Shown here in pieces: positions 1-56,213 of a stretch of DNA of 56,213 bases. The notes under the pieces were generated by a model that saw only the letters and a program-made list of their open reading frames with translations, made no database searches and had not been told where the DNA came from. Numbering within the stretch: position 1 is the stretch's first letter; every line of letters starts with the position of its first letter. Location of the stretch: IMG/VR virus record IMGVR_UViG_3300006108_000017, positions 1 to 56,213 of that record; one strand, written 5' to 3'. A program made the position numbers and the translations under genes. This stretch comes from a virus.

Positions 1-339
1 ACCCATGAACATCACGTGAGGATCGGTGACGACGGCCTTTTCGTGAATCGCGGTCATCAGCTTCGGCAGCTCGTCGACGGCGATCTGATGGGCGACTTGC
101 CCCATCGAACCCGTGACGTCAAGACCAAGGATGATCGGAGTCGGATCCGGATTTTCCTCGCTGATGATGCTTTCCCGAAGCTGTAGCCCCTTGCGCTCGC
201 CCTTGCCAACCTTTACGTTGCGAGGGTCAAGCTTTTCATCGACGCGGTGAGAGAACACCTCAGCGCGGCTGGCAGTCCGGTAGTTGGTGGACTGAGCGTA
301 CGAGTCATACGCTCTTGAGTCCCATCTTGAATTTCCCAT
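1..339 (-). CDS. von Willebrand factor A (vWA) domain protein, partial
   Basis: The gene runs off the left edge; 113 N-terminal codons are visible. After a polar N-terminus of about 70 residues comes a beta-strand (PTPIILGLDVTGSMGQ) with the MIDAS metal-binding signature DxTGS, typical of vWA domains that bind partners through a divalent cation. The start ATG is preceded by AGGA seven bases upstream. It lies just downstream of a Met/Gly-rich protein gene, and the two are probably co-transcribed. The vWA assignment is firm; the partner and the role are unknown. Confidence 0.8.
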   Translation of the reverse strand, partial: MGNSRWDSRAYDSYAQSTNYRTASRAEVFSHRVDEKLDPRNVKVGKGERKGLQLRESIISEENPDPTPIILGLDVTGSMGQVAHQIAVDELPKLMTAIHEKAVVTDPHVMFMG

Positions 340-356
340 TGTCTATTCCTTTTTGA

Positions 357-1031
357 TTACGGACGGGTGAAGGGGCTGCCGGACTTACCTCCGAGGAGCC
401 CACCTTCTCCACCCATCATCTTGGACATGAGCATCATCTGCATCATTCCACCCATGGGATTTGCGGCGCCGCCTGCACCACCACCCATTTGGGTCATGAG
501 CATCAGAGGCAGCATCTTCTCGAGGTCGAGATTGTCGCCGCCCATCATCATCATGGGAAGCAGCATTCCTTGGAAGCCGGCGAGACCAGCTTCACCACCC
601 GGCAGCATCGTCATCAGGCTGCGAACAACCAGAACGCCGCTGTCGAGACCGAACATCTGGACCTTCGGAGGGTTCCACGTAGAGATAGAACCACCCGGAC
701 GGATCAGACGGAAGGTCGTCTTCGTGCCATCGGCGTTCTTCTTGATCTCCGTGATCCAGCCTGGCGCATCGCCGCTGGTGTAGATCAGATCACCGACCTT
801 GACCGATTCCAGCGGGGTGCTCTGAGCGAAAGCCGGAAGAGCGATGCCGAAATCTTCGAAGGGGTTGATCACGATGGTTGCATCGTCGCCTTCGCCTTCG
901 ATCGTTGCGATTTCACCGTCACGGGTGCGAACACCCAGGCGGCCAGACATCAGGTCCCATACGACGCTGTCGACCCGACGGAACATTCTGCCCATCATCT
1001 TTTCGACGGACATACCCATATTGTTTTTCAT
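357..1031 (-). CDS. Met/Gly-rich phage protein of unknown function
   Basis: 224 residues. The start at MKNNMGMSVEK is chosen because AAGGAG lies just upstream; a longer in-frame reading would run back into the NAMPT gene. The middle (about 25-140) looks like a compact beta-rich domain containing GDLIYTSGDAPGWI. The C-terminal 80 residues are extremely rich in Met and Gly, including an MMMMGG run. Such Met/Gly tails resemble low-complexity membrane- or metal-associating segments, but no function is assigned. It sits between the vWA gene and the NAD salvage gene. Confidence 0.75.
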   Translation of the reverse strand: MKNNMGMSVEKMMGRMFRRVDSVVWDLMSGRLGVRTRDGEIATIEGEGDDATIVINPFEDFGIALPAFAQSTPLESVKVGDLIYTSGDAPGWITEIKKNADGTKTTFRLIRPGGSISTWNPPKVQMFGLDSGVLVVRSLMTMLPGGEAGLAGFQGMLLPMMMMGGDNLDLEKMLPLMLMTQMGGGAGGAANPMGGMMQMMLMSKMMGGEGGLLGGKSGSPFTRP

Positions 1032-1068
1032 GTTAGTCACTCCTTGATTTGGTTGGTTTGGTGCTCTA

Positions 1069-2466
1069 TTACGCTGCTTGCGCGTTTGCACGAACTTGGG
1101 CGAAGGTCATGTCGCGGACGAGCTTGCCGTCACGGAACACTTCCTCCAAGGCCTGCTTAGGCCAATCTTCTACGCCACTGAAGTAATTTCCAGTGTCGTC
1201 CTTCATCAGGGTTACCCGACCCTTTTTAGAGGTCTTACCGTGGTCGGTGATCGGGTCCTTGTAGACGTCTCTCCAGAAGAGAGTCGCCTTGTCTCCCCGA
1301 ATACCGATCGAGCTGCACTTCATCGCGAACTTCATGGTGTCGCGATTGACCTGCTGCAGTAGAGCACCACCTTGACCGAAGGTGATGTTGTCGGCGCTGT
1401 AGCCGGCCATGTCGGTCACGAAGAGGATTGCACGGATCGTAGTGTGATCAATGCCGTCTCCCTGGATGACGCGAACATTGTTGAGGACCTTGTAGCCCTT
1501 GTCGTTGATGGTGTGGCCGAAATGCTCATCGAGAATGCGGAGGCAATCAAGAACCACTTCAGCAGGGTCACCGCTGTCAGGGCGAACCACCACGGTGGCG
1601 CCGCTCTTGATGACGTCTTCCTTCAGCTTGGTTCCCCAGAGGTGGCAAGCTGCGAAGATGTCGTAGCTGTCAGAGACGCAGGCAACCAAACCACCAGGCT
1701 TGGCGTTCTGCTTCAGCATGTTGCGGAAGGAAGTTTCTTCACCGTCACGGCCCCAGCTGGTTACCGTGCTGTGCTCCATCGCAGGGATGGAGAAGCCGGC
1801 CATCGGCTCATTGTAGAAGCGACGTCCAGCCAGAATAGCAGAGATCGTGTCAGTGCCCTTGAAGTTGATTAGGTGGGCGAGACCGCCGAGAGCAGCGCTT
1901 TCCTTGCTGCTAACGCCTCGGGCGCCGAAGTCCTGCAGCTTGAAGTCGATGAGCGAAGGATCACCTGTCTTCTCGAGAGCCTTGAGGATGATCTTGCGGC
2001 TTTCGTAGCTGTTAGTTGCGACCGTGGTCGGATACCAGATGGCCCGGAGGATTGCGGTCTCGAGGAAGCTGGTCAGCCAGGCGCACTTGGGATCAGTGTT
2101 CTCAATGGTTGCGAGAACGTTCTTCGTGGGGATGATGGCGCCCTCAGGAGCCGCCTTGATCACGACTGGCATGTAGCCCTTGTGCTTCTTGAGAATGTAT
2201 TCCCAGCCGGCACGGTTGAAGGGTTCGCCATGAGCGAGGATGAGTTCCTCAGCATAGTCGATGTCGGATTGGGTGATCGGCTTCATGAGGTAGCGCTTGA
2301 TGAACGCCTGCAGACCAAAGAAGACCGTCTTGTCCCAATGACCACCGCGGCTCTCAATGTACGAGTAGACGTACTCGGTCCCCGGAGGATACTGGTTGAA
2401 CTGGCTGTACTTGTAGCTGTCGCTATCAAGGATAATGCTATCCCAGTTGATTTCGTCGATATTCAT
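1069..2466 (-). CDS. nadV: Nicotinamide phosphoribosyltransferase (NAMPT)
   Basis: Makes NMN from nicotinamide and PRPP, the first step of NAD+ salvage. The 465 residues match full-length NAMPT. Visible family motifs are DFGARGVSS (about 179-187), FKGTDT (202-207, carrying the Asp that selects nicotinamide), EHSTVTSWGRDGE (231-243, with the active-site His) and VVVRPDSGDP, which binds the phosphoribosyl group. The next enzyme of the pathway is encoded immediately upstream on the same strand, separated only by a homing endonuclease gene. In phages this pair rebuilds NAD+ and can defeat NAD+-depleting defences. Family assignment is very secure. Confidence 0.96.
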   Translation of the reverse strand: MNIDEINWDSIILDSDSYKYSQFNQYPPGTEYVYSYIESRGGHWDKTVFFGLQAFIKRYLMKPITQSDIDYAEELILAHGEPFNRAGWEYILKKHKGYMPVVIKAAPEGAIIPTKNVLATIENTDPKCAWLTSFLETAILRAIWYPTTVATNSYESRKIILKALEKTGDPSLIDFKLQDFGARGVSSKESAALGGLAHLINFKGTDTISAILAGRRFYNEPMAGFSIPAMEHSTVTSWGRDGEETSFRNMLKQNAKPGGLVACVSDSYDIFAACHLWGTKLKEDVIKSGATVVVRPDSGDPAEVVLDCLRILDEHFGHTINDKGYKVLNNVRVIQGDGIDHTTIRAILFVTDMAGYSADNITFGQGGALLQQVNRDTMKFAMKCSSIGIRGDKATLFWRDVYKDPITDHGKTSKKGRVTLMKDDTGNYFSGVEDWPKQALEEVFRDGKLVRDMTFAQVRANAQAA

Positions 2467-2531
2467 AGAATAAGCTCCTTACTCTCAGGTTATCCAGAAG
2501 TCGTTCTTCTGGGGTTAGCATGATGATCTCG

Positions 2532-2539
2532 TATAAATA
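2532..2539 (+). promoter_or_regulatory. Late-type promoter before GIY-YIG gene
   Basis: TATAAATA, an exact match to the T4 late -10 element, about 25 bp before the homing endonuclease start at 2562. No early-type -35/-10 pair is seen here. Confidence 0.65.
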
Positions 2540-2561
2540 CACAGGTCATCATGGAGGGGTT

Positions 2562-3104
2562 ATGAAGCGCTACGGGTTTATCTACATTACCACAAACACT
2601 ACCAATGGCATGAAATACATTGGACAATGTTCTGGTGATCCGGAGAGCTCCATGGTTAAAAGATACTTTGGTTCTGGCAAGGCCATTCTTCGAGCAATAA
2701 GAAAGAATGGTATTGAGAACTTTACAAAAGAGATTGTAGAGTTTGCAGACAGTCGTGAAGAACTTAATGCCGCCGAACGAAGGATTATAGCAGAGCACGG
2801 CGCCGTCAGAAGCAGAAACTACTACAACATTTCTCCAGGTGGAAGAGCGTCTTTGGGATTTACAGGAAAGAAACACTCTCTTGAAAGAAATGCTAGATTG
2901 AGCGAAAAGATGAAAGGCCATAGTGTCTCTCAAAATGTTAGAAAAGCCACTGCTGAAACCGGCAAGAGATTTGCTGCCAAAAATCTCAACACGGTCAGGG
3001 TAACTTGCCCGCACTGTGGTTTTGTAGGCTACAAAGGAAACTTGCATCGTTGGCACTTTTCTAACTGTAAGCTTAAACCCGACCAACCATCGTCTGAAGA
3101 ATAG
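2562..3104 (+). CDS. GIY-YIG homing endonuclease
   Basis: 180 residues, starting at MKRYGFIY behind a strong GGAGGGG site. The N-terminus carries the GIY-YIG core (YGFIYITTN, then KYIGQ), a conserved Arg in KRYFGSGK and a Glu in the expected place. The middle has a NUMOD3-like DNA-binding stretch (GKKHSLERNARLSEKM). The C-terminus is a small zinc-ribbon-like module, CPHCGF followed by HRWHFSNC. It is transcribed against its neighbours and its last 32 bp overlap the 3' end of the NMN adenylyltransferase gene. It is a selfish element inserted between the two NAD salvage genes. The lower GC of this gene agrees with transfer. Confidence 0.9.
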   Translation: MKRYGFIYITTNTTNGMKYIGQCSGDPESSMVKRYFGSGKAILRAIRKNGIENFTKEIVEFADSREELNAAERRIIAEHGAVRSRNYYNISPGGRASLGFTGKKHSLERNARLSEKMKGHSVSQNVRKATAETGKRFAAKNLNTVRVTCPHCGFVGYKGNLHRWHFSNCKLKPDQPSSEE

Positions 3105-4140
3105 ACCAATGGTCCTCAAACCATCTATCTGTTTGTGAGAGTGCTTCGTTGATTGGGATCCACTCGCACTTCTTAACTTCTCCCTTTTGAGGACGGACTT
3201 TCGGGAGAGGCTTGCTGTCATCGAGCTTCAGAAGGTAGCACGTGGTGATCGTACGACCACGAAGGCTACGATCTGGATGATCGAAGATTTCCTTGCTGCG
3301 AACGGCGCCGTAGAGCTGAGCCTTGGAAAGCTCAATGCGGGTTTCTTCCTGCAGCTCACGAATGGCACCATCGAGAGTCTTTTCGTCTTGCTCGAGGAAC
3401 CCGCCAGGGAGAGCCCAGAGACCGACGCCAGGGAAGTTGTCGCGGACATTGACAAGGACGTGTCCAGATTGGATGACGCACGTATCAACCGTGACGAACG
3501 TGGGCGCATATGGTGCAGCTTCCCAGGCCTTCTTGTATCGCTCGATGAACTCGTACTCACGGACCAGACCTTCGTAGGCTGGGTTCTTGAGGAAGTCCTC
3601 GAGGAAGTAGTAGGTCGTTTGCGGGATGGATTTGGTTGATGCGATTTCCTTCTTGCCGAAGAGAGCATCGCGCACCTGAGTCGCGCTCAGTTCGAACCCG
3701 TAGTCGTGCTCCTTGACGAGGTCATGCTCGAACATGTCGCCGAAGGTGTGAAGGTACCACGTGGTCTTGTCACGATCGGCGCCCGTGAGGTGGACATCGG
3801 GATTAAGACCGATGACGTCCACGAGTTCATTGCACGCGCTGTCAACAGCTTCCTGAACACCGCGGATCCACGCTTGATCATTGTAAGGATGATCGTAGAT
3901 CGGCTTGATGAGGAGAGGCTTCGGGGAGGCGATCACGCGGTCAGCATAGTTGCGGACCATTTGGGCACGTTCTTCGAATGTGAAGGGGTTCTTGGTGTTG
4001 CGGGCTTGACCCGAACTGCCGACCAACACGAGGACAGCTTTGGACGTTTGAAGAGCTCGCTTGAGAACGGCGGCATGGCCGTTGTGGAATGGCGAGAATC
4101 GTCCGATGAAGACCGTTAGGCCTTTAAGTTTGTGTTCCAT
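3073..4140 (-). CDS. nadM: Bifunctional NMN adenylyltransferase / Nudix hydrolase
   Basis: 355 residues in two domains. The N-terminal nucleotidyltransferase (about 1-190) has GRFSPFHNGH (13-22, the HxGH ATP site) and LSATQVR (151-157) and makes NAD+ from NMN and ATP. The C-terminal Nudix domain (about 210-340) has a complete Nudix box, beginning GGFLEQDE and ending RELQEE (about 246-266), as in enzymes acting on ADP-ribose. The start at MEHKLKG is preferred over one 48 bp upstream because GGGAG precedes it and the late promoter at 4192-4199 would start transcription after the upstream codon. Matches NatV/NadM enzymes of large phages. Confidence 0.95.
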   Translation of the reverse strand: MEHKLKGLTVFIGRFSPFHNGHAAVLKRALQTSKAVLVLVGSSGQARNTKNPFTFEERAQMVRNYADRVIASPKPLLIKPIYDHPYNDQAWIRGVQEAVDSACNELVDVIGLNPDVHLTGADRDKTTWYLHTFGDMFEHDLVKEHDYGFELSATQVRDALFGKKEIASTKSIPQTTYYFLEDFLKNPAYEGLVREYEFIERYKKAWEAAPYAPTFVTVDTCVIQSGHVLVNVRDNFPGVGLWALPGGFLEQDEKTLDGAIRELQEETRIELSKAQLYGAVRSKEIFDHPDRSLRGRTITTCYLLKLDDSKPLPKVRPQKGEVKKCEWIPINEALSQTDRWFEDHWSILQTMVGRV

Positions 4141-4191
4141 ACTGGCTCCCAGTTGGCTGATGTCCACAAGGATCGTTTCCTTGATCAAAAT

Positions 4192-4199
4192 TATTTATG
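4192..4199 (-). promoter_or_regulatory. Late-type promoter (CATAAATA) of nadM
   Basis: CATAAATA on the minus strand, 50 bp before the chosen nadM start. The predicted transcript would begin near 4186 and so exclude the alternative upstream start codon. Confidence 0.6.
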
Positions 4200-4235
4200 G
4201 AGCGGTGTTGATCAGGCAACAAAATGTTAAATTAG

Positions 4236-4265
4236 ATTATACCCTATTTGCCCGTATAGTACACA
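4236..4265 (-). promoter_or_regulatory. Early-type promoter of nadM
   Basis: TGTACT, 16 bp, TATAAT. It belongs to the recurring early promoter family and reads into nadM and nadV, so the NAD salvage pair may be made both early and late. Confidence 0.75.
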
Positions 4266-4302
4266 CAAAAATGGCCCGCACTCTAAAAAGTTGCGGGCCA
4301 TT
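4266..4302 (-). terminator. Rho-independent terminator
   Basis: GGCCCGCA / TGCGGGCC hairpin followed by ATTTTTG on the minus strand. It ends the gene at 4308-4574 and abuts the -35 of the next promoter. Confidence 0.85.
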
Positions 4303-4307
4303 CTGGA

Positions 4308-4574
4308 TTAGCGGGTGGCTTGGTAGAAAGCGCCGTCCTTCATGAGGTAGACTTGGTTCTTGACACCGTAGGCCATGTTGGTGAGACCGTGACCGGTAAC
4401 TTCAACCGGCTTGGCATACACGGGATCACGGCTGCCATTGTAGACATAGGTTGTCTTGATGGCGCCCGGAGCGCTAGGATCACAAATCTTGCCGAAGCAG
4501 ATATTGCTGAAGCTGTCGGTCGGGATGGCAACCAGATTGCGATTGCGGCGGAACTGAAGACCTTTGAAAAGCAT
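4308..4574 (-). CDS. Small protein of unknown function
   Basis: 88 residues, own early-type promoter and own terminator, so a single-gene unit. There are two Cys (ICFGKICDP) in the N-terminal half and a Tyr-rich beta-like C-terminal half. No family recognised. Its placement directly behind a consensus early promoter suggests a host-takeover protein, which is inference. Confidence 0.7.
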   Translation of the reverse strand: MLFKGLQFRRNRNLVAIPTDSFSNICFGKICDPSAPGAIKTTYVYNGSRDPVYAKPVEVTGHGLTNMAYGVKNQVYLMKDGAFYQATR

Positions 4575-4607
4575 TTTCGTCGCCTCTGTGTTTCAATCGA
4601 TAATAAG

Positions 4608-4637
4608 ATTATACACAGAACCGTCAGGTTGTAAACA
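4608..4637 (-). promoter_or_regulatory. Early-type promoter, near-consensus
   Basis: TTTACA, 16 bp, TATAAT with the ACCTG extension after the -35; drives the gene at 4308-4574. Confidence 0.85.
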
Positions 4638-4645
4638 GGAAAATG

Positions 4646-4807
4646 CTATCCCTTTGCCAAAGCTAGGCCAAAGCACATTGCCATCCAGATTATGCCCACG
4701 ATACCAGCACCAATGGCGTGGTCTTGGGTGAAGCGATTGTGGTGCGGGACCCAAAAAGAAGCCGCGCACCCAAGACCGCCCATAAGCATGAAGGCGAGTG
4801 CCATCAT
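4646..4807 (-). CDS. Small two-helix membrane protein
   Basis: 53 residues with two hydrophobic helices (about 1-20 and 32-51) separated by a short polar loop (PHHNRFTQDH). Its start overlaps the stop of the preceding gene by one base (TAATG), which implies translational coupling. Its TAG stop is followed directly by the T-tract and -35 of the next promoter. No family recognised. Confidence 0.65.
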   Translation of the reverse strand: MMALAFMLMGGLGCAASFWVPHHNRFTQDHAIGAGIVGIIWMAMCFGLALAKG

Positions 4808-5157
4808 TAGATTTTCAGGCCCGATGGCTTAGTGAGATCGAGACCAGTCGTCTGTGAGAGGTACTGGTTTCGGACTTGCTCAGACGGCTTGAACGTCAGA
4901 ACAACCGCCGAGGCAGGGATTTCCAGCTCGGAGATTTCTGGATTCGAGAGCGTCCACGGCACGAAGGCCAGACCGATCTGACCAGGAGCAACTGGCTGGA
5001 AGCGGAGAATGTGGGGCTTGCGAACGACGTATGCCGTAATAGCGGCAGATGTAGAACCATTTACCTCGGCAAGAACCGTAGTTTCGGTAACGGTCTTTAT
5101 GACGCTGGCAACAACCTCGTCGCCACCGATCATCTTGAATGCAAGAACTTCAGCCAT
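4807..5157 (-). CDS. Sm-like small beta-barrel phage protein
   Basis: 116 residues. The pattern FKMIGGDEVVASVI, then VRKPHILRF, then GLAFVPWTLSN followed by IPASAVV resembles LSm-type small beta-barrel proteins common in T4-type phages, probably nucleic-acid or assembly associated. The fold call is from pattern only. Starts after an AGGAGCC site. Confidence 0.55.
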   Translation of the reverse strand: MAEVLAFKMIGGDEVVASVIKTVTETTVLAEVNGSTSAAITAYVVRKPHILRFQPVAPGQIGLAFVPWTLSNPEISELEIPASAVVLTFKPSEQVRNQYLSQTTGLDLTKPSGLKI

Positions 5158-5166
5158 GCTGGCTCC

Positions 5167-5202
5167 TAAAAATTAAGGGGTAGTCTACGGGCTACCCCTT
5201 AA
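5167..5202 (-). terminator. Rho-independent terminator
   Basis: TTAAGGGGTAG / CTACCCCTTAA hairpin followed by TTTTTA on the minus strand; terminates the beta-barrel gene. Confidence 0.85.
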
Positions 5203-5219
5203 GTCTTCACATGAAAGGA

Positions 5220-5792
5220 TTAGAACTTGTAGAACAGGGTGGCGACGGCGCCGTTACCCGTGAGGTTCGTGCCCTCAGTGTGGGTGTAGACAACGTTGGT
5301 TGCCCAATGCTTGGTCAGACCAAGCTCAAGACCGGCGGAGACGCGGTTGGTGCGGAAGTCGTTCGAACCACCGAAGCTGTTGCGGTAGCGGTAGCCACCG
5401 ATCAGTGCGATGTCGGACGTCAGAGGCTTGCGAAGGTCGACTTCACCAACGTAGTAGTTGAAGTCACGACCACCGTCTTCGTAGCGACGGCCATAGGCTG
5501 CGCGAACTGAAGTTTCGATGCCGAGGACGGTAGGAGCAGCGTGAGAAACGCCGGCTTCGAAACCGCCAGAGTTCTTCAGACCGACATTCGTGGTTGCAGC
5601 AACGCCAGCAGCGTCAACGCCGAAACCGAGAACGGTAGTTGCGAGACCGGCAGATGCTTCAGAGATAACGGTCTTGGAACCGGCCAGCTTTTCACCGTCG
5701 TAGGTGGCGAAAGCGGTCACAGGAGCTGCAGAGGCAGCAACAGCGGTCAGAGTCAGGGCTGCGAAAGCCACACCCGCGAGGATCTTCTTCAT
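5220..5792 (-). CDS. Outer-membrane beta-barrel protein
   Basis: 190 residues. It begins with a classical Sec signal peptide (MKKILAGVAFAALTLTAVA, cleavage near ASAAP at 21-23). The mature part has repeated alternating amphipathic strands (NYYVGEVDLRKPL, LIGGYRYRNSF, NRVSAGLELGL, ATNVVYTHTEG) and ends in TLFYKF, whose terminal Phe is the recognition signal for the BAM machinery. The size fits an 8-stranded barrel. It is preceded by a late promoter and followed by its own terminator. It would be inserted in the host outer membrane, perhaps for superinfection exclusion like lambda Lom, or for lysis; the role is inferred. Confidence 0.8.
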   Translation of the reverse strand: MKKILAGVAFAALTLTAVAASAAPVTAFATYDGEKLAGSKTVISEASAGLATTVLGFGVDAAGVAATTNVGLKNSGGFEAGVSHAAPTVLGIETSVRAAYGRRYEDGGRDFNYYVGEVDLRKPLTSDIALIGGYRYRNSFGGSNDFRTNRVSAGLELGLTKHWATNVVYTHTEGTNLTGNGAVATLFYKF

Positions 5793-5864
5793 GTAGTTCT
5801 CCTAGATTTGATGATATACTTTTCAGATAAAACACTCTGCAGAGCAGCAGTGTTGATGCGAAGT

Positions 5865-5872
5865 TATTTATG
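5865..5872 (-). promoter_or_regulatory. Late-type promoter (CATAAATA)
   Basis: CATAAATA 73 bp before the outer-membrane protein start. The 147 bp between 5793 and 5939 hold no gene. Confidence 0.6.
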
Positions 5873-5939
5873 CCGCTCGCAATCAGACGGTTTCAATCAG
5901 ATGGTGCGTTTAGAGGTGATCTGGGTGCAGATTCTGCGT

Positions 5940-6434
5940 TCAGACAATAGTCAGTTGAGGATTGGGTGCCTGAACAGGAGGATCCACCATCATCTGTTGG
6001 GCTTTCTGAATGTCAGCGGCGCACATGTCCGTCACTGCCAGCATAGAAGTTGGGGTAGATGGCTCACTCATCTGGTCATTCCCCTTAGAGGAACCCAGAT
6101 AAATCATGCCTGGACCAAAGCGACGCTGTTCAAGAATGGCAACTTTTCCAGTCGAGCAGTTTACCGCGACCTTAGAGAAGGTGGTTTTGAAAAGACGAGT
6201 GCGATCTTCTCTAATCCACGTGATGACGCTGTCATCGCTCGCGAGGTCGACGTTGGACATGTTGACCTGATAGGAAGCACCATCTGCCACAAGTGCCGTC
6301 GTGTAGGTTCCAGACGGTATTTGGGACTGGGCGTTTGCATATCGCCCAAGAACATTTATGAAGGACATGCCCAGGGTAAAGGACATGACAAGGCTGAGTG
6401 TGAATCTCATCCTGGAAAGCTCTATGGTCTTCAT
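5940..6434 (-). CDS. Exported protein of unknown function
   Basis: 164 residues from MKTIELSRM; a GTG four codons earlier is possible, but GGGGTGAT fits the ATG better. A hydrophobic stretch (about 9-30) ending near ANAQS looks like a signal peptide. The mature part has WIREDRTRLFKTTFSKVAVNC and a second Cys about 60 residues later (DMCAAD), consistent with a disulfide-bonded periplasmic or surface protein. A late promoter precedes it. No family recognised. Confidence 0.65.
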   Translation of the reverse strand: MKTIELSRMRFTLSLVMSFTLGMSFINVLGRYANAQSQIPSGTYTTALVADGASYQVNMSNVDLASDDSVITWIREDRTRLFKTTFSKVAVNCSTGKVAILEQRRFGPGMIYLGSSKGNDQMSEPSTPTSMLAVTDMCAADIQKAQQMMVDPPVQAPNPQLTIV

Positions 6435-6471
6435 TTTGTGGATCACCCCGACAGATTAGCGGCGTGCATGA

Positions 6472-6479
6472 TATTTATC
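6472..6479 (-). promoter_or_regulatory. Late-type promoter (GATAAATA)
   Basis: GATAAATA about 40 bp before the exported protein gene. Confidence 0.6.
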
Positions 6480-6502
6480 AAGCGTACTGAATCAGGCCAG
6501 AA

Positions 6503-6751
6503 TTATTGGCTCTTCCACGGCTCAAACACTCGCTCCATCAGTTCGCGAATGTCGGGAACGCGCTTGGCGTCCATGAGAAGATCCAAGTGCTCCTGCTCCA
6601 GCTTGAATGGTTCTTCTTTGATTGACACGCCGAGCTTCTGCTTGGCCCAATGAGCTGCACGATGTGTGTCTACATTTCCGTACTGGTCACAGAAGTTGTA
6701 GAAGATCAACAGAATGTCGATCTCCAACTTGGTGACATCAGGCTCATTCAT
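6503..6751 (-). CDS. Small helical protein of unknown function
   Basis: 82 residues from MNEPDVTKLEID, behind AAGGAGACG. All-helical, with HWAKQKLGVSIKEEPF and a charged C-terminus. A longer reading would start inside the tmRNA terminator and is rejected. No family recognised. Confidence 0.65.
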   Translation of the reverse strand: MNEPDVTKLEIDILLIFYNFCDQYGNVDTHRAAHWAKQKLGVSIKEEPFKLEQEHLDLLMDAKRVPDIRELMERVFEPWKSQ

Positions 6752-6770
6752 TTGTACGCGTCTCCTTGTT

Positions 6771-6800
6771 AAAAATGGGAGACCCCCGAAGGAGCCTCCC
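6771..6800 (-). terminator. Terminator of the tmRNA
   Basis: GGGAG-CTCC / GGGG-CTCCC hairpin with a TTCG-type loop followed by ATTTTT on the minus strand, immediately after the last tmRNA pseudoknot-like stems. Confidence 0.8.
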
Positions 6801-6968
6801 ACCTAACCGTTCGGTGACAAGGTGGTCAGCCTCGTGAGGACTTAAGCCGCGAGGGCTACCTCAAATGCGTTATCGTTAGCATTTACTTTTTTCGCTTCCC
6901 TTAGGGGGAACGCCTATCCTGTCGCGCCCGTCATCTCAGCAACACTGTCGAAACTGGTCGGGCCCATG

Positions 6969-7041
6969 ATTAAGCATTTGGCATCTCAACTGATACTTTT
7001 GGACACAGGTGCCGGTTTTACGGCTGAGCCAAATGCTTAAT
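6969..7041 (-). repeat. 14-bp inverted repeat closing the tmRNA intervening loop
   Basis: Arms 6969-6982 and 7028-7041 are perfectly complementary (TTAAGCATTTGGC core). They hold the acceptor and coding ends together in the precursor, as in permuted bacterial tmRNAs where the loop is excised. Confidence 0.85.
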
Positions 7042-7133
7042 GGTGGACCCGCCGGGAATCGCACCCGGGTCCAATGTTCTTCAAGTCAAGTCGAATTACG
7101 ACAATCATCTCGGCCTTACGGCTTCGATATTCT

Positions 7134-7163
7134 ATTTTATACCGCCACCACCAAAAGTAAACG
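7134..7163 (-). promoter_or_regulatory. Early-type promoter of the tmRNA
   Basis: TTTACT, 16 bp, TAAAAT ending about 3 bp before the acceptor piece, so the RNA would be made early in infection. Confidence 0.7.
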
Positions 7164-7164
7164 G

Positions 7165-7458
7165 TTATTCGTCTACCGAGATGTAGCTGTGGGCAATGAT
7201 TGCATCCACAACCTTGGCCTTGCTAGGCTTCTTAGCAGCCCAAACTTCGATTTCTTCTAGATCATGAAGATGATCTTTTTCATCTTCATCAATGGCTTTT
7301 CCAGCCATGGCTTCTACAGTGCCATAGCTCTTGAAGCCAAACTTCTTCATGATTGCTGCTGTCAGTGCACGAGCAGCATTGTCTTCATGGTGGACGAGAA
7401 TAAACTCTGGACCACCAACAGCTTCATTGAGTACAGAAAGTTCTTGAATAAGTTTCAT
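7165..7458 (-). CDS. Small acidic protein of unknown function
   Basis: 97 residues. N-terminal segment KLIQELSVLNEA; FILVHHEDNAARALTAAIMKKFGFKSYG forms a likely alpha/beta unit; the centre is acidic (DEDEKDHLHDLEEIE). Its ATGA start overlaps the upstream gene. It is the last gene before the tmRNA. No family recognised. Confidence 0.65.
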   Translation of the reverse strand: MKLIQELSVLNEAVGGPEFILVHHEDNAARALTAAIMKKFGFKSYGTVEAMAGKAIDEDEKDHLHDLEEIEVWAAKKPSKAKVVDAIIAHSYISVDE

Positions 7459-7643
7459 TTTGTGTAGACGACCTCCACTAGGTTAGCGCTGTCTTGGCGT
7501 TGGTATTGAACCCAGCCAGCCGCCACAGCATCTGCTTCTGGAGTACCAACAACCGTGTTAGGATCGTAGGCGACCTCCGCAACTTGAGCTCCAGCTTCAA
7601 CTAGAGCCTGAAGCGCTTCCTTTTGAGCAAGGGTCATATCCAT
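7455..7643 (-). CDS. Small protein of unknown function
   Basis: 62 residues from MDMTLAQKEAL, starting just after the stop of the upstream gene and overlapping the next start (ATGA). Helical N-terminus, then a beta-like end (VQYQRQDSANLVEVVYTK). Part of a three-gene coupled set (8371 to 7165). No family recognised. Confidence 0.6.
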   Translation of the reverse strand: MDMTLAQKEALQALVEAGAQVAEVAYDPNTVVGTPEADAVAAGWVQYQRQDSANLVEVVYTK

Positions 7644-7645
7644 GA

Positions 7646-8371
7646 TTAGTCGCTCGAGGACCAGCCATAACGGCCGATGCGCTTGCCATGCCAATCGATC
7701 ATGGCATTGGTACCTTCTTGGTGACCAAAGCCGTCGGGACGAGAAGCGATGGTCCAATCGGAGATGACATGACCATTCTTCTTGAGGGACTTAACGAGGT
7801 CTTCAAAGTCCTCGTCCTTCAGATGGTCGATGTCGAACTTGTTCTTGCGGAACCATTCGTGGACACCAGCAGCGCCGTCCTTCTCCGCGATCGCAGGAAG
7901 TTCTTCGATGGCCTTCTTAGCCACAGGAGCATGGGACTTAGCCAGCTCCTTCTTCAGCATTTCGTGCTGTTCGTCCTTGTACTTGTCCCACGCGTCCGTG
8001 ATTTCCTTCTTGAGAGCGATGAAGCCTGGGCTGTCCTGCATCATCTTCTCGGTAAACCAAATCGCGGTCTTACCCTTGGGATTGCCGCCCTTGATCATGT
8101 AGACGTACTCGTGAGAGCGTCCACCGACGTTCGCCCAGACCTTCTTGTAGGCGGCGGTAGGCTTGATCGCGTAATAGTGGATGTCCACCTCGATCTCGTG
8201 CTCATCGCCCGTGTTGGTCTGGACCTTGATCTTACGACCCTTGGTCTTGATGCCGACGGCCGCAGCTGCTTCCTCACTGGACTTGTAGTTGTCCCGATGA
8301 GTGAAAGCCCATGCACGCTTGTCGTGTGGAGCAAGCTTGTATTCTTGGGTGTCGGTAATATGCGGACGCAT
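7646..8371 (-). CDS. Phage protein of unknown function
   Basis: 241 residues from MRPHITDTQEY, chosen because GGAG lies six bases upstream; the longer reading uses TTG. Basic and charged, with a central helical region rich in Lys and Glu (about 120-185) and a C-terminal GFGHQEGTNAMIDWHGKRIGRYGWSSSD. No family recognised. Has both an early-type and a late-type promoter in front. Confidence 0.7.
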   Translation of the reverse strand: MRPHITDTQEYKLAPHDKRAWAFTHRDNYKSSEEAAAAVGIKTKGRKIKVQTNTGDEHEIEVDIHYYAIKPTAAYKKVWANVGGRSHEYVYMIKGGNPKGKTAIWFTEKMMQDSPGFIALKKEITDAWDKYKDEQHEMLKKELAKSHAPVAKKAIEELPAIAEKDGAAGVHEWFRKNKFDIDHLKDEDFEDLVKSLKKNGHVISDWTIASRPDGFGHQEGTNAMIDWHGKRIGRYGWSSSD

Positions 8372-8409
8372 GAGGTTCTCCAAGAATCCTGACAGGATTG
8401 ATTAAGAGT

Positions 8410-8440
8410 ATCTTAACACATTCCCATCAGGATGTAAACT
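8410..8440 (-). promoter_or_regulatory. Early-type promoter
   Basis: TTTACA, 17 bp, TAAGAT with the ATCCTG extension; drives the set 8371 to 7165. Confidence 0.7.
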
Positions 8441-8452
8441 GTTTCTTGAAGG

Positions 8453-8460
8453 TATTTATT
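8453..8460 (-). promoter_or_regulatory. Late-type promoter overlapping a stop codon
   Basis: AATAAATA; the TAA inside it is the stop codon of the amidinotransferase gene. Confidence 0.5.
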
Positions 8461-9319
8461 CGTTCACTTCAATGGTAAGGCACTTAGCCGAACCACCGCT
8501 CTTCTTGTACTGGCTTAGGTCAATCTGGATTGGATTGATTCCACGCTCGACAAGGCGATCACGAAGGTGATCAGAGATAAGTGGGAGAACGAGATTGTCA
8601 CCGACCGAAACTGCATTGCACGCGAATGCGAGAGCATCTTCTTCGGTGACAGAGATTGCATTGTGACCATAGACGTCAACAATGGCGCCTTCGGCATACA
8701 TGTCAAATGCTGGCGGATACCAAAGGACCATGCCATTGTCGAGAGGACAGAAGGCGGTGTCGATGTGGTACCAGCGTGGGTCGGTTAGACGAACTGGCTT
8801 TACCTGAATGCCTGTACCGGAATAGAACTCATCGAGGACTGGCTTGAAGCTCAGCGTTGAGCGGAAGCCATGACCATACCAGAGGATGCCCGTGTGTCTG
8901 TCGAGAAGTGCGTCTCCTGCACCTTCGAAAGAAGCAACATCTCTTCCAGCCTCAAGTTCCTTGATCACGACATCAAAGCCATGTTCACGGAACCAATCAA
9001 TGAAATAAGGCTCTTCCGCTTGGCGCTCAGGGAATCTGAAGTGGCTTGGGAAGAACTTTCCTTGGTAGATGATGCCCGCATTTGCCGTGAAAACTGCGTC
9101 AGGGCAGTTTTCTGGTGGCTTTGGCATCACAACCACATCTGCGTTAACGTGTAGCAGGGCGTTGCGAAGATTGCTCCATTGTTGGACCGCTAGGGTCACA
9201 TCAATCTGGCCTTCATTGCCAGTCATCCATGGGTTGATCTCATATTGAACGCCGAAACTTGCAGGGGACGTCATAACGATCTGCTTGACGGGATTTTTAG
9301 TTTGCTCTGTAGCCTGCAT
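8456..9319 (-). CDS. Amidinotransferase / dimethylargininase-type hydrolase
   Basis: 287 residues of the pentein guanidino-group hydrolase superfamily. Visible motifs are DAVFTANAG (substrate Asp), FEGAGDALL (Glu/Asp), YHIDTAFCPL (catalytic His) and a C-terminal SGGSAKCLT with the nucleophilic Cys near residue 280, so the catalytic set is complete. Relatives hydrolyse methylarginines or arginine or transfer amidino groups; the substrate cannot be fixed from sequence. The start at MQATEQ is favoured by GGAGA eight bases upstream. The gene diverges from the plus-strand gene at 9429. Confidence 0.85.
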   Translation of the reverse strand: MQATEQTKNPVKQIVMTSPASFGVQYEINPWMTGNEGQIDVTLAVQQWSNLRNALLHVNADVVVMPKPPENCPDAVFTANAGIIYQGKFFPSHFRFPERQAEEPYFIDWFREHGFDVVIKELEAGRDVASFEGAGDALLDRHTGILWYGHGFRSTLSFKPVLDEFYSGTGIQVKPVRLTDPRWYHIDTAFCPLDNGMVLWYPPAFDMYAEGAIVDVYGHNAISVTEEDALAFACNAVSVGDNLVLPLISDHLRDRLVERGINPIQIDLSQYKKSGGSAKCLTIEVNE

Positions 9320-9352
9320 GCTCAGGGTCTCCATAAAATAACTAGCACATGT

Positions 9353-9360
9353 TATTTACC
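9353..9360 (-). promoter_or_regulatory. Weak late-type promoter (GGTAAATA)
   Basis: One mismatch to NATAAATA, about 35 bp before the amidinotransferase start; back-to-back with the plus-strand late promoter at 9401. Confidence 0.4.
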
Positions 9361-9400
9361 TGCCAGCGTCTATGAAAAGCACCTGTTGACAACACTTTCC

Positions 9401-9408
9401 GATAAATA
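9401..9408 (+). promoter_or_regulatory. Late-type promoter (GATAAATA)
   Basis: Plus-strand GATAAATA about 20-30 bp before the start of the gene at 9429. Confidence 0.65.
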
Positions 9409-9428
9409 TGCTTACATGATATTTGGTT

Positions 9429-9995
9429 ATGAGTCCTATGAAGCCAACATTTAGAATGTTCAATGACTACGTCAGTCTTCGATCCGAAGAAATGACGGAA
9501 GCGAAGTTGGACGAGGTTTTCGGAAAGTTTTTTGGTAATGCACCGGCTGCAGCTCCTCAAAGAGCGGCAGTGGAGCCAAAGCTGGCTACAGCAAAAGAAA
9601 AGCTTGACGCAAAAAAGAAGCAAGCGCCTCAGCGCCCTGGACAAAAGCCTGCTCCTGGTAAGCCAGCGACTGGGCCACAGAGACCTTTCAATCAGAAGCC
9701 AGCGGCTCCTGGAGCGAAAGAGGCTGAGGCGGAGTTTACGACTGAATGTTTTTCTGAAAACGAACCAGAAGAAGTTATGGACGTTTTGAAGAAGATTGCC
9801 GATGGCGGTTTGGACATCTATGACGTTTTGAACCATCCAGCAGGAAAAGCCCAGCGCGACATCGCTAAGAAGCTTGAGCGCCAGGCTGAGATTATTGCAG
9901 GTGAAGAAGGTCTCCACCTAGACGACGATTTTGAAAAGATCAACGACAGACTTATTGACGAGATTCAGGGCTACCTAAAGCATCACGCCGATTAA
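9429..9995 (+). CDS. Ala/Pro-rich late protein, possible structural or scaffold protein
   Basis: 188 residues, one of the few plus-strand genes, with a late promoter and a strong terminator. A short helical head (about 1-35) is followed by a Pro/Ala/Lys/Gln-rich linker (about 38-98), then an acidic helical tail (about 105-188, VMDVLKKIADGGLDIYDVL...). This head-linker-tail layout resembles scaffold or head-core proteins, but that is inference. The start could also be the ATG at 9438 (MKPTFRMF); no clear ribosome binding site decides it. Confidence 0.65.
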   Translation: MSPMKPTFRMFNDYVSLRSEEMTEAKLDEVFGKFFGNAPAAAPQRAAVEPKLATAKEKLDAKKKQAPQRPGQKPAPGKPATGPQRPFNQKPAAPGAKEAEAEFTTECFSENEPEEVMDVLKKIADGGLDIYDVLNHPAGKAQRDIAKKLERQAEIIAGEEGLHLDDDFEKINDRLIDEIQGYLKHHAD

Positions 9996-10014
9996 GTTTT
10001 TGGTTTGAAGACAG

Positions 10015-10054
10015 AAAGAAGGGGCTAGAGAATTTTCTCTAGCCCCTTCGTTTT
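10015..10054. terminator. Bidirectional terminator
   Basis: 13-bp stem GAAGGGGCTAGAG / CTCTAGCCCCTTC with a T-run on both sides, between convergent genes ending at 9995 and 10073. Confidence 0.9.
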
Positions 10055-10072
10055 GCGCGGGAGAAGGATCGC

Positions 10073-10570
10073 TTAGGCGGCGACCACAGTCTCGGTCGAC
10101 TTGGCTTCGACGACGTCTTCAGCGAAGGTAACCGGCACTCGGCGAACCGAGGTCTTGGAAACCTTCGTGGTCTTCACGGTCGAAGGATCAGCCGGCGTCT
10201 TGCGTCCGCGGGGAAGCTTGGCAACCGGACCACCGATTTCCTTCAGTCGGGCGCCGAGGATTTGGTTCAGGGAGATGAGCTGCTTCTTCAGCTGCTTCAC
10301 CGTGATGTCAGGGTTGACCGTCTTGGCGGCGTTCATCAGCTTGTCTTCTGCCTTGCGGAAGAAGTCAGGGTTCACGAAGTTGTAGTTCCGCGGAACATCG
10401 AACCCGACGGCGCCCAGTTCAGAACCGACATTGATCTCGACGTTCTTCCAGGAATCGGCATGGTCAGCGGGGCGGGCATTCTTCCAGAAGCCGGTGGCGA
10501 TTTCGCCAAGCAGGACTTGAGTGAAGACGGCCTTTTGGACTTCAGAAGCAACAGTTAGCGTTCTCGACAT
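10073..10570 (-). CDS. Basic protein of unknown function
   Basis: 165 residues from MSRTLTVASEV, behind AAGGAG. The N-terminal half is globular (VFTQVLLGEIATGFWKNARPADHADSWKNV), followed by a helical segment and a Lys/Arg/Thr-rich tail (KLPRGRKTPADPS) that could bind nucleic acid. Own early-type promoter. No family recognised. Confidence 0.7.
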   Translation of the reverse strand: MSRTLTVASEVQKAVFTQVLLGEIATGFWKNARPADHADSWKNVEINVGSELGAVGFDVPRNYNFVNPDFFRKAEDKLMNAAKTVNPDITVKQLKKQLISLNQILGARLKEIGGPVAKLPRGRKTPADPSTVKTTKVSKTSVRRVPVTFAEDVVEAKSTETVVAA

Positions 10571-10616
10571 TTTCAAACTCCTTCAAAGTGGTTTTACGTT
10601 ACACAAACGTTGATTT

Positions 10617-10647
10617 ATTCTACACTGGTTTTCGTTGATTGTAAACT
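10617..10647 (-). promoter_or_regulatory. Early-type promoter
   Basis: TTTACA, 17 bp, TAGAAT; drives the gene at 10073-10570. Confidence 0.65.
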
Positions 10648-10673
10648 GATTGTTTGCTGATTGGCAAACTTTT

Positions 10674-10874
10674 TCAGTCTACGGCAGTTTCAGGATAGTG
10701 GGCGGGTCTCCTCTCCTTCTCAGGAAAGATAACTCCACCATAGACAGAAGCGATATTTTCGGCAGGGGCTCCATGACCGTGAGCGTAGTTTCCTATCGCA
10801 GTAAACATGGAGGAGAAGAGGTTGGATATTGCGCTAAAGCCCTGTTGAGTGGCTGTAGCTTCGTGGGTAAACAT
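10674..10874 (-). CDS. Small protein of unknown function
   Basis: 66 residues, start preceded by AAGGACGTCC. N-terminal helix with small residues (GFSAISNLFSSMFTAIGNYAHGHG). Second gene of a two-gene early unit. No family recognised. Confidence 0.55.
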   Translation of the reverse strand: MFTHEATATQQGFSAISNLFSSMFTAIGNYAHGHGAPAENIASVYGGVIFPEKERRPAHYPETAVD

Positions 10875-10886
10875 TCGTGGACGTCC

Positions 10887-11087
10887 TTATGTAAATGTGA
10901 AGGTGTACTCTCCTGCATCATTAACGGCGTTCACACGACAGAAAAGGGCAGACTGAAGATGATCCTGAATGAGACAGGCTTCCTCTTCCGTGACGTAGGA
11001 CACGTAGAGCGTTCCACAGCTGAAGACGGCTTCAGCATCTGGAACTGCTTCGGTGATGATCTCAAGAACTACGCGTTCGAGTCCCAT
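10887..11087 (-). CDS. Small protein of unknown function
   Basis: 66 residues behind AAGGACCC. Alternating strand-helix pattern with two Cys (FSCGTLYVSYV and LFCRVNAV), suggesting a small alpha/beta fold. First gene after the early promoter at 11118. No family recognised. Confidence 0.55.
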   Translation of the reverse strand: MGLERVVLEIITEAVPDAEAVFSCGTLYVSYVTEEEACLIQDHLQSALFCRVNAVNDAGEYTFTFT

Positions 11088-11117
11088 GGTCAGGGTCCTT
11101 AATCAGTTGATATTCTG

Positions 11118-11147
11118 ATTATACCCTGATTGAGGATAAAGTACACA
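11118..11147 (-). promoter_or_regulatory. Early-type promoter
   Basis: TGTACT, 16 bp, TATAAT; drives 11087 to 10674. Confidence 0.75.
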
Positions 11148-11180
11148 GGTAAGTTTGCGTTTTGGCAAGTTTTTTCAGGC

Positions 11181-11555
11181 TCAGGCCTGAGACATCGGAC
11201 CTTTTGGTGCGGCTTTTCGCTTTCCGGTGTCTGATGGCTTCGTGTTTTCCTCAGGAAGCTTTATATCGAGGGACGTGCCATTCTCAAGAACGAGGTGCAT
11301 GTTGTCGTCCTTGATGGCCGCGCACCCGTTGTACATGGATTTCAGAGAGACAATGATGAGGCTTGTTCGATGCTCGCCAGCAGCGCAGTTAAAAGAACCA
11401 CGCTCGAGGTACATCACGCTACCTTGGGTCTGAAGGACCATAAAGATCGAGTGATCATGAGCTGCATCGCGTGGCTCTTTAGGGGCAGGGGTCGTCTGAG
11501 CAGAAGCTGAGAACGCGATCGCTGCAGCGGCAAGAGCCGGTAGAAGTCTCTTCAT
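11181..11555 (-). CDS. Exported protein of unknown function
   Basis: 124 residues from MKRLLPALAAAAIAFSASA, a textbook signal peptide with cleavage near ASAQT. The mature protein has a beta-rich core with two Cys (FNCAAGEH and YNGCAAIKD), consistent with a periplasmic disulfide, and a Lys/Pro-rich end. A late-type promoter precedes it. Comparable in plan to the exported protein at 5940-6434 but not clearly homologous. Confidence 0.7.
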   Translation of the reverse strand: MKRLLPALAAAAIAFSASAQTTPAPKEPRDAAHDHSIFMVLQTQGSVMYLERGSFNCAAGEHRTSLIIVSLKSMYNGCAAIKDDNMHLVLENGTSLDIKLPEENTKPSDTGKRKAAPKGPMSQA

Positions 11556-11597
11556 ATCCATATCTCCGTTCTGATAGGCGCGCAGGCGCCTCGGAGA

Positions 11598-11605
11598 TAT
11601 TTACT
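11598..11605 (-). promoter_or_regulatory. Late-type promoter overlapping a stop codon
   Basis: AGTAAATA; its TAA is the stop of the gene at 11601-11822. Lies 43 bp before the exported protein start. Confidence 0.45.
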
Positions 11606-11822
11606 GGGCGGTTGAAGCTGCCGGAGTTTTCTGCGGGAACAGCTCGCTCACCTTTTCGAAAAGGATTTTGGCGAGCGCATGGTCCTTGGAGTGACCCTCG
11701 AGCGAGGACGTATGCAGCCGTTGAAACGCGGCGGAATACTCCTGATAGTTGCCGAGGAAGGAACCGTCCCGAACTTCAGAAGCGATAGAGCGGGCGATCC
11801 GGATATCCATCTTGCGAGACAT
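11601..11822 (-). CDS. Small helical protein of unknown function
   Basis: 73 residues behind GGAG; helical, basic N-terminus (MSRKMDIRIARSIASEV) and HSKDHALAKILFEKVSELFP. Own early promoter. No family recognised. Confidence 0.6.
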   Translation of the reverse strand: MSRKMDIRIARSIASEVRDGSFLGNYQEYSAAFQRLHTSSLEGHSKDHALAKILFEKVSELFPQKTPAASTAQ

Positions 11823-11852
11823 TCTGAAACTCCATCAGAAGTTGATAGAGAT

Positions 11853-11882
11853 ACTATATCAAGAACGGGCAGGTTGTACACA
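11853..11882 (-). promoter_or_regulatory. Early-type promoter
   Basis: TGTACA, 16 bp, TATAGT with ACCTG extension; drives 11601-11822. Confidence 0.7.
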
Positions 11883-11883
11883 A

Positions 11884-11917
11884 GAAAATGCGGCCGCAGA
11901 TTTCTCCACGGCCGCAT
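11884..11917 (-). terminator. Rho-independent terminator after lemA-like gene
   Basis: ATGCGGCCG / CGGCCGCAT hairpin followed by TTTTC, leading straight into the next promoter's -35. Confidence 0.8.
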
Positions 11918-11936
11918 CTGATAGAGTCAGATCAAC

Positions 11937-12524
11937 TTACTTGCTGAAGACGTTGATCGGAGCAGCTTCCTTGTGGTTCTTGAAAGCGGTGTCCGCACGA
12001 TCCGTCGACACGATGTCGAAGTCGGCGAGGTTCACCTTTGGATATCCGGCCATTCGAAGCCACATTCCGCCCCAGAAGCTTCCCAGCTGGGTCTGGTATT
12101 GTCGACGAACGTCGATCTGCTTGCGCTGACCAGCTTCGAAGTTGTCTCGACCGGCCTCGATGATCTGCTGAATCTGCTGATACAGCTTAGGATCGAGTTG
12201 CGGGTTCTGCTCCTTCAGGAACTGGAAGGTAGCCTTGGAACCGTCTTGACCGTAACGACCTTGGATTGCCGCGGTGGTTACCTTGGTCAGATCGGCTTGG
12301 TACTGCTGGGGAACTTGAGCGGCTTCGAGAACCTTCTGGCCGTACTGGGCGAGAATGTTCTTGTTGTCCTCACGAACCGCAATCAGCTGCTGCTCGGTCT
12401 TGTTGCCGTAGTTGAAAGCGGAAACGTACGAGCTGAAGCCGATGCCACCAATGGCGAGCAGAAGGCCTACAACTACCAGCACCGCTACGAGAGCGGTAGA
12501 AACACCGCCACGTTGATCACTCAT
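11937..12524 (-). CDS. LemA-like membrane-anchored protein
   Basis: 195 residues: one N-terminal transmembrane helix (about 9-34) and then a long helical domain with NYGNKTEQQLIAVREDNKN and ILAQYGQKVLEAAQVP. This order of anchor, short strand and helical bundle matches the LemA family (about 185 residues), an inner-membrane protein whose mass lies outside the cytoplasm. The gene immediately upstream encodes a membrane protein with a TPM-like domain, a pairing also seen for LemA genes in bacteria. Function in phage is unknown. Confidence 0.65.
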   Translation of the reverse strand: MSDQRGGVSTALVAVLVVVGLLLAIGGIGFSSYVSAFNYGNKTEQQLIAVREDNKNILAQYGQKVLEAAQVPQQYQADLTKVTTAAIQGRYGQDGSKATFQFLKEQNPQLDPKLYQQIQQIIEAGRDNFEAGQRKQIDVRRQYQTQLGSFWGGMWLRMAGYPKVNLADFDIVSTDRADTAFKNHKEAAPINVFSK

Positions 12525-12546
12525 CTGTATTCTCCTTGGGTTGTGT

Positions 12547-13674
12547 TTAGATTAAGATTTCGCCACGAGATTTGAAGGCGAAGAACCAGAAGCCGCCATA
12601 CGCCATCACGATGAAGGCAAGGGCGAGTTCCATCACCCACGCGGGCGGATCGATTTCGGCATCAAGGTAGGCGAAGTCACGCATGTGCTTCCGCTTGAAT
12701 GTTGCCATCGCTTCCGATTTGAGCGTGGAGATTACCGCATCCGGGGTCAGCTGGGGAAGAGCGAGGATATCGTCTCTCAGCTTTACCTGGAAGATGTCGT
12801 CTTGCGAAAGTGCCATGACGTTGACCCATGCCGCCTTGTTGGGGAAGTCTGGGGCGCCGATGACTAGAACGATGTCGTTCTTTTTGCCATTCAGCCAGGC
12901 GTCTTGCAGAGCGTAGAAGTATGAAGGATCGTTGGTCTTGACGATGACGATAACGGCGTTTGCCTGCTTCGCTGGGCCAAGGGTCTTCAAAGCGTCAGAC
13001 AGCTTGTCATTCCACTCTTGAAGATTGGGGATGTTGATCCCTACTGGAATGACCCGATCGACATGATAGATGTCGTAGATTTGCATCGGGTATTCGGGAA
13101 CCATTCCCTTGAAGCGTGCCTTCAGATCGCCTTGGGCCGGCTTGAAGAGCGTTTCAGGAACGGCCTTGATGTAGTTGGTGTAGCCATGCGTCTTAGAGAC
13201 AGGATCGCCGGTCTGGATGCGCGTGTAGCGCTGAGGATCGGGGAGGGCATAGACCGCCGGACTTGTCCAGTCCTTGTCATCGATCGTGAATGCACCGATG
13301 TTTGAGTTGCAGCCCCAGTGAACCGTCCAGTGATCCTCGTAGCAGGTGTCACAGGTGGTTGTGGTCGATGAGTTCTTGCCAGAACCACTTGTCGTTGTTC
13401 GACAGTTGCATGAATAGGATCGGGTGTAGGTACCATGGACGCGGGCTTTGGAGGTCACTTGACCATTCCAAACTTCCGTATCGTGCGTCTTGGCTCCCTT
13501 GCCGGCGTAGAACGCTGCAGACAGGATTAGAGCCGAAATGACAACCCCGCCAGCAGCGAAGGCCAGGGAAGTTCCCCACGTCACGCGATCAGACACGCGG
13601 TGGAGAATGAAGATCGTGATCGCTGACAGCAAAAGCGGTGCCAGCAAATACCACATTAGGTCAGCATTTATCAT
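12547..13674 (-). CDS. Membrane protein with TPM-like domain and Cys-rich insert
   Basis: 375 residues. Two N-terminal transmembrane helices (about 7-25 and 34-58), an exposed Cys-rich insert (about 88-128, CNC, then CDTC, then a further Cys) that could bind metal or form disulfides, an alpha/beta domain (about 215-330, VIVIVKTNDPSYFYALQDAW, DIVLVIGAPDFP) resembling the TPM domain, and a C-terminal transmembrane helix (about 348-367). The TPM likeness is by pattern and by its LemA partner, not by search. Expected in the inner membrane with the domains in the periplasm. Confidence 0.6.
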   Translation of the reverse strand: MINADLMWYLLAPLLLSAITIFILHRVSDRVTWGTSLAFAAGGVVISALILSAAFYAGKGAKTHDTEVWNGQVTSKARVHGTYTRSYSCNCRTTTSGSGKNSSTTTTCDTCYEDHWTVHWGCNSNIGAFTIDDKDWTSPAVYALPDPQRYTRIQTGDPVSKTHGYTNYIKAVPETLFKPAQGDLKARFKGMVPEYPMQIYDIYHVDRVIPVGINIPNLQEWNDKLSDALKTLGPAKQANAVIVIVKTNDPSYFYALQDAWLNGKKNDIVLVIGAPDFPNKAAWVNVMALSQDDIFQVKLRDDILALPQLTPDAVISTLKSEAMATFKRKHMRDFAYLDAEIDPPAWVMELALAFIVMAYGGFWFFAFKSRGEILI

Positions 13675-13853
13675 CCGATTATCACCACATCGCTTTCTTC
13701 ATCTGTGTCGTGATCGTACACCGAGGATTGTTCCACCGCGTGGGCCTCGATAGTGAAGACCCGAACTGGGTCGGTTTGATCCCGAAGCTTTACCTCGGCA
13801 TCATCGTCAAATCGAGCGAGGTGCTCAATAAGCTCCCTCACGGTCATGCTCAT
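13671..13853 (-). CDS. Small acidic protein of unknown function
   Basis: 60 residues from MSMTVRELIEHLARFDDDAEV, behind AAGGAG. The helix followed by DDDAEVKL resembles short phage proteins that begin TVRELI.L..F..D, family unknown. ATGA overlap with the membrane protein gene downstream suggests coupling. Confidence 0.65.
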   Translation of the reverse strand: MSMTVRELIEHLARFDDDAEVKLRDQTDPVRVFTIEAHAVEQSSVYDHDTDEESDVVIIG

Positions 13854-13889
13854 AGCGTGATACTCCTTCTGCACACGAGGCACATTCAG

Positions 13890-13920
13890 ATTGTATCACG
13901 CTATTTGAGCGATGTAAACT
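13890..13920 (-). promoter_or_regulatory. Early-type promoter
   Basis: TTTACA, 17 bp, TACAAT; heads the unit 13853 to 11937, including the LemA-like gene. Confidence 0.65.
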
Positions 13921-14191
13921 ACTTTGTTGCGGCTGGCTTTTGCGCCCGACGATGCGGACGGAATGGTTCAGAAACCTGAACGCTCACCTTCGACAGATCG
14001 ATAGAGAGCTCCACGAGGGTCTCCTCTGGACGGAGCTTGATGTCGTATTTGTTGGTGAACTTCTTGGCGAGGATTGGATCAGTCACGAAGTTGGCTTGGC
14101 CTTTGGAAGCATCGAAGCCGGCAAAATAGGAACCATCAGTTCCCTTGACAACGTAGAGAGAAACGATTGCGGCGTTGGTATCGGTATTCAT
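13919..14191 (-). CDS. Small protein of unknown function
   Basis: 90 residues behind GGAGTAC. Beta-rich N-terminus (VSLYVVKGTDGSYFAGFD), a basic tail (RPHRRAQKPAATK). Its stop overlaps the -35 region of the next promoter. No family recognised. Confidence 0.65.
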   Translation of the reverse strand: MNTDTNAAIVSLYVVKGTDGSYFAGFDASKGQANFVTDPILAKKFTNKYDIKLRPEETLVELSIDLSKVSVQVSEPFRPHRRAQKPAATK

Positions 14192-14217
14192 CTTGTAGTA
14201 CTCCAGTCCTCTTGAAA

Positions 14218-14685
14218 TTACTGCCGACCCAGAGAATGTAGGGTCTCAATGAAACTCACGTACAGAACGATGTTCAGTGCGCGAGCGATAGCCTCAGTCG
14301 CCATATCCGGCGGCGTGCTGAAGATTTCTTTACCGCGATGGAAGGCACAGAGCCAGCCATACGTGTTGTTGGTTGTGCAGCCGGGATAGAAGATCGCAAC
14401 CTTCATCCCCAGCATCTGCTCTGTCTCTGCAAGAAGGTTGAGATTGCCCACGTAGTCAGAATATGCGGGACCACGGGCACGAGCAGGAAGCTTTCCGGAT
14501 ACGTATTCCGACAGACGATTCTGAACGGCGAATCTCTGCCATTCTCCTAGCACGTCCTCGGTCACTTCTGAGAAAATATCGTGGTTGGTTTTCAGGTGGG
14601 TCATTGCCACCTGCTGCTCTTTGCCCGACTTGCGACGCCGCTTCTTACTGTCGGGACCAGGGAACTCGATGACGTTGCTGGTCAT
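14218..14685 (-). CDS. Phage protein of unknown function
   Basis: 155 residues. N-terminal tail with a basic cluster (KKRRRKSGK), then a mixed fold with FYPGCTTNNTYGWLCAFHRG. ATGA overlap with the phosphoesterase gene upstream. No family recognised. Confidence 0.65.
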   Translation of the reverse strand: MTSNVIEFPGPDSKKRRRKSGKEQQVAMTHLKTNHDIFSEVTEDVLGEWQRFAVQNRLSEYVSGKLPARARGPAYSDYVGNLNLLAETEQMLGMKVAIFYPGCTTNNTYGWLCAFHRGKEIFSTPPDMATEAIARALNIVLYVSFIETLHSLGRQ

Positions 14686-15536
14686 ACTTCGAATCTTGTC
14701 AAGGGATCGAACTCACCAGATACGAGGTTGCTTTCCATGGGATAGCCATGGGGATTGCAGATCAGCTGGGTGTTGCCGATCTTACCAAAGTAGCTTGTGT
14801 GGGTATGGCCGAAGGTCCATGCTGCTGGTTGGTGCTTGAGGATGAAGGCATCCAGATCAGAAGCGAAGGCGTGGTTGAGATGCGCGCCAACAGGGTCGTG
14901 CGGGTTCTTGTACTTCTCCGCGACCGCAGAGAAAGTTGGCATGTGGTGGGTGCAGATCACCGTGCGGCTGTTGTCCTTACCCTTCATCCAGTTTTCCATG
15001 GTCTTGAGGGTAGCACGGTGGATTTTGATCATTTCTGGCGGGTCCATGCCCTTGCCATCTTCACCCATGATCATGCGGTGGTCGTTGATGTAGCCACGAA
15101 TCATGGAGTGGGTGTTGATCGCGTCTTCACCACCGTAATCAGTCCAGAGAGTACCTGCGATAAAGGTCACACCGTCGATCTGGATGCGCGCTGGTTTATT
15201 GCCGGCGATCGTAAGATTGGGTACCTTACCCAGCTTCTTCTTGACGCTCTCCTTGATCATACGGATCGTGTCAACCATGTACATCCCATAGTGCTCGTGA
15301 TTTCCGAGAACGTAGATGACGTGCTTGAAGCGGGGAACGACCAGGCCAATGAAAGTGACAATGCGATCTACCTGACGGGCAGTCGCGAGGTCTCCACCTA
15401 CGATGAGTACGGTTTCTGGGTCTTCAGGAAGAGGAGGGAGTACGGTTGACAGAAGCGCCTGCGCGCGAGGGTCATTGCCATCACGCGTATTATAGTGGTG
15501 CTCGAGGTGAAGGTCTGATACTTCTCGAATAAACAT
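14682..15536 (-). CDS. Calcineurin-like metallophosphoesterase
   Basis: 284 residues from MFIREVSDLHLEHH. All five metallophosphoesterase motifs are present in order: DLHLEHH, GGDLA, GNHEHY, THHMP and FGHTHTS, which together bind two metal ions. Such phage enzymes can be nucleases or small-molecule phosphodiesterases; the substrate is not indicated. ATGA-coupled to the gene downstream. Confidence 0.88.
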   Translation of the reverse strand: MFIREVSDLHLEHHYNTRDGNDPRAQALLSTVLPPLPEDPETVLIVGGDLATARQVDRIVTFIGLVVPRFKHVIYVLGNHEHYGMYMVDTIRMIKESVKKKLGKVPNLTIAGNKPARIQIDGVTFIAGTLWTDYGGEDAINTHSMIRGYINDHRMIMGEDGKGMDPPEMIKIHRATLKTMENWMKGKDNSRTVICTHHMPTFSAVAEKYKNPHDPVGAHLNHAFASDLDAFILKHQPAAWTFGHTHTSYFGKIGNTQLICNPHGYPMESNLVSGEFDPLTRFEV

Positions 15537-15584
15537 CTTTAGGTCCAATCATCTGTTACGCTGATAACGACATACTGCATTATC

Positions 15585-15740
15585 TTATTCGGCATTGACC
15601 CTCATCAACCATTCTTTGAAACACAACTTCATCTCTCTAACGCTTCCTACTTTCGCGGTGAGCGCTAGCTGTCCAACCCTTTTCTCCAACTCTTCAATCT
15701 GACGTGCAGACCGATAGATTTGAAGGTCGATAACTTTCAT
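15585..15740 (-). CDS. Small coiled-coil protein
   Basis: 51 residues, not overlapping any other gene, helical with a heptad-like run (SARQIEELEKRVGQLAL). A good late promoter lies 27 bp upstream, which supports it being expressed. No family recognised. Confidence 0.55.
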   Translation of the reverse strand: MKVIDLQIYRSARQIEELEKRVGQLALTAKVGSVREMKLCFKEWLMRVNAE

Positions 15741-15766
15741 AGCAAGTCCAAGTTGGATAGACGTGC

Positions 15767-15774
15767 TATTTATC
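15767..15774 (-). promoter_or_regulatory. Late-type promoter (GATAAATA)
   Basis: GATAAATA just before the small coiled-coil gene; predicted start near 15761. Confidence 0.6.
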
Positions 15775-15799
15775 GAAAAGGGTTTTAGGTTTTGAAGGA

Positions 15800-16072
15800 T
15801 CAGTGTTCGAAGCGAGCGAGGTCCGAAACTTCACGGAGAAGATTTCGGTTCACTTGGTACCAGACCTTGTAGCGCTGGTCAGTAGGATGACTGAAGGCCT
15901 CGAGCTCACGTTGATCGTACGCAACGGCTGCTGCAGTGAAGGGGCCGTTGTCGATGAGGCACACTGGAAGATGGCTGTCGGTGATCTCGGCTTCGGCGAC
16001 CGAGATGATTTTTCCATGGCTGCCCAACCAGGCTTCCTTGGAACCGAACTTGGGGTTGATGTAGCATCCCAT
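15800..16072 (-). CDS. Phage protein of unknown function
   Basis: 90 residues behind AAGGATAA. Conserved-looking beta core (GSHGKIISVAEAEI and LPVCLIDNGPFTAAAVAYDQRELEAF), compact alpha/beta. Likely the end of the ligase operon. No family recognised. Confidence 0.65.
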   Translation of the reverse strand: MGCYINPKFGSKEAWLGSHGKIISVAEAEITDSHLPVCLIDNGPFTAAAVAYDQRELEAFSHPTDQRYKVWYQVNRNLLREVSDLARFEH

Positions 16073-16077
16073 GTCGG

Positions 16078-16356
16078 TTATCCTTCTGCCGTTTCTTCAG
16101 GACCGGCAAGCCAGGACTTGACCGATTCAGGAGAACCCCAGCAGCCGCCAGGCGCCTCGTTGTAGAGATAGGCGATGTAGGCCGGCAGGATGCGAAGGTT
16201 GTCGTCATCAGCTCGACCACAGGCTTCCGCCAGATCATTGGTGAGAACCGCGGTCAGAAAGCCGCCGGGCGGAATGCGCTTCTCGATGTAGCGGTGAAGA
16301 GAAGCCATCATGTGTTCCGGGATAGTCATCCCGCGGAAGGTGTAGTTGCTCATCAT
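16078..16356 (-). CDS. Phage protein of unknown function (IPPGGFLTAVL type)
   Basis: 92 residues, ATG overlapping the ligase stop (TGATG). RYIEKRIPPGGFLTAVLTND, LPAYIAYLYNEAP and CWGSPESVKSWL follow a pattern I have seen in small conserved proteins of many tailed phages; their function is unknown. Confidence 0.7.
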   Translation of the reverse strand: MMSNYTFRGMTIPEHMMASLHRYIEKRIPPGGFLTAVLTNDLAEACGRADDDNLRILPAYIAYLYNEAPGGCWGSPESVKSWLAGPEETAEG

Positions 16357-17648
16357 CAAATCTCCACGATCTTGTCATCACGATCACGTTCGAAAGTCGG
16401 GAACCGAAGAGAGGCAACTTCCTTGCTCTTCGACTTCGAAACTTCCTGGTACTTGATCACCACCGTCCGGCCCAACCAAGCTTCTTGGTTGTTCCAGATT
16501 TCGTTGCGAAGTTCATCGCTGAAGCCGCTGCCGACATTGCACTCGACACGGGTACCGTCCTCGGTAAAGCCGACCACGATCAGACCACCAAGGGTGTTCT
16601 CCAGGCGGGTCTTCTTTCGACCATTGTAGAAGCCGACCACGCGGCAGTCCGCATCATAGAAGCGCTTCACCTTGCACCAGGCGAGAGTGCGATCCCACTG
16701 ATACGTGGCGTCCCAATCCTTCAGGATCAGGCCTTCGACCTTGTGGATATCGATCGCTTCGTTGCAGAAGTTCATCATGTCCTGATAGTCGGTAACTTCA
16801 CGACCTTCAGAGATGATGATCTTCTCGCACTGGTACCGATGCAGGAGCACCATCAGTGCAGACCGGTTGGTCTTCATGGTGATCTGAGTTTCCTGCGCCA
16901 GCCAATCGGACAGCGGCATCAGGAAGAAGGCGCGGAAGCGGAGGTTCTTCTTCGCTTCGTCGTTACCGGACTTCTTGGCGTTCATCGTCTCGGTAAAGTT
17001 GGAAGCGTAGCGCTCACCATCGAGAACAAAATCGTATTCGAGAGCCTTGCGAATGCGGAAGAGTTCCTCATCGAACAGGCCGTTGACGTGAACCGCTTCC
17101 TTGCCGCTCCGGCTGTAGTAGGTGACGCTGTCTTCCTTGACGATCGCGATGGTGCGCTCACCGTCGTACTTGAAGTCCGCCATGCAGGGGAAGGTGATGT
17201 TCTTCTCGAAGTCTTCCACTTCCTCGCATTTGTCTGCGAGCATAACCTCGAAGGTGGGGACCAGACCAGGGAAGATTTTGTTGACCGTCGAAGCGGAGAA
17301 GCCGCCGCGAAGGTCCTTGTCGATGATGCGCTCGAGGTAGGAAGCGGTTTCCTCGGTGAAGCAGGAAAGCATCCACGTGACTGCCTCTTGGGCCGCAGTT
17401 CCGGTCAACTCGCGAGAAGCAAGCCGATCGAGGGTCTCAAAGACGATGCTGATTTGGCCATCGCTCTCAGAGTACTTCGTCGGACGATCGAACTTGCGAA
17501 CTCCGAAAACGCGGTACGAGTTGAGCGCTTCAGAGATCAGATTTTGGGCCGGCTTATCGGCCATGGACAGAGCGTCCTTGATGGCGTTTTTCGTACCGGC
17601 ACCACCTGCATTTTCACAGGCTTTGACAACATCGACGAAGTTGGTCAC
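16356..17648 (-). CDS. 30: ATP-dependent DNA ligase (T4 gp30 type)
   Basis: 430 residues. An N-terminal helical domain, then the adenylation domain with motif I KYDGER (Lys 160 forms the AMP adduct), motif III-like FVLDGERY, motif IV VEGLILKD and motif V WCKVKRF. The C-terminal OB fold ends with VVIKYQEVSKSKSKEVASLRFPTF. Seals nicks during phage replication and recombination. Has its own consensus early promoter. Confidence 0.95.
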   Translation of the reverse strand: MTNFVDVVKACENAGGAGTKNAIKDALSMADKPAQNLISEALNSYRVFGVRKFDRPTKYSESDGQISIVFETLDRLASRELTGTAAQEAVTWMLSCFTEETASYLERIIDKDLRGGFSASTVNKIFPGLVPTFEVMLADKCEEVEDFEKNITFPCMADFKYDGERTIAIVKEDSVTYYSRSGKEAVHVNGLFDEELFRIRKALEYDFVLDGERYASNFTETMNAKKSGNDEAKKNLRFRAFFLMPLSDWLAQETQITMKTNRSALMVLLHRYQCEKIIISEGREVTDYQDMMNFCNEAIDIHKVEGLILKDWDATYQWDRTLAWCKVKRFYDADCRVVGFYNGRKKTRLENTLGGLIVVGFTEDGTRVECNVGSGFSDELRNEIWNNQEAWLGRTVVIKYQEVSKSKSKEVASLRFPTFERDRDDKIVEI

Positions 17649-17676
17649 GAGAACTCCTTATCAGCGACTATGATTG

Positions 17677-17706
17677 ATTATACCCTGATGGTGGGAAAAG
17701 TACACA
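17677..17706 (-). promoter_or_regulatory. Early-type promoter of DNA ligase
   Basis: TGTACT, 16 bp, TATAAT. Confidence 0.75.
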
Positions 17707-17712
17707 GGGAAG

Positions 17713-17946
17713 TTAGCCTGCGCCGCCAAGAATGAACTGACCCGAATAGGTCAGTTGATCCAGCTCGCACTCCTTGATTTCCAAAATCGAGGGAGGAGAG
17801 GCTTGACCAGAGATGTACTTCTTATCAGGATACGCTTCCACCAGATTCTCCGCAATCTGCAGAGACGAGCAGATCATCATGATCTTTTCACTGCCCGCAC
17901 TCCACAGATGCGGATTGATCTTGTGTATGACGAGCCATACCTTCAT
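17713..17946 (-). CDS. Small protein of unknown function
   Basis: 77 residues, start overlapping the stop of the upstream gene (TGATG). Alpha/beta pattern (MKVWLVIHKINPHLW, SLQIAENLVEAYPDKKYI). No family recognised. Confidence 0.65.
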   Translation of the reverse strand: MKVWLVIHKINPHLWSAGSEKIMMICSSLQIAENLVEAYPDKKYISGQASPPSILEIKECELDQLTYSGQFILGGAG

Positions 17947-18728
17947 CAGATCAGCCCGTGCTTCTTGGCAACAGCCTCGCTAACAGGACGAACCATGTCG
18001 GCGAACTCCTGCATCCACGCGTCAGGGAGACCGCGCTCTCGACGATAGTTGCCGCTGATGATGGAGGTCAGACTGGCGGTCAGCTCATTATCGCCGCGGC
18101 TCGCCGGGCGGTCCTTGAAGGGCTCGAGAGTTCCCTCATAGCAGCGAACTCGACCAGAGCGGATGCGGAAGGTAACCGCCGGGCGGATGTGATCTTCGCT
18201 GCCTTCACCCGTCATGAGAGTAACGTAGATGTTCAGCATCGGCCACCGCTTCGCGATAGCGGACCACTCCTTGTAGACCTCCTCGACACTTGGCCACTTG
18301 CCGATGTTGTCGACGTACGAGATCACACCGTTGGGATGGCACCAGCCATGAGGACCAAAGATGTACGCGCTCGAACCCCACGTATTGTTGACGTACTCAG
18401 TGGTGAGGAAGTTCATTTCCTCAGCGAGATCATGCTGGGCTTCAAAGCCGATCAGCATCCGCTTCCACTCGGCTTTCTTCTGCTCCTCGGTCTTGTTGGG
18501 ATCGTAGGCGCGATCGTCCTCGGTGATGAGGTCATAGCCGCACATCTTCCGGAACTTGTCGCGGTAGTTGCGATCGTTGCCCATCCACGAACTTGGCCGA
18601 AGGCTGTCATCGGTCGCGAAGATGATTTCCTTCGCAAGCTCGACGGGGATCGTGTCGCCCTTCACCAGCATCTGCGGCCATTTGGGGAGACCGATGCTGA
18701 AAGCGTTTTTCGTAGTGATGGGCTTCAT
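17946..18728 (-). CDS. Phage protein of unknown function, possibly YubB-like
   Basis: 260 residues behind AAGGAAAA. N-terminal region with many Trp and charged residues; the centre has FLTTEYVNNTWGSSAYIFGPHGW and then VISYVDNIGKWPSVEEVYKEWSAIAKRWP, recalling the YubB/Api92 ferredoxin-like family in which a W-rich strand precedes a helix. Weak likeness, not certain. Confidence 0.6.
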   Translation of the reverse strand: MKPITTKNAFSIGLPKWPQMLVKGDTIPVELAKEIIFATDDSLRPSSWMGNDRNYRDKFRKMCGYDLITEDDRAYDPNKTEEQKKAEWKRMLIGFEAQHDLAEEMNFLTTEYVNNTWGSSAYIFGPHGWCHPNGVISYVDNIGKWPSVEEVYKEWSAIAKRWPMLNIYVTLMTGEGSEDHIRPAVTFRIRSGRVRCYEGTLEPFKDRPASRGDNELTASLTSIISGNYRRERGLPDAWMQEFADMVRPVSEAVAKKHGLI

Positions 18729-18748
18729 GATTTTTCCTTGTGAGATTA

Positions 18749-18770
18749 GGGCTGAGCGTTCGCTCAGCCC
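18749..18770 (-). other. Hairpin overlapping the stop codon of sprT-like gene
   Basis: Perfect 9-bp stem GGGCTGAGC / GCTCAGCCC with a 4-base loop. The TGA stop is inside the left arm. No T-run follows, so it is more likely an mRNA-processing or stability element than a terminator. Confidence 0.5.
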
Positions 18771-19297
18771 ATGTACTCGAGTTGATTTTCCAGCGTGGCG
18801 CGCTCTTCGTCGGTCAGCCTGGAGATTTGCTTGAGGATGCGAGTGACGCGGTCGTCGGCCTTGGCGCCGCGCTTACGCTTGGGGAACTTCTCGATCGAAG
18901 AGCAGTCGTAGGTGTGGCACACCGCCGGCTTGGTCATCAGAAGGTCCATGACGGCCTTCCATTCCTTGCCGTGGGGCATCAGCCGCTTCTTTCCAGGGGG
19001 AACCTTATTGACCTTGCGGTTGATCAGGTGAGCGACTTCGTGGGGAACCACATTCGCAATGTAGTGCTCTTCGTTCTCGACGAGGAGTATCAGATTGTAG
19101 CGGATGAGGTTGCGGCCGTGATAGGCCAGTCCGCCAGTCCAGGACTTGATGTCATACCGGACTTCAGGGAACTCGAAGGTCACGCCGTACTTTTTCTCGG
19201 CGATCGCATAGCACTCCCGCATCTTGGCTTCGACCTTGGCCTTGAGCTCAGGGGTCAGAAGAATCTGCGGCTTTTCGGGCTTGTCCATCTTGGTCAT
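18764..19297 (-). CDS. SprT-like zinc metalloprotease-family protein
   Basis: 177 residues. The zinc motif HEVAH (about 86-90) is followed by a third ligand in HGKEW some 20 residues later, with the upstream strand NLIRYNLILL, as in the SprT/Spartan family. Spartan enzymes cut DNA-protein crosslinks. The C-terminus has a CHTYDC pair and a basic KFPKRKRGAK stretch. Own early promoter. Confidence 0.8.
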   Translation of the reverse strand: MTKMDKPEKPQILLTPELKAKVEAKMRECYAIAEKKYGVTFEFPEVRYDIKSWTGGLAYHGRNLIRYNLILLVENEEHYIANVVPHEVAHLINRKVNKVPPGKKRLMPHGKEWKAVMDLLMTKPAVCHTYDCSSIEKFPKRKRGAKADDRVTRILKQISRLTDEERATLENQLEYMG

Positions 19298-19339
19298 CGT
19301 AGGGTCCTCTTAAGGAAGGATCAATCAGCTTACTTTGTT

Positions 19340-19369
19340 ATTCTATCACGGAACCCCAGGATGTAAACA
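19340..19369 (-). promoter_or_regulatory. Early-type promoter of sprT-like gene
   Basis: TTTACA, 16 bp, TAGAAT; a GTGCG/CGCAC hairpin with TTT directly upstream insulates it from the preceding gene. Confidence 0.7.
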
Positions 19370-19401
19370 GCGAAAGTGCGTTGTCCGCACTTTTTTCAGG
19401 C

Positions 19402-19722
19402 TCACTGATCCTCGAACTCTTCCTCGACGTACTTTTTGGGGAAGAGGCCCATGGGAACGGGGAAGGTCGCCCCGTCCTTTTTGCGAATAATGTAGATGGT
19501 TCCACCGGCCAGGCCGAACGTGCAGTAGATCACGTTCATGAAGGTCCAGTGATCCTCGGCATTCATGCCGGCTCCACGAGACATCTTCCATGCCCGACAG
19601 GCAGTGAAGAAGTTTTGGACGAACGTCAGCAGGAATACCGCTGCGACCGCAACAATGAAGGCGCCCACGATTCCTACGGTGCAGGCGCCAACAAGTTCCA
19701 AAAAGATTTGCAAAGGGTTCAT
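19402..19722 (-). CDS. Two-helix membrane protein
   Basis: 106 residues: a long N-terminal transmembrane helix (about 8-37), a cytoplasmic-type loop with CRAWKMSRG, a second hydrophobic helix (about 62-80), then IIRKKDG and an acidic end. No family recognised. Confidence 0.65.
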   Translation of the reverse strand: MNPLQIFLELVGACTVGIVGAFIVAVAAVFLLTFVQNFFTACRAWKMSRGAGMNAEDHWTFMNVIYCTFGLAGGTIYIIRKKDGATFPVPMGLFPKKYVEEEFEDQ

Positions 19723-19908
19723 TTAATCGTCCCACGCTGCGGCATAATAGCCGTCTTTGAAAGCCTGCCACAGAAGAATCTCTGAGTCAGAAGTGCTGTA
19801 GGGGTTCGCATCGAGACCAGGGCCACCGCCACCAATCCCGCCGTAGCTGTCATAGCCGGCGTAAAAGGCGTCCTTGAGTTGCTCTTCAGTGACGTTATCC
19901 ACCGACAA
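19723..19908 (-). CDS. Small acidic protein of unknown function
   Basis: 61 residues, TTG start (or GTG at 19902), overlapping the gene upstream and ending right at the next ATG. Contains a Gly run and two aromatic DAFYAGYDSYGG / FKDGYYAAAW segments that look like an internal duplication. No family recognised. Confidence 0.55.
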   Translation of the reverse strand: MSVDNVTEEQLKDAFYAGYDSYGGIGGGGPGLDANPYSTSDSEILLWQAFKDGYYAAAWDD

Positions 19909-20233
19909 CCAACTGTGGCTTCTTGACGAGGCGGTAACCCATCTTTTCGGCGGCGTCCTTGAGAAGCTTGACGCTCAGTTCCTCGTAGGTTTGGGTTTTA
20001 ACCCAACGAGAGTGGGCGAGGGGGATCATGCTGTAGCTGTCGAAGATCGCCAGGGTCTCTTCATCGGCGTGGCAGTTCTGGACCACTCGGCCGAAGTTCA
20101 TTTCGGTTCGAGTGTTCTGTCCATTGCCCATCGCGTAGGATGCGGCTCGAGCGATCTTCTGCCCCAGCTCCGGGTCCTTGGACCATTCGTGCTGGAAATC
20201 GTTGTAGAGAACAACTACCGTACGATAGCCCAT
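19895..20233 (-). CDS. Phage protein of unknown function
   Basis: 112 residues behind AGGAGAG. MGYRTVVVLYNDFQHEWSKDPELG and a later NFGRVVQNCHADEETLAIFDSY. The pattern resembles small phage proteins starting GYR, function unknown. Confidence 0.65.
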   Translation of the reverse strand: MGYRTVVVLYNDFQHEWSKDPELGQKIARAASYAMGNGQNTRTEMNFGRVVQNCHADEETLAIFDSYSMIPLAHSRWVKTQTYEELSVKLLKDAAEKMGYRLVKKPQLVVGG

Positions 20234-20255
20234 GGGACTCTCCTACTGAAGGGTT

Positions 20256-20579
20256 TTAGGAAACCACCGTGGCGCACGTGGTAGCCACGGTCCACTTAAC
20301 CGCGGGGGAGAGCTTCTCACCCTTGCGGTTGCAGGCGTAGCCGGTCAGAGCCGTACCAGCGCGGTTGTAACCGTCCACGATGATCCAGTTGTAGCCGGCA
20401 TTGCGACCGCGGCCCGGCTTGAAGAACTCGACCACTTGTCCCGGCATAAACTTGCGACCTTCGACGACCCGCTCGGCGCGATGTTCGGCGCGGATGTTCT
20501 CGACGAGGGCGCGGTTGAGAGCAACCTTTTCGTCCATGGACAGCTTGGAAACTTCAGCAAGGATTTGCGAGAGGGTCAT
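20256..20579 (-). CDS. Phage protein of unknown function
   Basis: 107 residues from MTLSQILAEVSKLS, behind GGAGAAA. A short helical head is followed by a small beta-barrel-like stretch (FMPGQVVEFFKPGRGRNAGYNWIIVDGYN) that could bind nucleic acid. Heads the unit 20579 to 19402 under its own early promoter. Confidence 0.65.
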   Translation of the reverse strand: MTLSQILAEVSKLSMDEKVALNRALVENIRAEHRAERVVEGRKFMPGQVVEFFKPGRGRNAGYNWIIVDGYNRAGTALTGYACNRKGEKLSPAVKWTVATTCATVVS

Positions 20580-20619
20580 CAGGTTTCTCCGAAGAGGTTG
20601 TTTCAACAGCGTATGATGT

Positions 20620-20649
20620 AATATACCCTATCTGCCCAGGTTGTACACT
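20620..20649 (-). promoter_or_regulatory. Early-type promoter
   Basis: TGTACA, 16 bp, TATATT with the ACCTG extension. Confidence 0.7.
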
Positions 20650-20702
20650 AAAAAGAGGCGGAGATCGAAAAAAGTTTGTCCTGTGGTCAGGACTGGCGCA
20701 GG

Positions 20703-20710
20703 TCTAAATA
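20703..20710 (+). promoter_or_regulatory. Weak late-type promoter (TCTAAATA)
   Basis: One mismatch to NATAAATA, 32 bp before the plus-strand gene at 20742. Confidence 0.4.
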
Positions 20711-20741
20711 CTGCCATAGCAATGCGGGAGACCCACTTATC

Positions 20742-21182
20742 GTGGCGAAGAAAAGAATACCAGAGCTCAAGATTGAGGTAGTGAATGACAGGGCGAACCT
20801 GCTGTTCATGTCTCTTCTGGAGTACAAAAGAGAAACCTATCTTTGCATCATTGACAACATTACACCTACTGAGATTGGCGCCTACGTACTAGACTATGCC
20901 GAACAGGAAAATATCCCTGTCACTAAGTTTCTCAGCATTGTAACTGCATGGTTCTATGGTAGATCGGAAAAGCATCCACTAAGCGTCGAGCTTGCGCGAC
21001 ATGGACTCACCGAGAAAATCGCGCCCATCTACAGAACCTTTGACGCGACGTACGTCGCTCGAATCGTAGGTCAGGCATTCACCTATAACGGCATGGCAAA
21101 GTCCAAGGTCCGCAGACGTCGAGTGGTTCCTATTCAAGAGGGAATCGCGATCAAGTTCAAGAAGCCGCCCACCGCTTCCTAA
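20742..21182 (+). CDS. Late plus-strand protein of unknown function
   Basis: 146 residues starting at a GTG (reads VAKKRIPEL) with GGGAG upstream; earlier in-frame codons would precede the promoter. Mixed alpha/beta with NDRANLLFMSLLEYKRETYLCIIDN, a helical centre and a basic segment (AKSKVRRRRVVP) near the end. Plus-strand placement, late-type promoter and strong terminator suggest a late gene. No family recognised. Confidence 0.65.
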   Translation: MAKKRIPELKIEVVNDRANLLFMSLLEYKRETYLCIIDNITPTEIGAYVLDYAEQENIPVTKFLSIVTAWFYGRSEKHPLSVELARHGLTEKIAPIYRTFDATYVARIVGQAFTYNGMAKSKVRRRRVVPIQEGIAIKFKKPPTAS

Positions 21183-21204
21183 GTTCGTAAAACTCCCGCA
21201 CCCC

Positions 21205-21240
21205 AAAAAGCCCGCGATCTTTCAACCGCGGGCTTTTCTT
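21205..21240. terminator. Bidirectional terminator
   Basis: GCCCGCG / CGCGGGC stem flanked by A- and T-runs, between convergent genes ending at 21182 and 21250. Confidence 0.88.
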
Positions 21241-21249
21241 TAACCCGGA

Positions 21250-22311
21250 TTAGACAGCGTAGAGCTTGTGAAGAACCTTCAGCTTCCACTGCTCGAACTG
21301 CTTCTCCAGTTCAGGCGTCCGTTCTTGCAAGATAGATGCGTTTACCGCTTCATCCACCTTCTCGAATGCGACGTTTAGGTGTTCTGTCGCCTCATCGAGC
21401 GACATTTTCCCGCTCTTTATGGTAGCAAGCATTTTCGCATTCGGACGAGGGAACACGAGATTCCCAGTCGCCGTCAGCTCGAGGACCTGCTCTGTGATCC
21501 TGATAGCGTGGCTCAACGCTTTCCAGTCCACTCCTTGGCCCTCGAAGTCCTTCACGCGCTCACCATACCCGCGCATCACCTTCTCAAGGCTGTCACGAAC
21601 GGTAGGCAGCTTCGAAGAGTACGTGAACTGCTTGCCCGCCATTTCAAGGGAAGGAGCCATTTCGGTTCCACCCTTGGCGTTCAGAACTTCAGACTCTCGC
21701 ACGTGGGGAAGAGCGAGCAGCTTGGCGAGGAGCTCAGTGCTTTCGCCCAGCGTGATCTTCGCGTATTCCCTTTCATCGGGATAACCGAGCTGGTGCGCTT
21801 CAAGGAGCTTGATTGCCGCTCCTATCGTCGCGAACCGCTCTGTCTTCAGACCGTAAACCTTGGCCTGGGACACAGCATACCCAACCATCTTCTTCACGTT
21901 GCGAGTGAGGAAGTTGTCGATCAGCGCATTGACCATCTCGACGCAATAGTCGAAGGACGACTGCTCGTTAGGATCGAACGGGTTCTCGTCAAGGAAGCTC
22001 GTCGACGTGTGAAGACGCTGCTTCACGGCAAACGCGGTCTCGAGAGCGTACGTTTGTCCATTGAAGAAGTCGTCGAGGAAAACCTGAAGGGGAAGATATT
22101 CGGTCTCTTCCTCACCGGCGACCATCCTATCTCCAGCCTTCAGGCCCTCGGGCTTCACCTTCCGGTTGGTGACCTTCTTGTTGAGAAGAAGGTCATCCAG
22201 AGCCGGGAGACAAACGACCTTGTAGTCGTAGTCAGAGTTCTCGTTGGCGGTGCCGTAAAGGCGCGAGCCAGAAAGAACTCTGAACAGAGCCGTTTCCTTA
22301 TCAACCTTCAT
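21250..22311 (-). CDS. RlaP-type nucleotidyltransferase (DNA pol beta superfamily)
   Basis: 353 residues. The N-terminus carries the minimal nucleotidyltransferase signature GSRLYGTANENSDYDYKVV, with GS and the metal-binding DYD (about 30-32), followed by a long helical C-terminal part. RlaP-type enzymes are linked to RNA ligation and tRNA repair. The gene overlaps the CCA-adding enzyme by 11 bp and is translationally coupled to it (GGAGAG before ATG), which supports an RNA-end role. Exact reaction unknown. Confidence 0.75.
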   Translation of the reverse strand: MKVDKETALFRVLSGSRLYGTANENSDYDYKVVCLPALDDLLLNKKVTNRKVKPEGLKAGDRMVAGEEETEYLPLQVFLDDFFNGQTYALETAFAVKQRLHTSTSFLDENPFDPNEQSSFDYCVEMVNALIDNFLTRNVKKMVGYAVSQAKVYGLKTERFATIGAAIKLLEAHQLGYPDEREYAKITLGESTELLAKLLALPHVRESEVLNAKGGTEMAPSLEMAGKQFTYSSKLPTVRDSLEKVMRGYGERVKDFEGQGVDWKALSHAIRITEQVLELTATGNLVFPRPNAKMLATIKSGKMSLDEATEHLNVAFEKVDEAVNASILQERTPELEKQFEQWKLKVLHKLYAV

Positions 22312-23419
22312 CTTCACTCTCCATAACCATTTCGACTTGGCGCATCCGCTCGGCGTTCATAGCCTCACCTATCGCCTTGCCTTTCAGATGTTGGAACTCA
22401 GAAGAACCAACAGCTCGGGTCCGACCGACCGCGGCCAGCAGCGTCCTTCCCTTTATGGGGAAGAAGGCTCCAGCATCTTCAGCAACCATCAGGGCCATGA
22501 CCAGGTCCATTATCTGGTTGTTGTTCTGGTCGAACGCTCGATTGTGCGCCATCAGCACGAACAGCTTTTCGGCTGAACGATCGTGCATGTGGCGAACGTG
22601 CTCAACGTTTTCCGACAGCTTTTTCACTCGCGTGGGTATGGCGGTCGATTGTTGAGGAGCGTTCCTCGCGGCCAGTGCCGTGAACACCGTAGAACGATCA
22701 GCTTCAGTCAGCAGCCGCGAAACCGAAGCGGTGTAAGCGGCAAAGTCCGTTTGGAACTTTCCCTTGCTAACGTCACCGAACAGATCGCGGAAGAACCGAA
22801 CCCGTTGCAGAGCTCCAAAGCGGAACAGTGCTTCGAAGAAGCGGAAAGGATTTCCACCTTGAGTGAAGACCTTTTCCATTTCCGCCCAGAAGCGCTCATC
22901 GCTCAGGGAGTCCATCTCGCCAGATTGGACTATGTTCTTCGCCATGACCTCCGTGTTAGGAGCTATGGTGAAGTCCGTCCAACGAGCAAAGAAGCGAGCC
23001 AGGCGAACCACCCGCAGAGGGTCTTCAGCAAACGCTTCAGACACATGCCGCAGAACCTTCGCCTCCATGTCGGCCTTGCCATTGTAGGGATCGGCTATCT
23101 CGCCGGTCTCTATGTCCATGGCTATGGCGTTCACGGTCAGATCGCGACGGAACAGATCGTCCGCCAGAGAAACACTGGGGTCGAACTCTACCTCGAAGCC
23201 GTGGTAGCCAGCACCAACCTTCTTTTCCTTGCGGGCCAGAGCGTATTGGTCGCCGTTCTTGTCCAGGAAAACCGGGAAGCTGTGACCAACCGTTTCAGCG
23301 GTGAAGCCCAGAGCGGTCATATCCGCAGGGGTGGCACCAACCACAACGTAGTCATGGTCGTGGCTTTCCAGACCCATCAGTTGGTCTCGAACCGCTCCTC
23401 CAACCAGATACATTTTCAT
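22301..23419 (-). CDS. cca: tRNA nucleotidyltransferase (CCA-adding enzyme)
   Basis: 372 residues, class II. Motifs: YLVGGAVRDQLMG (4-16), DHDYVVVG with the catalytic carboxylates (about 21-28), RRDLTVNAIAMD (about 91-102) and DPLRVVRLARFFARW (about 132-146). It adds or repairs the 3' CCA of tRNAs. In this genome possible substrates include host tRNAs and the phage tmRNA, whose CCA is already encoded. An alternative poly(A) polymerase role cannot be excluded. Confidence 0.93.
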   Translation of the reverse strand: MKMYLVGGAVRDQLMGLESHDHDYVVVGATPADMTALGFTAETVGHSFPVFLDKNGDQYALARKEKKVGAGYHGFEVEFDPSVSLADDLFRRDLTVNAIAMDIETGEIADPYNGKADMEAKVLRHVSEAFAEDPLRVVRLARFFARWTDFTIAPNTEVMAKNIVQSGEMDSLSDERFWAEMEKVFTQGGNPFRFFEALFRFGALQRVRFFRDLFGDVSKGKFQTDFAAYTASVSRLLTEADRSTVFTALAARNAPQQSTAIPTRVKKLSENVEHVRHMHDRSAEKLFVLMAHNRAFDQNNNQIMDLVMALMVAEDAGAFFPIKGRTLLAAVGRTRAVGSSEFQHLKGKAIGEAMNAERMRQVEMVMESEDEG

Positions 23420-23450
23420 GGTGTGCCTCGCGTGTTTACGTACTCAACCT

Positions 23451-23481
23451 AATGTAACACACGTCAGGTTGATTGTACACA
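23451..23481 (-). promoter_or_regulatory. Early-type promoter of cca
   Basis: TGTACA, 17 bp, TACATT. Confidence 0.6.
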
Positions 23482-23488
23482 GGAAAAG

Positions 23489-23620
23489 TTAGAAGTCGTA
23501 TTGAGGCAGCACAATAAAGTGGTAGCCGATGTTGGCCTCTTCGAGCCGCTGCATCTCCTGATGAGACACGATCATGACGAACCAATCGCCAAGCCAGCAT
23601 TCGTAGTACGCGTTTTTCAT
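23489..23620 (-). CDS. Very small protein of unknown function
   Basis: 43 residues, ATGA overlap with the DUF4031 gene, stop immediately before the cca promoter. Aromatic-rich (NAYYECWLGDWFVMIV) then helical. Too small for a family call but position and coupling support it. Confidence 0.6.
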   Translation of the reverse strand: MKNAYYECWLGDWFVMIVSHQEMQRLEEANIGYHFIVLPQYDF

Positions 23621-23871
23621 TTCATTGCCTTTGCGAGGGCTACTATTTCCCTGGATGAAACTTCCACCGCTCCAGCGTCAATCACTTGAGGGCGAAGTTC
23701 TTCGGCAACATCGTAGTGCTGCCATCGAGCAGACTTATGGAAGAAGTGGGGCTTGATCCCCACGCGAGCCGCAAAATCATGCAGCTCTTCAAACGAATCC
23801 GCAACCAGGTGGCAGTATTTCTTTCTGCCACCTGGTTTGGAAAATCGTGGATGGTCTACGTAGACGCTCAC
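23617..23871 (-). CDS. DUF4031 family protein
   Basis: 84 residues, GTG start overlapping the upstream stop (GTGA). VYVDHPRF, then YCHLVADSFEELHDFAARVGI and a His/Tyr motif (WQHYDV) match the DUF4031 pattern found in phages and actinobacteria. Function unknown; the conserved Asp and His suggest a small enzyme-like fold. Confidence 0.8.
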   Translation of the reverse strand: MSVYVDHPRFSKPGGRKKYCHLVADSFEELHDFAARVGIKPHFFHKSARWQHYDVAEELRPQVIDAGAVEVSSREIVALAKAMK

Positions 23872-24104
23872 GCGTCTGCAAGAACCGAAAAGCGGAAGAT
23901 GCTATTTCGGATGATGGTGTCTGCCATCGTGATCTCGTCATTGTTGTGATCGTAGATCACGAGGTACGAGGTCTGATGCAGCTGGCGCTGCACCTGATCA
24001 CGGCCAGCGATTGCATCGGCTTCAGAGACCGGGACCTTGTTGATCCGGCCAGAGAAGGCGCCGACAGGGGAAAGAACATCAGCCCAGAGGTTGAACTTGG
24101 CCAT
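23868..24104 (-). CDS. Small protein of unknown function
   Basis: 78 residues, coupled to the DUF4031 gene. Contains GRINKVPVSEADAIAGRDQVQRQL and ends with a beta-rich segment. No family recognised. Confidence 0.6.
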   Translation of the reverse strand: MAKFNLWADVLSPVGAFSGRINKVPVSEADAIAGRDQVQRQLHQTSYLVIYDHNNDEITMADTIIRNSIFRFSVLADA

Positions 24105-24107
24105 GTG

Positions 24108-24626
24108 TTAGGCGTCCCAGTGAATGCCGCTGGCGATGACCGCCGCGGTGATTTGCAGCGATACGAACTGGACGCTCGGATTTTGAATCGCGAGACGTTC
24201 CATTTCGGCCTTGACGGACTTTACCGTCAGGTGGATTTTCGGCTTGGAGCCGAAGGCGAGGTTGCCGTTGTTGACGCGGGCGATGACCCAACCGCGAGCC
24301 TTGATGCCCTCGGCGGTTGTTGCTGCGTGAGAGCGATCAGCCACGGTCGAAGCTGCTGCCAGAGCGGTTCGAACAGCCGGCGCCATAGGGCTGGTTTCGG
24401 TCTTGAACGCAGGGTCACGAGCCGCTCGTGCCATCAGGTCTCGACGATTCCACGAAACGCCACCGAGAGTGTAGTAGCGATTGCCATTGGCCGAAGAGCC
24501 GTAGAGGCGCGTCAGGGTCTTGCCACCGCGGGTCGAATAGACCTCGTACTGAGCGTCCATGAAATACCCCGGGATTGAGCCGGTAATGCGCTCAAGCGGG
24601 AAAAGGTTCTTGCCTTCAATCAGCAT
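24108..24626 (-). CDS. Phage protein of unknown function
   Basis: 172 residues from MLIEGKNLFPL, behind GGAGAAC. Basic N-terminal beta part (YEVYSTRGGKTLTRLYGSSANGNRY is a continuous strand-turn-strand region) and an Ala-rich middle helix. First gene of the unit 24626 to 23489. No family recognised. Confidence 0.65.
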   Translation of the reverse strand: MLIEGKNLFPLERITGSIPGYFMDAQYEVYSTRGGKTLTRLYGSSANGNRYYTLGGVSWNRRDLMARAARDPAFKTETSPMAPAVRTALAAASTVADRSHAATTAEGIKARGWVIARVNNGNLAFGSKPKIHLTVKSVKAEMERLAIQNPSVQFVSLQITAAVIASGIHWDA

Positions 24627-24668
24627 TGGGTTCTCCATCAGTTCATGTTTTAGTTCGTCTGAAGGTTT

Positions 24669-24699
24669 ATCGTATCACGCTTTTAACCGGATGTAAACA
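24669..24699 (-). promoter_or_regulatory. Early-type promoter
   Basis: TTTACA, 17 bp, TACGAT. Confidence 0.55.
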
Positions 24700-24701
24700 G
24701 C

Positions 24702-25118
24702 TCAGTTCAAAAGCGGCTCGATCTGTTTCAGCTTCTTGTCGAAGAGGCGATGAACCTTCTCGTTAAAGTCGGCCCTGATTTCCGGAGGGACGTTCAGGTA
24801 GAGGTTGATGACGTCGAAGTTTTCCTGATGGTAGGAAATGTACCCGTGCTCTTCAATAGCCGGGTGCTTTCTCACGATCCACTTCATGGCGGAATACGCA
24901 GCTCGACAGGCCGCATCCCGTATCAGAAAGATTTGATAGTCGGTGAACTTTGCCCGCTTGAGCCGCTTGATACAGTACGGACCGGCTTTGAACTCGTTTT
25001 CACGGCGCCCAAAGACAAGTCTATCGAACCAAAGTGCCGGCCAATCCAGCGGAGAGACACAGACTTGGTCGCGAACTAGAGCTGCGGCATACTCACCGCG
25101 GGTTGCGAAGCGTGGCAT
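24702..25118 (-). CDS. Phage protein of unknown function
   Basis: 138 residues behind AGGAGATTAAA. Mostly helical and basic, with KRLKRAKFTDYQIFLIRDAACR and a charged C-terminal helix. No family recognised. Confidence 0.65.
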   Translation of the reverse strand: MPRFATRGEYAAALVRDQVCVSPLDWPALWFDRLVFGRRENEFKAGPYCIKRLKRAKFTDYQIFLIRDAACRAAYSAMKWIVRKHPAIEEHGYISYHQENFDVINLYLNVPPEIRADFNEKVHRLFDKKLKQIEPLLN

Positions 25119-25137
25119 TTTAATCTCCTATTGGAGA

Positions 25138-25168
25138 ATAATATCACGCTTCGTTAGGATCGTAAACA
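25138..25168 (-). promoter_or_regulatory. Early-type promoter
   Basis: TTTACG, 17 bp, TATTAT; the -35 lies within the last codons of the MazG-like gene. Confidence 0.55.
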
Positions 25169-25452
25169 GTTCCGTTGAGAATGCGCAGAACGTTTTTCTT
25201 CTTCTTAGGAACGCGCTCTGCGATTTCTTCAGGGTTCACAACACCTGTTTCCTGCAGCATTTCCACCATCGCCTGGACATCTCCTAGCTCGTGCATGAGG
25301 AGTGTCTGGTTATCAGGGTCGGAAGGCACGTATGGGTTGCGTGAGTTGATGCCGAAGCGGCGGATTTTAGAGATGATCTGGATGACCTCCGCGCACTCCT
25401 CCTGCAGAATGCCGAGATATTCCAGCTCTCGTTCAGTGAGTGCGCGGGTCAT
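25144..25452 (-). CDS. MazG-like nucleotide pyrophosphohydrolase
   Basis: 102 residues from MTRALTERELEYL, directly behind TAAGGAA. All-helical with the EExxE...ExxD pattern: LQEECAEVIQII and, after a loop, HELGDVQAMVEML, the metal-binding acidic residues of the MazG-like superfamily. Such enzymes hydrolyse dNTPs or ppGpp-like nucleotides. Smaller than dimeric MazG, typical of phage versions. Confidence 0.75.
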   Translation of the reverse strand: MTRALTERELEYLGILQEECAEVIQIISKIRRFGINSRNPYVPSDPDNQTLLMHELGDVQAMVEMLQETGVVNPEEIAERVPKKKKNVLRILNGTVYDPNEA

Positions 25453-25456
25453 TTCC

Positions 25457-26002
25457 TTAGGCCGTAACGATGGTGGCTTCAGTGCCAACCGACGGGCTGA
25501 ACGTTCCAGCGGCACGAATGGCCAGCTTGACGGTGTCGATCGCGTCGTCAAGCGACTTTGGCTCGTGGTGCTTCAGCGTCGTAAACACGCTGGCACGAGC
25601 GTACTCTTCACCAGAACCAACCGCGTTGTAGCCGAGGACGGAGCGAAGAACGCTGTAGTCCGGCTGAAGTTCCCAAAGCTGACCGCGAACACCGATAAGT
25701 GCGTTGCCGCCCTCGCTGTCCTTGCCGTAACCGCTTTCCTTCAGTGCGCTCTTGATGTCGGGGACGACGACCGTAATCAGCCAGCGATAGATGTCGTCAG
25801 TGTCCTCTGGAACAACCGGGTCAGCAAGCATGTGCTCAAGAACCTGGCCGAATCGATAGCTCGAGGTGTAGCCGAAGACCACGCCCTTCTTGTTGAACAC
25901 CTTTGGCTGAGTGTGAACGATCTTGTTGTTCCAGCCGGTGCCCTGAACATCACCACCGATGATGACCTTGTTCTTGTATTCCAATCCGACGATACACGTC
26001 AT
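25457..26002 (-). CDS. HslV/proteasome beta-like Ntn hydrolase
   Basis: 181 residues. MTCIVGLEYKNKVIIGGDVQGT places Thr2 as the potential N-terminal nucleophile after Met removal, followed by the GGD strand; later a Lys (QPKVF, comparable to Lys33) and GSGEEYARASVFTTL, the hallmark glycine turn and helix of proteasome-type subunits. This matches HslV in size. No HslU-like ATPase is encoded in the window, so it may use a host unfoldase or act differently. Confidence 0.75.
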   Translation of the reverse strand: MTCIVGLEYKNKVIIGGDVQGTGWNNKIVHTQPKVFNKKGVVFGYTSSYRFGQVLEHMLADPVVPEDTDDIYRWLITVVVPDIKSALKESGYGKDSEGGNALIGVRGQLWELQPDYSVLRSVLGYNAVGSGEEYARASVFTTLKHHEPKSLDDAIDTVKLAIRAAGTFSPSVGTEATIVTA

Positions 26003-26577
26003 ATGATCTCCGTTGCGATAAGATGAAGTTGGAGTATGATGACCATCGCGTACGCAATGGCATGGGATTTTTTGAACGAGTAGCCATTCTCGTCCTTGGC
26101 ATACAAAGCTCTGCGGGTAGCTTCCCGCTGAGAGTTGTAAAGCTTGACGAGCTGCTTCTTTCCTGGACGGATGAGGGCAAGAACGTCGGCTAGTTCCTCA
26201 ATGTTCTTCGGCTTTACCGCCGAAAGAATGTCACCGTGGTTGGAAAGCTGGAAGAGCTTCTTCTGCTCAGAAGGAATGGTGAGAAGGCCCCAATCTGGTT
26301 CGATCTCCAGAAGCTGTTCGATCTCCTCGCGCGATTTGAAATGGTCGTAGACGCTGAGGTGCAGGAAGTCGATCTTGATGTAGCCCTCTTCCTCGGCCTG
26401 CTCGTAGGGGATTGCAGAAAGACCGGTGACCGGATCAACCGGAACAGTCTGGGGATAGATGCCGCAGGGATGGGGCGCGAGGTCACCGTTCTTCACGAGT
26501 GACGCCTTGGTCCAGGGGAACAGCTTTCGTGGGTTGAAGTCAGTTCGAAGATCGATGTCTACGTCAGGTAGCTTCAC
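25999..26577 (-). CDS. DnaE-like polymerase fragment B (catalytic Asp half)
   Basis: 192 residues matching bacterial DNA polymerase III alpha in the right order but shortened: PDVDIDL at 4-10 (DnaE PDFDVDF, first two catalytic Asp), HPCGIYP at 36-42, GYIKIDFLHL at 65-74 (third catalytic Asp), KLFQLSN, KPKNIEELADVLALIRPG at 122-139 and FKKSHAIAYA at 168-177. It begins exactly where fragment A at 32933-33460 stops. The PHP, fingers and beta-binding parts are missing. ATGA overlap with the zinc-finger gene upstream. Whether it polymerises DNA is unknown. Confidence 0.8.
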   Translation of the reverse strand: MKLPDVDIDLRTDFNPRKLFPWTKASLVKNGDLAPHPCGIYPQTVPVDPVTGLSAIPYEQAEEEGYIKIDFLHLSVYDHFKSREEIEQLLEIEPDWGLLTIPSEQKKLFQLSNHGDILSAVKPKNIEELADVLALIRPGKKQLVKLYNSQREATRRALYAKDENGYSFKKSHAIAYAMVIILQLHLIATEII

Positions 26578-27275
26578 AGACCAAGTTCCTTAACCAGCGA
26601 CTTGATCTGTTCGACGGTCGCTCTCTCCTTAGAGAACTTGCCGCCCCAGTAGGATGAGTTGACCACGGCATCGAAGGACTTGAGATGCTCCTTGTCGAGC
26701 TGCTTCAGGACCTTGCCGAAGGAAGCTGAACAGAACAGGAACCAAGGAGAAAGTCGGCGCTGACGGATCAAAGAGAGGATGCGCTGGACACCGAGGTGCT
26801 CGAAGATTTTGTCAAGCGGGACTTCTTCCTTCTCACAGATATCGAGAAGGTGGTTGATGCTGTCCTGGACCTGCTCAAGCGGGTCGTGAAGGCTGTCGAA
26901 CCACTGAGTGTAGAGCGTGTAAGCTCCGGGCGAACACCAAAGAGCCGGCTGAACTTCACCCTCGGTCATCAGCTCAAGGTACTTGTCTGGTCTAGAGATG
27001 TTGGCGTCCACGATCAACTTCGCAAAGTTGATGAACGCGCGGTAGAACTTGCTCTCGAGGAATGCAGCCGAGGATGGCTGGCTGAACTTCCTCATCCGCA
27101 TCCAGTCGCGGTAGAGAGCGAACGCGCTTTGCCCGAGCGGGCTCATCAGCTCTTCAGAGCGGCGCTTTGGTTCGCAGCTGTGGCGCATGTACAGCGTTTC
27201 GTTTGTGAACCGCTTGTTGCAGTGGGCACACAGCCAATGGCCTTTCTTCGAAGCGGAAATTACCGCTTCTTCCAT
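26574..27275 (-). CDS. Zinc-finger phage protein of unknown function
   Basis: 233 residues from MEEAVISASKKGHWLC. Near the N-terminus is a C2H2-type finger (WLCAHCNKRFTNETLYMRHSC). The rest is helical with several Trp/Tyr clusters (WCSPGAYTLYTQWF, RRLSPWFLFC). It is coupled by ATGA overlap to DnaE-like fragment B and may act with it. The start is uncertain: in-frame ATGs at 27365 and 27401 would extend it into the upstream gene. Confidence 0.65.
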   Translation of the reverse strand: MEEAVISASKKGHWLCAHCNKRFTNETLYMRHSCEPKRRSEELMSPLGQSAFALYRDWMRMRKFSQPSSAAFLESKFYRAFINFAKLIVDANISRPDKYLELMTEGEVQPALWCSPGAYTLYTQWFDSLHDPLEQVQDSINHLLDICEKEEVPLDKIFEHLGVQRILSLIRQRRLSPWFLFCSASFGKVLKQLDKEHLKSFDAVVNSSYWGGKFSKERATVEQIKSLVKELGL

Positions 27276-27306
27276 AGGGATGCGTCGTGAAGCTATTTCC
27301 TCGGTG

Positions 27307-28032
27307 TTAAGAAGCTTCAGTTCGGTAGGCTCTGAGTTCTTCCGGGCCAACGACAATCTCCTCATCTTTCCAAATAAATCCGGGCTTCGTAGGTTCACCA
27401 TGCTCGCGGAACTGAGCGATGAACTCCCGGATTACGTGCTCGTCAATGTACTCTTTATTTACCGTTGCGAAGACGCCTATCGCTACAGGACCGTAATCCA
27501 CGAGCTGATAGCCTGGAGCTGTCTTCCATTCCTGAGACAGGAGTTCCTGCAAGCGGGCCTTTTCAAAGGCCCCGCGGGCTTTTTCTGTCTCGGTGCGCTC
27601 ACGGCGCAGCCACGATTCAAAGTCCTCGGGCTTGCGGTCAGGGTCGACCGGATATTCAACAAGCGCATCTTCCCAGCTCTGCTGCTCCGCAAGCCCGTAA
27701 ATCTTGTAGCGTGCCGTGGTCATGGCGACAGCGTAGTAGCGCTTCAGGCGGGTATGAAAGAAGCGGAAGTCGACCCAGTGCCAGGGGTGCTCTGGCTCGT
27801 AGAGGTGATCGCAGTAGAAGTCCCCACCGTACGCGCAGTCAGGGTACTTTCGCATGAGGTTCTTCGCCTTGATGTAGCGGAGCTTCCGCTGCTTGGCGTT
27901 CTTCTCGAAGCCCTTGTGGGCTCGCAGTCTATTCCCAGTCATCTCGAACTGTTCTCCATGATCATCCGGCCCGTTGTACGCAAGCGCCATCGCGAGCTGC
28001 TCAAAGGTCAGCGTCGCAATGAAGCCGGTCAT
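27307..28032 (-). CDS. Phage protein of unknown function
   Basis: 241 residues from MTGFIATLTF. A basic helical N-terminal half, an aromatic stretch with Cys and His (CAYGGDFYCDHLYEPEHPWHW, perhaps metal-binding) and a Glu-rich helical C-terminal half. Overlaps the stop of the gene upstream by a few bases. No family recognised. Confidence 0.65.
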   Translation of the reverse strand: MTGFIATLTFEQLAMALAYNGPDDHGEQFEMTGNRLRAHKGFEKNAKQRKLRYIKAKNLMRKYPDCAYGGDFYCDHLYEPEHPWHWVDFRFFHTRLKRYYAVAMTTARYKIYGLAEQQSWEDALVEYPVDPDRKPEDFESWLRRERTETEKARGAFEKARLQELLSQEWKTAPGYQLVDYGPVAIGVFATVNKEYIDEHVIREFIAQFREHGEPTKPGFIWKDEEIVVGPEELRAYRTEAS

Positions 28033-28037
28033 CGGCT

Positions 28038-28391
28038 TTACCACGTAACTTCGCCGAGGTCGTTGTTCTTGATGCGCTTTTCGGCTTCTTCACGCGATAG
28101 AACCCGTAGGTTTTCTTCACCCACCTGTTCTATCCAGCCTTGAAGAACGCTAGCAGTAAAGCCGGACATGCCCATCATTTCCCGATGGCAGCGATAGATG
28201 CTGCCGCTGTAGTTGGTGAAGTTAAGAAAGTCGCCGTCTTCCTCAACCTTCTCGATGCCAGAGCTCAACCGATAGCTGTCGCTACCAAGGTAGCCGCCGT
28301 ACCAACTTCCAAGAACCTTGGTCAGCGTGGTGTTTGCTTTTGGGAACCGCTGTTCGACGATGACCCACTTCTCCGGATTGTACTCGCTCAT
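28038..28391 (-). CDS. Phage protein of unknown function
   Basis: 117 residues, ATGA overlap with the gp62-like gene. KWVIVEQRFPKANTTLTKVLGSWYGGYLGSDSYRLSSGI is a beta-rich core; RSSG-type turns and YRCHRE follow. No family recognised. Confidence 0.65.
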   Translation of the reverse strand: MSEYNPEKWVIVEQRFPKANTTLTKVLGSWYGGYLGSDSYRLSSGIEKVEEDGDFLNFTNYSGSIYRCHREMMGMSGFTASVLQGWIEQVGEENLRVLSREEAEKRIKNNDLGEVTW

Positions 28392-28849
28392 GGCTTCAAC
28401 TCCTTACTCAGTTTCGTAATGTCGTCCTTTTGATACCCCAGCTCTTCAGCCATCTGAAGGATTTCATCAGCGGACGGGAATGGATTGAGGAGGCGTACCT
28501 CGCGCTGGGACATTTCGTAGAACTCACCGACGACCTTCATGGCCTCGGCATTCTTCTTAGAGCTCTTGATCCCGATCCACTGGTACCGCCGAGGCGACTT
28601 CGAGTTGGCCACCTGCAGAAGTTGCATGAGAAGATGGGGATGCTTACCTAGCGGGAAGACAACCGGATTGACAAACTCGTTGATCAACTGGATTTGCCGC
28701 TCATCACTCGTGCCAGACATCCACCGCATCACCACGAGAGGAGCGAAGCCCTTCTTTTCGTCATCGCTCAGCTTCGCATAGATGTCACCGCTCTTCGAGC
28801 TGTTCAGCTTTCCGAGGAGATCAAAAATGTCCAGCTTGTAGGTTGCCAT
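28388..28849 (-). CDS. 62: Probable clamp-loader small subunit (gp62-like)
   Basis: 153 residues. Position is the main evidence: it follows gp44 in transcription order, as 62 follows 44 in T4, with only a homing endonuclease in between. The sequence MATYKLDIFDLL, then PLVVMRWMSGTSDERQIQLINEF and HPHLLMQLLQVANSKSPRRYQWI fits the gp62 pattern of a short helical protein with a conserved basic RRYxW motif. T4 gp62 is somewhat longer (187). Homology not testable here. Confidence 0.6.
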   Translation of the reverse strand: MATYKLDIFDLLGKLNSSKSGDIYAKLSDDEKKGFAPLVVMRWMSGTSDERQIQLINEFVNPVVFPLGKHPHLLMQLLQVANSKSPRRYQWIGIKSSKKNAEAMKVVGEFYEMSQREVRLLNPFPSADEILQMAEELGYQKDDITKLSKELKP

Positions 28850-28860
28850 TAGAGCTTGCC

Positions 28861-28868
28861 TATAAATA
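28861..28868 (+). promoter_or_regulatory. Late-type promoter of HNH gene
   Basis: TATAAATA, exact T4 late consensus, 29 bp before the HNH gene start. Confidence 0.65.
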
Positions 28869-28889
28869 TTGCTGCTAAATTAGATGAGG

Positions 28890-28897
28890 TATTTATA
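28890..28897 (-). promoter_or_regulatory. Late-type promoter facing the HNH promoter
   Basis: TATAAATA on the minus strand in front of the gp62-like gene; it overlaps the HNH start codon and faces the plus-strand promoter at 28861. Confidence 0.5.
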
Positions 28898-29523
28898 TGG
28901 ACTATCGTAGGGTGTATTTCAGCATAATTGACAATGCGCGGTCTAGAGGGGATGTTAGAGCTTCTAAAAGATCCAAACTTGAAGGATATGAAAAACACCA
29001 CATTCTTCCAAGATGTGCAGGAGGAACCAATGATCCTAGCAATCTTGTTTTCCTGACTACGCGGGAGCATTTTATCTGTCATGCCCTTCTTGTAAAGTTC
29101 TGCGAACCTCAACATCTCAAGTCACTCCAATACGCGTTAGGGATGATGCGCTCGCGAGGGAAAGTAGTTTCTTCAAGGCTTTATGAATTTGCTTGCAATC
29201 AACATAGACAGGCAATAACAAGTGCAAGAATTGGATCGAGACATTCAGAAGAAACAAAGCTAAAGATTTCTCTTGCGCACAGGGGAAGGAAGCGAAGCAA
29301 AGAGCACTGTGAAAATACTCGCCTTTCGCAGCTAGGAAAAACCCTTTCACCTGATCATAGAAAAAAACTCGGCGATGCCACTCGCGGACGCTCAATTTCC
29401 TACACCCTTACAGAAAAGCAGTTGGCACCAAAGCCCTCTATTACATGTCCGCACTGTGGAAAAATAGGTGGGAAAGGCGCCATGAACAGATGGCACTTTA
29501 ACAATTGTCCTTCTAGAGCTTAG
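28897..29523 (+). CDS. HNH homing endonuclease with NUMOD3 repeats
   Basis: 208 residues behind GAGG. HNH core YEKHHILPRCAGGTNDPSNL (about 32-51) and then REHFICHALL. Two NUMOD3-like DNA-binding repeats follow (RHSEETKLKISLAHRGRKRS and LSPDHRKKLGDATRG). The C-terminus (CPHCGKIGGKG, RWHFNNC) is nearly the same zinc module as in the GIY-YIG enzyme at 2562-3104. Its last 11 bp overlap the 3' end of gp44. It separates genes 44 and 62. Confidence 0.9.
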   Translation: MDYRRVYFSIIDNARSRGDVRASKRSKLEGYEKHHILPRCAGGTNDPSNLVFLTTREHFICHALLVKFCEPQHLKSLQYALGMMRSRGKVVSSRLYEFACNQHRQAITSARIGSRHSEETKLKISLAHRGRKRSKEHCENTRLSQLGKTLSPDHRKKLGDATRGRSISYTLTEKQLAPKPSITCPHCGKIGGKGAMNRWHFNNCPSRA

Positions 29524-30424
29524 AAAGCGAAATCATTAGGGCCGCCAAATTTATCTCAGTGTCAGCCACGATCGTGTGCTTGTAGAGAAAGTCAGCGATC
29601 GTAAGGATTGCGGACTCCTTGTCACTGATCTTCATCTTGTCAATGTTCTCATAGAGGAAGCGGAAGACGTCTTCGTGCTCCTCGCGAGTTGCAGTTTCGC
29701 AGACGAGCTTGCGCGCGGTCTTAAAGTCACCCGTGGAGATGGCATCCAGAAGACCAAACTTCCAGTCAGATGCGTCGCTCGACGCTTCCTTTGGACTCAG
29801 CAGCTTTCCACCGGAAACGTTCTGCTGTAGAAGCTGGATGGTCTTGCGGATATCAGGATATCCAACATCGATGTAGGTGAGGAGGTCCATCGCATCGTAC
29901 TCGACCTTTTCGGTCTCGAGGATGTCGACCATGCGAAGGGCGATCTTCTCCTTGTCGGGAGAGCGGAAGTAGAACTCTTGGAAGCGCGACTTCAGCGGAG
30001 GAATGATCTTGTTGACGTAGTTGCACGTCGCGATGAAGCGGCAGTTGGAGGAACTTTCCTCGATCAAGCTGCGAAGAAGGGCCTGGCCATCGAGCGAAAG
30101 ATAGTCGAACTCCTCGAGCTGGACGACCTTGAACTTGCCCATCGGCATGGTCATCGCAAAGGCGGACACCTTGTTTCGAAGTGCTTCGATCTTCTCATCT
30201 GAGCAGTTCACTCGAAGACGATCGGATCGGTCGATGCCAAGATCGCTGATGAGAGCCTTCGAGATGGTGGTCTTGCCAGTACCTTGAATGCCCGACAGAA
30301 GCAGATGCGGGATGTTGCCTTCTTCAACGAAGGACTCAAATGTCTTCTGCTGTCGCGCGTCTTGGAAGATGACGTCCTTGATGGTCTTCGGACGATAGCG
30401 CTCAACCCAAATAGATGACTTCAT
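29513..30424 (-). CDS. 44: Sliding-clamp loader large subunit (gp44)
   Basis: 303 residues, AAA+ ATPase. WVERYRPKTIKDVI at the N-terminus, Walker A SGIQGTGKTT (about 44-53), Walker B VVQLEEFDYL (about 99-108, with Glu in place of the usual Asp), sensor 1 FIATCNY and the arginine-finger loop KSRFQEF. Loads the ring clamp onto primer ends. The C-terminal collar domain is complete. Own early-type promoter. Confidence 0.95.
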   Translation of the reverse strand: MKSSIWVERYRPKTIKDVIFQDARQQKTFESFVEEGNIPHLLLSGIQGTGKTTISKALISDLGIDRSDRLRVNCSDEKIEALRNKVSAFAMTMPMGKFKVVQLEEFDYLSLDGQALLRSLIEESSSNCRFIATCNYVNKIIPPLKSRFQEFYFRSPDKEKIALRMVDILETEKVEYDAMDLLTYIDVGYPDIRKTIQLLQQNVSGGKLLSPKEASSDASDWKFGLLDAISTGDFKTARKLVCETATREEHEDVFRFLYENIDKMKISDKESAILTIADFLYKHTIVADTEINLAALMISLSKL

Positions 30425-30462
30425 TATGTACCCTTAAAATGGACATCCCTCGTACGTGACTT

Positions 30463-30493
30463 ATTTTAACACGCTTTCAAGGGGAAGTAAACT
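30463..30493 (-). promoter_or_regulatory. Early-type promoter of gene 44
   Basis: TTTACT, 17 bp, TAAAAT. Confidence 0.65.
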
Positions 30494-30497
30494 GTCT

Positions 30498-31835
30498 TTA
30501 ACGACGTTGGATAGGAGGAGCCGTCTCGTCGTCGATGCCGTTGTAGACATCTCTCAGAGAGGAAAGGCTGGCTCTGCGCTCCTCATCCGTCTCTACGTCC
30601 GCGTTACCGCGAATGTCTTCTAGCTGAGAGCGGACCTTAGGAAGAAGCTGGTCCTTGGTGATGACCTCACGCTCCTCGAACTCATTTGGAAGAGCTGGAC
30701 GAACGGCGTTGATAACCGTTGGTGCAGGGTCTTCTACGCGTTCACGACCGAGATGCGCATGGAGCTGGTCCTCGGTGAGATGATCGAGCGCTTCAGAAGG
30801 ATGATCATGTGCTGTGGCGTTTGCAACAGTCCCGCGAGCAACCAGATCATCGTCAGTAAGGTGATCGACTTGGTCTACAAGACCCTCTGGCGCCTTCTGC
30901 CGACCAAGAACCACATGAAGGCTGTCATCATCAACATCCTGCATGACATCTGGTTCAGCCGGAGCAACTTCTACTGGCTGCTCCCATACGTCAGGGTAGT
31001 GCTGGTCGGGATCAACACCCTCTAGAAGTTCAGCCAGCGTTGGCTTTACCGAGACATTCGATACATCAACTCGGACCTCGTCGGCAGGTGCGGGAGCTGC
31101 CAACTCTGACGTGGGCTCGCTGGGAAACGTGGCGCCTCCCTGCTTGGCGAGCTTCTCGTCTTCGATCTGCTTTAGCAAGAAGTTCCCCGCGAGAAGCAGC
31201 GCGATTGCCAGCGGGTCAAACACGAAGATGATGGTGAAGATGACCCACTTTACCGCGTGTTCTGGATCGGTGTTGAAGGCCTGTGCGACGTAGATGATAG
31301 GACCAACGTCGGTGTTCTTCTGGATGCTGGCGACCTTCAGCTTTGGCAGCTGCTGATCAATCTCAGCGAGTCGAGCGTTGATGCGACCAACTTCAGGCGC
31401 GTAGGAGTTCATCAGCTTCGTGCGCCCACGGACAGAGTTGGTCGGCAGCTTTGCAATCTGGCTGTCGATTTCCTGCTTACGCGCTTGAAGGCGGGTTTGT
31501 TCCTGCGTCATGGACGTTAGAACGACGTTGTCAGAGTTTGTTCCAGCGATGGCGTGTTGGAACTGTCCAGAGAGATAGCCAAAACACCCAGCAGACGTGA
31601 TGATCATCAGCACAACCGCGGCGATCGTCATGTAGACGCGCATTGCCAGATTGATTTTCTGCCAGTACTTGTAGAGGAAGGAAACTGTAACGACCTTTCC
31701 GAGGTCGAGAGCCATTGCAAGAATGATGATCACCGGGTTCGCAGCGAACAGCGCGGACAGACCAACTACCGAAACAAACGTGCCAATGCCCTCAATAAGG
31801 AAGGCCGACAGTAGGACGAGAAGTGCAAAAGGCAT
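30498..31835 (-). CDS. Large membrane protein with acidic C-terminal repeats
   Basis: 445 residues. Three N-terminal transmembrane helices (about 2-24, 32-54, 66-92), a coiled-coil stalk (about 105-165, EQTRLQARKQEIDSQIAKL), a fourth helix (about 200-222), then a long acidic, Pro-rich tail with three degenerate repeats of the form DHLTxDxLxAxLG (DDSLHVVLG, DHLTDDDLVARG, DHLTEDQLHAHLG). The plan suggests a membrane scaffold with a tail acting in the cytoplasm. No family recognised. Confidence 0.7.
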   Translation of the reverse strand: MPFALLVLLSAFLIEGIGTFVSVVGLSALFAANPVIIILAMALDLGKVVTVSFLYKYWQKINLAMRVYMTIAAVVLMIITSAGCFGYLSGQFQHAIAGTNSDNVVLTSMTQEQTRLQARKQEIDSQIAKLPTNSVRGRTKLMNSYAPEVGRINARLAEIDQQLPKLKVASIQKNTDVGPIIYVAQAFNTDPEHAVKWVIFTIIFVFDPLAIALLLAGNFLLKQIEDEKLAKQGGATFPSEPTSELAAPAPADEVRVDVSNVSVKPTLAELLEGVDPDQHYPDVWEQPVEVAPAEPDVMQDVDDDSLHVVLGRQKAPEGLVDQVDHLTDDDLVARGTVANATAHDHPSEALDHLTEDQLHAHLGRERVEDPAPTVINAVRPALPNEFEEREVITKDQLLPKVRSQLEDIRGNADVETDEERRASLSSLRDVYNGIDDETAPPIQRR

Positions 31836-31848
31836 CAATAGTTCCTGT

Positions 31849-32181
31849 TTAGAATGCTGGTTTTACGGCGTAGTCGTAAGCCATGCTCTCGTCACCAATG
31901 CCGAGAACCCACTGGTCATCTGATTTCCAGATGACAACTTCGTCGTGTTTGAAACCGGTGGTCCACTTGCCTGGGGCAATGAGGACGACGTCACCTGGAC
32001 CGAAGTCTTTCACTTCGTTTCCGACCGCTAGGACCTTTGCCCATCGGCCCAGATCACCCTGTCTGCCGAGCTCTGGGGTGACAATGATGATGTTTCCCTT
32101 GTTCTTACTGACGAAAGCTCCATCGCGGGTTTCGTTCAGGAAAGTGAACAAGAAGGTGTTGCGCAGCGGTCTTAGCGCCAT
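31849..32181 (-). CDS. GroES-like co-chaperonin (gp31-like)
   Basis: 110 residues, all-beta. RPLRNTFLFTFLNET, then KGNIIIVTPELGRQGDLGRWAKVLAVG and VKDFGPGDVVLIAPGKWTTGF follow the GroES order: RPL...D.V at the N-terminus, strand, a mobile-loop-like region, a V.AVG turn and the GD.VL. strand. T4 gp31 (111 residues) replaces GroES for capsid folding. Assigned from pattern and size. Confidence 0.55.
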   Translation of the reverse strand: MALRPLRNTFLFTFLNETRDGAFVSKNKGNIIIVTPELGRQGDLGRWAKVLAVGNEVKDFGPGDVVLIAPGKWTTGFKHDEVVIWKSDDQWVLGIGDESMAYDYAVKPAF

Positions 32182-32205
32182 TAGATTTCTCCTGAAAGGT
32201 AGGAC

Positions 32206-32487
32206 TTATTCAGCGTTCTTGATGAGGGCTTCTGCAGATTCCTGCAGCGCGGCCTTCGCGATATCAAGTGGGGAAGAAGTGTCGGCAGGAGCGGCCGGTG
32301 CTGCTTGCACGGGTGCCGCTGGAGAGACGATGAAGTTCTCTCTCGTCTTGATGCCGTCCTTCTCGTCGATGAACTTACGGCGTGCATTGACGCCAACTGG
32401 AACTGGAGTAGTTGCGAGCTGCTGCTTGATGGCCAGCAGATCAAAATCTACGATTTCGCCACGTGCTGAACGTGCTTTCTTCGCCAT
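32206..32487 (-). CDS. Conserved T4-type phage protein of unknown function
   Basis: 93 residues behind GGAGAG. Basic head MAKKARSARGEIVDFDLLAIKQQL followed by an Ala/Pro linker and a helical tail. The head has the look of a conserved protein of marine T4-type phages; function unknown. Confidence 0.65.
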   Translation of the reverse strand: MAKKARSARGEIVDFDLLAIKQQLATTPVPVGVNARRKFIDEKDGIKTRENFIVSPAAPVQAAPAAPADTSSPLDIAKAALQESAEALIKNAE

Positions 32488-32515
32488 TAGGAGTCTCTCC
32501 GGAAAAGGTCTGTAC

Positions 32516-32523
32516 GATAAATA
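32516..32523 (+). promoter_or_regulatory. Late-type promoter of HNH gene (GATAAATA)
   Basis: About 45 bp before the HNH start at 32562. Confidence 0.6.
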
Positions 32524-32541
32524 TATGAATCGTTCTGCATA

Positions 32542-32549
32542 TATTTATA
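32542..32549 (-). promoter_or_regulatory. Late-type promoter facing the HNH promoter
   Basis: TATAAATA on the minus strand, 55 bp before the gene at 32206-32487; faces the plus-strand promoter at 32516. Confidence 0.5.
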
Positions 32550-32561
32550 TTGGGTCCGGCC

Positions 32562-32936
32562 ATGATAGACATCCCATATTATCCTGGGTACAAACTAACA
32601 GAAGATTTTCAGGTTATCGGAAAGAAAGGATTTCCTCTGTCTTTTTCGGGTAGTCCTTATCAGCTCTGCAACGTTTTCGTAAATGGCAAATCATCTATCC
32701 TGTACAAACACCGGGCCATCGCTCTTGTGCATGTTCCTGGATATTTTGAAGGCGCAGAGGTTGATCACAAAGATCGTGATCCTACTAACAACCATCCGTC
32801 AAATCTCAGGTGGGTTACTCCAGCTGAAAATGCGCAGAACATCAGCCTCGAGCACGTTGAAGAACAGATACGCCTAACTAAAATGCGTCTAGCTAAACTA
32901 GAACGTCAGCGAAAGATGATATTGACTCTGCGTTAA
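32562..32936 (+). CDS. Short HNH homing endonuclease (NUMOD4-like head)
   Basis: 124 residues. An N-terminal NUMOD4-like strand region (YYPGYKLTEDFQVIGKKG), then HRAIALVHVPGYF and the HNH core VDHKDRDPTNNHPSNLRWVT (about 69-88). It ends with a Lys/Arg-rich helix. It is antisense to its neighbours, and its 3' end overlaps the stop of DnaE-like fragment A by four bases. Lower GC than its surroundings. Good candidate for the element that split or abuts the DnaE-like gene. Confidence 0.88.
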   Translation: MIDIPYYPGYKLTEDFQVIGKKGFPLSFSGSPYQLCNVFVNGKSSILYKHRAIALVHVPGYFEGAEVDHKDRDPTNNHPSNLRWVTPAENAQNISLEHVEEQIRLTKMRLAKLERQRKMILTLR

Positions 32937-33460
32937 TCGTGGAAGAACTCTGTCATATCGATGTTGAATTTCACTGGATCGACCTTGTGAAGCCCGATAA
33001 GATAGAGAACCAGTGAGGCGCATGACGATCCTCTTCCAACTCCCCAAACCGTTTTCGTGCTCTTCAGGGTTTCTACCACGTAGATCAGCGTCCTGAAGAA
33101 CTTGTCCATGTTCATCTTCTTGATCATGGCAAGCTCATTGTCGGTTCGGCGCGCGTAGATTTCCAACTTGTCTTCTGGAAGGTTGAGAGCCAGAAGTTTC
33201 TCACCGACATATTCTGCCAGATCGATCTTCAGGTATTTCTCAGGCACCTGCCAATCCTTCAGGAAGGGATCATTGCCGGTTTTCGTGTTGGCGATGGGCT
33301 CTTCTGAAAGGGCGTTGAACTGCAGAATGTCGTCATTATTGTCAGTAACGACGATCTTCTCGATCGGAACTTCCATGAGCAGCAGGTCTGGGACCAGCTC
33401 GGGGGATACCTGACTGGTCCCATCGAACCAAAGCGTTCTGTTTTTCAGTTCGGTTTTCAT
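32933..33460 (-). CDS. DnaE-like polymerase fragment A (GRGS half)
   Basis: 175 residues. The C-terminal 70 residues match the palm start of bacterial DNA polymerase III alpha: a DNELAMIKKMNMDKFF helix (DnaE RLxxELxVIxxMGFxxYF), then VWGVGRGSSCASLVLYLIG at 138-156 (DnaE VGPGRGSxAGSLVAY), then KVDPVKFNIDMTEFF at 159-173 (DnaE DPLxxxLLFERF). It stops exactly where the DxD strand should follow; that strand begins fragment B at 25999-26577. The first 100 residues replace the PHP domain and show none of its metal-binding His/Asp motifs. Confidence 0.8.
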   Translation of the reverse strand: MKTELKNRTLWFDGTSQVSPELVPDLLLMEVPIEKIVVTDNNDDILQFNALSEEPIANTKTGNDPFLKDWQVPEKYLKIDLAEYVGEKLLALNLPEDKLEIYARRTDNELAMIKKMNMDKFFRTLIYVVETLKSTKTVWGVGRGSSCASLVLYLIGLHKVDPVKFNIDMTEFFHD

Positions 33461-33478
33461 GCTGCTATTAAGCTCGGT

Positions 33479-34117
33479 TTACTTCAGACCGTTGTGGACA
33501 ATCCGCTTCGTGATGCCGCTGAAAAGGAAGTCGAACACGTAGGCGACCCACTTCCCAAACTTCTTGATCACGTCGACCAAAAGGAAGTTTGCGATCACGA
33601 ACGGCCAGGTGAAGGTCCATGCGGAGATTCGACCGACGTTCTTGATGGCGCGAGGAGCGATCGCGTCTGCGATTTCCTGGATGCTGCTGACATCAGACTC
33701 AGGATAGAAGCTGTTTCCACCGCCCCTTCTGAGAATGGGATTGTCAAACGATTCATGACGAATCTTTTCAGCCAGCTTCTTGAGGTCTTCGGTGCTGCTG
33801 GGATTGAAGTTCTTTCCCATGCTGGCCTTGACCACAGACAGTGCGTTAGAGAAGCGCACATTGAACTGGAGCCACTTCAAGAACGCGACACCCACGCCAA
33901 GAGCGATGTAGATGGGGACGTCCTTTAGTAGGAGCGTTGACCAGCCAATAGCCTTGACCCATGCCTGAACATCATGGATAAAGAAGAAGCCGGCGGCGAG
34001 CGAGAAGAACATACCCGCGCAACTAGCACCGAGCTGGTCATACTCGACGAGGAAGACCTCGATCACTGTCACAACGGACAGTAGGATCATGAGGACAAAG
34101 AAAGGTAGGATGAACAT
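33479..34117 (-). CDS. Membrane protein of unknown function
   Basis: 212 residues behind AAGGAG. Three N-terminal transmembrane helices (about 2-24, 31-48, 66-82), a soluble middle with NPILRRGGGNSFYPESDVSSIQ nearby, and one or two C-terminal helices (about 165-195). Paired with the exported membrane protein upstream; perhaps a complex. No family recognised. Confidence 0.65.
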   Translation of the reverse strand: MFILPFFVLMILLSVVTVIEVFLVEYDQLGASCAGMFFSLAAGFFFIHDVQAWVKAIGWSTLLLKDVPIYIALGVGVAFLKWLQFNVRFSNALSVVKASMGKNFNPSSTEDLKKLAEKIRHESFDNPILRRGGGNSFYPESDVSSIQEIADAIAPRAIKNVGRISAWTFTWPFVIANFLLVDVIKKFGKWVAYVFDFLFSGITKRIVHNGLK

Positions 34118-34126
34118 TGGGTCTCC

Positions 34127-34726
34127 TTACAGGAAAATGGTGCCCGTGCCCCACATGGTGGTGACAACAAACACGACGCCTACCATGAGAAGGCGAATGG
34201 CAGTGGCTTCACCCTCTTCATTGAAGCTGGTCCGAACTCGACGCTGCCAGGCTCCCCAAAGGAAGGGCTTGTACTCGTACGTCGTGTCCTTGTTGTAGAA
34301 GCGCGCGAAGGCCAGAAGGTACAGGGACATGGTCCATCCCATCAGAAGGATCAACGACCCAAAGATGAGGTGCATGGCCTGAGTGCCGATGACCTTAAAC
34401 ACGACCACGGCAACCGTGATCTTTCCCAGCGGGGTCTGGGCGAACTCGTTAGCGGCGACGCCAACTTCCTTAGCAGCAGAAACTACCGCCTTCCCCATGT
34501 TGGAACCCAGATCACCCCAGGCTTCTGCTTCCTTGCGGACATTTTCAGAAACCTTCGCAGGATCGCTGGCGCCAGACTTGAGCTTCGCGACTTGAAGCTG
34601 CAGTTCGGCCTTCTGTTCGGCGGTCAGGCCGGACGTCTCGACATAGTTGCTTTCTTCTGCCATAGCAGCGGTCGAAAACGAAACGACCATCAGGGCCGCA
34701 ACGAGACCCTTCATAAAGTTCTTCAT
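34127..34726 (-). CDS. Membrane protein with signal peptide
   Basis: 199 residues. Signal peptide MKNFMKGLVAALMVVSFSTA with cleavage near AMAEE (about 22-24), a helical, Lys-rich outer segment (about 35-90), then three transmembrane helices (about 100-118, 120-142, 178-197). Likely an inner-membrane protein with a periplasmic N-terminal domain. No family recognised. Confidence 0.65.
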   Translation of the reverse strand: MKNFMKGLVAALMVVSFSTAAMAEESNYVETSGLTAEQKAELQLQVAKLKSGASDPAKVSENVRKEAEAWGDLGSNMGKAVVSAAKEVGVAANEFAQTPLGKITVAVVVFKVIGTQAMHLIFGSLILLMGWTMSLYLLAFARFYNKDTTYEYKPFLWGAWQRRVRTSFNEEGEATAIRLLMVGVVFVVTTMWGTGTIFL

Positions 34727-34730
34727 CGTG

Positions 34731-35216
34731 CTATTCCTTATTCAGCTGTTCGACTTCGACACCGCGCTGCTGGAGGAAGCGAATCCCGCCAGGGTCACGG
34801 TAGGTTTCTCGAAACACGACTCGCTTGATGCCGGTCTGTTTGATCAGCTTCGCGCATTCCGTGCAGGGAGATAGGGTTAGGTAGAGCGTCGCGCCATCGG
34901 CGCCCTGTCCACCATTCTTGCTGAGCTTCGTGATTGCGTTAGACTCAGCGTGCAGAACTTCAGGCTTTGTCTTGAGCGTCGGCTGATGAGGGCCGTTGTC
35001 AGGATCATCAAAATCAATGAACTCACAAACATCGTCAGGGTCTCCTGCTGGCATCCCATTGTACCCGTCAGATATGATCTGGCGGTCCTTGACGAGGATA
35101 GCTCCTACCTGCTTTCTGACCGCCTTTGAGCGCTTAGCCCAGACCTCGGCCATCTGCATGTAGGCCTCATCAAGGCCAATGCGATCTGGGTTAGTGGAAG
35201 GTTTTTGGGACGTCAT
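34731..35216 (-). CDS. cd: dCMP deaminase
   Basis: 161 residues. Zinc-binding and catalytic motifs HAESN (His and Glu, about 90) and SPCTECAK (two Cys, about 115-122). It converts dCMP to dUMP, feeding dTMP synthesis. It also carries the N-terminal MQMAEVWAKRSKAVRKQVGAILV start of the family. Overlaps the upstream gene by 26 bp. Confidence 0.93.
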   Translation of the reverse strand: MTSQKPSTNPDRIGLDEAYMQMAEVWAKRSKAVRKQVGAILVKDRQIISDGYNGMPAGDPDDVCEFIDFDDPDNGPHQPTLKTKPEVLHAESNAITKLSKNGGQGADGATLYLTLSPCTECAKLIKQTGIKRVVFRETYRDPGGIRFLQQRGVEVEQLNKE

Positions 35217-35610
35217 GTGTCACTTCGATTTCGTCGACTTCATCGTCGACTGCCACGATGGACGGACCTTCGTCATCGTCCGAACTTGGGCCACGGGACT
35301 CGATCTCATAGCTTTCCTGCAGATCGTGGATCACGTTGGCGAGAATGGTGTAGAGGGAAAGATCGCCGCTTTCGATCTGGTAGGCGAGCTCGGCATAGAG
35401 GCCTTCAGCGAGAACGCCTTGCTTGCCGCCGAGATTGATGTACGTCAGAACTTCATCATCTTCAGTGGGTGCGTCCTTGCACCCCAGCACGAACATGGCA
35501 TAGTCCTCGCCTTTGTCAACGAGCTCAGAGAACGGTTCAACCGCTTCGGCGAGTTGTTTCAGCGCCTCGTCGGGATGGGTATCAAGCTCGGACTCGGGGA
35601 TTCTGGACAT
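35191..35610 (-). CDS. Acidic phage protein of unknown function
   Basis: 139 residues behind AAGGAAG. Helical and very acidic, especially the tail (SSDDDEGPSIVAVDDEVDEIE). Could be a DNA mimic or a binding partner of the deaminase, but nothing proves this. Confidence 0.65.
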   Translation of the reverse strand: MSRIPESELDTHPDEALKQLAEAVEPFSELVDKGEDYAMFVLGCKDAPTEDDEVLTYINLGGKQGVLAEGLYAELAYQIESGDLSLYTILANVIHDLQESYEIESRGPSSDDDEGPSIVAVDDEVDEIEVTHDVPKTFH

Positions 35611-35638
35611 AGTGTCGCTTCCTTATTTGTGATGAAGA

Positions 35639-35646
35639 TATTTACC
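35639..35646 (-). promoter_or_regulatory. Weak late-type promoter (GGTAAATA)
   Basis: 29 bp before the acidic protein gene at 35191-35610. Confidence 0.4.
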
Positions 35647-35656
35647 AGTGGCTCAA

Positions 35657-37218
35657 TCACGCCTTCTGCTCGGAAGGAGCAGGGACGTCGATCATTTCCT
35701 TGAGAGCGCGGGTGATAGCCACGTACTCGAGGTTGGTTTCCTGCTCCAGCTGCCAATCCTTCTTAGCATACGGAGAAGGCATGTACTTGTCGCGGCCGAG
35801 AATGTAAACCGTTCCCATTCGCGGCCCTTAGACTTGTGAACCGTAGAGAGGGTCAGAACTTCCGGCTGTTGGCCTTCAGGAGTATTGCCGAACATGCTCT
35901 CGATGTCCGCAACCAGATCATCGATGCTGTGCTTGTTCTGGAGCAGGCAGCGGTTGATGATGATCCGCAGGCATTCGAGCTGGTCAACCATGCTCTCGAT
36001 GCGGGCTTCTTGTCCGCGGCTCATGAACTTGGCGGTCTGACGAGCTTCGTAATCTTCCAGCTTCGACAGCAGCTTGTCGAGAGTCTTGAGCTTCCAACGG
36101 CGAGCCATCTTCACCAGACCGGTTCCGATATCGCGACCTTCAACCCGGCAGGCAATGCCCTTGGAGAGGAGCGAGTAGGCAGTGGTGATCAGAGGAGCCG
36201 TGTTCCGGCAGAGGATGGCATCCATCTTCGAAAGATTTTCGGCAGTCAGAGCTTCATACGAGATGGAGCGAACCACACCGTCTTCGCTGTGTTCGTAGGA
36301 CTGGAAGTCCGGAACCAGCCGTTGGGCTTCGGCAACCACCAGCTTGGGGCACCGACGAGTGACGTTCAGCGGAAGAGTCTTGGCGTTGGTAGCCGCCTTC
36401 AGCTGGTTCATGGAGTCGGAGTCGGCTCCAGTGAAGCCGTAGATCGCTTGGCAGGGATCACCAACGAAGATCATCCGACCCGTCCGCGGCTTCAGCATCG
36501 CAAGAGCGAGGGCACGGCGAGCAGGGTTGGTGTCCTGAGACTCATCGAGGAGGATCCAATCCTTCGGCCAGAACCGCGCCTTGAAGACCAGCGGAGCGAG
36601 GATCATATCGTCGAAGTCGATGACCTCGCGGCATTGATTGAGAGAGATGCGGTAGACGGACTGAGCCGCCCGAACCACTTGGTAGACGTCCACATCTTCG
36701 GTGACGTCGTCATCCAGATTGAAGTGATCCCAGATGTCCATCCAGAGGTTCGTATCTTCGATGCGGCCTAGATGACCGAGGGCCCGCTGCTTAGCGAGGC
36801 TGCAGAGCTTCGCGATAGCGCCATCGCAGGAGAGGAAGATTTCTCCACCCGGACGGAAGCTTTCCGCCTTGATGATGTTGTAGAGCTTCTTGTCGTCGAC
36901 CTTGACGTGGGGAGCAATCTTTCTCCAAGCACCAAAGCCGAAGGAGTGAACCGTTCCGGCTTGAGCCGTCTTCCAGTCGAACTCTTCCTCTTCCAACCAA
37001 GCCTTGAGCTCACCGGCGATCGTCTTGTTGTAAGCCATGAGAGCGACATCGCCGAGACGACCTTCAACGATCGCTTCCACGACCCGCTTCAGAGTGAAGG
37101 TCTTGCCGCAACCGGCACGCGCGAGAAGTTCCAGAGAACCTTTGTCCTCATAGACCCACCGAATGACATTCAGCTGCTGCTCAGAAAGGCCGGTCCAGCG
37201 AGAAGGATTGAAAGTCAT
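35657..37218 (-). CDS. UvrD/Rep-type SF1 helicase, apparently frameshifted near 35812
   Basis: About 520 residues from MTFNPSRWTGLSEQQ (AAGGATC upstream). Motifs: LARAGCGKT (Walker A), ILLDESQDTN (Walker B), GDPCQAIYGF (motif III), TRRCP and LSTVHKSKGREW (motif V). Straight after GREWE the frame changes: the annotated frame gives a meaningless Ser/Thr-rich end at 35692, while the -1 frame continues with VYILGRDKYMPSP, then LEYVAITRAL (motif VI) and a stop at 35657-35659. One missing G at GAACGG(G)TTTAC explains it. Either an assembly error or a recent inactivation. Confidence 0.8.
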
Positions 37219-37251
37219 TGTCGTGATCCTTGTTTCTGCAGCGTATGATTG

Positions 37252-37282
37252 AATATACCATACGTGCGTCAGGATGTACAAC
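37252..37282 (-). promoter_or_regulatory. Early-type promoter of helicase gene
   Basis: TGTACA, 17 bp, TATATT with ATCCTG extension. Confidence 0.65.
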
Positions 37283-37342
37283 AGAAAGTGCGTCCTGACA
37301 AAATTCTTTTCGTCAGGTGACCATTATATAAGGGGCCCTACC

Positions 37343-37534
37343 TCAGTTTTTGAGGAGGGAGACCAGGACATTGCAGCGGGCAACGATTGAGCCAGCGGCG
37401 TTAAACGTGACGTTGGTCTTCTTGTTGAACCAGCCCTGGAGCTTTCCTCCACGGTTGAAGAGGCGCGACATGTCGCCCTGGTCCCGAATGTACCCTATCG
37501 TTTTTCCGTCAGTGTCACGAAGAATCTGTTGCAT
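37343..37534 (-). CDS. Small all-beta repeat protein
   Basis: 63 residues: TIGYIRDQGDMSRLFNRGGKL, then LQGWFNKKTNVTFNAAG, then SIVARCNVL form short beta-hairpin repeats of the kind T.GY.....LY...G...GWY....T.T found in many bacterial and phage proteins (four-strand repeat units). Function unknown. Confidence 0.65.
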   Translation of the reverse strand: MQQILRDTDGKTIGYIRDQGDMSRLFNRGGKLQGWFNKKTNVTFNAAGSIVARCNVLVSLLKN

Positions 37535-37537
37535 GCC

Positions 37538-38338
37538 CTATTTATCGAACAGAATCGCTTGGACGTTTTCTACCTTAGGCAGATGGTCGTAGCACTCGAG
37601 ATTGACGGTCGATCGCAGAACCTTGCCATGGGGGCGATGATGGGCTGGGATGTTGGCGAGCTGCTCAGGGCTCAGTTCCGTCTCAGCGGTCCGACGCTTT
37701 GCGAAGGTGCCGAAGCGGAACGACATGGGCTCGTCTTCCCAGGGATGTTCGATTTCCACAAGCATCTTTTTCTTCTGCTCGCTTCCAACACCCTGCAGCT
37801 GCTTGTGGGAGAAGTGGGCCTGGGCGGCCATCGAGATGGAGTTCTTGATGCAGTCCTCTTGGCGCCACAGATAGTTCAGATAGACGTGGTGCATGTCGGG
37901 AACGTTCCACACGCGACAGTCGAAGTGCGGGTAGAAGTTTTCCTTTTCGCGGAGAATCGAAGGAATGCGCCGTGAGAAGTATGAGGAGGCCATGCCGGCC
38001 AGCACTGAGGTCAGCTTTTGGAACTTCCCGCCGAAGGGATATTCGGAGCCGGTCAGAGCGTACTGCTCCGGGGTTCCGTTGTACCAGCACAGGGTGATCT
38101 CATCGGACTGACAGTAGCCGACGATCGCGTGGGTTTCCTCGACGAGGAACTTCATCGTGTCCTGCATCAGCATCGTGAGACGCATGTCGTACGGACGCTG
38201 AAGACCCTTCGTGAAGGTGTGGAACGCGCGGCCATCGAGGCGAGCCATCAGAGGCAGCCCGCGGTCTGCGGCCCGACCGGCTTCGGCCTGCTCTTGCGCC
38301 TTGAGCTTGTCGCCCAGAGAGTCCTTAGATTCAACCAT
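37538..38338 (-). CDS. Thg1-like 3'-5' polymerase (tRNA-His guanylyltransferase family)
   Basis: 266 residues. ARLDGRAFHTFTKGLQRPYD (about 32-51) carries the first catalytic Asp, GYCQSDEITLCW (about 74-85) the second Asp plus Glu, matching the Thg1 metal site; SSYFSRR and FDCRVWNVPD are also family motifs. Thg1-like proteins add nucleotides in the reverse 3'-5' direction to repair tRNA 5' ends. Its start overlaps the DUF3307 gene by 8 bp. Confidence 0.88.
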   Translation of the reverse strand: MVESKDSLGDKLKAQEQAEAGRAADRGLPLMARLDGRAFHTFTKGLQRPYDMRLTMLMQDTMKFLVEETHAIVGYCQSDEITLCWYNGTPEQYALTGSEYPFGGKFQKLTSVLAGMASSYFSRRIPSILREKENFYPHFDCRVWNVPDMHHVYLNYLWRQEDCIKNSISMAAQAHFSHKQLQGVGSEQKKKMLVEIEHPWEDEPMSFRFGTFAKRRTAETELSPEQLANIPAHHRPHGKVLRSTVNLECYDHLPKVENVQAILFDK

Positions 38339-38753
38339 GTTGAGACACCATGTAGAAGACTAGACCGATATAGGTCAGGGTGTGGAGGAGTTGGTCGGCG
38401 CCGAGAGTCTGCCAGAACCATTCGGAGGTCGTGGGCCCGAGGTTGAACTTCTTGTTGATGTTCATCTTGGCCCAGTCAATGTGGTAGTGGATCACGCCGT
38501 CGGCCGCAGCGAGAAGCAGGGAATAGTGAAGCGCTTGTCCAGAGACACGACCGAAAGCCGGACCAGCGACCCATGCGAAGAGCAGCATGAACACGATGAA
38601 CGTGCCGATCGCATGCAGACCAGAGTGAAGCAGCCCGCCTGGGTGTCCGTAGGTTCCCTTGTTCTTGTACTGATATGGGAATGCCTGCAGTGGAAAGTCG
38701 ACGATGAAGTGCTTGATCGACAGCGCGAGAAGGGCAACGAGTTCAAAGTGCAT
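38331..38753 (-). CDS. DUF3307 membrane protein
   Basis: 140 residues behind AAGGAAAG. Transmembrane helices about 3-20, 48-68, 76-95 and 120-138. The pattern KHFIVDFPLQ, then LLHSGLHA, then DGVIHYHIDWAK and GADQLLHTLTY with conserved His/Asp residues in membrane helices is the DUF3307 signature. Function unknown; the His/Asp set suggests a metal-dependent membrane enzyme. Confidence 0.8.
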   Translation of the reverse strand: MHFELVALLALSIKHFIVDFPLQAFPYQYKNKGTYGHPGGLLHSGLHAIGTFIVFMLLFAWVAGPAFGRVSGQALHYSLLLAAADGVIHYHIDWAKMNINKKFNLGPTTSEWFWQTLGADQLLHTLTYIGLVFYMVSQHG

Positions 38754-38764
38754 GGGAACTTTCC

Positions 38765-39208
38765 TTACAGCTCAAGGTCTTCGACGTACTCTTCGCCGAG
38801 GATCAGACCAAAGTTGATGTTGGGGAGACCTTCTATGCGGTCGTAGTACGCATAGGAGAGGGTGACGTGCGGAATAAATTCCGGATAGTCGTACGCGAGC
38901 TTGTACGTGCTCATGAAATAATGATGGCGCTCAACGATTGTCGGCGCGTTGAGCTTCACCACGAGAACGTTTCGTTCACCTTGAGCGTTGGTGAACATCT
39001 CGTAGCCGGCAAACGTAGCGACGTGCTGCGTAATCGGATCCACCTTGATGTCCGGTGCGTGGATGCGGCTGTAGATCACCGTGGTGTGCAGGCGCTTCTC
39101 AAACGTAGATGTTTGAACCGGGATGTTAGCGGTTTTGCAGTGATTGTACAGGTACGTGGAGAAAGGCCGCAGAACGCGGAGGGCTACATACGAGCCGGCT
39201 GGAGGCAT
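38765..39208 (-). CDS. 2H phosphoesterase, possible anti-CBASS protein Acb1
   Basis: 147 residues with the two HxT motifs of the 2H superfamily: RLHTTVIYS (about 40-48) and PHVTLSY (about 113-119), about 70 residues apart. The spacing, the short N-terminal part and the RHHYFMSTYKLAYDYPEFIPHVTLSY context resemble T4 Acb1 (gene 57B, 152 residues), which cleaves cyclic oligonucleotide signals of CBASS defence. 2'-5' RNA ligase-like RNA end enzymes share the motifs, so the substrate is inferred. Confidence 0.7.
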   Translation of the reverse strand: MPPAGSYVALRVLRPFSTYLYNHCKTANIPVQTSTFEKRLHTTVIYSRIHAPDIKVDPITQHVATFAGYEMFTNAQGERNVLVVKLNAPTIVERHHYFMSTYKLAYDYPEFIPHVTLSYAYYDRIEGLPNINFGLILGEEYVEDLEL

Positions 39209-39246
39209 GAGAGTGTGAACCTAATGAGAACTGTTTCAGTAGGTTC

Positions 39247-39277
39247 ATTGTACTCCGCTTTACGCGGAATGTAAACA
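39247..39277 (-). promoter_or_regulatory. Early-type promoter of 2H gene
   Basis: TTTACA, 17 bp, TACAAT. Confidence 0.65.
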
Positions 39278-39278
39278 G

Positions 39279-39785
39279 TTAGTTGTCGTCGTCAGGAGCT
39301 TTCTGACCCGCGCCGTCATCGGCGGTAGGAGCTGGCGGGGTGGCTGGCTGCTTCTTTGGAGGGTCTGGAGTCTCTGTCGGATCCTTGCCACCGTTCTGCG
39401 ACATGACACCATACTTCGCCAGCATGAACTTTGAGAATCCTTCAATCGAGGCAACGTACGCAAGGTAGGTCGCGAAGATGTCAAAGTTGATGTTGTTCTG
39501 CAGCGTGAGCTTGATGACAATGAACGTGCCCGTAGCACCACCCACCATCTGGAGAATCTTCGTAAGGGACGCCTTAACCTGACCAGTAGGCTGGTCAACA
39601 GACGTTACGAGATCGACCCAGTTGAATCTGATCGTCTTGCTGGCGTGTGCTCTCATGAGAGCGATAATGAGCAGGGTAATCATCAGCCCGGCGATCAAGC
39701 CGTACACGTTGATGCTGTGACCCATGATCTCAATCATAGATTGGTCATTCATGATTTTTACTTGATCCGGTGAGGGTGTTGACAT
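39279..39785 (-). CDS. Two-helix membrane protein of unknown function
   Basis: 168 residues from MSTPSPDQVK, behind GAGCAGAG. Transmembrane helices at about 28-46 and 80-97 (GLIAGLMITLLIIALM, ATGTFIVIKLTL), an SIEGFSKFMLAKYG amphipathic helix and a Pro/Lys/Asp-rich tail. Late promoter and terminator in front. Could be a holin-like or head-vertex membrane protein; not decidable. Confidence 0.6.
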   Translation of the reverse strand: MSTPSPDQVKIMNDQSMIEIMGHSINVYGLIAGLMITLLIIALMRAHASKTIRFNWVDLVTSVDQPTGQVKASLTKILQMVGGATGTFIVIKLTLQNNINFDIFATYLAYVASIEGFSKFMLAKYGVMSQNGGKDPTETPDPPKKQPATPPAPTADDGAGQKAPDDDN

Positions 39786-39812
39786 TTCTCTGCTCTGATG
39801 ATATTGGGACAC

Positions 39813-39846
39813 AAAAATCCTCGCTGAACAGCTAAGTCCAGCGAGG
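39813..39846 (-). terminator. Rho-independent terminator after grx
   Basis: CCTCGCTG / CAGCGAGG hairpin followed by ATTTTTG; ends the nrdA-nrdB-grx unit. Confidence 0.8.
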
Positions 39847-39847
39847 A

Positions 39848-39855
39848 TATTTATT
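39848..39855 (-). promoter_or_regulatory. Late-type promoter (AATAAATA)
   Basis: Immediately upstream of the terminator stem; drives the membrane protein gene at 39279-39785. Confidence 0.5.
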
Positions 39856-39889
39856 TCAGGATAGAATTATTAGCGCTTATTAGCGCTTA

Positions 39890-40135
39890 TTAAGCCAAGC
39901 GCTGCTTCAGTGCCTCAAAGCCACCGATGAGAGCAGAGCCCTCAAAGATTTGTGGAACCGTCTTTGCGCCTGGAACCTTTTGGTGCAGCTGCGGAACGGT
40001 GTAGTAGGAGACTCCTTCGACCTTTGGTTGACCCACGTCGAGGATGTGCTCACGATACTCAAATCCCTTTTTCGCGATGAGGGTCTTTGCCTGTTCGCAG
40101 TAGGTGCAGCCTGGCTTGGAATAAACTTCAAACAT
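39890..40135 (-). CDS. grx: Glutaredoxin
   Basis: 81 residues, thioredoxin fold. Active site CTYC at 10-13, cis-Pro in TVPQIF (about 59-64) and GGFEAL at the end. It reduces ribonucleotide reductase, whose genes lie directly upstream in the same unit. A short tandem duplication (TTATTAGCGC twice) follows its stop. Confidence 0.93.
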   Translation of the reverse strand: MFEVYSKPGCTYCEQAKTLIAKKGFEYREHILDVGQPKVEGVSYYTVPQLHQKVPGAKTVPQIFEGSALIGGFEALKQRLA

Positions 40136-40145
40136 GATGAGGTCC

Positions 40146-41243
40146 TTATATAGTTGGGAGTGCGTCGTAATCGATGCTGTTCGTCATTGACCCGATGATG
40201 TACGCTACGCTCTCATTCTCTTGAAGTGCGGTCTGCTTCTTATTCGTGTTGAGGTGCTTGTTGAACCACGGAACTGGGGTCGATCGAACACCAGCGTCGT
40301 ACTTCATACCGATCAGTCTTAGACGTTCGTGAGCCGTCCAATCCACGAACGTGATCATCGTGCGTTCGTTGAGACCGATGACCGAGCCCTCTTTGAAGAG
40401 GTACTTTGCCCAGGTCTTTTCCTCAGCGATGACCATCATGATGATGTCGAAAGCTTCTTTCTTGCACTCTTGAGCGACTTGAGCGAAGCGTGGGTCTGTC
40501 TTAACGACGGTATTTATGATGTAGGCTGTCCAGTCCACGTGAAGCATTTCATCGCTGAGGATGAGAGCGATCTCGTTGCCGTTGCCGATAAAGATTTTGT
40601 TCTCGACCATGCCGAGGCTCGTCGCAAACGAAACGGTGAAGCGGATAGCTTCTAGACCGAAGGACGCGATGAGCGCAAGGTAGATCGCCTTGATGTGCTC
40701 GTGCTCATCAACCGGAAGTCCAGCTTCGACCTTGCAGTTCAGAAGATGCAGATCGTCGTAGTACTTCCCAATCGAGGAAGTCATCGAGATGATTTCCTGG
40801 TTGTCGTGGATCTTGTTGAACTCGTCCTTGGGAACGTTGTAGATGTTCCGGATGATGTGCGAGTATGCGCGAGAGTGGATGAGTTCGAACCACGTCCATG
40901 TCAGCACGAGGGACTCCAGCTCTGGGACAGAGATTACCGGCGTAAAGATTTGGGCTGGTGCTCTGCCCTGAATGCTGTCGAGGGTCGTCTGACGCAGGAG
41001 GTTCGACGTGAAGATGTGACGTACGGCTCTTGATGCTTCCTTGAAGTCGATCTTGTCCTTGACGAGGGTGATTTCCTCTGGAACCCAGAAGGCGCCTCGC
41101 TGCGTCTCATCGAACTTTGCAATCTTCGGATAGGCATAGTCGTCGAAGCGCTGCGTGGTAACTGGACCCGCAGTGTCAAGAAACATCTTGCGCTTGGAAT
41201 AGTCAGGGACCTTTGTAAAGTCGCGGGTGAACTTCGTGCTCAT
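40146..41243 (-). CDS. nrdB: Ribonucleoside-diphosphate reductase beta subunit
   Basis: 365 residues from MSTKFTRDF, ATGA overlap with nrdA. Ferritin-like diiron protein; WTWFELIHSRAYSHII carries metal ligands Glu and His, and FGLEAIRF plus DEMLHVDW supply the others. It holds the tyrosyl radical for class Ia reduction. The C-terminus that docks on NrdA ends DYDALPTI. Confidence 0.95.
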   Translation of the reverse strand: MSTKFTRDFTKVPDYSKRKMFLDTAGPVTTQRFDDYAYPKIAKFDETQRGAFWVPEEITLVKDKIDFKEASRAVRHIFTSNLLRQTTLDSIQGRAPAQIFTPVISVPELESLVLTWTWFELIHSRAYSHIIRNIYNVPKDEFNKIHDNQEIISMTSSIGKYYDDLHLLNCKVEAGLPVDEHEHIKAIYLALIASFGLEAIRFTVSFATSLGMVENKIFIGNGNEIALILSDEMLHVDWTAYIINTVVKTDPRFAQVAQECKKEAFDIIMMVIAEEKTWAKYLFKEGSVIGLNERTMITFVDWTAHERLRLIGMKYDAGVRSTPVPWFNKHLNTNKKQTALQENESVAYIIGSMTNSIDYDALPTI

Positions 41244-43573
41244 AGGGTGCAGCTCTCGCAATACTCTTCGCCTTCTTCTTCAATGTCAGTTGGTAGATCA
41301 GCAAACTCGTCGTCCTTGAGAAGGTCCTTCGTGCCTTGCTTATCGCGTAGGTCGTAGTAGAAGCTCTTGACTCCCCATTTGGCTGCGAGCATTAGGTTGT
41401 TCGCGATGAGGGTGGCTGGAATTTTGCCCTCAGGGAAGAACTTGCCGGAGTAGAAGGTGTCAGCAGAGATGCCTTGGTCAACGAATGCCTGGAGGATGGC
41501 GACGGTCTTGATGTACCCGATGCAGTCTGGCTGGTCCCAGAGAAGCTGATAGTTCTTCTTGAACCGGCGATATTCAGGAACGACCTGTGCAAAAGCACCC
41601 GCCTTGCTTTCCTTGATGATGATCAGCTGCTTGGCAAGGTTGATGCCGTTCGTAGAGTTGATCACGACCGAGGAGGACTCAACTGGTGCGATAGCCATGA
41701 GCGTAGAGTTGCGAACTCCATACTGCTTCATCTTGGCGCGCAGGGCTTCCCAATCGAGGTTCTCATCTGGGGTAAAGTCTGTCAGTTCATTGACGCCGTC
41801 GGCTCTACGTTCCCATGGGAAGACACCGCGACCATACCACGTGTTGTGGCTTTCAAGGCAGGGGCCCTTCTCCTTGGCGAGCTGGACAGTCGCCTCGGTC
41901 AGATAGAACGCTTGGTGTTCCATCCAGCGCTTGATTTCTGCCAGAGCGTCAGCATCACCGTAGCGCATCTTGCGCTTGGCGTGCCAGTAGGCGAGGTTTG
42001 TAACGCCAATACCAAGAGGCTCAAACTCCTTGTTGTGAAGTTCAGAGTGGATCGACAGGAAGTCTTGGTACTGGAGAAGGTTGTGAAGGGCACGGTGAAG
42101 AACAACAGCTGGACGCTTCAGGTCTTCTGGATTGCGGAACGAACCCCAGTTCAGAGAGCCGAGAGTGCAGAGAGCGATACGACCGTTTGGATCATCAACG
42201 GTTTGGAACGCCTTGGTGGGAAGCATGATCTCGGTGCAGAGGTTCGTCTGATAGATCGGATGAACGTGAGTGTCAAATGGTCCCTGATTGGCGACGTTGT
42301 CAATATTCAGAAGGTAGTAGCGGCCAGTGTCACCACGTTCCTTGAGGAGCCAGTCCTTGATGACCGTTTCTGCAGGCTCAACCTTCGTGCGAAGATCGGT
42401 ACGAGCCTCGTACATTACGTAGAGCTCTTCAAACTTCTCGCTGTCTGAATAGAAGGCCTCATACAGATCAGGCACTTCGTTCGGATCGAAGAAGGTGATG
42501 TTGCCTTGCTCACGGAAACGACGCCAGAAGAACTTGTTCATAACGACGCAGTAGTCGAGGTGACGGACACGTGTTTCCTCTGTGCCCTGGTTGTTCTTCA
42601 GCACGATAAGGTCATCGAACTGGTAGTGCCAGATTGGGAAGTTTACGGTCGCAGAAGCGTTTCTGATACCGCCTTGGCTGCACGAACGAAGGTCTGCGAA
42701 CCACTTCTTAAGGAATGGAATGTAGCCAGTGTGCTTGACTTCACCACCTCGGATAGGAGCCCCGAGCGGACGAAGGCGACCCACATCGAGACCGATCCCA
42801 GCTCGCTTAGCGGCGTAATCAGCCATAACCTGTCCAGAAGCAAAAATAGATTTGAGGTTGTCATCTGCCTTGATAAGGACGCAGGATGAGAACTGCTTAG
42901 TGCGTGTTCCAAGACCTGCCAGGACCGGCGTAGCGAGAGTGAATAGGCCTTCTGAAGCAGCGTTATAGAAGTCCTTAACCCAACGGAGACGATCCCGTTG
43001 TTCTGCGTGAAAGGCTGTTGCAGCAGCGACGATGTACCTGATCTGAGGAGACTCGACAACGCTGCCAGAGATTGCTCTATTCTGGACGAGATACTTTTCG
43101 ATGAGCTGGTCGACTGCGGCATAGGGAAGGCTTTCATCTTTGTCGTGATCAACAAACTTCTCAATCTGATCCCATTCGTCTTCGGTGTACCACGTGAGAA
43201 GTTCTTCCGTGTAGAAGTTGTTCTCGACGTTCTTCTTGATAATGTCGTAGAGGCGAGGAACCTTGTACTGCCCGTAGATGTCCTTGCGCAGCATCGAGAT
43301 GCGCTGCTTTCCGGCGGCGTACTGGTAGTTGATGTTGCCAGTGTCGGGATGTTCTTCTTCGTCGATGAGGTCGATCATGGCGCGAAGGGCCATCTGATCA
43401 AGCTCTCGCGTGGTCATTCCGCTGTAGAAGTGGGTGTTGGCCGCCACTTCGATCATTGATGGGGAGACACCATCAATGCCCTCACAGACCTTAGCGATTT
43501 GGTTCTGCCACTTCTCAATCTGGAAGGGCGCTTTACTACCGTCTCTCTTAATTACAAACATTTCTTCTGGCAT
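41240..43573 (-). CDS. nrdA: Ribonucleoside-diphosphate reductase alpha subunit
   Basis: 777 residues. N-terminal ATP-cone (VIKRDGSKAPFQIEKW), SSCVLI with the first active-site Cys, NLCTEI with the catalytic Cys-x-Glu, PVESSSVVINSTNG, and the C-terminal redox pair CESC in YCESCTL. Supplies dNTPs. Start could be the ATG at 43561 instead. Confidence 0.97.
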   Translation of the reverse strand: MPEEMFVIKRDGSKAPFQIEKWQNQIAKVCEGIDGVSPSMIEVAANTHFYSGMTTRELDQMALRAMIDLIDEEEHPDTGNINYQYAAGKQRISMLRKDIYGQYKVPRLYDIIKKNVENNFYTEELLTWYTEDEWDQIEKFVDHDKDESLPYAAVDQLIEKYLVQNRAISGSVVESPQIRYIVAAATAFHAEQRDRLRWVKDFYNAASEGLFTLATPVLAGLGTRTKQFSSCVLIKADDNLKSIFASGQVMADYAAKRAGIGLDVGRLRPLGAPIRGGEVKHTGYIPFLKKWFADLRSCSQGGIRNASATVNFPIWHYQFDDLIVLKNNQGTEETRVRHLDYCVVMNKFFWRRFREQGNITFFDPNEVPDLYEAFYSDSEKFEELYVMYEARTDLRTKVEPAETVIKDWLLKERGDTGRYYLLNIDNVANQGPFDTHVHPIYQTNLCTEIMLPTKAFQTVDDPNGRIALCTLGSLNWGSFRNPEDLKRPAVVLHRALHNLLQYQDFLSIHSELHNKEFEPLGIGVTNLAYWHAKRKMRYGDADALAEIKRWMEHQAFYLTEATVQLAKEKGPCLESHNTWYGRGVFPWERRADGVNELTDFTPDENLDWEALRAKMKQYGVRNSTLMAIAPVESSSVVINSTNGINLAKQLIIIKESKAGAFAQVVPEYRRFKKNYQLLWDQPDCIGYIKTVAILQAFVDQGISADTFYSGKFFPEGKIPATLIANNLMLAAKWGVKSFYYDLRDKQGTKDLLKDDEFADLPTDIEEEGEEYCESCTL

Positions 43574-43631
43574 TCTTTCATAAAGCCCCTACTATATTTT
43601 CAGGTCAACTTCTAGCTCTAGAGGCCACAAA

Positions 43632-43655
43632 GGATCGGCTAAACCGATCCCAAGG
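43632..43655 (-). terminator. Weak terminator after endolysin
   Basis: GGATCGG / CCGATCC stem with a short loop followed by TTTG on the minus strand. Confidence 0.5.
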
Positions 43656-43666
43656 GCGCACAGGTA

Positions 43667-44254
43667 TTACGAGTGCAGCAAAGATAGAGCGTACTGGGTA
43701 ACTTCTGCAACTCGACGCATCCAGCCGTTGATGAACTTCTGCTGCGTTGGGTCATTTTGAACGATCTGGTTGTAGCGAGCGACGCGAAGATCGTTAAGCT
43801 TACGGATAAGACCCGCGACATCCGCGCCGTTAACCGCCGCGAGAGTATTTGGTCCAATCTGACCATCGGCTGATACACCGACCGCCTGTTGAAGCATTTT
43901 TGCAGAGCGTCCAACACCATTGTTCACACAAATATCGAAAGCGATAACCGCGATTGGTTCAGCAGTCAGTTGATCGCACTTGCCTGCCAACCAGTAGTTC
44001 TTGTAGTAGATTTCCTGAGCGCCTGCCAGATCGAGGTTCTGGACGTCTACTCCTGGATTGGCAGTGATTGCGATGCCGTACTTGGTGAGTCCACCACGAT
44101 CGCCAGGAGTGTTGGTCAGACCGACCATTCTACGCTGGGCTTGGGTGTCGCAGGTTCCGGCAATGACACCGGCATCTGCAGGGTTCCACCAAGGACCAAC
44201 CTCGTAGAGCATTACGTGGTTGAAAGCGTCTATGAAAGCCTGGCTATACGTCAT
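43667..44254 (-). CDS. Endolysin, GH108 muramidase with peptidoglycan-binding end
   Basis: 195 residues. Catalytic Glu in VMLYEVGPWWNPAD (about 14-27), then the family motif GDRGGLTKYGIA (about 51-62), and a C-terminal PG_binding_3-like part, VNNGVGRSAKMLQQAVGVSADGQIGPNTLAAV. The usual EGGY is changed to EVGP and an insert of about 20 residues separates the Glu from GG.T.YGI. No signal peptide, so a holin is needed. Late promoter upstream. Confidence 0.9.
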   Translation of the reverse strand: MTYSQAFIDAFNHVMLYEVGPWWNPADAGVIAGTCDTQAQRRMVGLTNTPGDRGGLTKYGIAITANPGVDVQNLDLAGAQEIYYKNYWLAGKCDQLTAEPIAVIAFDICVNNGVGRSAKMLQQAVGVSADGQIGPNTLAAVNGADVAGLIRKLNDLRVARYNQIVQNDPTQQKFINGWMRRVAEVTQYALSLLHS

Positions 44255-44287
44255 GATAATATCCTCATCGAGTTTGCTTGATGCGGA

Positions 44288-44295
44288 TATTTATC
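44288..44295 (-). promoter_or_regulatory. Late-type promoter of endolysin (GATAAATA)
   Basis: 34 bp before the endolysin start; supports reading NATAAATA as the late class. Confidence 0.7.
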
Positions 44296-44324
44296 TTTGG
44301 CTCACCCAAGAAATAGTAAACAGG

Positions 44325-44843
44325 TTACCAGGAGAAGATGTCGCCGACCACCTTGTTCGTGAGGTGCTTGTATAGATCGTGAGGACCGATCACCACCGAG
44401 AGGTGGATTTCTTTAGCCGTTCCAGCACGCGGGCCAGGACCAACTGGATGAACCAAAGCTGTTCCCTTGGTGATCATTGGGTGAACGAGCGCCATGTTCT
44501 CGGCGTAATCGATCACGTTGACATCGAGGGTGCGAAGGTTCATTTCTTCTGGAGAGAACGCGAAGGCGATGTGCTTGCTAGTAGCGCAGGCGGTGATAGC
44601 CACGGTGTCAATCTGGAAGGTCTCACGGTCTGTGACGAGAATGAACCACGTCGCAGGAACCCAGAACTCGCTGTTGTTGATGCGGACCTTAATGGCCGCA
44701 CCAGTCGTTTCCTCAAGGTAGGTAATGGGAGAGAGCATAAAGTCCGTCTGGGGCGCGTTAAACACCCAGTTGTACTTGATGACCATAGGGGCAGTCAGGC
44801 TGTCGATAATGTATGGACGGCCGTAATCCGGAAGAACAAGCAT
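44325..44843 (-). CDS. Phage protein of unknown function
   Basis: 172 residues behind AAGGATATTG. Beta-rich: YIIDSLTAPMVIKYNWVFNAPQ, LVTDRETFQIDTVAITACAT and VIDYAENMALVHPMITKGTALVHP. No family recognised. Confidence 0.65.
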   Translation of the reverse strand: MLVLPDYGRPYIIDSLTAPMVIKYNWVFNAPQTDFMLSPITYLEETTGAAIKVRINNSEFWVPATWFILVTDRETFQIDTVAITACATSKHIAFAFSPEEMNLRTLDVNVIDYAENMALVHPMITKGTALVHPVGPGPRAGTAKEIHLSVVIGPHDLYKHLTNKVVGDIFSW

Positions 44844-44875
44844 TCAATATCCTTGGGAAAAGTTTCCAGACGGAA

Positions 44876-45418
44876 CTAATTTTTGGAGGTTAGACGCCCG
44901 ATAGTTTCAAAAAACTTCAGCGCGGGCTCTACTATAACAGATTTTAACACACTCTCTTTGCGTTGTACACTGTTTTGTTTCGGCGGATTGTTCTTTGCCA
45001 TTGACGTTGCAAGCTGAGCCTTCGTTGGTGGCTCAGGCATTTGAAAGTTGTGACTGCGCTTCACGTTCCGAATCTCCTCCTCTACTCTCAGCTTTAGCAG
45101 AGAGCGGCCATACATGCCCAAGTTTGGATTGTCTGCGATAGTTTCCCAATCACCACCTGGATCGAAGCGCTTTCGCACAGCACCCCAGACATGGCCTCCA
45201 TGGAAGAACGCGAGCTCAACTAGGTTGAAGTCGTTGCCCTTCAGCATATCGTCTGGCCACTGACGGTAGAGCTTCCCGGCTGTTTCGTGACCCGGTTCCG
45301 TGTCGGCTACTTCATACTCGAGCGTGATAAAGGTTGGGACATGCACGCGACTGTCGGTGCTTCTCCGCATTGGATGAGGAGGATCAGGGCGCGGCAGTAC
45401 GATAGGAACGAAGACCAT
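44876..45418 (-). CDS. Phage protein of unknown function
   Basis: 180 residues, start overlapping the uvsW stop (TAATG). N-terminal Pro-rich, middle YEVADTEPGHETAGKLYRQWPDD and a helical, basic tail. The tail codons (about 135-160) contain a complete early-type promoter, so a single-base error that removed a stop is possible here too. No family recognised. Confidence 0.6.
   Translation of the reverse strand: MVFVPIVLPRPDPPHPMRRSTDSRVHVPTFITLEYEVADTEPGHETAGKLYRQWPDDMLKGNDFNLVELAFFHGGHVWGAVRKRFDPGGDWETIADNPNLGMYGRSLLKLRVEEEIRNVKRSHNFQMPEPPTKAQLATSMAKNNPPKQNSVQRKESVLKSVIVEPALKFFETIGRLTSKN
44941..44971 (-). promoter_or_regulatory. Early-type promoter inside a coding region
   Basis: TGTACA, 17 bp, TAAAAT within the 3' part of the gene at 44876-45418; drives 44325-44843. 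Confidence 0.55.
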
Positions 45419-46881
45419 TACTCACCTTTAACTTTCAACACCACCTTTTTCAGAATGGGGTATTCGGCTTCCTTGTAGTACTTCGATCGCTCTTTGAAGT
45501 GCTTGCGAGCCCAGTTGAGCTTCGAGTGGACGTCGACCACGGCAACGAAGTCCTTGTCACGGCCTCTACGAAGGCCACGGCCGATTGACTGAATGGCCTT
45601 CACGAAGGACTTGCCTGGGTCGATGAGCATCATGCAGAAGATGCGGTCAATGGAGATACCGGTGGATGCGATACCCGCGGACGCGATGACGATGAGGTCA
45701 TCGTGCTCCTCGAACATGTCGTAGTGCTCCTTACGGAGGTCACCGGAGCTTTCACCGTAGAGGAACACTGCTCCCTTGATAAGAGCGGCAAGCTTCTTAC
45801 CGAATGGGATGCTGTTGACCAGCACCAACGTGTTGCCATGGGTAGCGCACTGCGAGATGATAAGGTCGGCGATCTTTTCCATTCGATGAGGAGAGCGGCT
45901 AAGGAATGCGCGCTCGGCATCGTAGTCAGGAAACTCTTCGTCGATGTACATCTCATTGATTTCGACGGGCTGGATTTCAACCTTGGCAAGGTAACCATTG
46001 TCGATGAGCCACTTGGCAGGAACCTGGTGAAGCACCGGTCCGACCGAAGAGAAGAGCGACATTTGGTCGACCTTCGGCTTGGGCAAGGTTCCTGTAACCC
46101 CGAAGCGGAAGGCAATGTGCTTCCCATCTTCATTGAGGATTTTCTGGGCTACGCTTGCCTTGATCCCATGCGCCTCATCCCAGATGACGCACGTGAAGAA
46201 CTTCATCAGCGCTGTGTTGTACTGGAGTGCCTGCCAAGTTGCGACAACGTGCTCATGCTCGATGTCCTTGTTGGCTCCTGAGTAGACACCCACATCCAAA
46301 CCAGCGTTCGCGTACCACTGCACTGTCTGCTTGACAAGGTCATCAGATGGAACGATCGTGATGACGCGATGGCCTGCTTGGGCGTAGACGTGAGAGATCG
46401 CTGCGGTGATGAGTGTCTTACCGGCACCAGTACCAGCGATCAGGAACCCTGAACCAGCTTCGACGGCCTTAGTGACGCACTGGATTTGGTATGGGCGCAG
46501 CTCGATCTTTCGACCTGCTAGATAGACATCACCGAAGATGTCGCATCCTTCAGCCTCGAGAGCGATCCCGATTTCATCAACCTTCGTAACCTTGCAGCTC
46601 AGCTCGGGCTGAGTGAAGAACTTTCGGTTGTCTGTGAACTCAATCTCATAGCCCCACTTCTCGATGTAGGGTAGAATGTCTGGAAGGAGGCGGACGTAGG
46701 TCTTGCCGGTCTTCTCAAAGAACCGGATCTTCCCGTCCCATCTGCCGAGCTTGTACGTTGGCATGAAGAAGTAGCCGTCAACGAAGACGCCAAACTCATT
46801 CCACAGCGTTTCAGCATGGGCAGGGGTAAGACCGGTGATGTAGCACCAGACCTCGTCCTTGACGTTAAGGTAGCACTTCAT
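45418..46881 (-). CDS. uvsW: UvsW-type SF2 helicase
   Basis: 487 residues. An N-terminal DNA-binding domain, Walker A AGTGAGKT (about 149-156), IWDEAHG (DEAH box), VTGTLP (motif III), LVNSIPFGK, and QSIGRGLRRGRD (motif VI). In T4 it unwinds branched DNA and switches origin replication to recombination-dependent replication. Coupled to neighbours on both sides by TAATG overlaps. Confidence 0.95.
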   Translation of the reverse strand: MKCYLNVKDEVWCYITGLTPAHAETLWNEFGVFVDGYFFMPTYKLGRWDGKIRFFEKTGKTYVRLLPDILPYIEKWGYEIEFTDNRKFFTQPELSCKVTKVDEIGIALEAEGCDIFGDVYLAGRKIELRPYQIQCVTKAVEAGSGFLIAGTGAGKTLITAAISHVYAQAGHRVITIVPSDDLVKQTVQWYANAGLDVGVYSGANKDIEHEHVVATWQALQYNTALMKFFTCVIWDEAHGIKASVAQKILNEDGKHIAFRFGVTGTLPKPKVDQMSLFSSVGPVLHQVPAKWLIDNGYLAKVEIQPVEINEMYIDEEFPDYDAERAFLSRSPHRMEKIADLIISQCATHGNTLVLVNSIPFGKKLAALIKGAVFLYGESSGDLRKEHYDMFEEHDDLIVIASAGIASTGISIDRIFCMMLIDPGKSFVKAIQSIGRGLRRGRDKDFVAVVDVHSKLNWARKHFKERSKYYKEAEYPILKKVVLKVKGE

Positions 46882-47495
46882 TACGGCTTCGGGTCAAAGA
46901 GGAATACGTAGATGATCTCGTTGTCCTTGGGGTACAGATTGTAGTCTGCCAGCCCAACGGTGAAGTGACGCTCGAGTGCTAGCATCTCAATGAACTCTGA
47001 CCAGCACATGTTAATCGAATGACCATTCGTAGCAAGACCAATCGCGGTCTGAGCGACGCTGATAAACTTGCAGATGCCGATCATCTCGCGAGGAGTAATC
47101 TGGAGCTGCTCGTCAAGCTCAAGGCACATGCCATCTTCAAGGACGATGATGTACTGGCAGTAGATTTTCTCTTTCTTACCGCCAGAGATGATTGCTGTTG
47201 GGTGACCGTTGACACCGGTTGCAACCATGCTGGTCGTTGCTGTTAGCTTCGCGGAGAAACCGCTGCTAGACAGAATACCGGTGACGCCAGTAGTGATATT
47301 GCCCAGTGGTGAACTCGCACTCACTCCGCTTCCGGCTGGGCTAGCAGCTGGAGCTGCGCCTGGTAAACCGCCCGAGGTGATGTTGACTCCACCTACGCCT
47401 GGGATAGGAGCACCAAAGTTTGGAGTCCAGCCGGCACCGGTGAAGGTCATGCCACCGAGATCGTCATCGTCTTCTGCTGAGTTTGGGTCTGACAT
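46881..47495 (-). CDS. Phage protein of unknown function between uvsW and uvsY
   Basis: 204 residues from MSDPNSAEDDDDLGG, behind AAAGG. N-terminal 90 residues are low-complexity (Gly, Ala, Pro, Ser), the C-terminal half a folded domain (KIYCQYIIVLEDGMCLELDEQLQITPREM). Its place inside the recombination cluster suggests a role there. No family recognised. Confidence 0.65.
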   Translation of the reverse strand: MSDPNSAEDDDDLGGMTFTGAGWTPNFGAPIPGVGGVNITSGGLPGAAPAASPAGSGVSASSPLGNITTGVTGILSSSGFSAKLTATTSMVATGVNGHPTAIISGGKKEKIYCQYIIVLEDGMCLELDEQLQITPREMIGICKFISVAQTAIGLATNGHSINMCWSEFIEMLALERHFTVGLADYNLYPKDNEIIYVFLFDPKP

Positions 47496-47505
47496 TTGAT
47501 GGCCT

Positions 47506-47967
47506 TTAAAGAATCGCGTCTTGCAGTTCAGCAATCCGCAGTTTTGTGACGTGACCGCACATCCAGCCCATTTGCTTCAGGGACTCAACGATGGCGTTCA
47601 GATTGTTTTTGAGTACGACGACCTCAATGAGGATTTGGTTAAGCTCGACGATTTCCTGGTCTGCTGCGATGTAGGCCTGAATGTCCTTCGCTGACAGAGC
47701 GCGAGAGTAACCCTCGTTGTATTTCTTCCACAGCTTGCCTACCTTTTTCTCCTTGATGTTGATGATCCAGTCCTCAAGGCCTCGGACCTCTTGGTAGGAT
47801 TGATCGTAGGAGGATTGGTAGTGCGGGAGCGTGCGCATTATTTCTTCGAGGCGGCGACCTTCGAGCTTAAAGATCGGCTCGGCGGCTGCGATCTTGTCCT
47901 CGTACTTGGCAAGCAGAGGTACAATCTCCTCAAGCCGTTCCTCGCTAAGAGTTAGCATAAAGGACAT
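47506..47967 (-). CDS. uvsY: UvsY-like recombination mediator
   Basis: 153 residues, all helical. SRALSAKDIQAYIAADQEIVEL and VVLKNNLNAIVESLKQMGWMCGHVTKLR fit the UvsY pattern (RxLSxxDixxYi.xD, later a helix ending in an aromatic/Gly turn and a basic helix). T4 UvsY (137 residues) helps load UvsX on gp32-covered ssDNA. Synteny with uvsX and uvsW supports it. Confidence 0.8.
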   Translation of the reverse strand: MSFMLTLSEERLEEIVPLLAKYEDKIAAAEPIFKLEGRRLEEIMRTLPHYQSSYDQSYQEVRGLEDWIINIKEKKVGKLWKKYNEGYSRALSAKDIQAYIAADQEIVELNQILIEVVVLKNNLNAIVESLKQMGWMCGHVTKLRIAELQDAIL

Positions 47968-48042
47968 ATCGATTTCCTCGTGGTGAAGTGGGAGGCATCG
48001 GCACCGCCCGATTTCTCAGACGGTGCCTTGCTTAGGTGCAGA

Positions 48043-48050
48043 TATTTACT
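48043..48050 (-). promoter_or_regulatory. Weak late-type promoter (AGTAAATA)
   Basis: Between a GGCACCG / CGGTGCC hairpin and the gene upstream; 75 bp before uvsY. Confidence 0.4.
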
Positions 48051-48054
48051 GCTC

Positions 48055-48258
48055 CTACTTGTCCTCAGAAACCAGACCGATGGACTCGATAACGTCCTTG
48101 ATCTTCTGGTTGAGCTTGCGAGGCGAAACAAATACCTCACGAGCCACGGTAGTAACTTCCTGACCTTCGTACTGGCTGACAGTTGGGTAGGTAAGGATGA
48201 AGCCACCTTTCACGATTTCAATGGTGATCTGGTCACCGTAGGTGTTTAGATTTCCCAT
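48055..48258 (-). CDS. Small beta-rich protein in uvsX operon
   Basis: 67 residues, TAATG overlap with uvsX. ITIEIVKGGFILTYPTV and EVTTVAREVFVSPRKLNQKI. The pattern of a strand-rich head and a C-terminal helix is seen in small genes next to uvsX in T4-type phages; function unknown. Confidence 0.65.
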   Translation of the reverse strand: MGNLNTYGDQITIEIVKGGFILTYPTVSQYEGQEVTTVAREVFVSPRKLNQKIKDVIESIGLVSEDK

Positions 48259-49361
48259 TATGCTTCCTCTTCGGTTGCTTCAACCTCGGATGGGGCGATG
48301 AGACCCTCAGCTTCCGCGGTGAAGTTGGCTTCATCAGCCATTAGTTCAAGAACTGAACGCTCAGAAGCCACGATGACCGGATGAGAAAGGATTTTCTCAA
48401 CGAGATCAGCATCCAAGTGCTTCGTTTGGAAGCTGCGAGGTTCCTCGCCTGGGATTTCCAGCTTCTTCCATGCGCCGGCAGACTTGACCACGCCCATGTC
48501 TTCCATCATATCGAGGAAGCCAGAGTAGGGGTTCATGCCCTTGGAGTATGGAACTTCAACCTCGACGCGGGTTCCGACTTGAGCGAATCGAGACTTGTAG
48601 GTCTCGACCTTCATTCGGACACCAACAACCTCACCACCTTCCTTCAGCTTGGCTGGGACGATGAGGAGGATTTGAGAAGCTGAGTAGCGGATTGCGTTGT
48701 TGACAATCCACAGTCCCTGACCATTCATCAGATCGGCGTTCGGATAGACCTGGTGAGTGACGATAAAGGACATTGGATTGCGCTTGACACGCGAGACGAG
48801 GGTACGAAGCATGTGCTTCGACTGCTTGGCGCGCTGACCTTGGTCGCCCTTTTGAACACCCGTGTTGAAGTGCTCATTTTCGGAGTCCGTGATCAGCATG
48901 TCGATCGAGTCAAGAGCGATGACAACTGGAGGGCTGTCAGGATTGTCTCGGCCGTAGGCCTTCTCATAGTCCGTGATGAACTCTGAAACGACCTTCACAA
49001 CGTCCGCAAACGTAGTGACGCCGGCGTAGAGGAACTTATCCTCTCCGGTGTCAACACCAATCTTTCGGAGGTACCCGATGTCCATGGCGTTTTCGGAGTC
49101 AAGCATCAGAATGAAGGCGCCCTGCTTTTGGGCGTTCATGACGATGTTGGAGAGGATGAATGACTTACCAGCACCGGAAGGACCGGCGAGGCAGGTGATA
49201 CGACCTTGAGGGATACCCTTTTTGAAGGAGCCCGAGATCGTCTTGTTGAGCGCGAGGTTACCGGTCGAGTACCAGAACTTTGGCGGACCAAAGTCGGTTA
49301 CGATAGTGTCCATCTTGCTCAGTGTCTTTTTGAAGTCCTTAAGAAAGGAAAGTCCAGCCAT
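48258..49361 (-). CDS. uvsX: UvsX RecA-like recombinase
   Basis: 367 residues. Walker A GPSGAGKSF (about 59-67), LDSENAMD, Walker B VVIALDSIDML (about 146-156) and the L2-region KGDQGQRAKQSKH. Forms filaments on ssDNA with UvsY and gp32 for strand invasion. The C-terminus is acidic. Behind AAGGAGC. Confidence 0.96.
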   Translation of the reverse strand: MAGLSFLKDFKKTLSKMDTIVTDFGPPKFWYSTGNLALNKTISGSFKKGIPQGRITCLAGPSGAGKSFILSNIVMNAQKQGAFILMLDSENAMDIGYLRKIGVDTGEDKFLYAGVTTFADVVKVVSEFITDYEKAYGRDNPDSPPVVIALDSIDMLITDSENEHFNTGVQKGDQGQRAKQSKHMLRTLVSRVKRNPMSFIVTHQVYPNADLMNGQGLWIVNNAIRYSASQILLIVPAKLKEGGEVVGVRMKVETYKSRFAQVGTRVEVEVPYSKGMNPYSGFLDMMEDMGVVKSAGAWKKLEIPGEEPRSFQTKHLDADLVEKILSHPVIVASERSVLELMADEANFTAEAEGLIAPSEVEATEEEA

Positions 49362-49386
49362 GTGTAGCTCCTTGTGCTGTTAGGCT

Positions 49387-49408
49387 AGGAGAGACTTTCG
49401 TCTCTCCT
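49387..49408 (-). other. Hairpin between gp32 and uvsX genes
   Basis: 9-bp perfect stem AGGAGAGAC / GTCTCTCCT closing a GAAA tetraloop on the transcript, with no T-run. Likely stabilises or processes the mRNA between two genes needed in very different amounts. Confidence 0.55.
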
Positions 49409-49416
49409 TAGCGTGA

Positions 49417-50307
49417 TTAGTCAGCCTTTGCGGCTGCAGCACGGGCGCGGAGCTGCTCGAGGATCGAGCTAGACTTTGAACCACCTTCGCTTGCAGCAGG
49501 AGCTGCAGTTTCTTCTTCAGCCGGAGCTGCAGCCTTCGTTTCGACGCGAGCAGGAGCTGGCTTCGAAGTAGCGGCTGGGGTAGAAGCAGGAGCAGCTGCC
49601 TCTTCGCCATCTTCGAAGGCTTGACCGGTCTGGTCAGCAACGAGGAGAGCTTCGACGGTAGCCAGATCAGGCTTCTTGCCGCGGTAGTCAGCGAGGTTGT
49701 AGAGGTTCAGGCTCTCGATGATCTCGTCATCGAGGTCAGTTTGCTTCGGCGCGAAGCTCGAAGTGGTGTACGAGGCGTACTGACCAGACTTCGTCTTCTT
49801 GATGCGGAAGTTGTAGCCGCCCTTGAACTCGTAAGGGGCATCTTCGAGGTCACCAGACTGGAATGCAGCTTGGATTTGCTTGAAGACGGCCGGTCCGAAC
49901 TCGATGAGCTTGACCAGTTGCGATTGGTCGTGTTCGATTGGGCTCTCGATTACGATCACCTGACCGATGTAGGACTTCTTGCGGTAGTACTTCTTGCCCA
50001 TGTCCTCGTTCTTCTCGTCGTAGTACTTACGCGAGAGTTCGCAGATGGGGCACTTCTCACCGTGCATGGTGAGGCAAGGGACCTTCTTCTTCTGGCCATT
50101 GACCACCAGCTCGTGCTGGAGGTTTTCAACCAGGAAGCCCAGGTCAGTATCGCTGTCGAGATCGGGAAGGAAGCGGACCACCGCAGTGGCGTCATCTGGC
50201 ATTTTCCAGAAGGGATAGAAGAGCTTCCAGGACTGGTCGCCGCCGCCACCAGTGTTCTTCTTATCAAAAGCAGCCTTGAGGGCTTCGAGCTTGTTCTTTG
50301 CAGACAT
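49417..50307 (-). CDS. 32: Single-stranded DNA-binding protein (gp32 type)
   Basis: 296 residues from MSAKNKLEALKAAFDKK, behind AGGAGAAAA. Basic N-terminal cooperativity region, OB-type core with a zinc site in CLTMHGEKCPICELSRKYY (about 78-96) and an Ala/Pro/Glu-rich linker with a helical, charged C-terminus that in T4 recruits partner proteins. Size matches T4 gp32 (301). Confidence 0.94.
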   Translation of the reverse strand: MSAKNKLEALKAAFDKKNTGGGGDQSWKLFYPFWKMPDDATAVVRFLPDLDSDTDLGFLVENLQHELVVNGQKKKVPCLTMHGEKCPICELSRKYYDEKNEDMGKKYYRKKSYIGQVIVIESPIEHDQSQLVKLIEFGPAVFKQIQAAFQSGDLEDAPYEFKGGYNFRIKKTKSGQYASYTTSSFAPKQTDLDDEIIESLNLYNLADYRGKKPDLATVEALLVADQTGQAFEDGEEAAAPASTPAATSKPAPARVETKAAAPAEEETAAPAASEGGSKSSSILEQLRARAAAAKAD

Positions 50308-50373
50308 TTGTTTTCTCCTAAACGTGATAAAGTTTTCAAACCACAAAAGTGTGACATCATTAGACGCACAAAC

Positions 50374-50381
50374 TATTTATG
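50374..50381 (-). promoter_or_regulatory. Late-type promoter of gene 32 (CATAAATA)
   Basis: 67 bp before the gp32 start. Confidence 0.6.
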
Positions 50382-50464
50382 GGGTCCATAACCAGGGCTC
50401 AACCAGAGCCAAATTATTTTTCAGCGAGAGGGCCCATATCGGGCGTCAACACCCTCGGCAAACA

Positions 50465-50488
50465 GAAAAGGCTGCCTGAAAGCAGCCC
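50465..50488 (-). terminator. Rho-independent terminator
   Basis: GGCTGC / GCAGCC stem followed by TTTTC on the minus strand, right after the P-loop kinase gene. Confidence 0.75.
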
Positions 50489-50493
50489 TCTCC

Positions 50494-51045
50494 TTAGCCC
50501 AGGTGGAGTGTCATGGTTGTGGGTTCAACACCCAGACCATCGACGTGCAGGATGAAGTCGGCTTCAGAGCCGAGCAGCATGGCCTGCTGCCGCATGTACA
50601 TGTCCCTGACGACGTGCTCAGGGACGGACTTATCTCCACGCGTGCTTTGACGATCGATGACCGTCTGCAGGGGAGCGTGCACCTCAACGGCGCAGATAGA
50701 GAAGCCCTTCTGGCGAGCTTCCTGGATCCAACGAGCGCGCGACTTGCGGGTCAGGTTGGTGTTATCAACGAACAGAACATCCGCCTTGAGGGCTTCGTTC
50801 CATTCCTTGTTCACGTGGTTGTTGAACTCAGCCGGCTTTTCATTCGCGTAGGCGAATGCACCAGCGTAGACGGCCGCTTCCGAAGGGCGGCCAGTTGCTG
50901 GACCGCTCTTGAAGAAGAACGACAGGCGGCAATCGTCCAAAGAGAACGTCTTCACCGTGCCTTCAGCTTTTTCAGCCAGAGCTCGCATGGCGGTGGACTT
51001 GCCAGCACCCGAAACCCCAACCATGATGTAGCAAGTCTTAGGCAT
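50494..51045 (-). CDS. Polynucleotide-kinase-like P-loop kinase
   Basis: 183 residues from MPKTCYIMVGVSGAGKST, whose ATG overlaps the HD gene stop (TAATG). Walker A GVSGAGKST (about 10-18), FVDNTNLTRKSRARWI (the Walker B/lid region of T4 PNK-type kinases) and RSKSRARW-like basic residues. 5'-kinase half only; the phosphatase half of T4 PNK is absent. Likely nucleic-acid end repair. Confidence 0.8.
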   Translation of the reverse strand: MPKTCYIMVGVSGAGKSTAMRALAEKAEGTVKTFSLDDCRLSFFFKSGPATGRPSEAAVYAGAFAYANEKPAEFNNHVNKEWNEALKADVLFVDNTNLTRKSRARWIQEARQKGFSICAVEVHAPLQTVIDRQSTRGDKSVPEHVVRDMYMRQQAMLLGSEADFILHVDGLGVEPTTMTLHLG

Positions 51046-51659
51046 TAGACGCTTTCCCATTCGTTCATCCAGACATCCACCGCGGCCAGCTTTTCAGCTT
51101 GACCATCAGAGATGCGGCCGTGTTGATCGCTCAGCAGCAGGTCCAGCCAGGCGCGATGTCCAGCTTCACCCATGCGCAGCATGAAGGAGTCTTTCAGGTT
51201 CTTCCGCTTGGCCTTGTCCTTCAGACCGAACGGGACGTGGTACTCCAGCATCATCGAGATGTTGGACACGTCCTCGATAGAGAACTTCAAAAGGTCCTTG
51301 GTCAGATGGCGGTTAGCCAGAGCGTAATCAACCCAGATGCGGGCGGACAGCTGCTCATGCCCGTGGTACGCTCGGTATTCGCCACGCTCCTCAGAGAACT
51401 TGGTGATCTCCGCAGGGGGCTTGCCGACATCGTGGAAGAGACACGCGACCAGCGTGGTCATGCGTTGAGTGTCTGACCGCTTGTCGGCCAGATTTTCCAT
51501 GTACCACTCGATCAGCATGCGAGTGTGAACTCCAACGTTCTCCTCGCGGTGCCAGGGAGAGTCCTCACGCGTGTTGACCATCGCCAACCAGAGGTCCGTC
51601 TTTCGGAACTCCGCGAAGAAGGCGTTGAAGTTGGTAACTGCGTCGGACTTTACAGACAT
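51045..51659 (-). CDS. HD-domain phosphohydrolase
   Basis: 204 residues from MSVKSDAVTNF. The HD signature: an early His (VGVHTRMLIEW), LFHDVGKPP (HD, about 87-94) and HEQLSA, then a distal Asp. HD enzymes hydrolyse nucleotides or 2'-3' cyclic phosphates; next to a PNK-like kinase it may act on RNA/DNA ends. The start is set by GGAGAG and by a promoter lying just upstream. An in-frame extension to 52019 exists but is judged to be a frameshift artefact. Confidence 0.75.
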   Translation of the reverse strand: MSVKSDAVTNFNAFFAEFRKTDLWLAMVNTREDSPWHREENVGVHTRMLIEWYMENLADKRSDTQRMTTLVACLFHDVGKPPAEITKFSEERGEYRAYHGHEQLSARIWVDYALANRHLTKDLLKFSIEDVSNISMMLEYHVPFGLKDKAKRKNLKDSFMLRMGEAGHRAWLDLLLSDQHGRISDGQAEKLAAVDVWMNEWESV

Positions 51660-51681
51660 TCGTGGCTCTCCAATCTTTAAG

Positions 51682-51712
51682 ATTGTATCACGCGTGTCTG
51701 CAAAAGTAAACA
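51682..51712 (-). promoter_or_regulatory. Early-type promoter of the HD gene
   Basis: TTTACT, 17 bp, TACAAT, located inside the continuous reading frame. Confidence 0.6.
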
Positions 51713-51721
51713 GGGAAAGTG

Positions 51722-52019
51722 CTATTCCCTCCCAAAAAACTTCGTCGAGCATGTCTTCGAGAAGATGCATCGGCTCAGAGTCGGAGGCGCCCGTATCGGA
51801 ATAGACTGCCATGACGGCCATCATGTCGCGATAGACCTCATTTCGGTTTTTCCCCGCGTTCACAGACGCGGCGAAGGTCTTGTTCAGATCGACCGCGGCC
51901 TTAGCGCAGCGGCGCTGCATCTTCTTGTCCTCGTCGTGGGTGTAGAGGTCCCACTTGTCGGCAGAGAAAGTCGGGGTTTCGATTTTGGTGGTGCGCTTCA
52001 GAACGTTCACGAGGCCCAT
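51722..52019 (-). CDS. Small helical protein of unknown function, reading frame probably disturbed
   Basis: From MGLVNVLKRTTKIET (AAGGAACC upstream). Mostly helical; MHLLEDMLDEVF near the end. As sequenced, the frame runs on in frame into the HD protein. If the T6 run near 51733-51738 had five T, it would end DEVFGRE and the TAG at 51722-51724, and the TAG would sit before the promoter just like those of neighbouring genes. No family recognised. Confidence 0.55.
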
Positions 52020-52231
52020 GGACCGGTTCCTTCTTGCTTGGGGGTGTACTTGAACCAACGGACGAAGCCGATGGTCTTGCCTTTCTTGTCGACCTTAATC
52101 CGAACTCCGCAGAGCCAGATCACGATGATGAAGAGGAGCATGAGGACCCATGCAACCATCATCCAGATGGTGAAGAGGGTGGCTGCGATCACGCTGACCA
52201 GAAGTTGGAAAAACTCAGAGAGGGTCTTCAT
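52007..52231 (-). CDS. Small membrane protein
   Basis: 74 residues from MKTLSEFFQLL. Two overlapping hydrophobic helices (about 9-28 and 29-44) then a basic, beta-like end (VRIKVDKKGKTIGFVRWFKYTPK). Overlaps the genes on both sides by a few bases. No family recognised. Confidence 0.6.
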   Translation of the reverse strand: MKTLSEFFQLLVSVIAATLFTIWMMVAWVLMLLFIIVIWLCGVRIKVDKKGKTIGFVRWFKYTPKQEGTGPWAS

Positions 52232-52233
52232 GA

Positions 52234-52557
52234 TCAATCCATCCGCGTTGCGGAGTAGGCAGTGTAGCCTGCCTCCTTGAGAACATCCGAGAAGGCACGA
52301 GCACCGGCAGCCTTAGCGTCCATGCACTGCGTGGAATGCTGCGAAGGGTTCCAGACGGTCCATCCGCCGTAGTACTCGTCGCGGCGGCCGAGACCCATCT
52401 TCTTCATCTCGTTGACGAGAGGACCGCGAGCGGGCTTGATGTTGACCCACGCGAAACCGCAGGGGTACCATTGATCGGGATGCTGCTTGATATATTCAGC
52501 AGTGGCAGAGATAGCCGCGTTCTGGGCTTTCTCGATGAGGGCTTTGATATCCGACAT
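52234..52557 (-). CDS. Phage protein of unknown function
   Basis: 107 residues from MSDIKALIEKAQNAAIS, behind AAAGGACA. GFAWVNIKPARGPLVNEMKKMGLGRRDEYYGGWTVWNPS is a conserved-looking core with many aromatics, and CMDAKAAGARAFSDVL is helical. A longer reading through the upstream gene is rejected. No family recognised. Confidence 0.65.
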   Translation of the reverse strand: MSDIKALIEKAQNAAISATAEYIKQHPDQWYPCGFAWVNIKPARGPLVNEMKKMGLGRRDEYYGGWTVWNPSQHSTQCMDAKAAGARAFSDVLKEAGYTAYSATRMD

Positions 52558-52570
52558 CTGTCTTGTCCTT

Positions 52571-52939
52571 TCAGAGCTGAACGATTTCGAAGCGGTTCTT
52601 GCCAACCGCCTTGAGGGTGCCAATCTTCTTGGCGCTGCCGGGATAGTTAGAGAAGAAGTAGTCGTCGACGGTGACACCGTTGAAGTTGTCGGGAGCCTCA
52701 AAGACTCCAGCACCGTCCGTGAACTCGCAGGCATAAAGGCTGATACCCTTTGCCTTGTGCGCGTGGCGCGACTTGCGACCGGCAGCTTCCTTGGTGCTGA
52801 TGATGCGGGCGAGATAGCCGTCTTCATAAAGACGGCTGACCGGCTTGTAAGCGTAGCCGATGAGAGCCACGGCGATCTTCTCACCATCGCGGATAACCGT
52901 GCGAGTGGGAGATTTTGCGGTATAGACGTAGGAACCCAT
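52571..52939 (-). CDS. Phage protein of unknown function
   Basis: 122 residues behind AAGGAGAC. Beta-rich: VIRDGEKIAVALIGYAYKP and KGISLYACEFTDGAGVFEAP. First gene of a unit 52939 to 52007. No family recognised. Confidence 0.65.
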   Translation of the reverse strand: MGSYVYTAKSPTRTVIRDGEKIAVALIGYAYKPVSRLYEDGYLARIISTKEAAGRKSRHAHKAKGISLYACEFTDGAGVFEAPDNFNGVTVDDYFFSNYPGSAKKIGTLKAVGKNRFEIVQL

Positions 52940-52970
52940 CAGAAAGTCTCCTTAGCCATTTGTTATTCTT

Positions 52971-53000
52971 ATCTTATACAGAACCGTCAGGTTGTAAACA
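52971..53000 (-). promoter_or_regulatory. Early-type promoter
   Basis: TTTACA, 16 bp, TAAGAT with ACCTG extension. Confidence 0.65.
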
Positions 53001-53040
53001 GGAAAGAGGCGGAGCCCGCCTCTTTCCCAGGTTCACATTT

Positions 53041-53469
53041 TCAGAAGTGGGGATTGCGTTCGTCGCGGTGACCTTGAACCAGCGACCAGGTTCCGCCAGC
53101 CTTGCGCCAGGAACCGGTTGTCTTCCGGCGGCGGTAGGTGCTTCCTGTAGAAGTGATGACGTTCAAAGTGTTCGTGATCCGAACGATTTCACCGTCGGGG
53201 TAAGAATCGCCGTTGAAGGAGTAGGAGACCTTGTCTCCAACCGCGGGAGCCTTGATGATGTCGTAGCGAGGGTAGCAGCCGCGACCAGCATCAGTACCAA
53301 CGTGAAGGCTGCCAGTCAGCTTCGTGACCTGAGCTGCAAGGGCCTCAACTTCTTCGTGGGACTTCCAATCCCACCGGCACTTCAGGTTGGGATTGCCGCG
53401 GTGGCTTTCGACTTCGTTTCCGCTGAGGACCGAAGCGACTTCGTTTTCGTTCATGAGGAGGTACAGCAT
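53041..53469 (-). CDS. Phage protein of unknown function with SH3-like end
   Basis: 142 residues behind GGAGACA. After a helical head, AVGDKVSYSFNGDSYPDGEIVRITN and ITSTGSTYRRRKTTGSWRKAGGTW make a small barrel-like beta domain with basic loops. Own consensus early promoter. No family recognised. Confidence 0.65.
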   Translation of the reverse strand: MLYLLMNENEVASVLSGNEVESHRGNPNLKCRWDWKSHEEVEALAAQVTKLTGSLHVGTDAGRGCYPRYDIIKAPAVGDKVSYSFNGDSYPDGEIVRITNTLNVITSTGSTYRRRKTTGSWRKAGGTWSLVQGHRDERNPHF

Positions 53470-53495
53470 TTTGATTGTCTCCAGTTGATATAATG

Positions 53496-53525
53496 ATTAT
53501 ACCTCGGGACATCAGGATGTACACA
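53496..53525 (-). promoter_or_regulatory. Early-type promoter
   Basis: TGTACA, 16 bp, TATAAT with ATCCTG extension. Confidence 0.75.
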
Positions 53526-53553
53526 GGCAAAATGCAACCTGTGGAACTTTTTC

Positions 53554-53856
53554 TTACGTGTTGAACACGAACACCTTGACGTTGTCAAGGGCCGGGTTCG
53601 TATTGTTCTCGTGGACGTCGAAGCGCCAGTACGTGATGTCGCCATCAGCGTCACGATCGATTTTCGTCAGCGTGAAGTAGGCGGTGTTTCCGGTTTTTTG
53701 AGAGCGAATCCCAAAGCCCACCGCCATGTCGTCTCGGAACAGGGTGCGAAGGCATCCACGAACCTGTGAGATATCCGTGAAGAAGGCGTTCTTCTCCTTG
53801 TCCCACGTGAAGAGGTTCGACGGATAGATTTCCCCAACGACGTTAGAGATGCTCAT
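53554..53856 (-). CDS. Phage protein of unknown function
   Basis: 100 residues, ATGA overlap with the small acidic gene upstream. IYPSNLFTWDKEKNAFF, a KTGNTAYFTLTKI strand and a beta-rich end. No family recognised. Confidence 0.65.
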   Translation of the reverse strand: MSISNVVGEIYPSNLFTWDKEKNAFFTDISQVRGCLRTLFRDDMAVGFGIRSQKTGNTAYFTLTKIDRDADGDITYWRFDVHENNTNPALDNVKVFVFNT

Positions 53857-53957
53857 GCAGCTTCCTCCTCGGGGAAAACTTCCTCATCGTTCGCATGATG
53901 CACATCGTACATTTCGCGAAGAGCTTGTTCTTCTTCAGCTGTAAGTTCGATGAACAT
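53853..53957 (-). CDS. Very small acidic protein
   Basis: 34 residues (FIELTAEEEQALREMYDV core), AAGGA before the start, ATGA overlap with the next gene and an early-type promoter upstream. About one third of the residues are Glu or Asp. No family recognised. Confidence 0.6.
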   Translation of the reverse strand: MFIELTAEEEQALREMYDVHHANDEEVFPEEEAA

Positions 53958-53982
53958 GAGGTCGTCCTTCAGATTAGGATTG

Positions 53983-54013
53983 ATCATACACCGCTTTTGT
54001 CAGGATGTAAACA
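53983..54013 (-). promoter_or_regulatory. Early-type promoter
   Basis: TTTACA, 17 bp, TATGAT with ATCCTG extension; the TAG of the preceding gene is just upstream. Confidence 0.7.
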
Positions 54014-54020
54014 GAAAAAG

Positions 54021-54245
54021 CTATTCGATGGGCAAAGAATCCAGCCAAGCCATTCCTTCTTCCATCGTATCGAAGAGGAGACCATCGGCCTTCCATTCGG
54101 CGGCGCACTTCTGACAGAAGGAAGCCGAGACGAGGACAGGGTGGAACCCTTCGACAGGATCGCAATCCTCGTCCTTATAGAAGACCATGACGTCTTCTTC
54201 ATTGGGGCCGAGAACGTGGCCGCAGCTTGCAGTGATTGATCCCAT
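54021..54245 (-). CDS. Small protein with zinc-ribbon-like Cys pairs
   Basis: 74 residues, start overlapping the upstream stop (TGATG). ASCGHVLG and FCQKCAAEW place Cys-x-His and Cys-x-x-Cys about 35 residues apart, a likely zinc site; the tail EEGMAWLDSLPIE is helical. Function unknown. Confidence 0.6.
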   Translation of the reverse strand: MGSITASCGHVLGPNEEDVMVFYKDEDCDPVEGFHPVLVSASFCQKCAAEWKADGLLFDTMEEGMAWLDSLPIE

Positions 54246-54601
54246 CATTTCCTCGGCTTCCAGGCCATCGCCCATTCATACACGTTCGTCTTCTTGATCG
54301 TGTCATCTTCTAGGGTGTTCACCCACGCTCCCAAATCATCCGCACACGCATAGCCAGCCTTGATGACTTCAAGCTCCAGTTCTGCGATCCTTGCGCGAAG
54401 AGCCTCGATCGTGGGAGTCACATCGTCTCGAAGTGCCTCACCGATTTTAGCTGCAGCAGCGCAGTGCGTTGGGGTCTTGCCGTAGGTGGTGACCCACTCT
54501 ATCCCATCAGGGCCGATGCGGCGCGCTAGGATAATGACTTGATCATAGTTGTGTTTTTTCGCCAGCGCCTTAGCTGCAGAAATAGGAATTTTATCTGGCA
54601 T
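54245..54601 (-). CDS. Phage protein of unknown function
   Basis: 118 residues. An alpha/beta head with IPISAAKALAKKHNYDQVIILARRI and GIEWVTTYGKTPTHCAAAAKIGE, followed by a coiled-coil-like TIEALRARIAELELEVIKAG. The head recalls small phage proteins with WVTTYG and CA..A...; function unknown. Confidence 0.65.
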   Translation of the reverse strand: MPDKIPISAAKALAKKHNYDQVIILARRIGPDGIEWVTTYGKTPTHCAAAAKIGEALRDDVTPTIEALRARIAELELEVIKAGYACADDLGAWVNTLEDDTIKKTNVYEWAMAWKPRK

Positions 54602-54890
54602 TCAGAACCTTCTTCGCAACTTCGTGGAGGTTGGTGCAGGCGCCATCGAAGCGATCGTACTTGATGTGCTTCTCGGCGGCATCTTGCTCAGCAGCTTCGG
54701 ACATTGCGTCACAGGATTTTGCCATGCCCTCTATAGACATGTAGTCCTTGTAGCGTTGGATGCCAGCTTCTTTGCCGGCTTGGAAGCCGACCTCGAAGGT
54801 GTGGTTCACCACGTACATGCCGCAGAATATAAAGACGATCGTGAGGATGACCCAGACAATCGTAGAGTGGGAAGTGTAGACCTTTGACAT
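54591..54890 (-). CDS. Small membrane protein
   Basis: 99 residues from MSKVYTSHSTIVWVILTIVF, behind GGAGGATT. One transmembrane helix (about 9-29) and a soluble helical remainder with two Cys. Heads the unit 54890 to 54021. No family recognised. Confidence 0.6.
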   Translation of the reverse strand: MSKVYTSHSTIVWVILTIVFIFCGMYVVNHTFEVGFQAGKEAGIQRYKDYMSIEGMAKSCDAMSEAAEQDAAEKHIKYDRFDGACTNLHEVAKKVLNAR

Positions 54891-54913
54891 GGCAAAATCC
54901 TCCATTGGATTAC

Positions 54914-54944
54914 AGCGTATCCTGATTCTGTGCAAATGTAAACA
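54914..54944 (-). promoter_or_regulatory. Early-type promoter, minus arm of a divergent pair
   Basis: TTTACA, 17 bp, TACGCT. Confidence 0.6.
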
Positions 54945-54973
54945 GGAAAAAGTTTGTCAACCTGCCTCTTTCC

Positions 54974-55003
54974 TGTTTACAACCTGGCGTACCAGTATAA
55001 TAT
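54974..55003 (+). promoter_or_regulatory. Early-type promoter, plus arm of a divergent pair
   Basis: TTTACA with the ACCTG extension, 16 bp, TAATAT; the only early-type promoter seen on the plus strand. Confidence 0.65.
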
Positions 55004-55034
55004 CAGATCATCAACACAGCTACGGAGAATCACA

Positions 55035-55397
55035 ATGGCTACCCGTTTTGTTGAAGTGGATCGGAACTCCTTCATCGCCGCTCTTGAGGCGAAGGGATTT
55101 TCTCGGGATCAAGAAGCTTACGGTGAAGTCGTTTATGTCCGTCAGCACCACGTTGATCCTACCATGTTTGTGAAGGTCTACACTTCACTTCCTCAGAATG
55201 CCGGTGATTCTCGTGCATGCGGTCAAGACGCCATCCGCGTTCTTCTGATGTTCAAGAATCCTAAGAGCGGTAAAGCCGGTTGCCTGTTCAAATCCTCGCG
55301 GGTTTATCGGACCGGTTCTCAAGAGAAGGTCATCGAGCGCACCTTCGAACGTGCTCGCGAAGCTTACGCCGAAGCTAATCGCCGCGTTAAGCGCTAA
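55035..55397 (+). CDS. Early plus-strand protein of unknown function
   Basis: 120 residues from MATRFVEVDRNSF, behind GGAG. GEVVYVRQHHVDPTMFVKVYTSLP, ARACGQDAIRVLL-like core (SRACGQDAIRVLLMF) and a basic C-terminal helix (ERTFERAREAYAEANRRVKR). It looks like a small DNA- or RNA-binding protein and resembles a family of short hypothetical proteins in phages and plasmids. Only early gene on this strand. Confidence 0.7.
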   Translation: MATRFVEVDRNSFIAALEAKGFSRDQEAYGEVVYVRQHHVDPTMFVKVYTSLPQNAGDSRACGQDAIRVLLMFKNPKSGKAGCLFKSSRVYRTGSQEKVIERTFERAREAYAEANRRVKR

Positions 55398-55657
55398 CGC
55401 TTCCACCTAAGATGAACGATCGAAGCGATCCAGAATAGGTTCGCGATCATCACGGTAATGCCCGCATAGAAGCTGAAAATTTGGCCGAGATGCGGGTAGA
55501 ACCATACGTTCCAGGCTCCCCACACCGTGAAGAAAACCGTGGACAGCAGCGAGACGCCATGGGGCTCTCGCGTCTTCCACAGAACGCGAGCGTGATTCAA
55601 AATGAAGAGCGAGGCGAGAGCTTCAAAGCTCCCGTTGATGAGGTCGGGAGTGGTCAC
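55394..55657 (-). CDS. Small membrane protein, PQ-loop-like
   Basis: 87 residues, GTG start behind GGAG. Three transmembrane helices (about 8-24, 36-53, 58-80). HGVSLLSTVFFTVWGAWNVWFYPHLGQ resembles half-size PQ-loop or SemiSWEET-type proteins, a weak likeness. Its stop overlaps the convergent gene's stop. Consensus early promoter. Confidence 0.6.
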   Translation of the reverse strand: MTTPDLINGSFEALASLFILNHARVLWKTREPHGVSLLSTVFFTVWGAWNVWFYPHLGQIFSFYAGITVMIANLFWIASIVHLRWKR

Positions 55658-55693
55658 ACGGAGAATCTCCAGGGAGAAAAAGGTTTACGATCC

Positions 55694-55723
55694 ATTATAT
55701 AACATTCCGGGGGAATGTAAACA
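55694..55723 (-). promoter_or_regulatory. Early-type promoter, near-consensus
   Basis: TTTACA, 16 bp, TATAAT. Confidence 0.8.
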
Positions 55724-55730
55724 GGCCACG

Positions 55731-55738
55731 GATAAATA
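55731..55738 (+). promoter_or_regulatory. Late-type promoter (GATAAATA)
   Basis: About 47 bp before the plus-strand gene at 55785; back-to-back with the early promoter at 55694. Confidence 0.6.
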
Positions 55739-55784
55739 GTCGTCGAAGCACATGCTTCCGCAGACGCATACAGAGGGGCCGACA

Positions 55785-56213
55785 ATGGATTTCCTGACAT
55801 ACGAAGAGGCACGCGACACGATCGAAGATGGCGACATCATCTTTTTCGCATCGCCCATGACACCGCTAAATCCCATCCAATGCCTTATCATCCTCATCAC
55901 TGGCTCCCCTCTTACTCACTGCAACATCGCCTTCTGGGCAACCATTGGCGGGCAGCGCCGCCTTCTTGGCGTGGAGGCGCAGGGCTTTTCCAACCGTAGA
56001 ATCATCAACGAGAGCTTTTACTCTGGCCGCAAGCTGCTTGTCGTCAAGGCACCAAAGCCTTGGAGCGGAATGGCCGATGACGCTCTTGCTAAGATCGCCA
56101 TAAAGGACTACGGGTATTTCACGGCCATGTACGCTGGTCTACGCGATGCATTCGCGCACTGGTTTGGCGTGAGACTGCCAGCGTTCAAGAATCCTGGTGA
56201 GATTTGTTCCGAG
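55785..56213 (+). CDS. Permuted papain-fold (NlpC/P60-like, YiiX-type) hydrolase, partial
   Basis: 143 N-terminal codons visible; the gene runs off the right edge. EDGDIIFFASP opens the fold, THCNIAFW (about 46-53) supplies the His and PGEICSE (about 137-143) the Cys, the reversed His-before-Cys order of the circularly permuted NlpC/P60 group. Members cleave peptide or acyl bonds in the cell wall or lipids. RBS AGAGGGG, late promoter upstream. Confidence 0.75.
   Translation, partial: MDFLTYEEARDTIEDGDIIFFASPMTPLNPIQCLIILITGSPLTHCNIAFWATIGGQRRLLGVEAQGFSNRRIINESFYSGRKLLVVKAPKPWSGMADDALAKIAIKDYGYFTAMYAGLRDAFAHWFGVRLPAFKNPGEICSE

What the first reader, a model, noticed from the sequence alone, without database searches (positions are those of the whole stretch)
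25999..33460. A bacterial-type DnaE polymerase core split across two distant genes
Fragment A (32933-33460) ends with the DnaE palm start (GVGRGSSCASL, then DPVKFN...EFF) and fragment B (25999-26577) begins with the next DnaE element (PDVDIDL) and continues in order with HPCGIYP, KIDFL, KP.NIEELADVLALIRPG and FKKSHAIAYA. All three catalytic Asp positions appear kept. The cut falls exactly between two consecutive strands. The halves lie 6.4 kb apart on one strand and are much shorter than DnaE, with no PHP, full fingers or clamp-binding part. An HNH homing endonuclease overlaps the end of fragment A. A two-piece minimal C-family palm in a T4-type phage could be a working split enzyme, a regulator that mimics the host polymerase, or a relic.
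Basis: partly seen in the sequence, partly recalled or inferred. Interest (0 to 1): 0.92.

Follow-up and report, generated by a model that had tools for sequence, protein, structure and literature searches.

The report
Two-gene minimal phage DNA polymerase III
A virus of bacteria carries a stripped-down copy of the bacterial replication enzyme cut into two separate genes; this two-gene enzyme was described in 2021 from other giant phages and has apparently never been tested, and its conserved active site and fixed gene partners now make it an easy target for experiments.

Summary
Fragment A (32933-33460, -) equals E. coli DnaE residues about 275-392 (triphosphate-binding GRGSS loop). Fragment B (25999-26577, -) starts at the D401/D403 strand and carries all three catalytic Asp plus a reduced fingers base; PHP, thumb and clamp-binding parts are absent. 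The kind is already published: Iyer et al. 2021 (PMC7824862) described this split minimal Pol III alpha in "group 2.2" jumbo phages, and PHROGs holds both halves as separate families (11127, 11778). The window is a new, uncultured member.

What I add. Catalytic residues are invariant in 97 B and 86 A sequences, with dN/dS about 0.1-0.2 in close pairs. Nine of nine cultured phages carry one A, one B and a family-B polymerase, including a 141-kb non-jumbo phage. A third, unannotated C2HC zinc-finger protein (phrog_11058; window 26574-27401) precedes B in 94 of 96 loci, and B follows it in 60 of 61 loci found the other way round. In contig L016, clamp loader, this protein, A and B form one operon.

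Best reading: A and B reassemble one working accessory polymerase active site in a T4-type replisome. A relic is rejected. A regulator or host mimic is unlikely. Activity is untested.

The parts
32933..33460 (-). Gene A (175 aa): N-terminal half of the minimal Pol III alpha palm, with the GRGSS triphosphate loop; phrog_11127
   Evidence: Pfam DNA_pol3_alpha 8e-15; phrog_11127 2.9e-35; profile = E. coli DnaE 275-392; AF2 pLDDT 93.0, leading PDB matches DNA polymerase III alpha
25999..26577 (-). Gene B (192 aa, GTG start): catalytic strand DVDID (D5, D7 = D401, D403), K68/D70 (= D555), reduced fingers base with the FKKSHA helix; phrog_11778
   Evidence: phrog_11778 1.9e-59; profile colinear with Taq DnaE; AF2 pLDDT 94.5, top 15 PDB matches all C-family polymerases
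26574..27401 (-). Gene U (275 aa): C2HC zinc-finger protein of unknown function (phrog_11058), overlaps the start of B by 4 nt (GTGA)
   Evidence: phrog_11058 9.5e-46; upstream of B in 94/96 loci, B downstream of U in 60/61 loci; invariant Cys/Cys/His/Cys
29513..30424 (-). gp44-like clamp loader large subunit, downstream of A in relatives
   Evidence: phrog_168 7e-82; same-strand downstream of A, 65 matches at 67 loci
28388..28849 (-). gp62-like clamp loader small subunit (weak match)
   Evidence: phrog_225 E = 0.0008 and phrog_11758 9e-21; upstream of B, 78 matches at 96 loci
32550..32936 (+). HNH endonuclease gene, convergent with A, overlaps it by 4 bp; local insertion, not part of the system
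   Evidence: Pfam HNH_3 2e-12; no relative near A in 67 loci

Best explanation
A and B are the two subunits of a minimal, thumb-less C-family (DnaE-type) DNA polymerase. A supplies the start of the pol-beta-fold palm with the GRGSS loop that grips the incoming triphosphate. B supplies the adjacent strands with the three metal-binding Asp, the Lys before the third Asp, and a short fingers base. Together they rebuild one active site. The pair works beside the phage's own family-B replicase and T4-type clamp loader, primase and helicase, most likely in short or distributive synthesis (gap filling, repair, primer extension or hand-off) rather than as the main replicase. Shown by computation: homology, residue conservation, co-occurrence, operon linkage, purifying selection and the fold of each half. 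Inferred: physical association of A and B, polymerase activity, and the role in replication.
For: Colinear, non-overlapping match of the halves to DnaE. Confident AF2 folds whose leading PDB matches are C-family polymerases. D5, D7, D9, K68 and D70 invariant in every B row that covers them (97), and GRGS in all 86 A sequences. One A, one B and a family-B polymerase in 9/9 cultured genomes, and both halves in 4 of 5 large uncultured contigs. dN/dS about 0.1-0.2 for close pairs of both halves. A is linked to the clamp loader, B to gp62, primase and helicase. In L016 gp44-gp62-U-A-x-x-B is one operon. The same inference was made independently by Iyer et al..
Against: No co-fold of A with B could be run and no biochemistry was found. 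B lacks the thumb and the fingers stretch that holds template and nucleotide in DnaE, including the conserved RR motif, so it may not polymerise unaided. The genes are usually far apart and lie in different gene orders. The window contains no family-B polymerase, but it is only a 56-kb fragment.
Confidence: 0.75

Rival explanations
1. Non-polymerising regulator or host mimic: A and B copy the host DnaE palm to bind and block or redirect the host replisome.
For: Small size; loss of thumb and most of the fingers; the phages have another replicase.
Against: All metal-binding Asp, the Lys and the GRGS loop are invariant, which mimicry would not require. The parts that contact host clamp, tau and epsilon are absent. 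Linkage is to phage replication genes.
Confidence: 0.1
2. A nucleotidyltransferase with another product (for example terminal addition or RNA/primer modification) built on the same split active site.
For: Catalytic core kept, but template-holding thumb and fingers parts lost; the pol-beta fold is used by many nucleotidyltransferases (general knowledge).
Against: Consistent placement with clamp loader, primase and helicase, and a retained DnaE-type fingers helix (FKKSHA).
Confidence: 0.13
3. Decaying relic of a full DnaE gene cut by homing endonucleases.
For: HNH gene next to A and a second homing endonuclease nearby.
Against: Same split in hundreds of contigs; intact frames; invariant catalytic residues; strong purifying selection; no HNH relative near A elsewhere.
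Confidence: 0.02

Closest known systems
Split minimal DNA polymerase III alpha of group 2.2 jumbo phages (Iyer et al. 2021, Viruses 13:63, PMC7824862)
   Same: Two separate small proteins; [quoted passage not shown] no other Pol III domains; T4-type phages with a family-B polymerase.
   Different: Here the genes are 6.4 kb apart and linked through the clamp loader and U genes rather than 'distantly located'; the phage is uncultured, with no DNA-level match among 50,697 phage records for the 12 kb around the genes.
Bacterial DnaE (C-family Pol III alpha; E. coli 2HNH, T. aquaticus 2HPI)
   Same: Palm topology, GRGS loop, D401/D403/D405/D555 and the preceding Lys, RP motif, K-S-H fingers helix.
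   Different: No PHP, thumb, most of fingers, HhH, clamp motif or OB; two chains.
Single-chain compact phage DnaE (about 570 aa, e.g. L086:15121-16821)
   Same: C-family core without PHP, next to B in some IMG/VR contigs.
   Different: One chain, has the region between the D401/D403 strand and the third Asp and a fuller fingers domain; much more similar to DnaE.
Cyanobacterial split-intein DnaE
   Same: DnaE from two genes.
   Different: Joined by inteins (PMC3919608); no intein sequence here.

Membership tests
Split minimal Pol III alpha of group 2.2 jumbo phages | Two separate ORFs for the N- and C-terminal palm halves | tested here: met
Split minimal Pol III alpha of group 2.2 jumbo phages | No other Pol III alpha domains in either protein | tested here: met
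   Whole-protein Pfam scan finds only the NTPase or finger segment; lengths 175 and 192 aa
Split minimal Pol III alpha of group 2.2 jumbo phages | Phage also has a family-B DNA polymerase | tested here: inconclusive
   None in the 56-kb fragment; present in 9/9 complete relatives
Split minimal Pol III alpha of group 2.2 jumbo phages | Encoded by distantly located genes | tested here: inconclusive
   6.4 kb apart here; 14-44 kb or more in several cultured phages; 0.76 kb in L016. Distance varies, so it does not define the family
C-family DNA polymerase (DnaE) | Three catalytic Asp (E. coli D401, D403, D555) | tested here: met
   B D5, D7, D70; invariant in 97 sequences
C-family DNA polymerase (DnaE) | PHP domain, thumb, clamp-binding motif | tested here: not met
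   Outside the matched DnaE segments; thumb = E. coli 433-509
C-family DNA polymerase (DnaE) | Template-directed DNA synthesis | not testable with these tools
   Needs purified A plus B
Split-intein DnaE | Intein halves at the cut | tested here: not met
   A ends EFFHD-stop and B starts VKLPDVDID, with no extra sequence; no group I or II intron RNA in the window

The most novel reading that the evidence does not exclude
A, B and the zinc-finger protein U form a three-subunit minimal polymerase belonging to the clamp-loader operon. U provides the DNA grip that the missing thumb would give, making this the smallest C-family polymerase and a second, bacterial-type polymerase inside a T4-type replisome.
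Probability: 0.25. Interest if true: 0.75.

Novelty: new member of a known kind. Interest (0 to 1): 0.5.

Why it matters
Replicative polymerases of bacteria (C-family) and of archaea, eukaryotes and T4 (B-family) are unrelated, yet these phages keep one of each, with the C-family one cut to its bare active site in two chains. If it works, it would show the minimum needed for C-family catalysis. It would also test the published idea that such forms resemble the ancestor of bacterial Pol III, and reveal a mixed replisome. The residue map, the U partner and the contiguous operon in L016 give a short list of proteins to co-express.

Tried and rejected
Relic of homing-endonuclease damage: rejected by conservation and by the absence of an HNH relative near A elsewhere.
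Trans-splicing by intein or split intron: no sequence or Rfam support.
Natural A-B fusion as a template for a joint fold: none in 174 loci. The only single-chain candidates were compact DnaE proteins of another type.
Identity of U from profile searches: only generic C2H2 zinc fingers and weak 'acetone carboxylase gamma' hits, which I regard as zinc-motif similarity.
A profile of all U sequences was too diverse to scan with; a closer subset worked.
A co-evolution test between A and B was not run: too few paired, non-redundant genomes.

Full report
OBSERVATION. Both ORFs exist as described: A at 32933-33460 (-, 175 aa) and B at 25999-26577 (-, 192 aa). The window is a whole IMG/VR record of 56,213 bp, a linear fragment, so nothing more of this genome can be searched. 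Pfam assigns A to DNA_pol3_alpha (8e-15) and B to the DNA_pol3_finger domain (1.7e-5). PHROGs assigns each to its own stand-alone family: A to phrog_11127 (171 positions, 3e-35) and B to phrog_11778 (197 positions, 2e-59), both named DNA polymerase. This is far beyond chance.

ANATOMY. A profile of 77 A sequences matches E. coli DnaE 275-392 (E = 3e-7). A profile of 64 B sequences matches Taq DnaE in three colinear stretches, 461-522, 608-714 and 809-823 (whole-sequence E = 2e-5). A therefore ends about eight residues before D401, and B begins at the strand carrying D401 and D403. In B the stretch between that strand and the third Asp is shortened by about 85 residues, which removes the thumb (E. 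coli 433-509; PMC4703070), and a further stretch of about 95 residues of the fingers is missing. By this alignment B D5, D7 and D70 correspond to E. coli D401, D403 and D555. D9 corresponds to D405, which is present in all DnaE groups but Asn in PolC (PMC3919608), so the pair is of DnaE type.

FOLD. AlphaFold2 with family alignments gives confident models: B mean pLDDT 94.5, A 93.0. Foldseek against the PDB gives DNA polymerase III alpha or PolC as the top 15 matches for B (best E 2e-4, probability 1.00) and as the leading matches for A (E 1e-3, probability 1.00). TM-scores are modest (about 0.4-0.55), as expected for partial, reduced chains.

CONSERVATION AND SELECTION. In 97 B sequences D5, D7, D9, H36, G39, K68, D70, R137, P138 and H172 are invariant. 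The only gaps come from one gene (L068) broken into two pieces in its contig. In 86 A sequences E109 and GRGS are invariant and S146 fails once. Overall identity to the window proteins runs as low as 30% (A) and 38% (B). Close pairs give dN about 0.03-0.16 against dS about 0.2-2.7 for both halves. A relic would not look like this.

DISTRIBUTION. tblastn finds B in 90 phage records and A-like matches in 111; the A count probably includes full-length DnaE of other phages. Profile searches of nine cultured phages (XacN1, RAS14, GAP32, PA5oct, Vibrio 2.275.O, Phosso, Atu_ph07, Slicko01, SCTP-2) find exactly one A, one B and a family-B polymerase in every one. Slicko01 is only 141 kb, so the system is not confined to jumbo phages. 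Of five large uncultured contigs, four have both halves. No A-B fusion was seen in 174 loci.

GENE CONTEXT. A lies upstream of the gp44-like clamp loader (65 same-strand matches at 67 loci). B lies downstream of a gp62-like gene (78 matches at 96 loci) and upstream of primase (57) and helicase (49) genes, where reach allows. A third gene, U (window 26574-27401, phrog_11058, function unknown), is upstream of B on the same strand at 94 of 96 loci, median gap 205 bp. Starting instead from U, 60 of 61 loci with enough flank have B downstream. U has an invariant C-x2-C, H-x-C zinc motif and a helical-looking C-terminal part with an SPW motif. Database profiles give only generic zinc fingers. U was found in 8 of 9 cultured genomes by profile; the ninth, Slicko01, has a divergent candidate at the right place. 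In the window U and B overlap by 4 nt (GTGA). In contig L016 the order is gp44, gp62, U, A, two small genes, B, all on one strand, with 4-nt overlaps of U with A and of the gene before B with B. Elsewhere A and B are 14-44 kb or more apart, sometimes in reversed order. From my own knowledge, T4 places regA and the polymerase gene 43 just after 44-62; U and B occupy the corresponding place here, which is suggestive only.

COMPARISON WITH THE LITERATURE. Iyer et al. [quoted passage not shown] They consider it likely to reconstitute a complete enzyme, possibly cooperating with the family-B enzyme in synthesis of one strand or in repair, and propose it as a model of the ancestral Pol III. The finding is therefore a new member of that kind. 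My searches of the open paper library found no later work and no experiment. The U association is not mentioned in the replication section of that paper, and 'zinc finger' or 'C2H2' does not occur in it. I regard the U association and the L016 operon as new within what I could search.

HOW IT MOST LIKELY WORKS. A and B assemble into one pol-beta-type active site. A holds the triphosphate; B holds the metals and part of the nascent pair. Without thumb or clamp motif it should be distributive and need partners; U, a zinc-finger protein of the same operon, is the natural candidate. The most likely job is short synthesis beside the family-B replicase. Homology, conservation, co-occurrence and linkage are shown; association, activity and role are inferred.

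LIMITS. No joint fold of A and B could be run and no biochemistry is available. Linkage of U with B may only reflect a shared replication operon. No family-B polymerase lies within this fragment, so its presence in this particular phage is inferred from relatives.

Noticed in passing
L042:8872-10572, L063:16085-17812, L064:15652-17379, L066:16004-17707, L070:8745-10442, L086:15121-16821: A compact single-chain DnaE of about 570 aa without PHP lies about 5 kb downstream of B in some IMG/VR contigs; not found in the nine cultured relatives tested. These phages may carry two C-family polymerases.
   Followed up: partly
window 6751-7133 (-): Phage-encoded tmRNA (tag ANDNAFEVALAA), matching Rfam permuted tmRNA and betaproteobacterial tmRNA.
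   Followed up: partly
records of L010 (3529-5033), L009 (212336-213688), L005 (217618-221395): Slicko01, Atu_ph07, PA5oct: The family-B polymerase of three relatives appears to lie in two open frames, so it may also be split.
   Followed up: no
window 25457-26002 (-): HslV/proteasome-like peptidase gene overlapping the end of B.
   Followed up: no
window 28897-29523 (+): Second homing endonuclease (NUMOD3/HNH) inserted between the two clamp loader subunit genes, on the opposite strand.
   Followed up: no
window 1069-2466 and 3073-4188 (-): NAD salvage pair: nicotinamide phosphoribosyltransferase and a nucleotidyltransferase-NUDIX protein.
   Followed up: no
window 37538-38338 (-): tRNA-His guanylyltransferase (Thg1-like) in a phage.
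   Followed up: no
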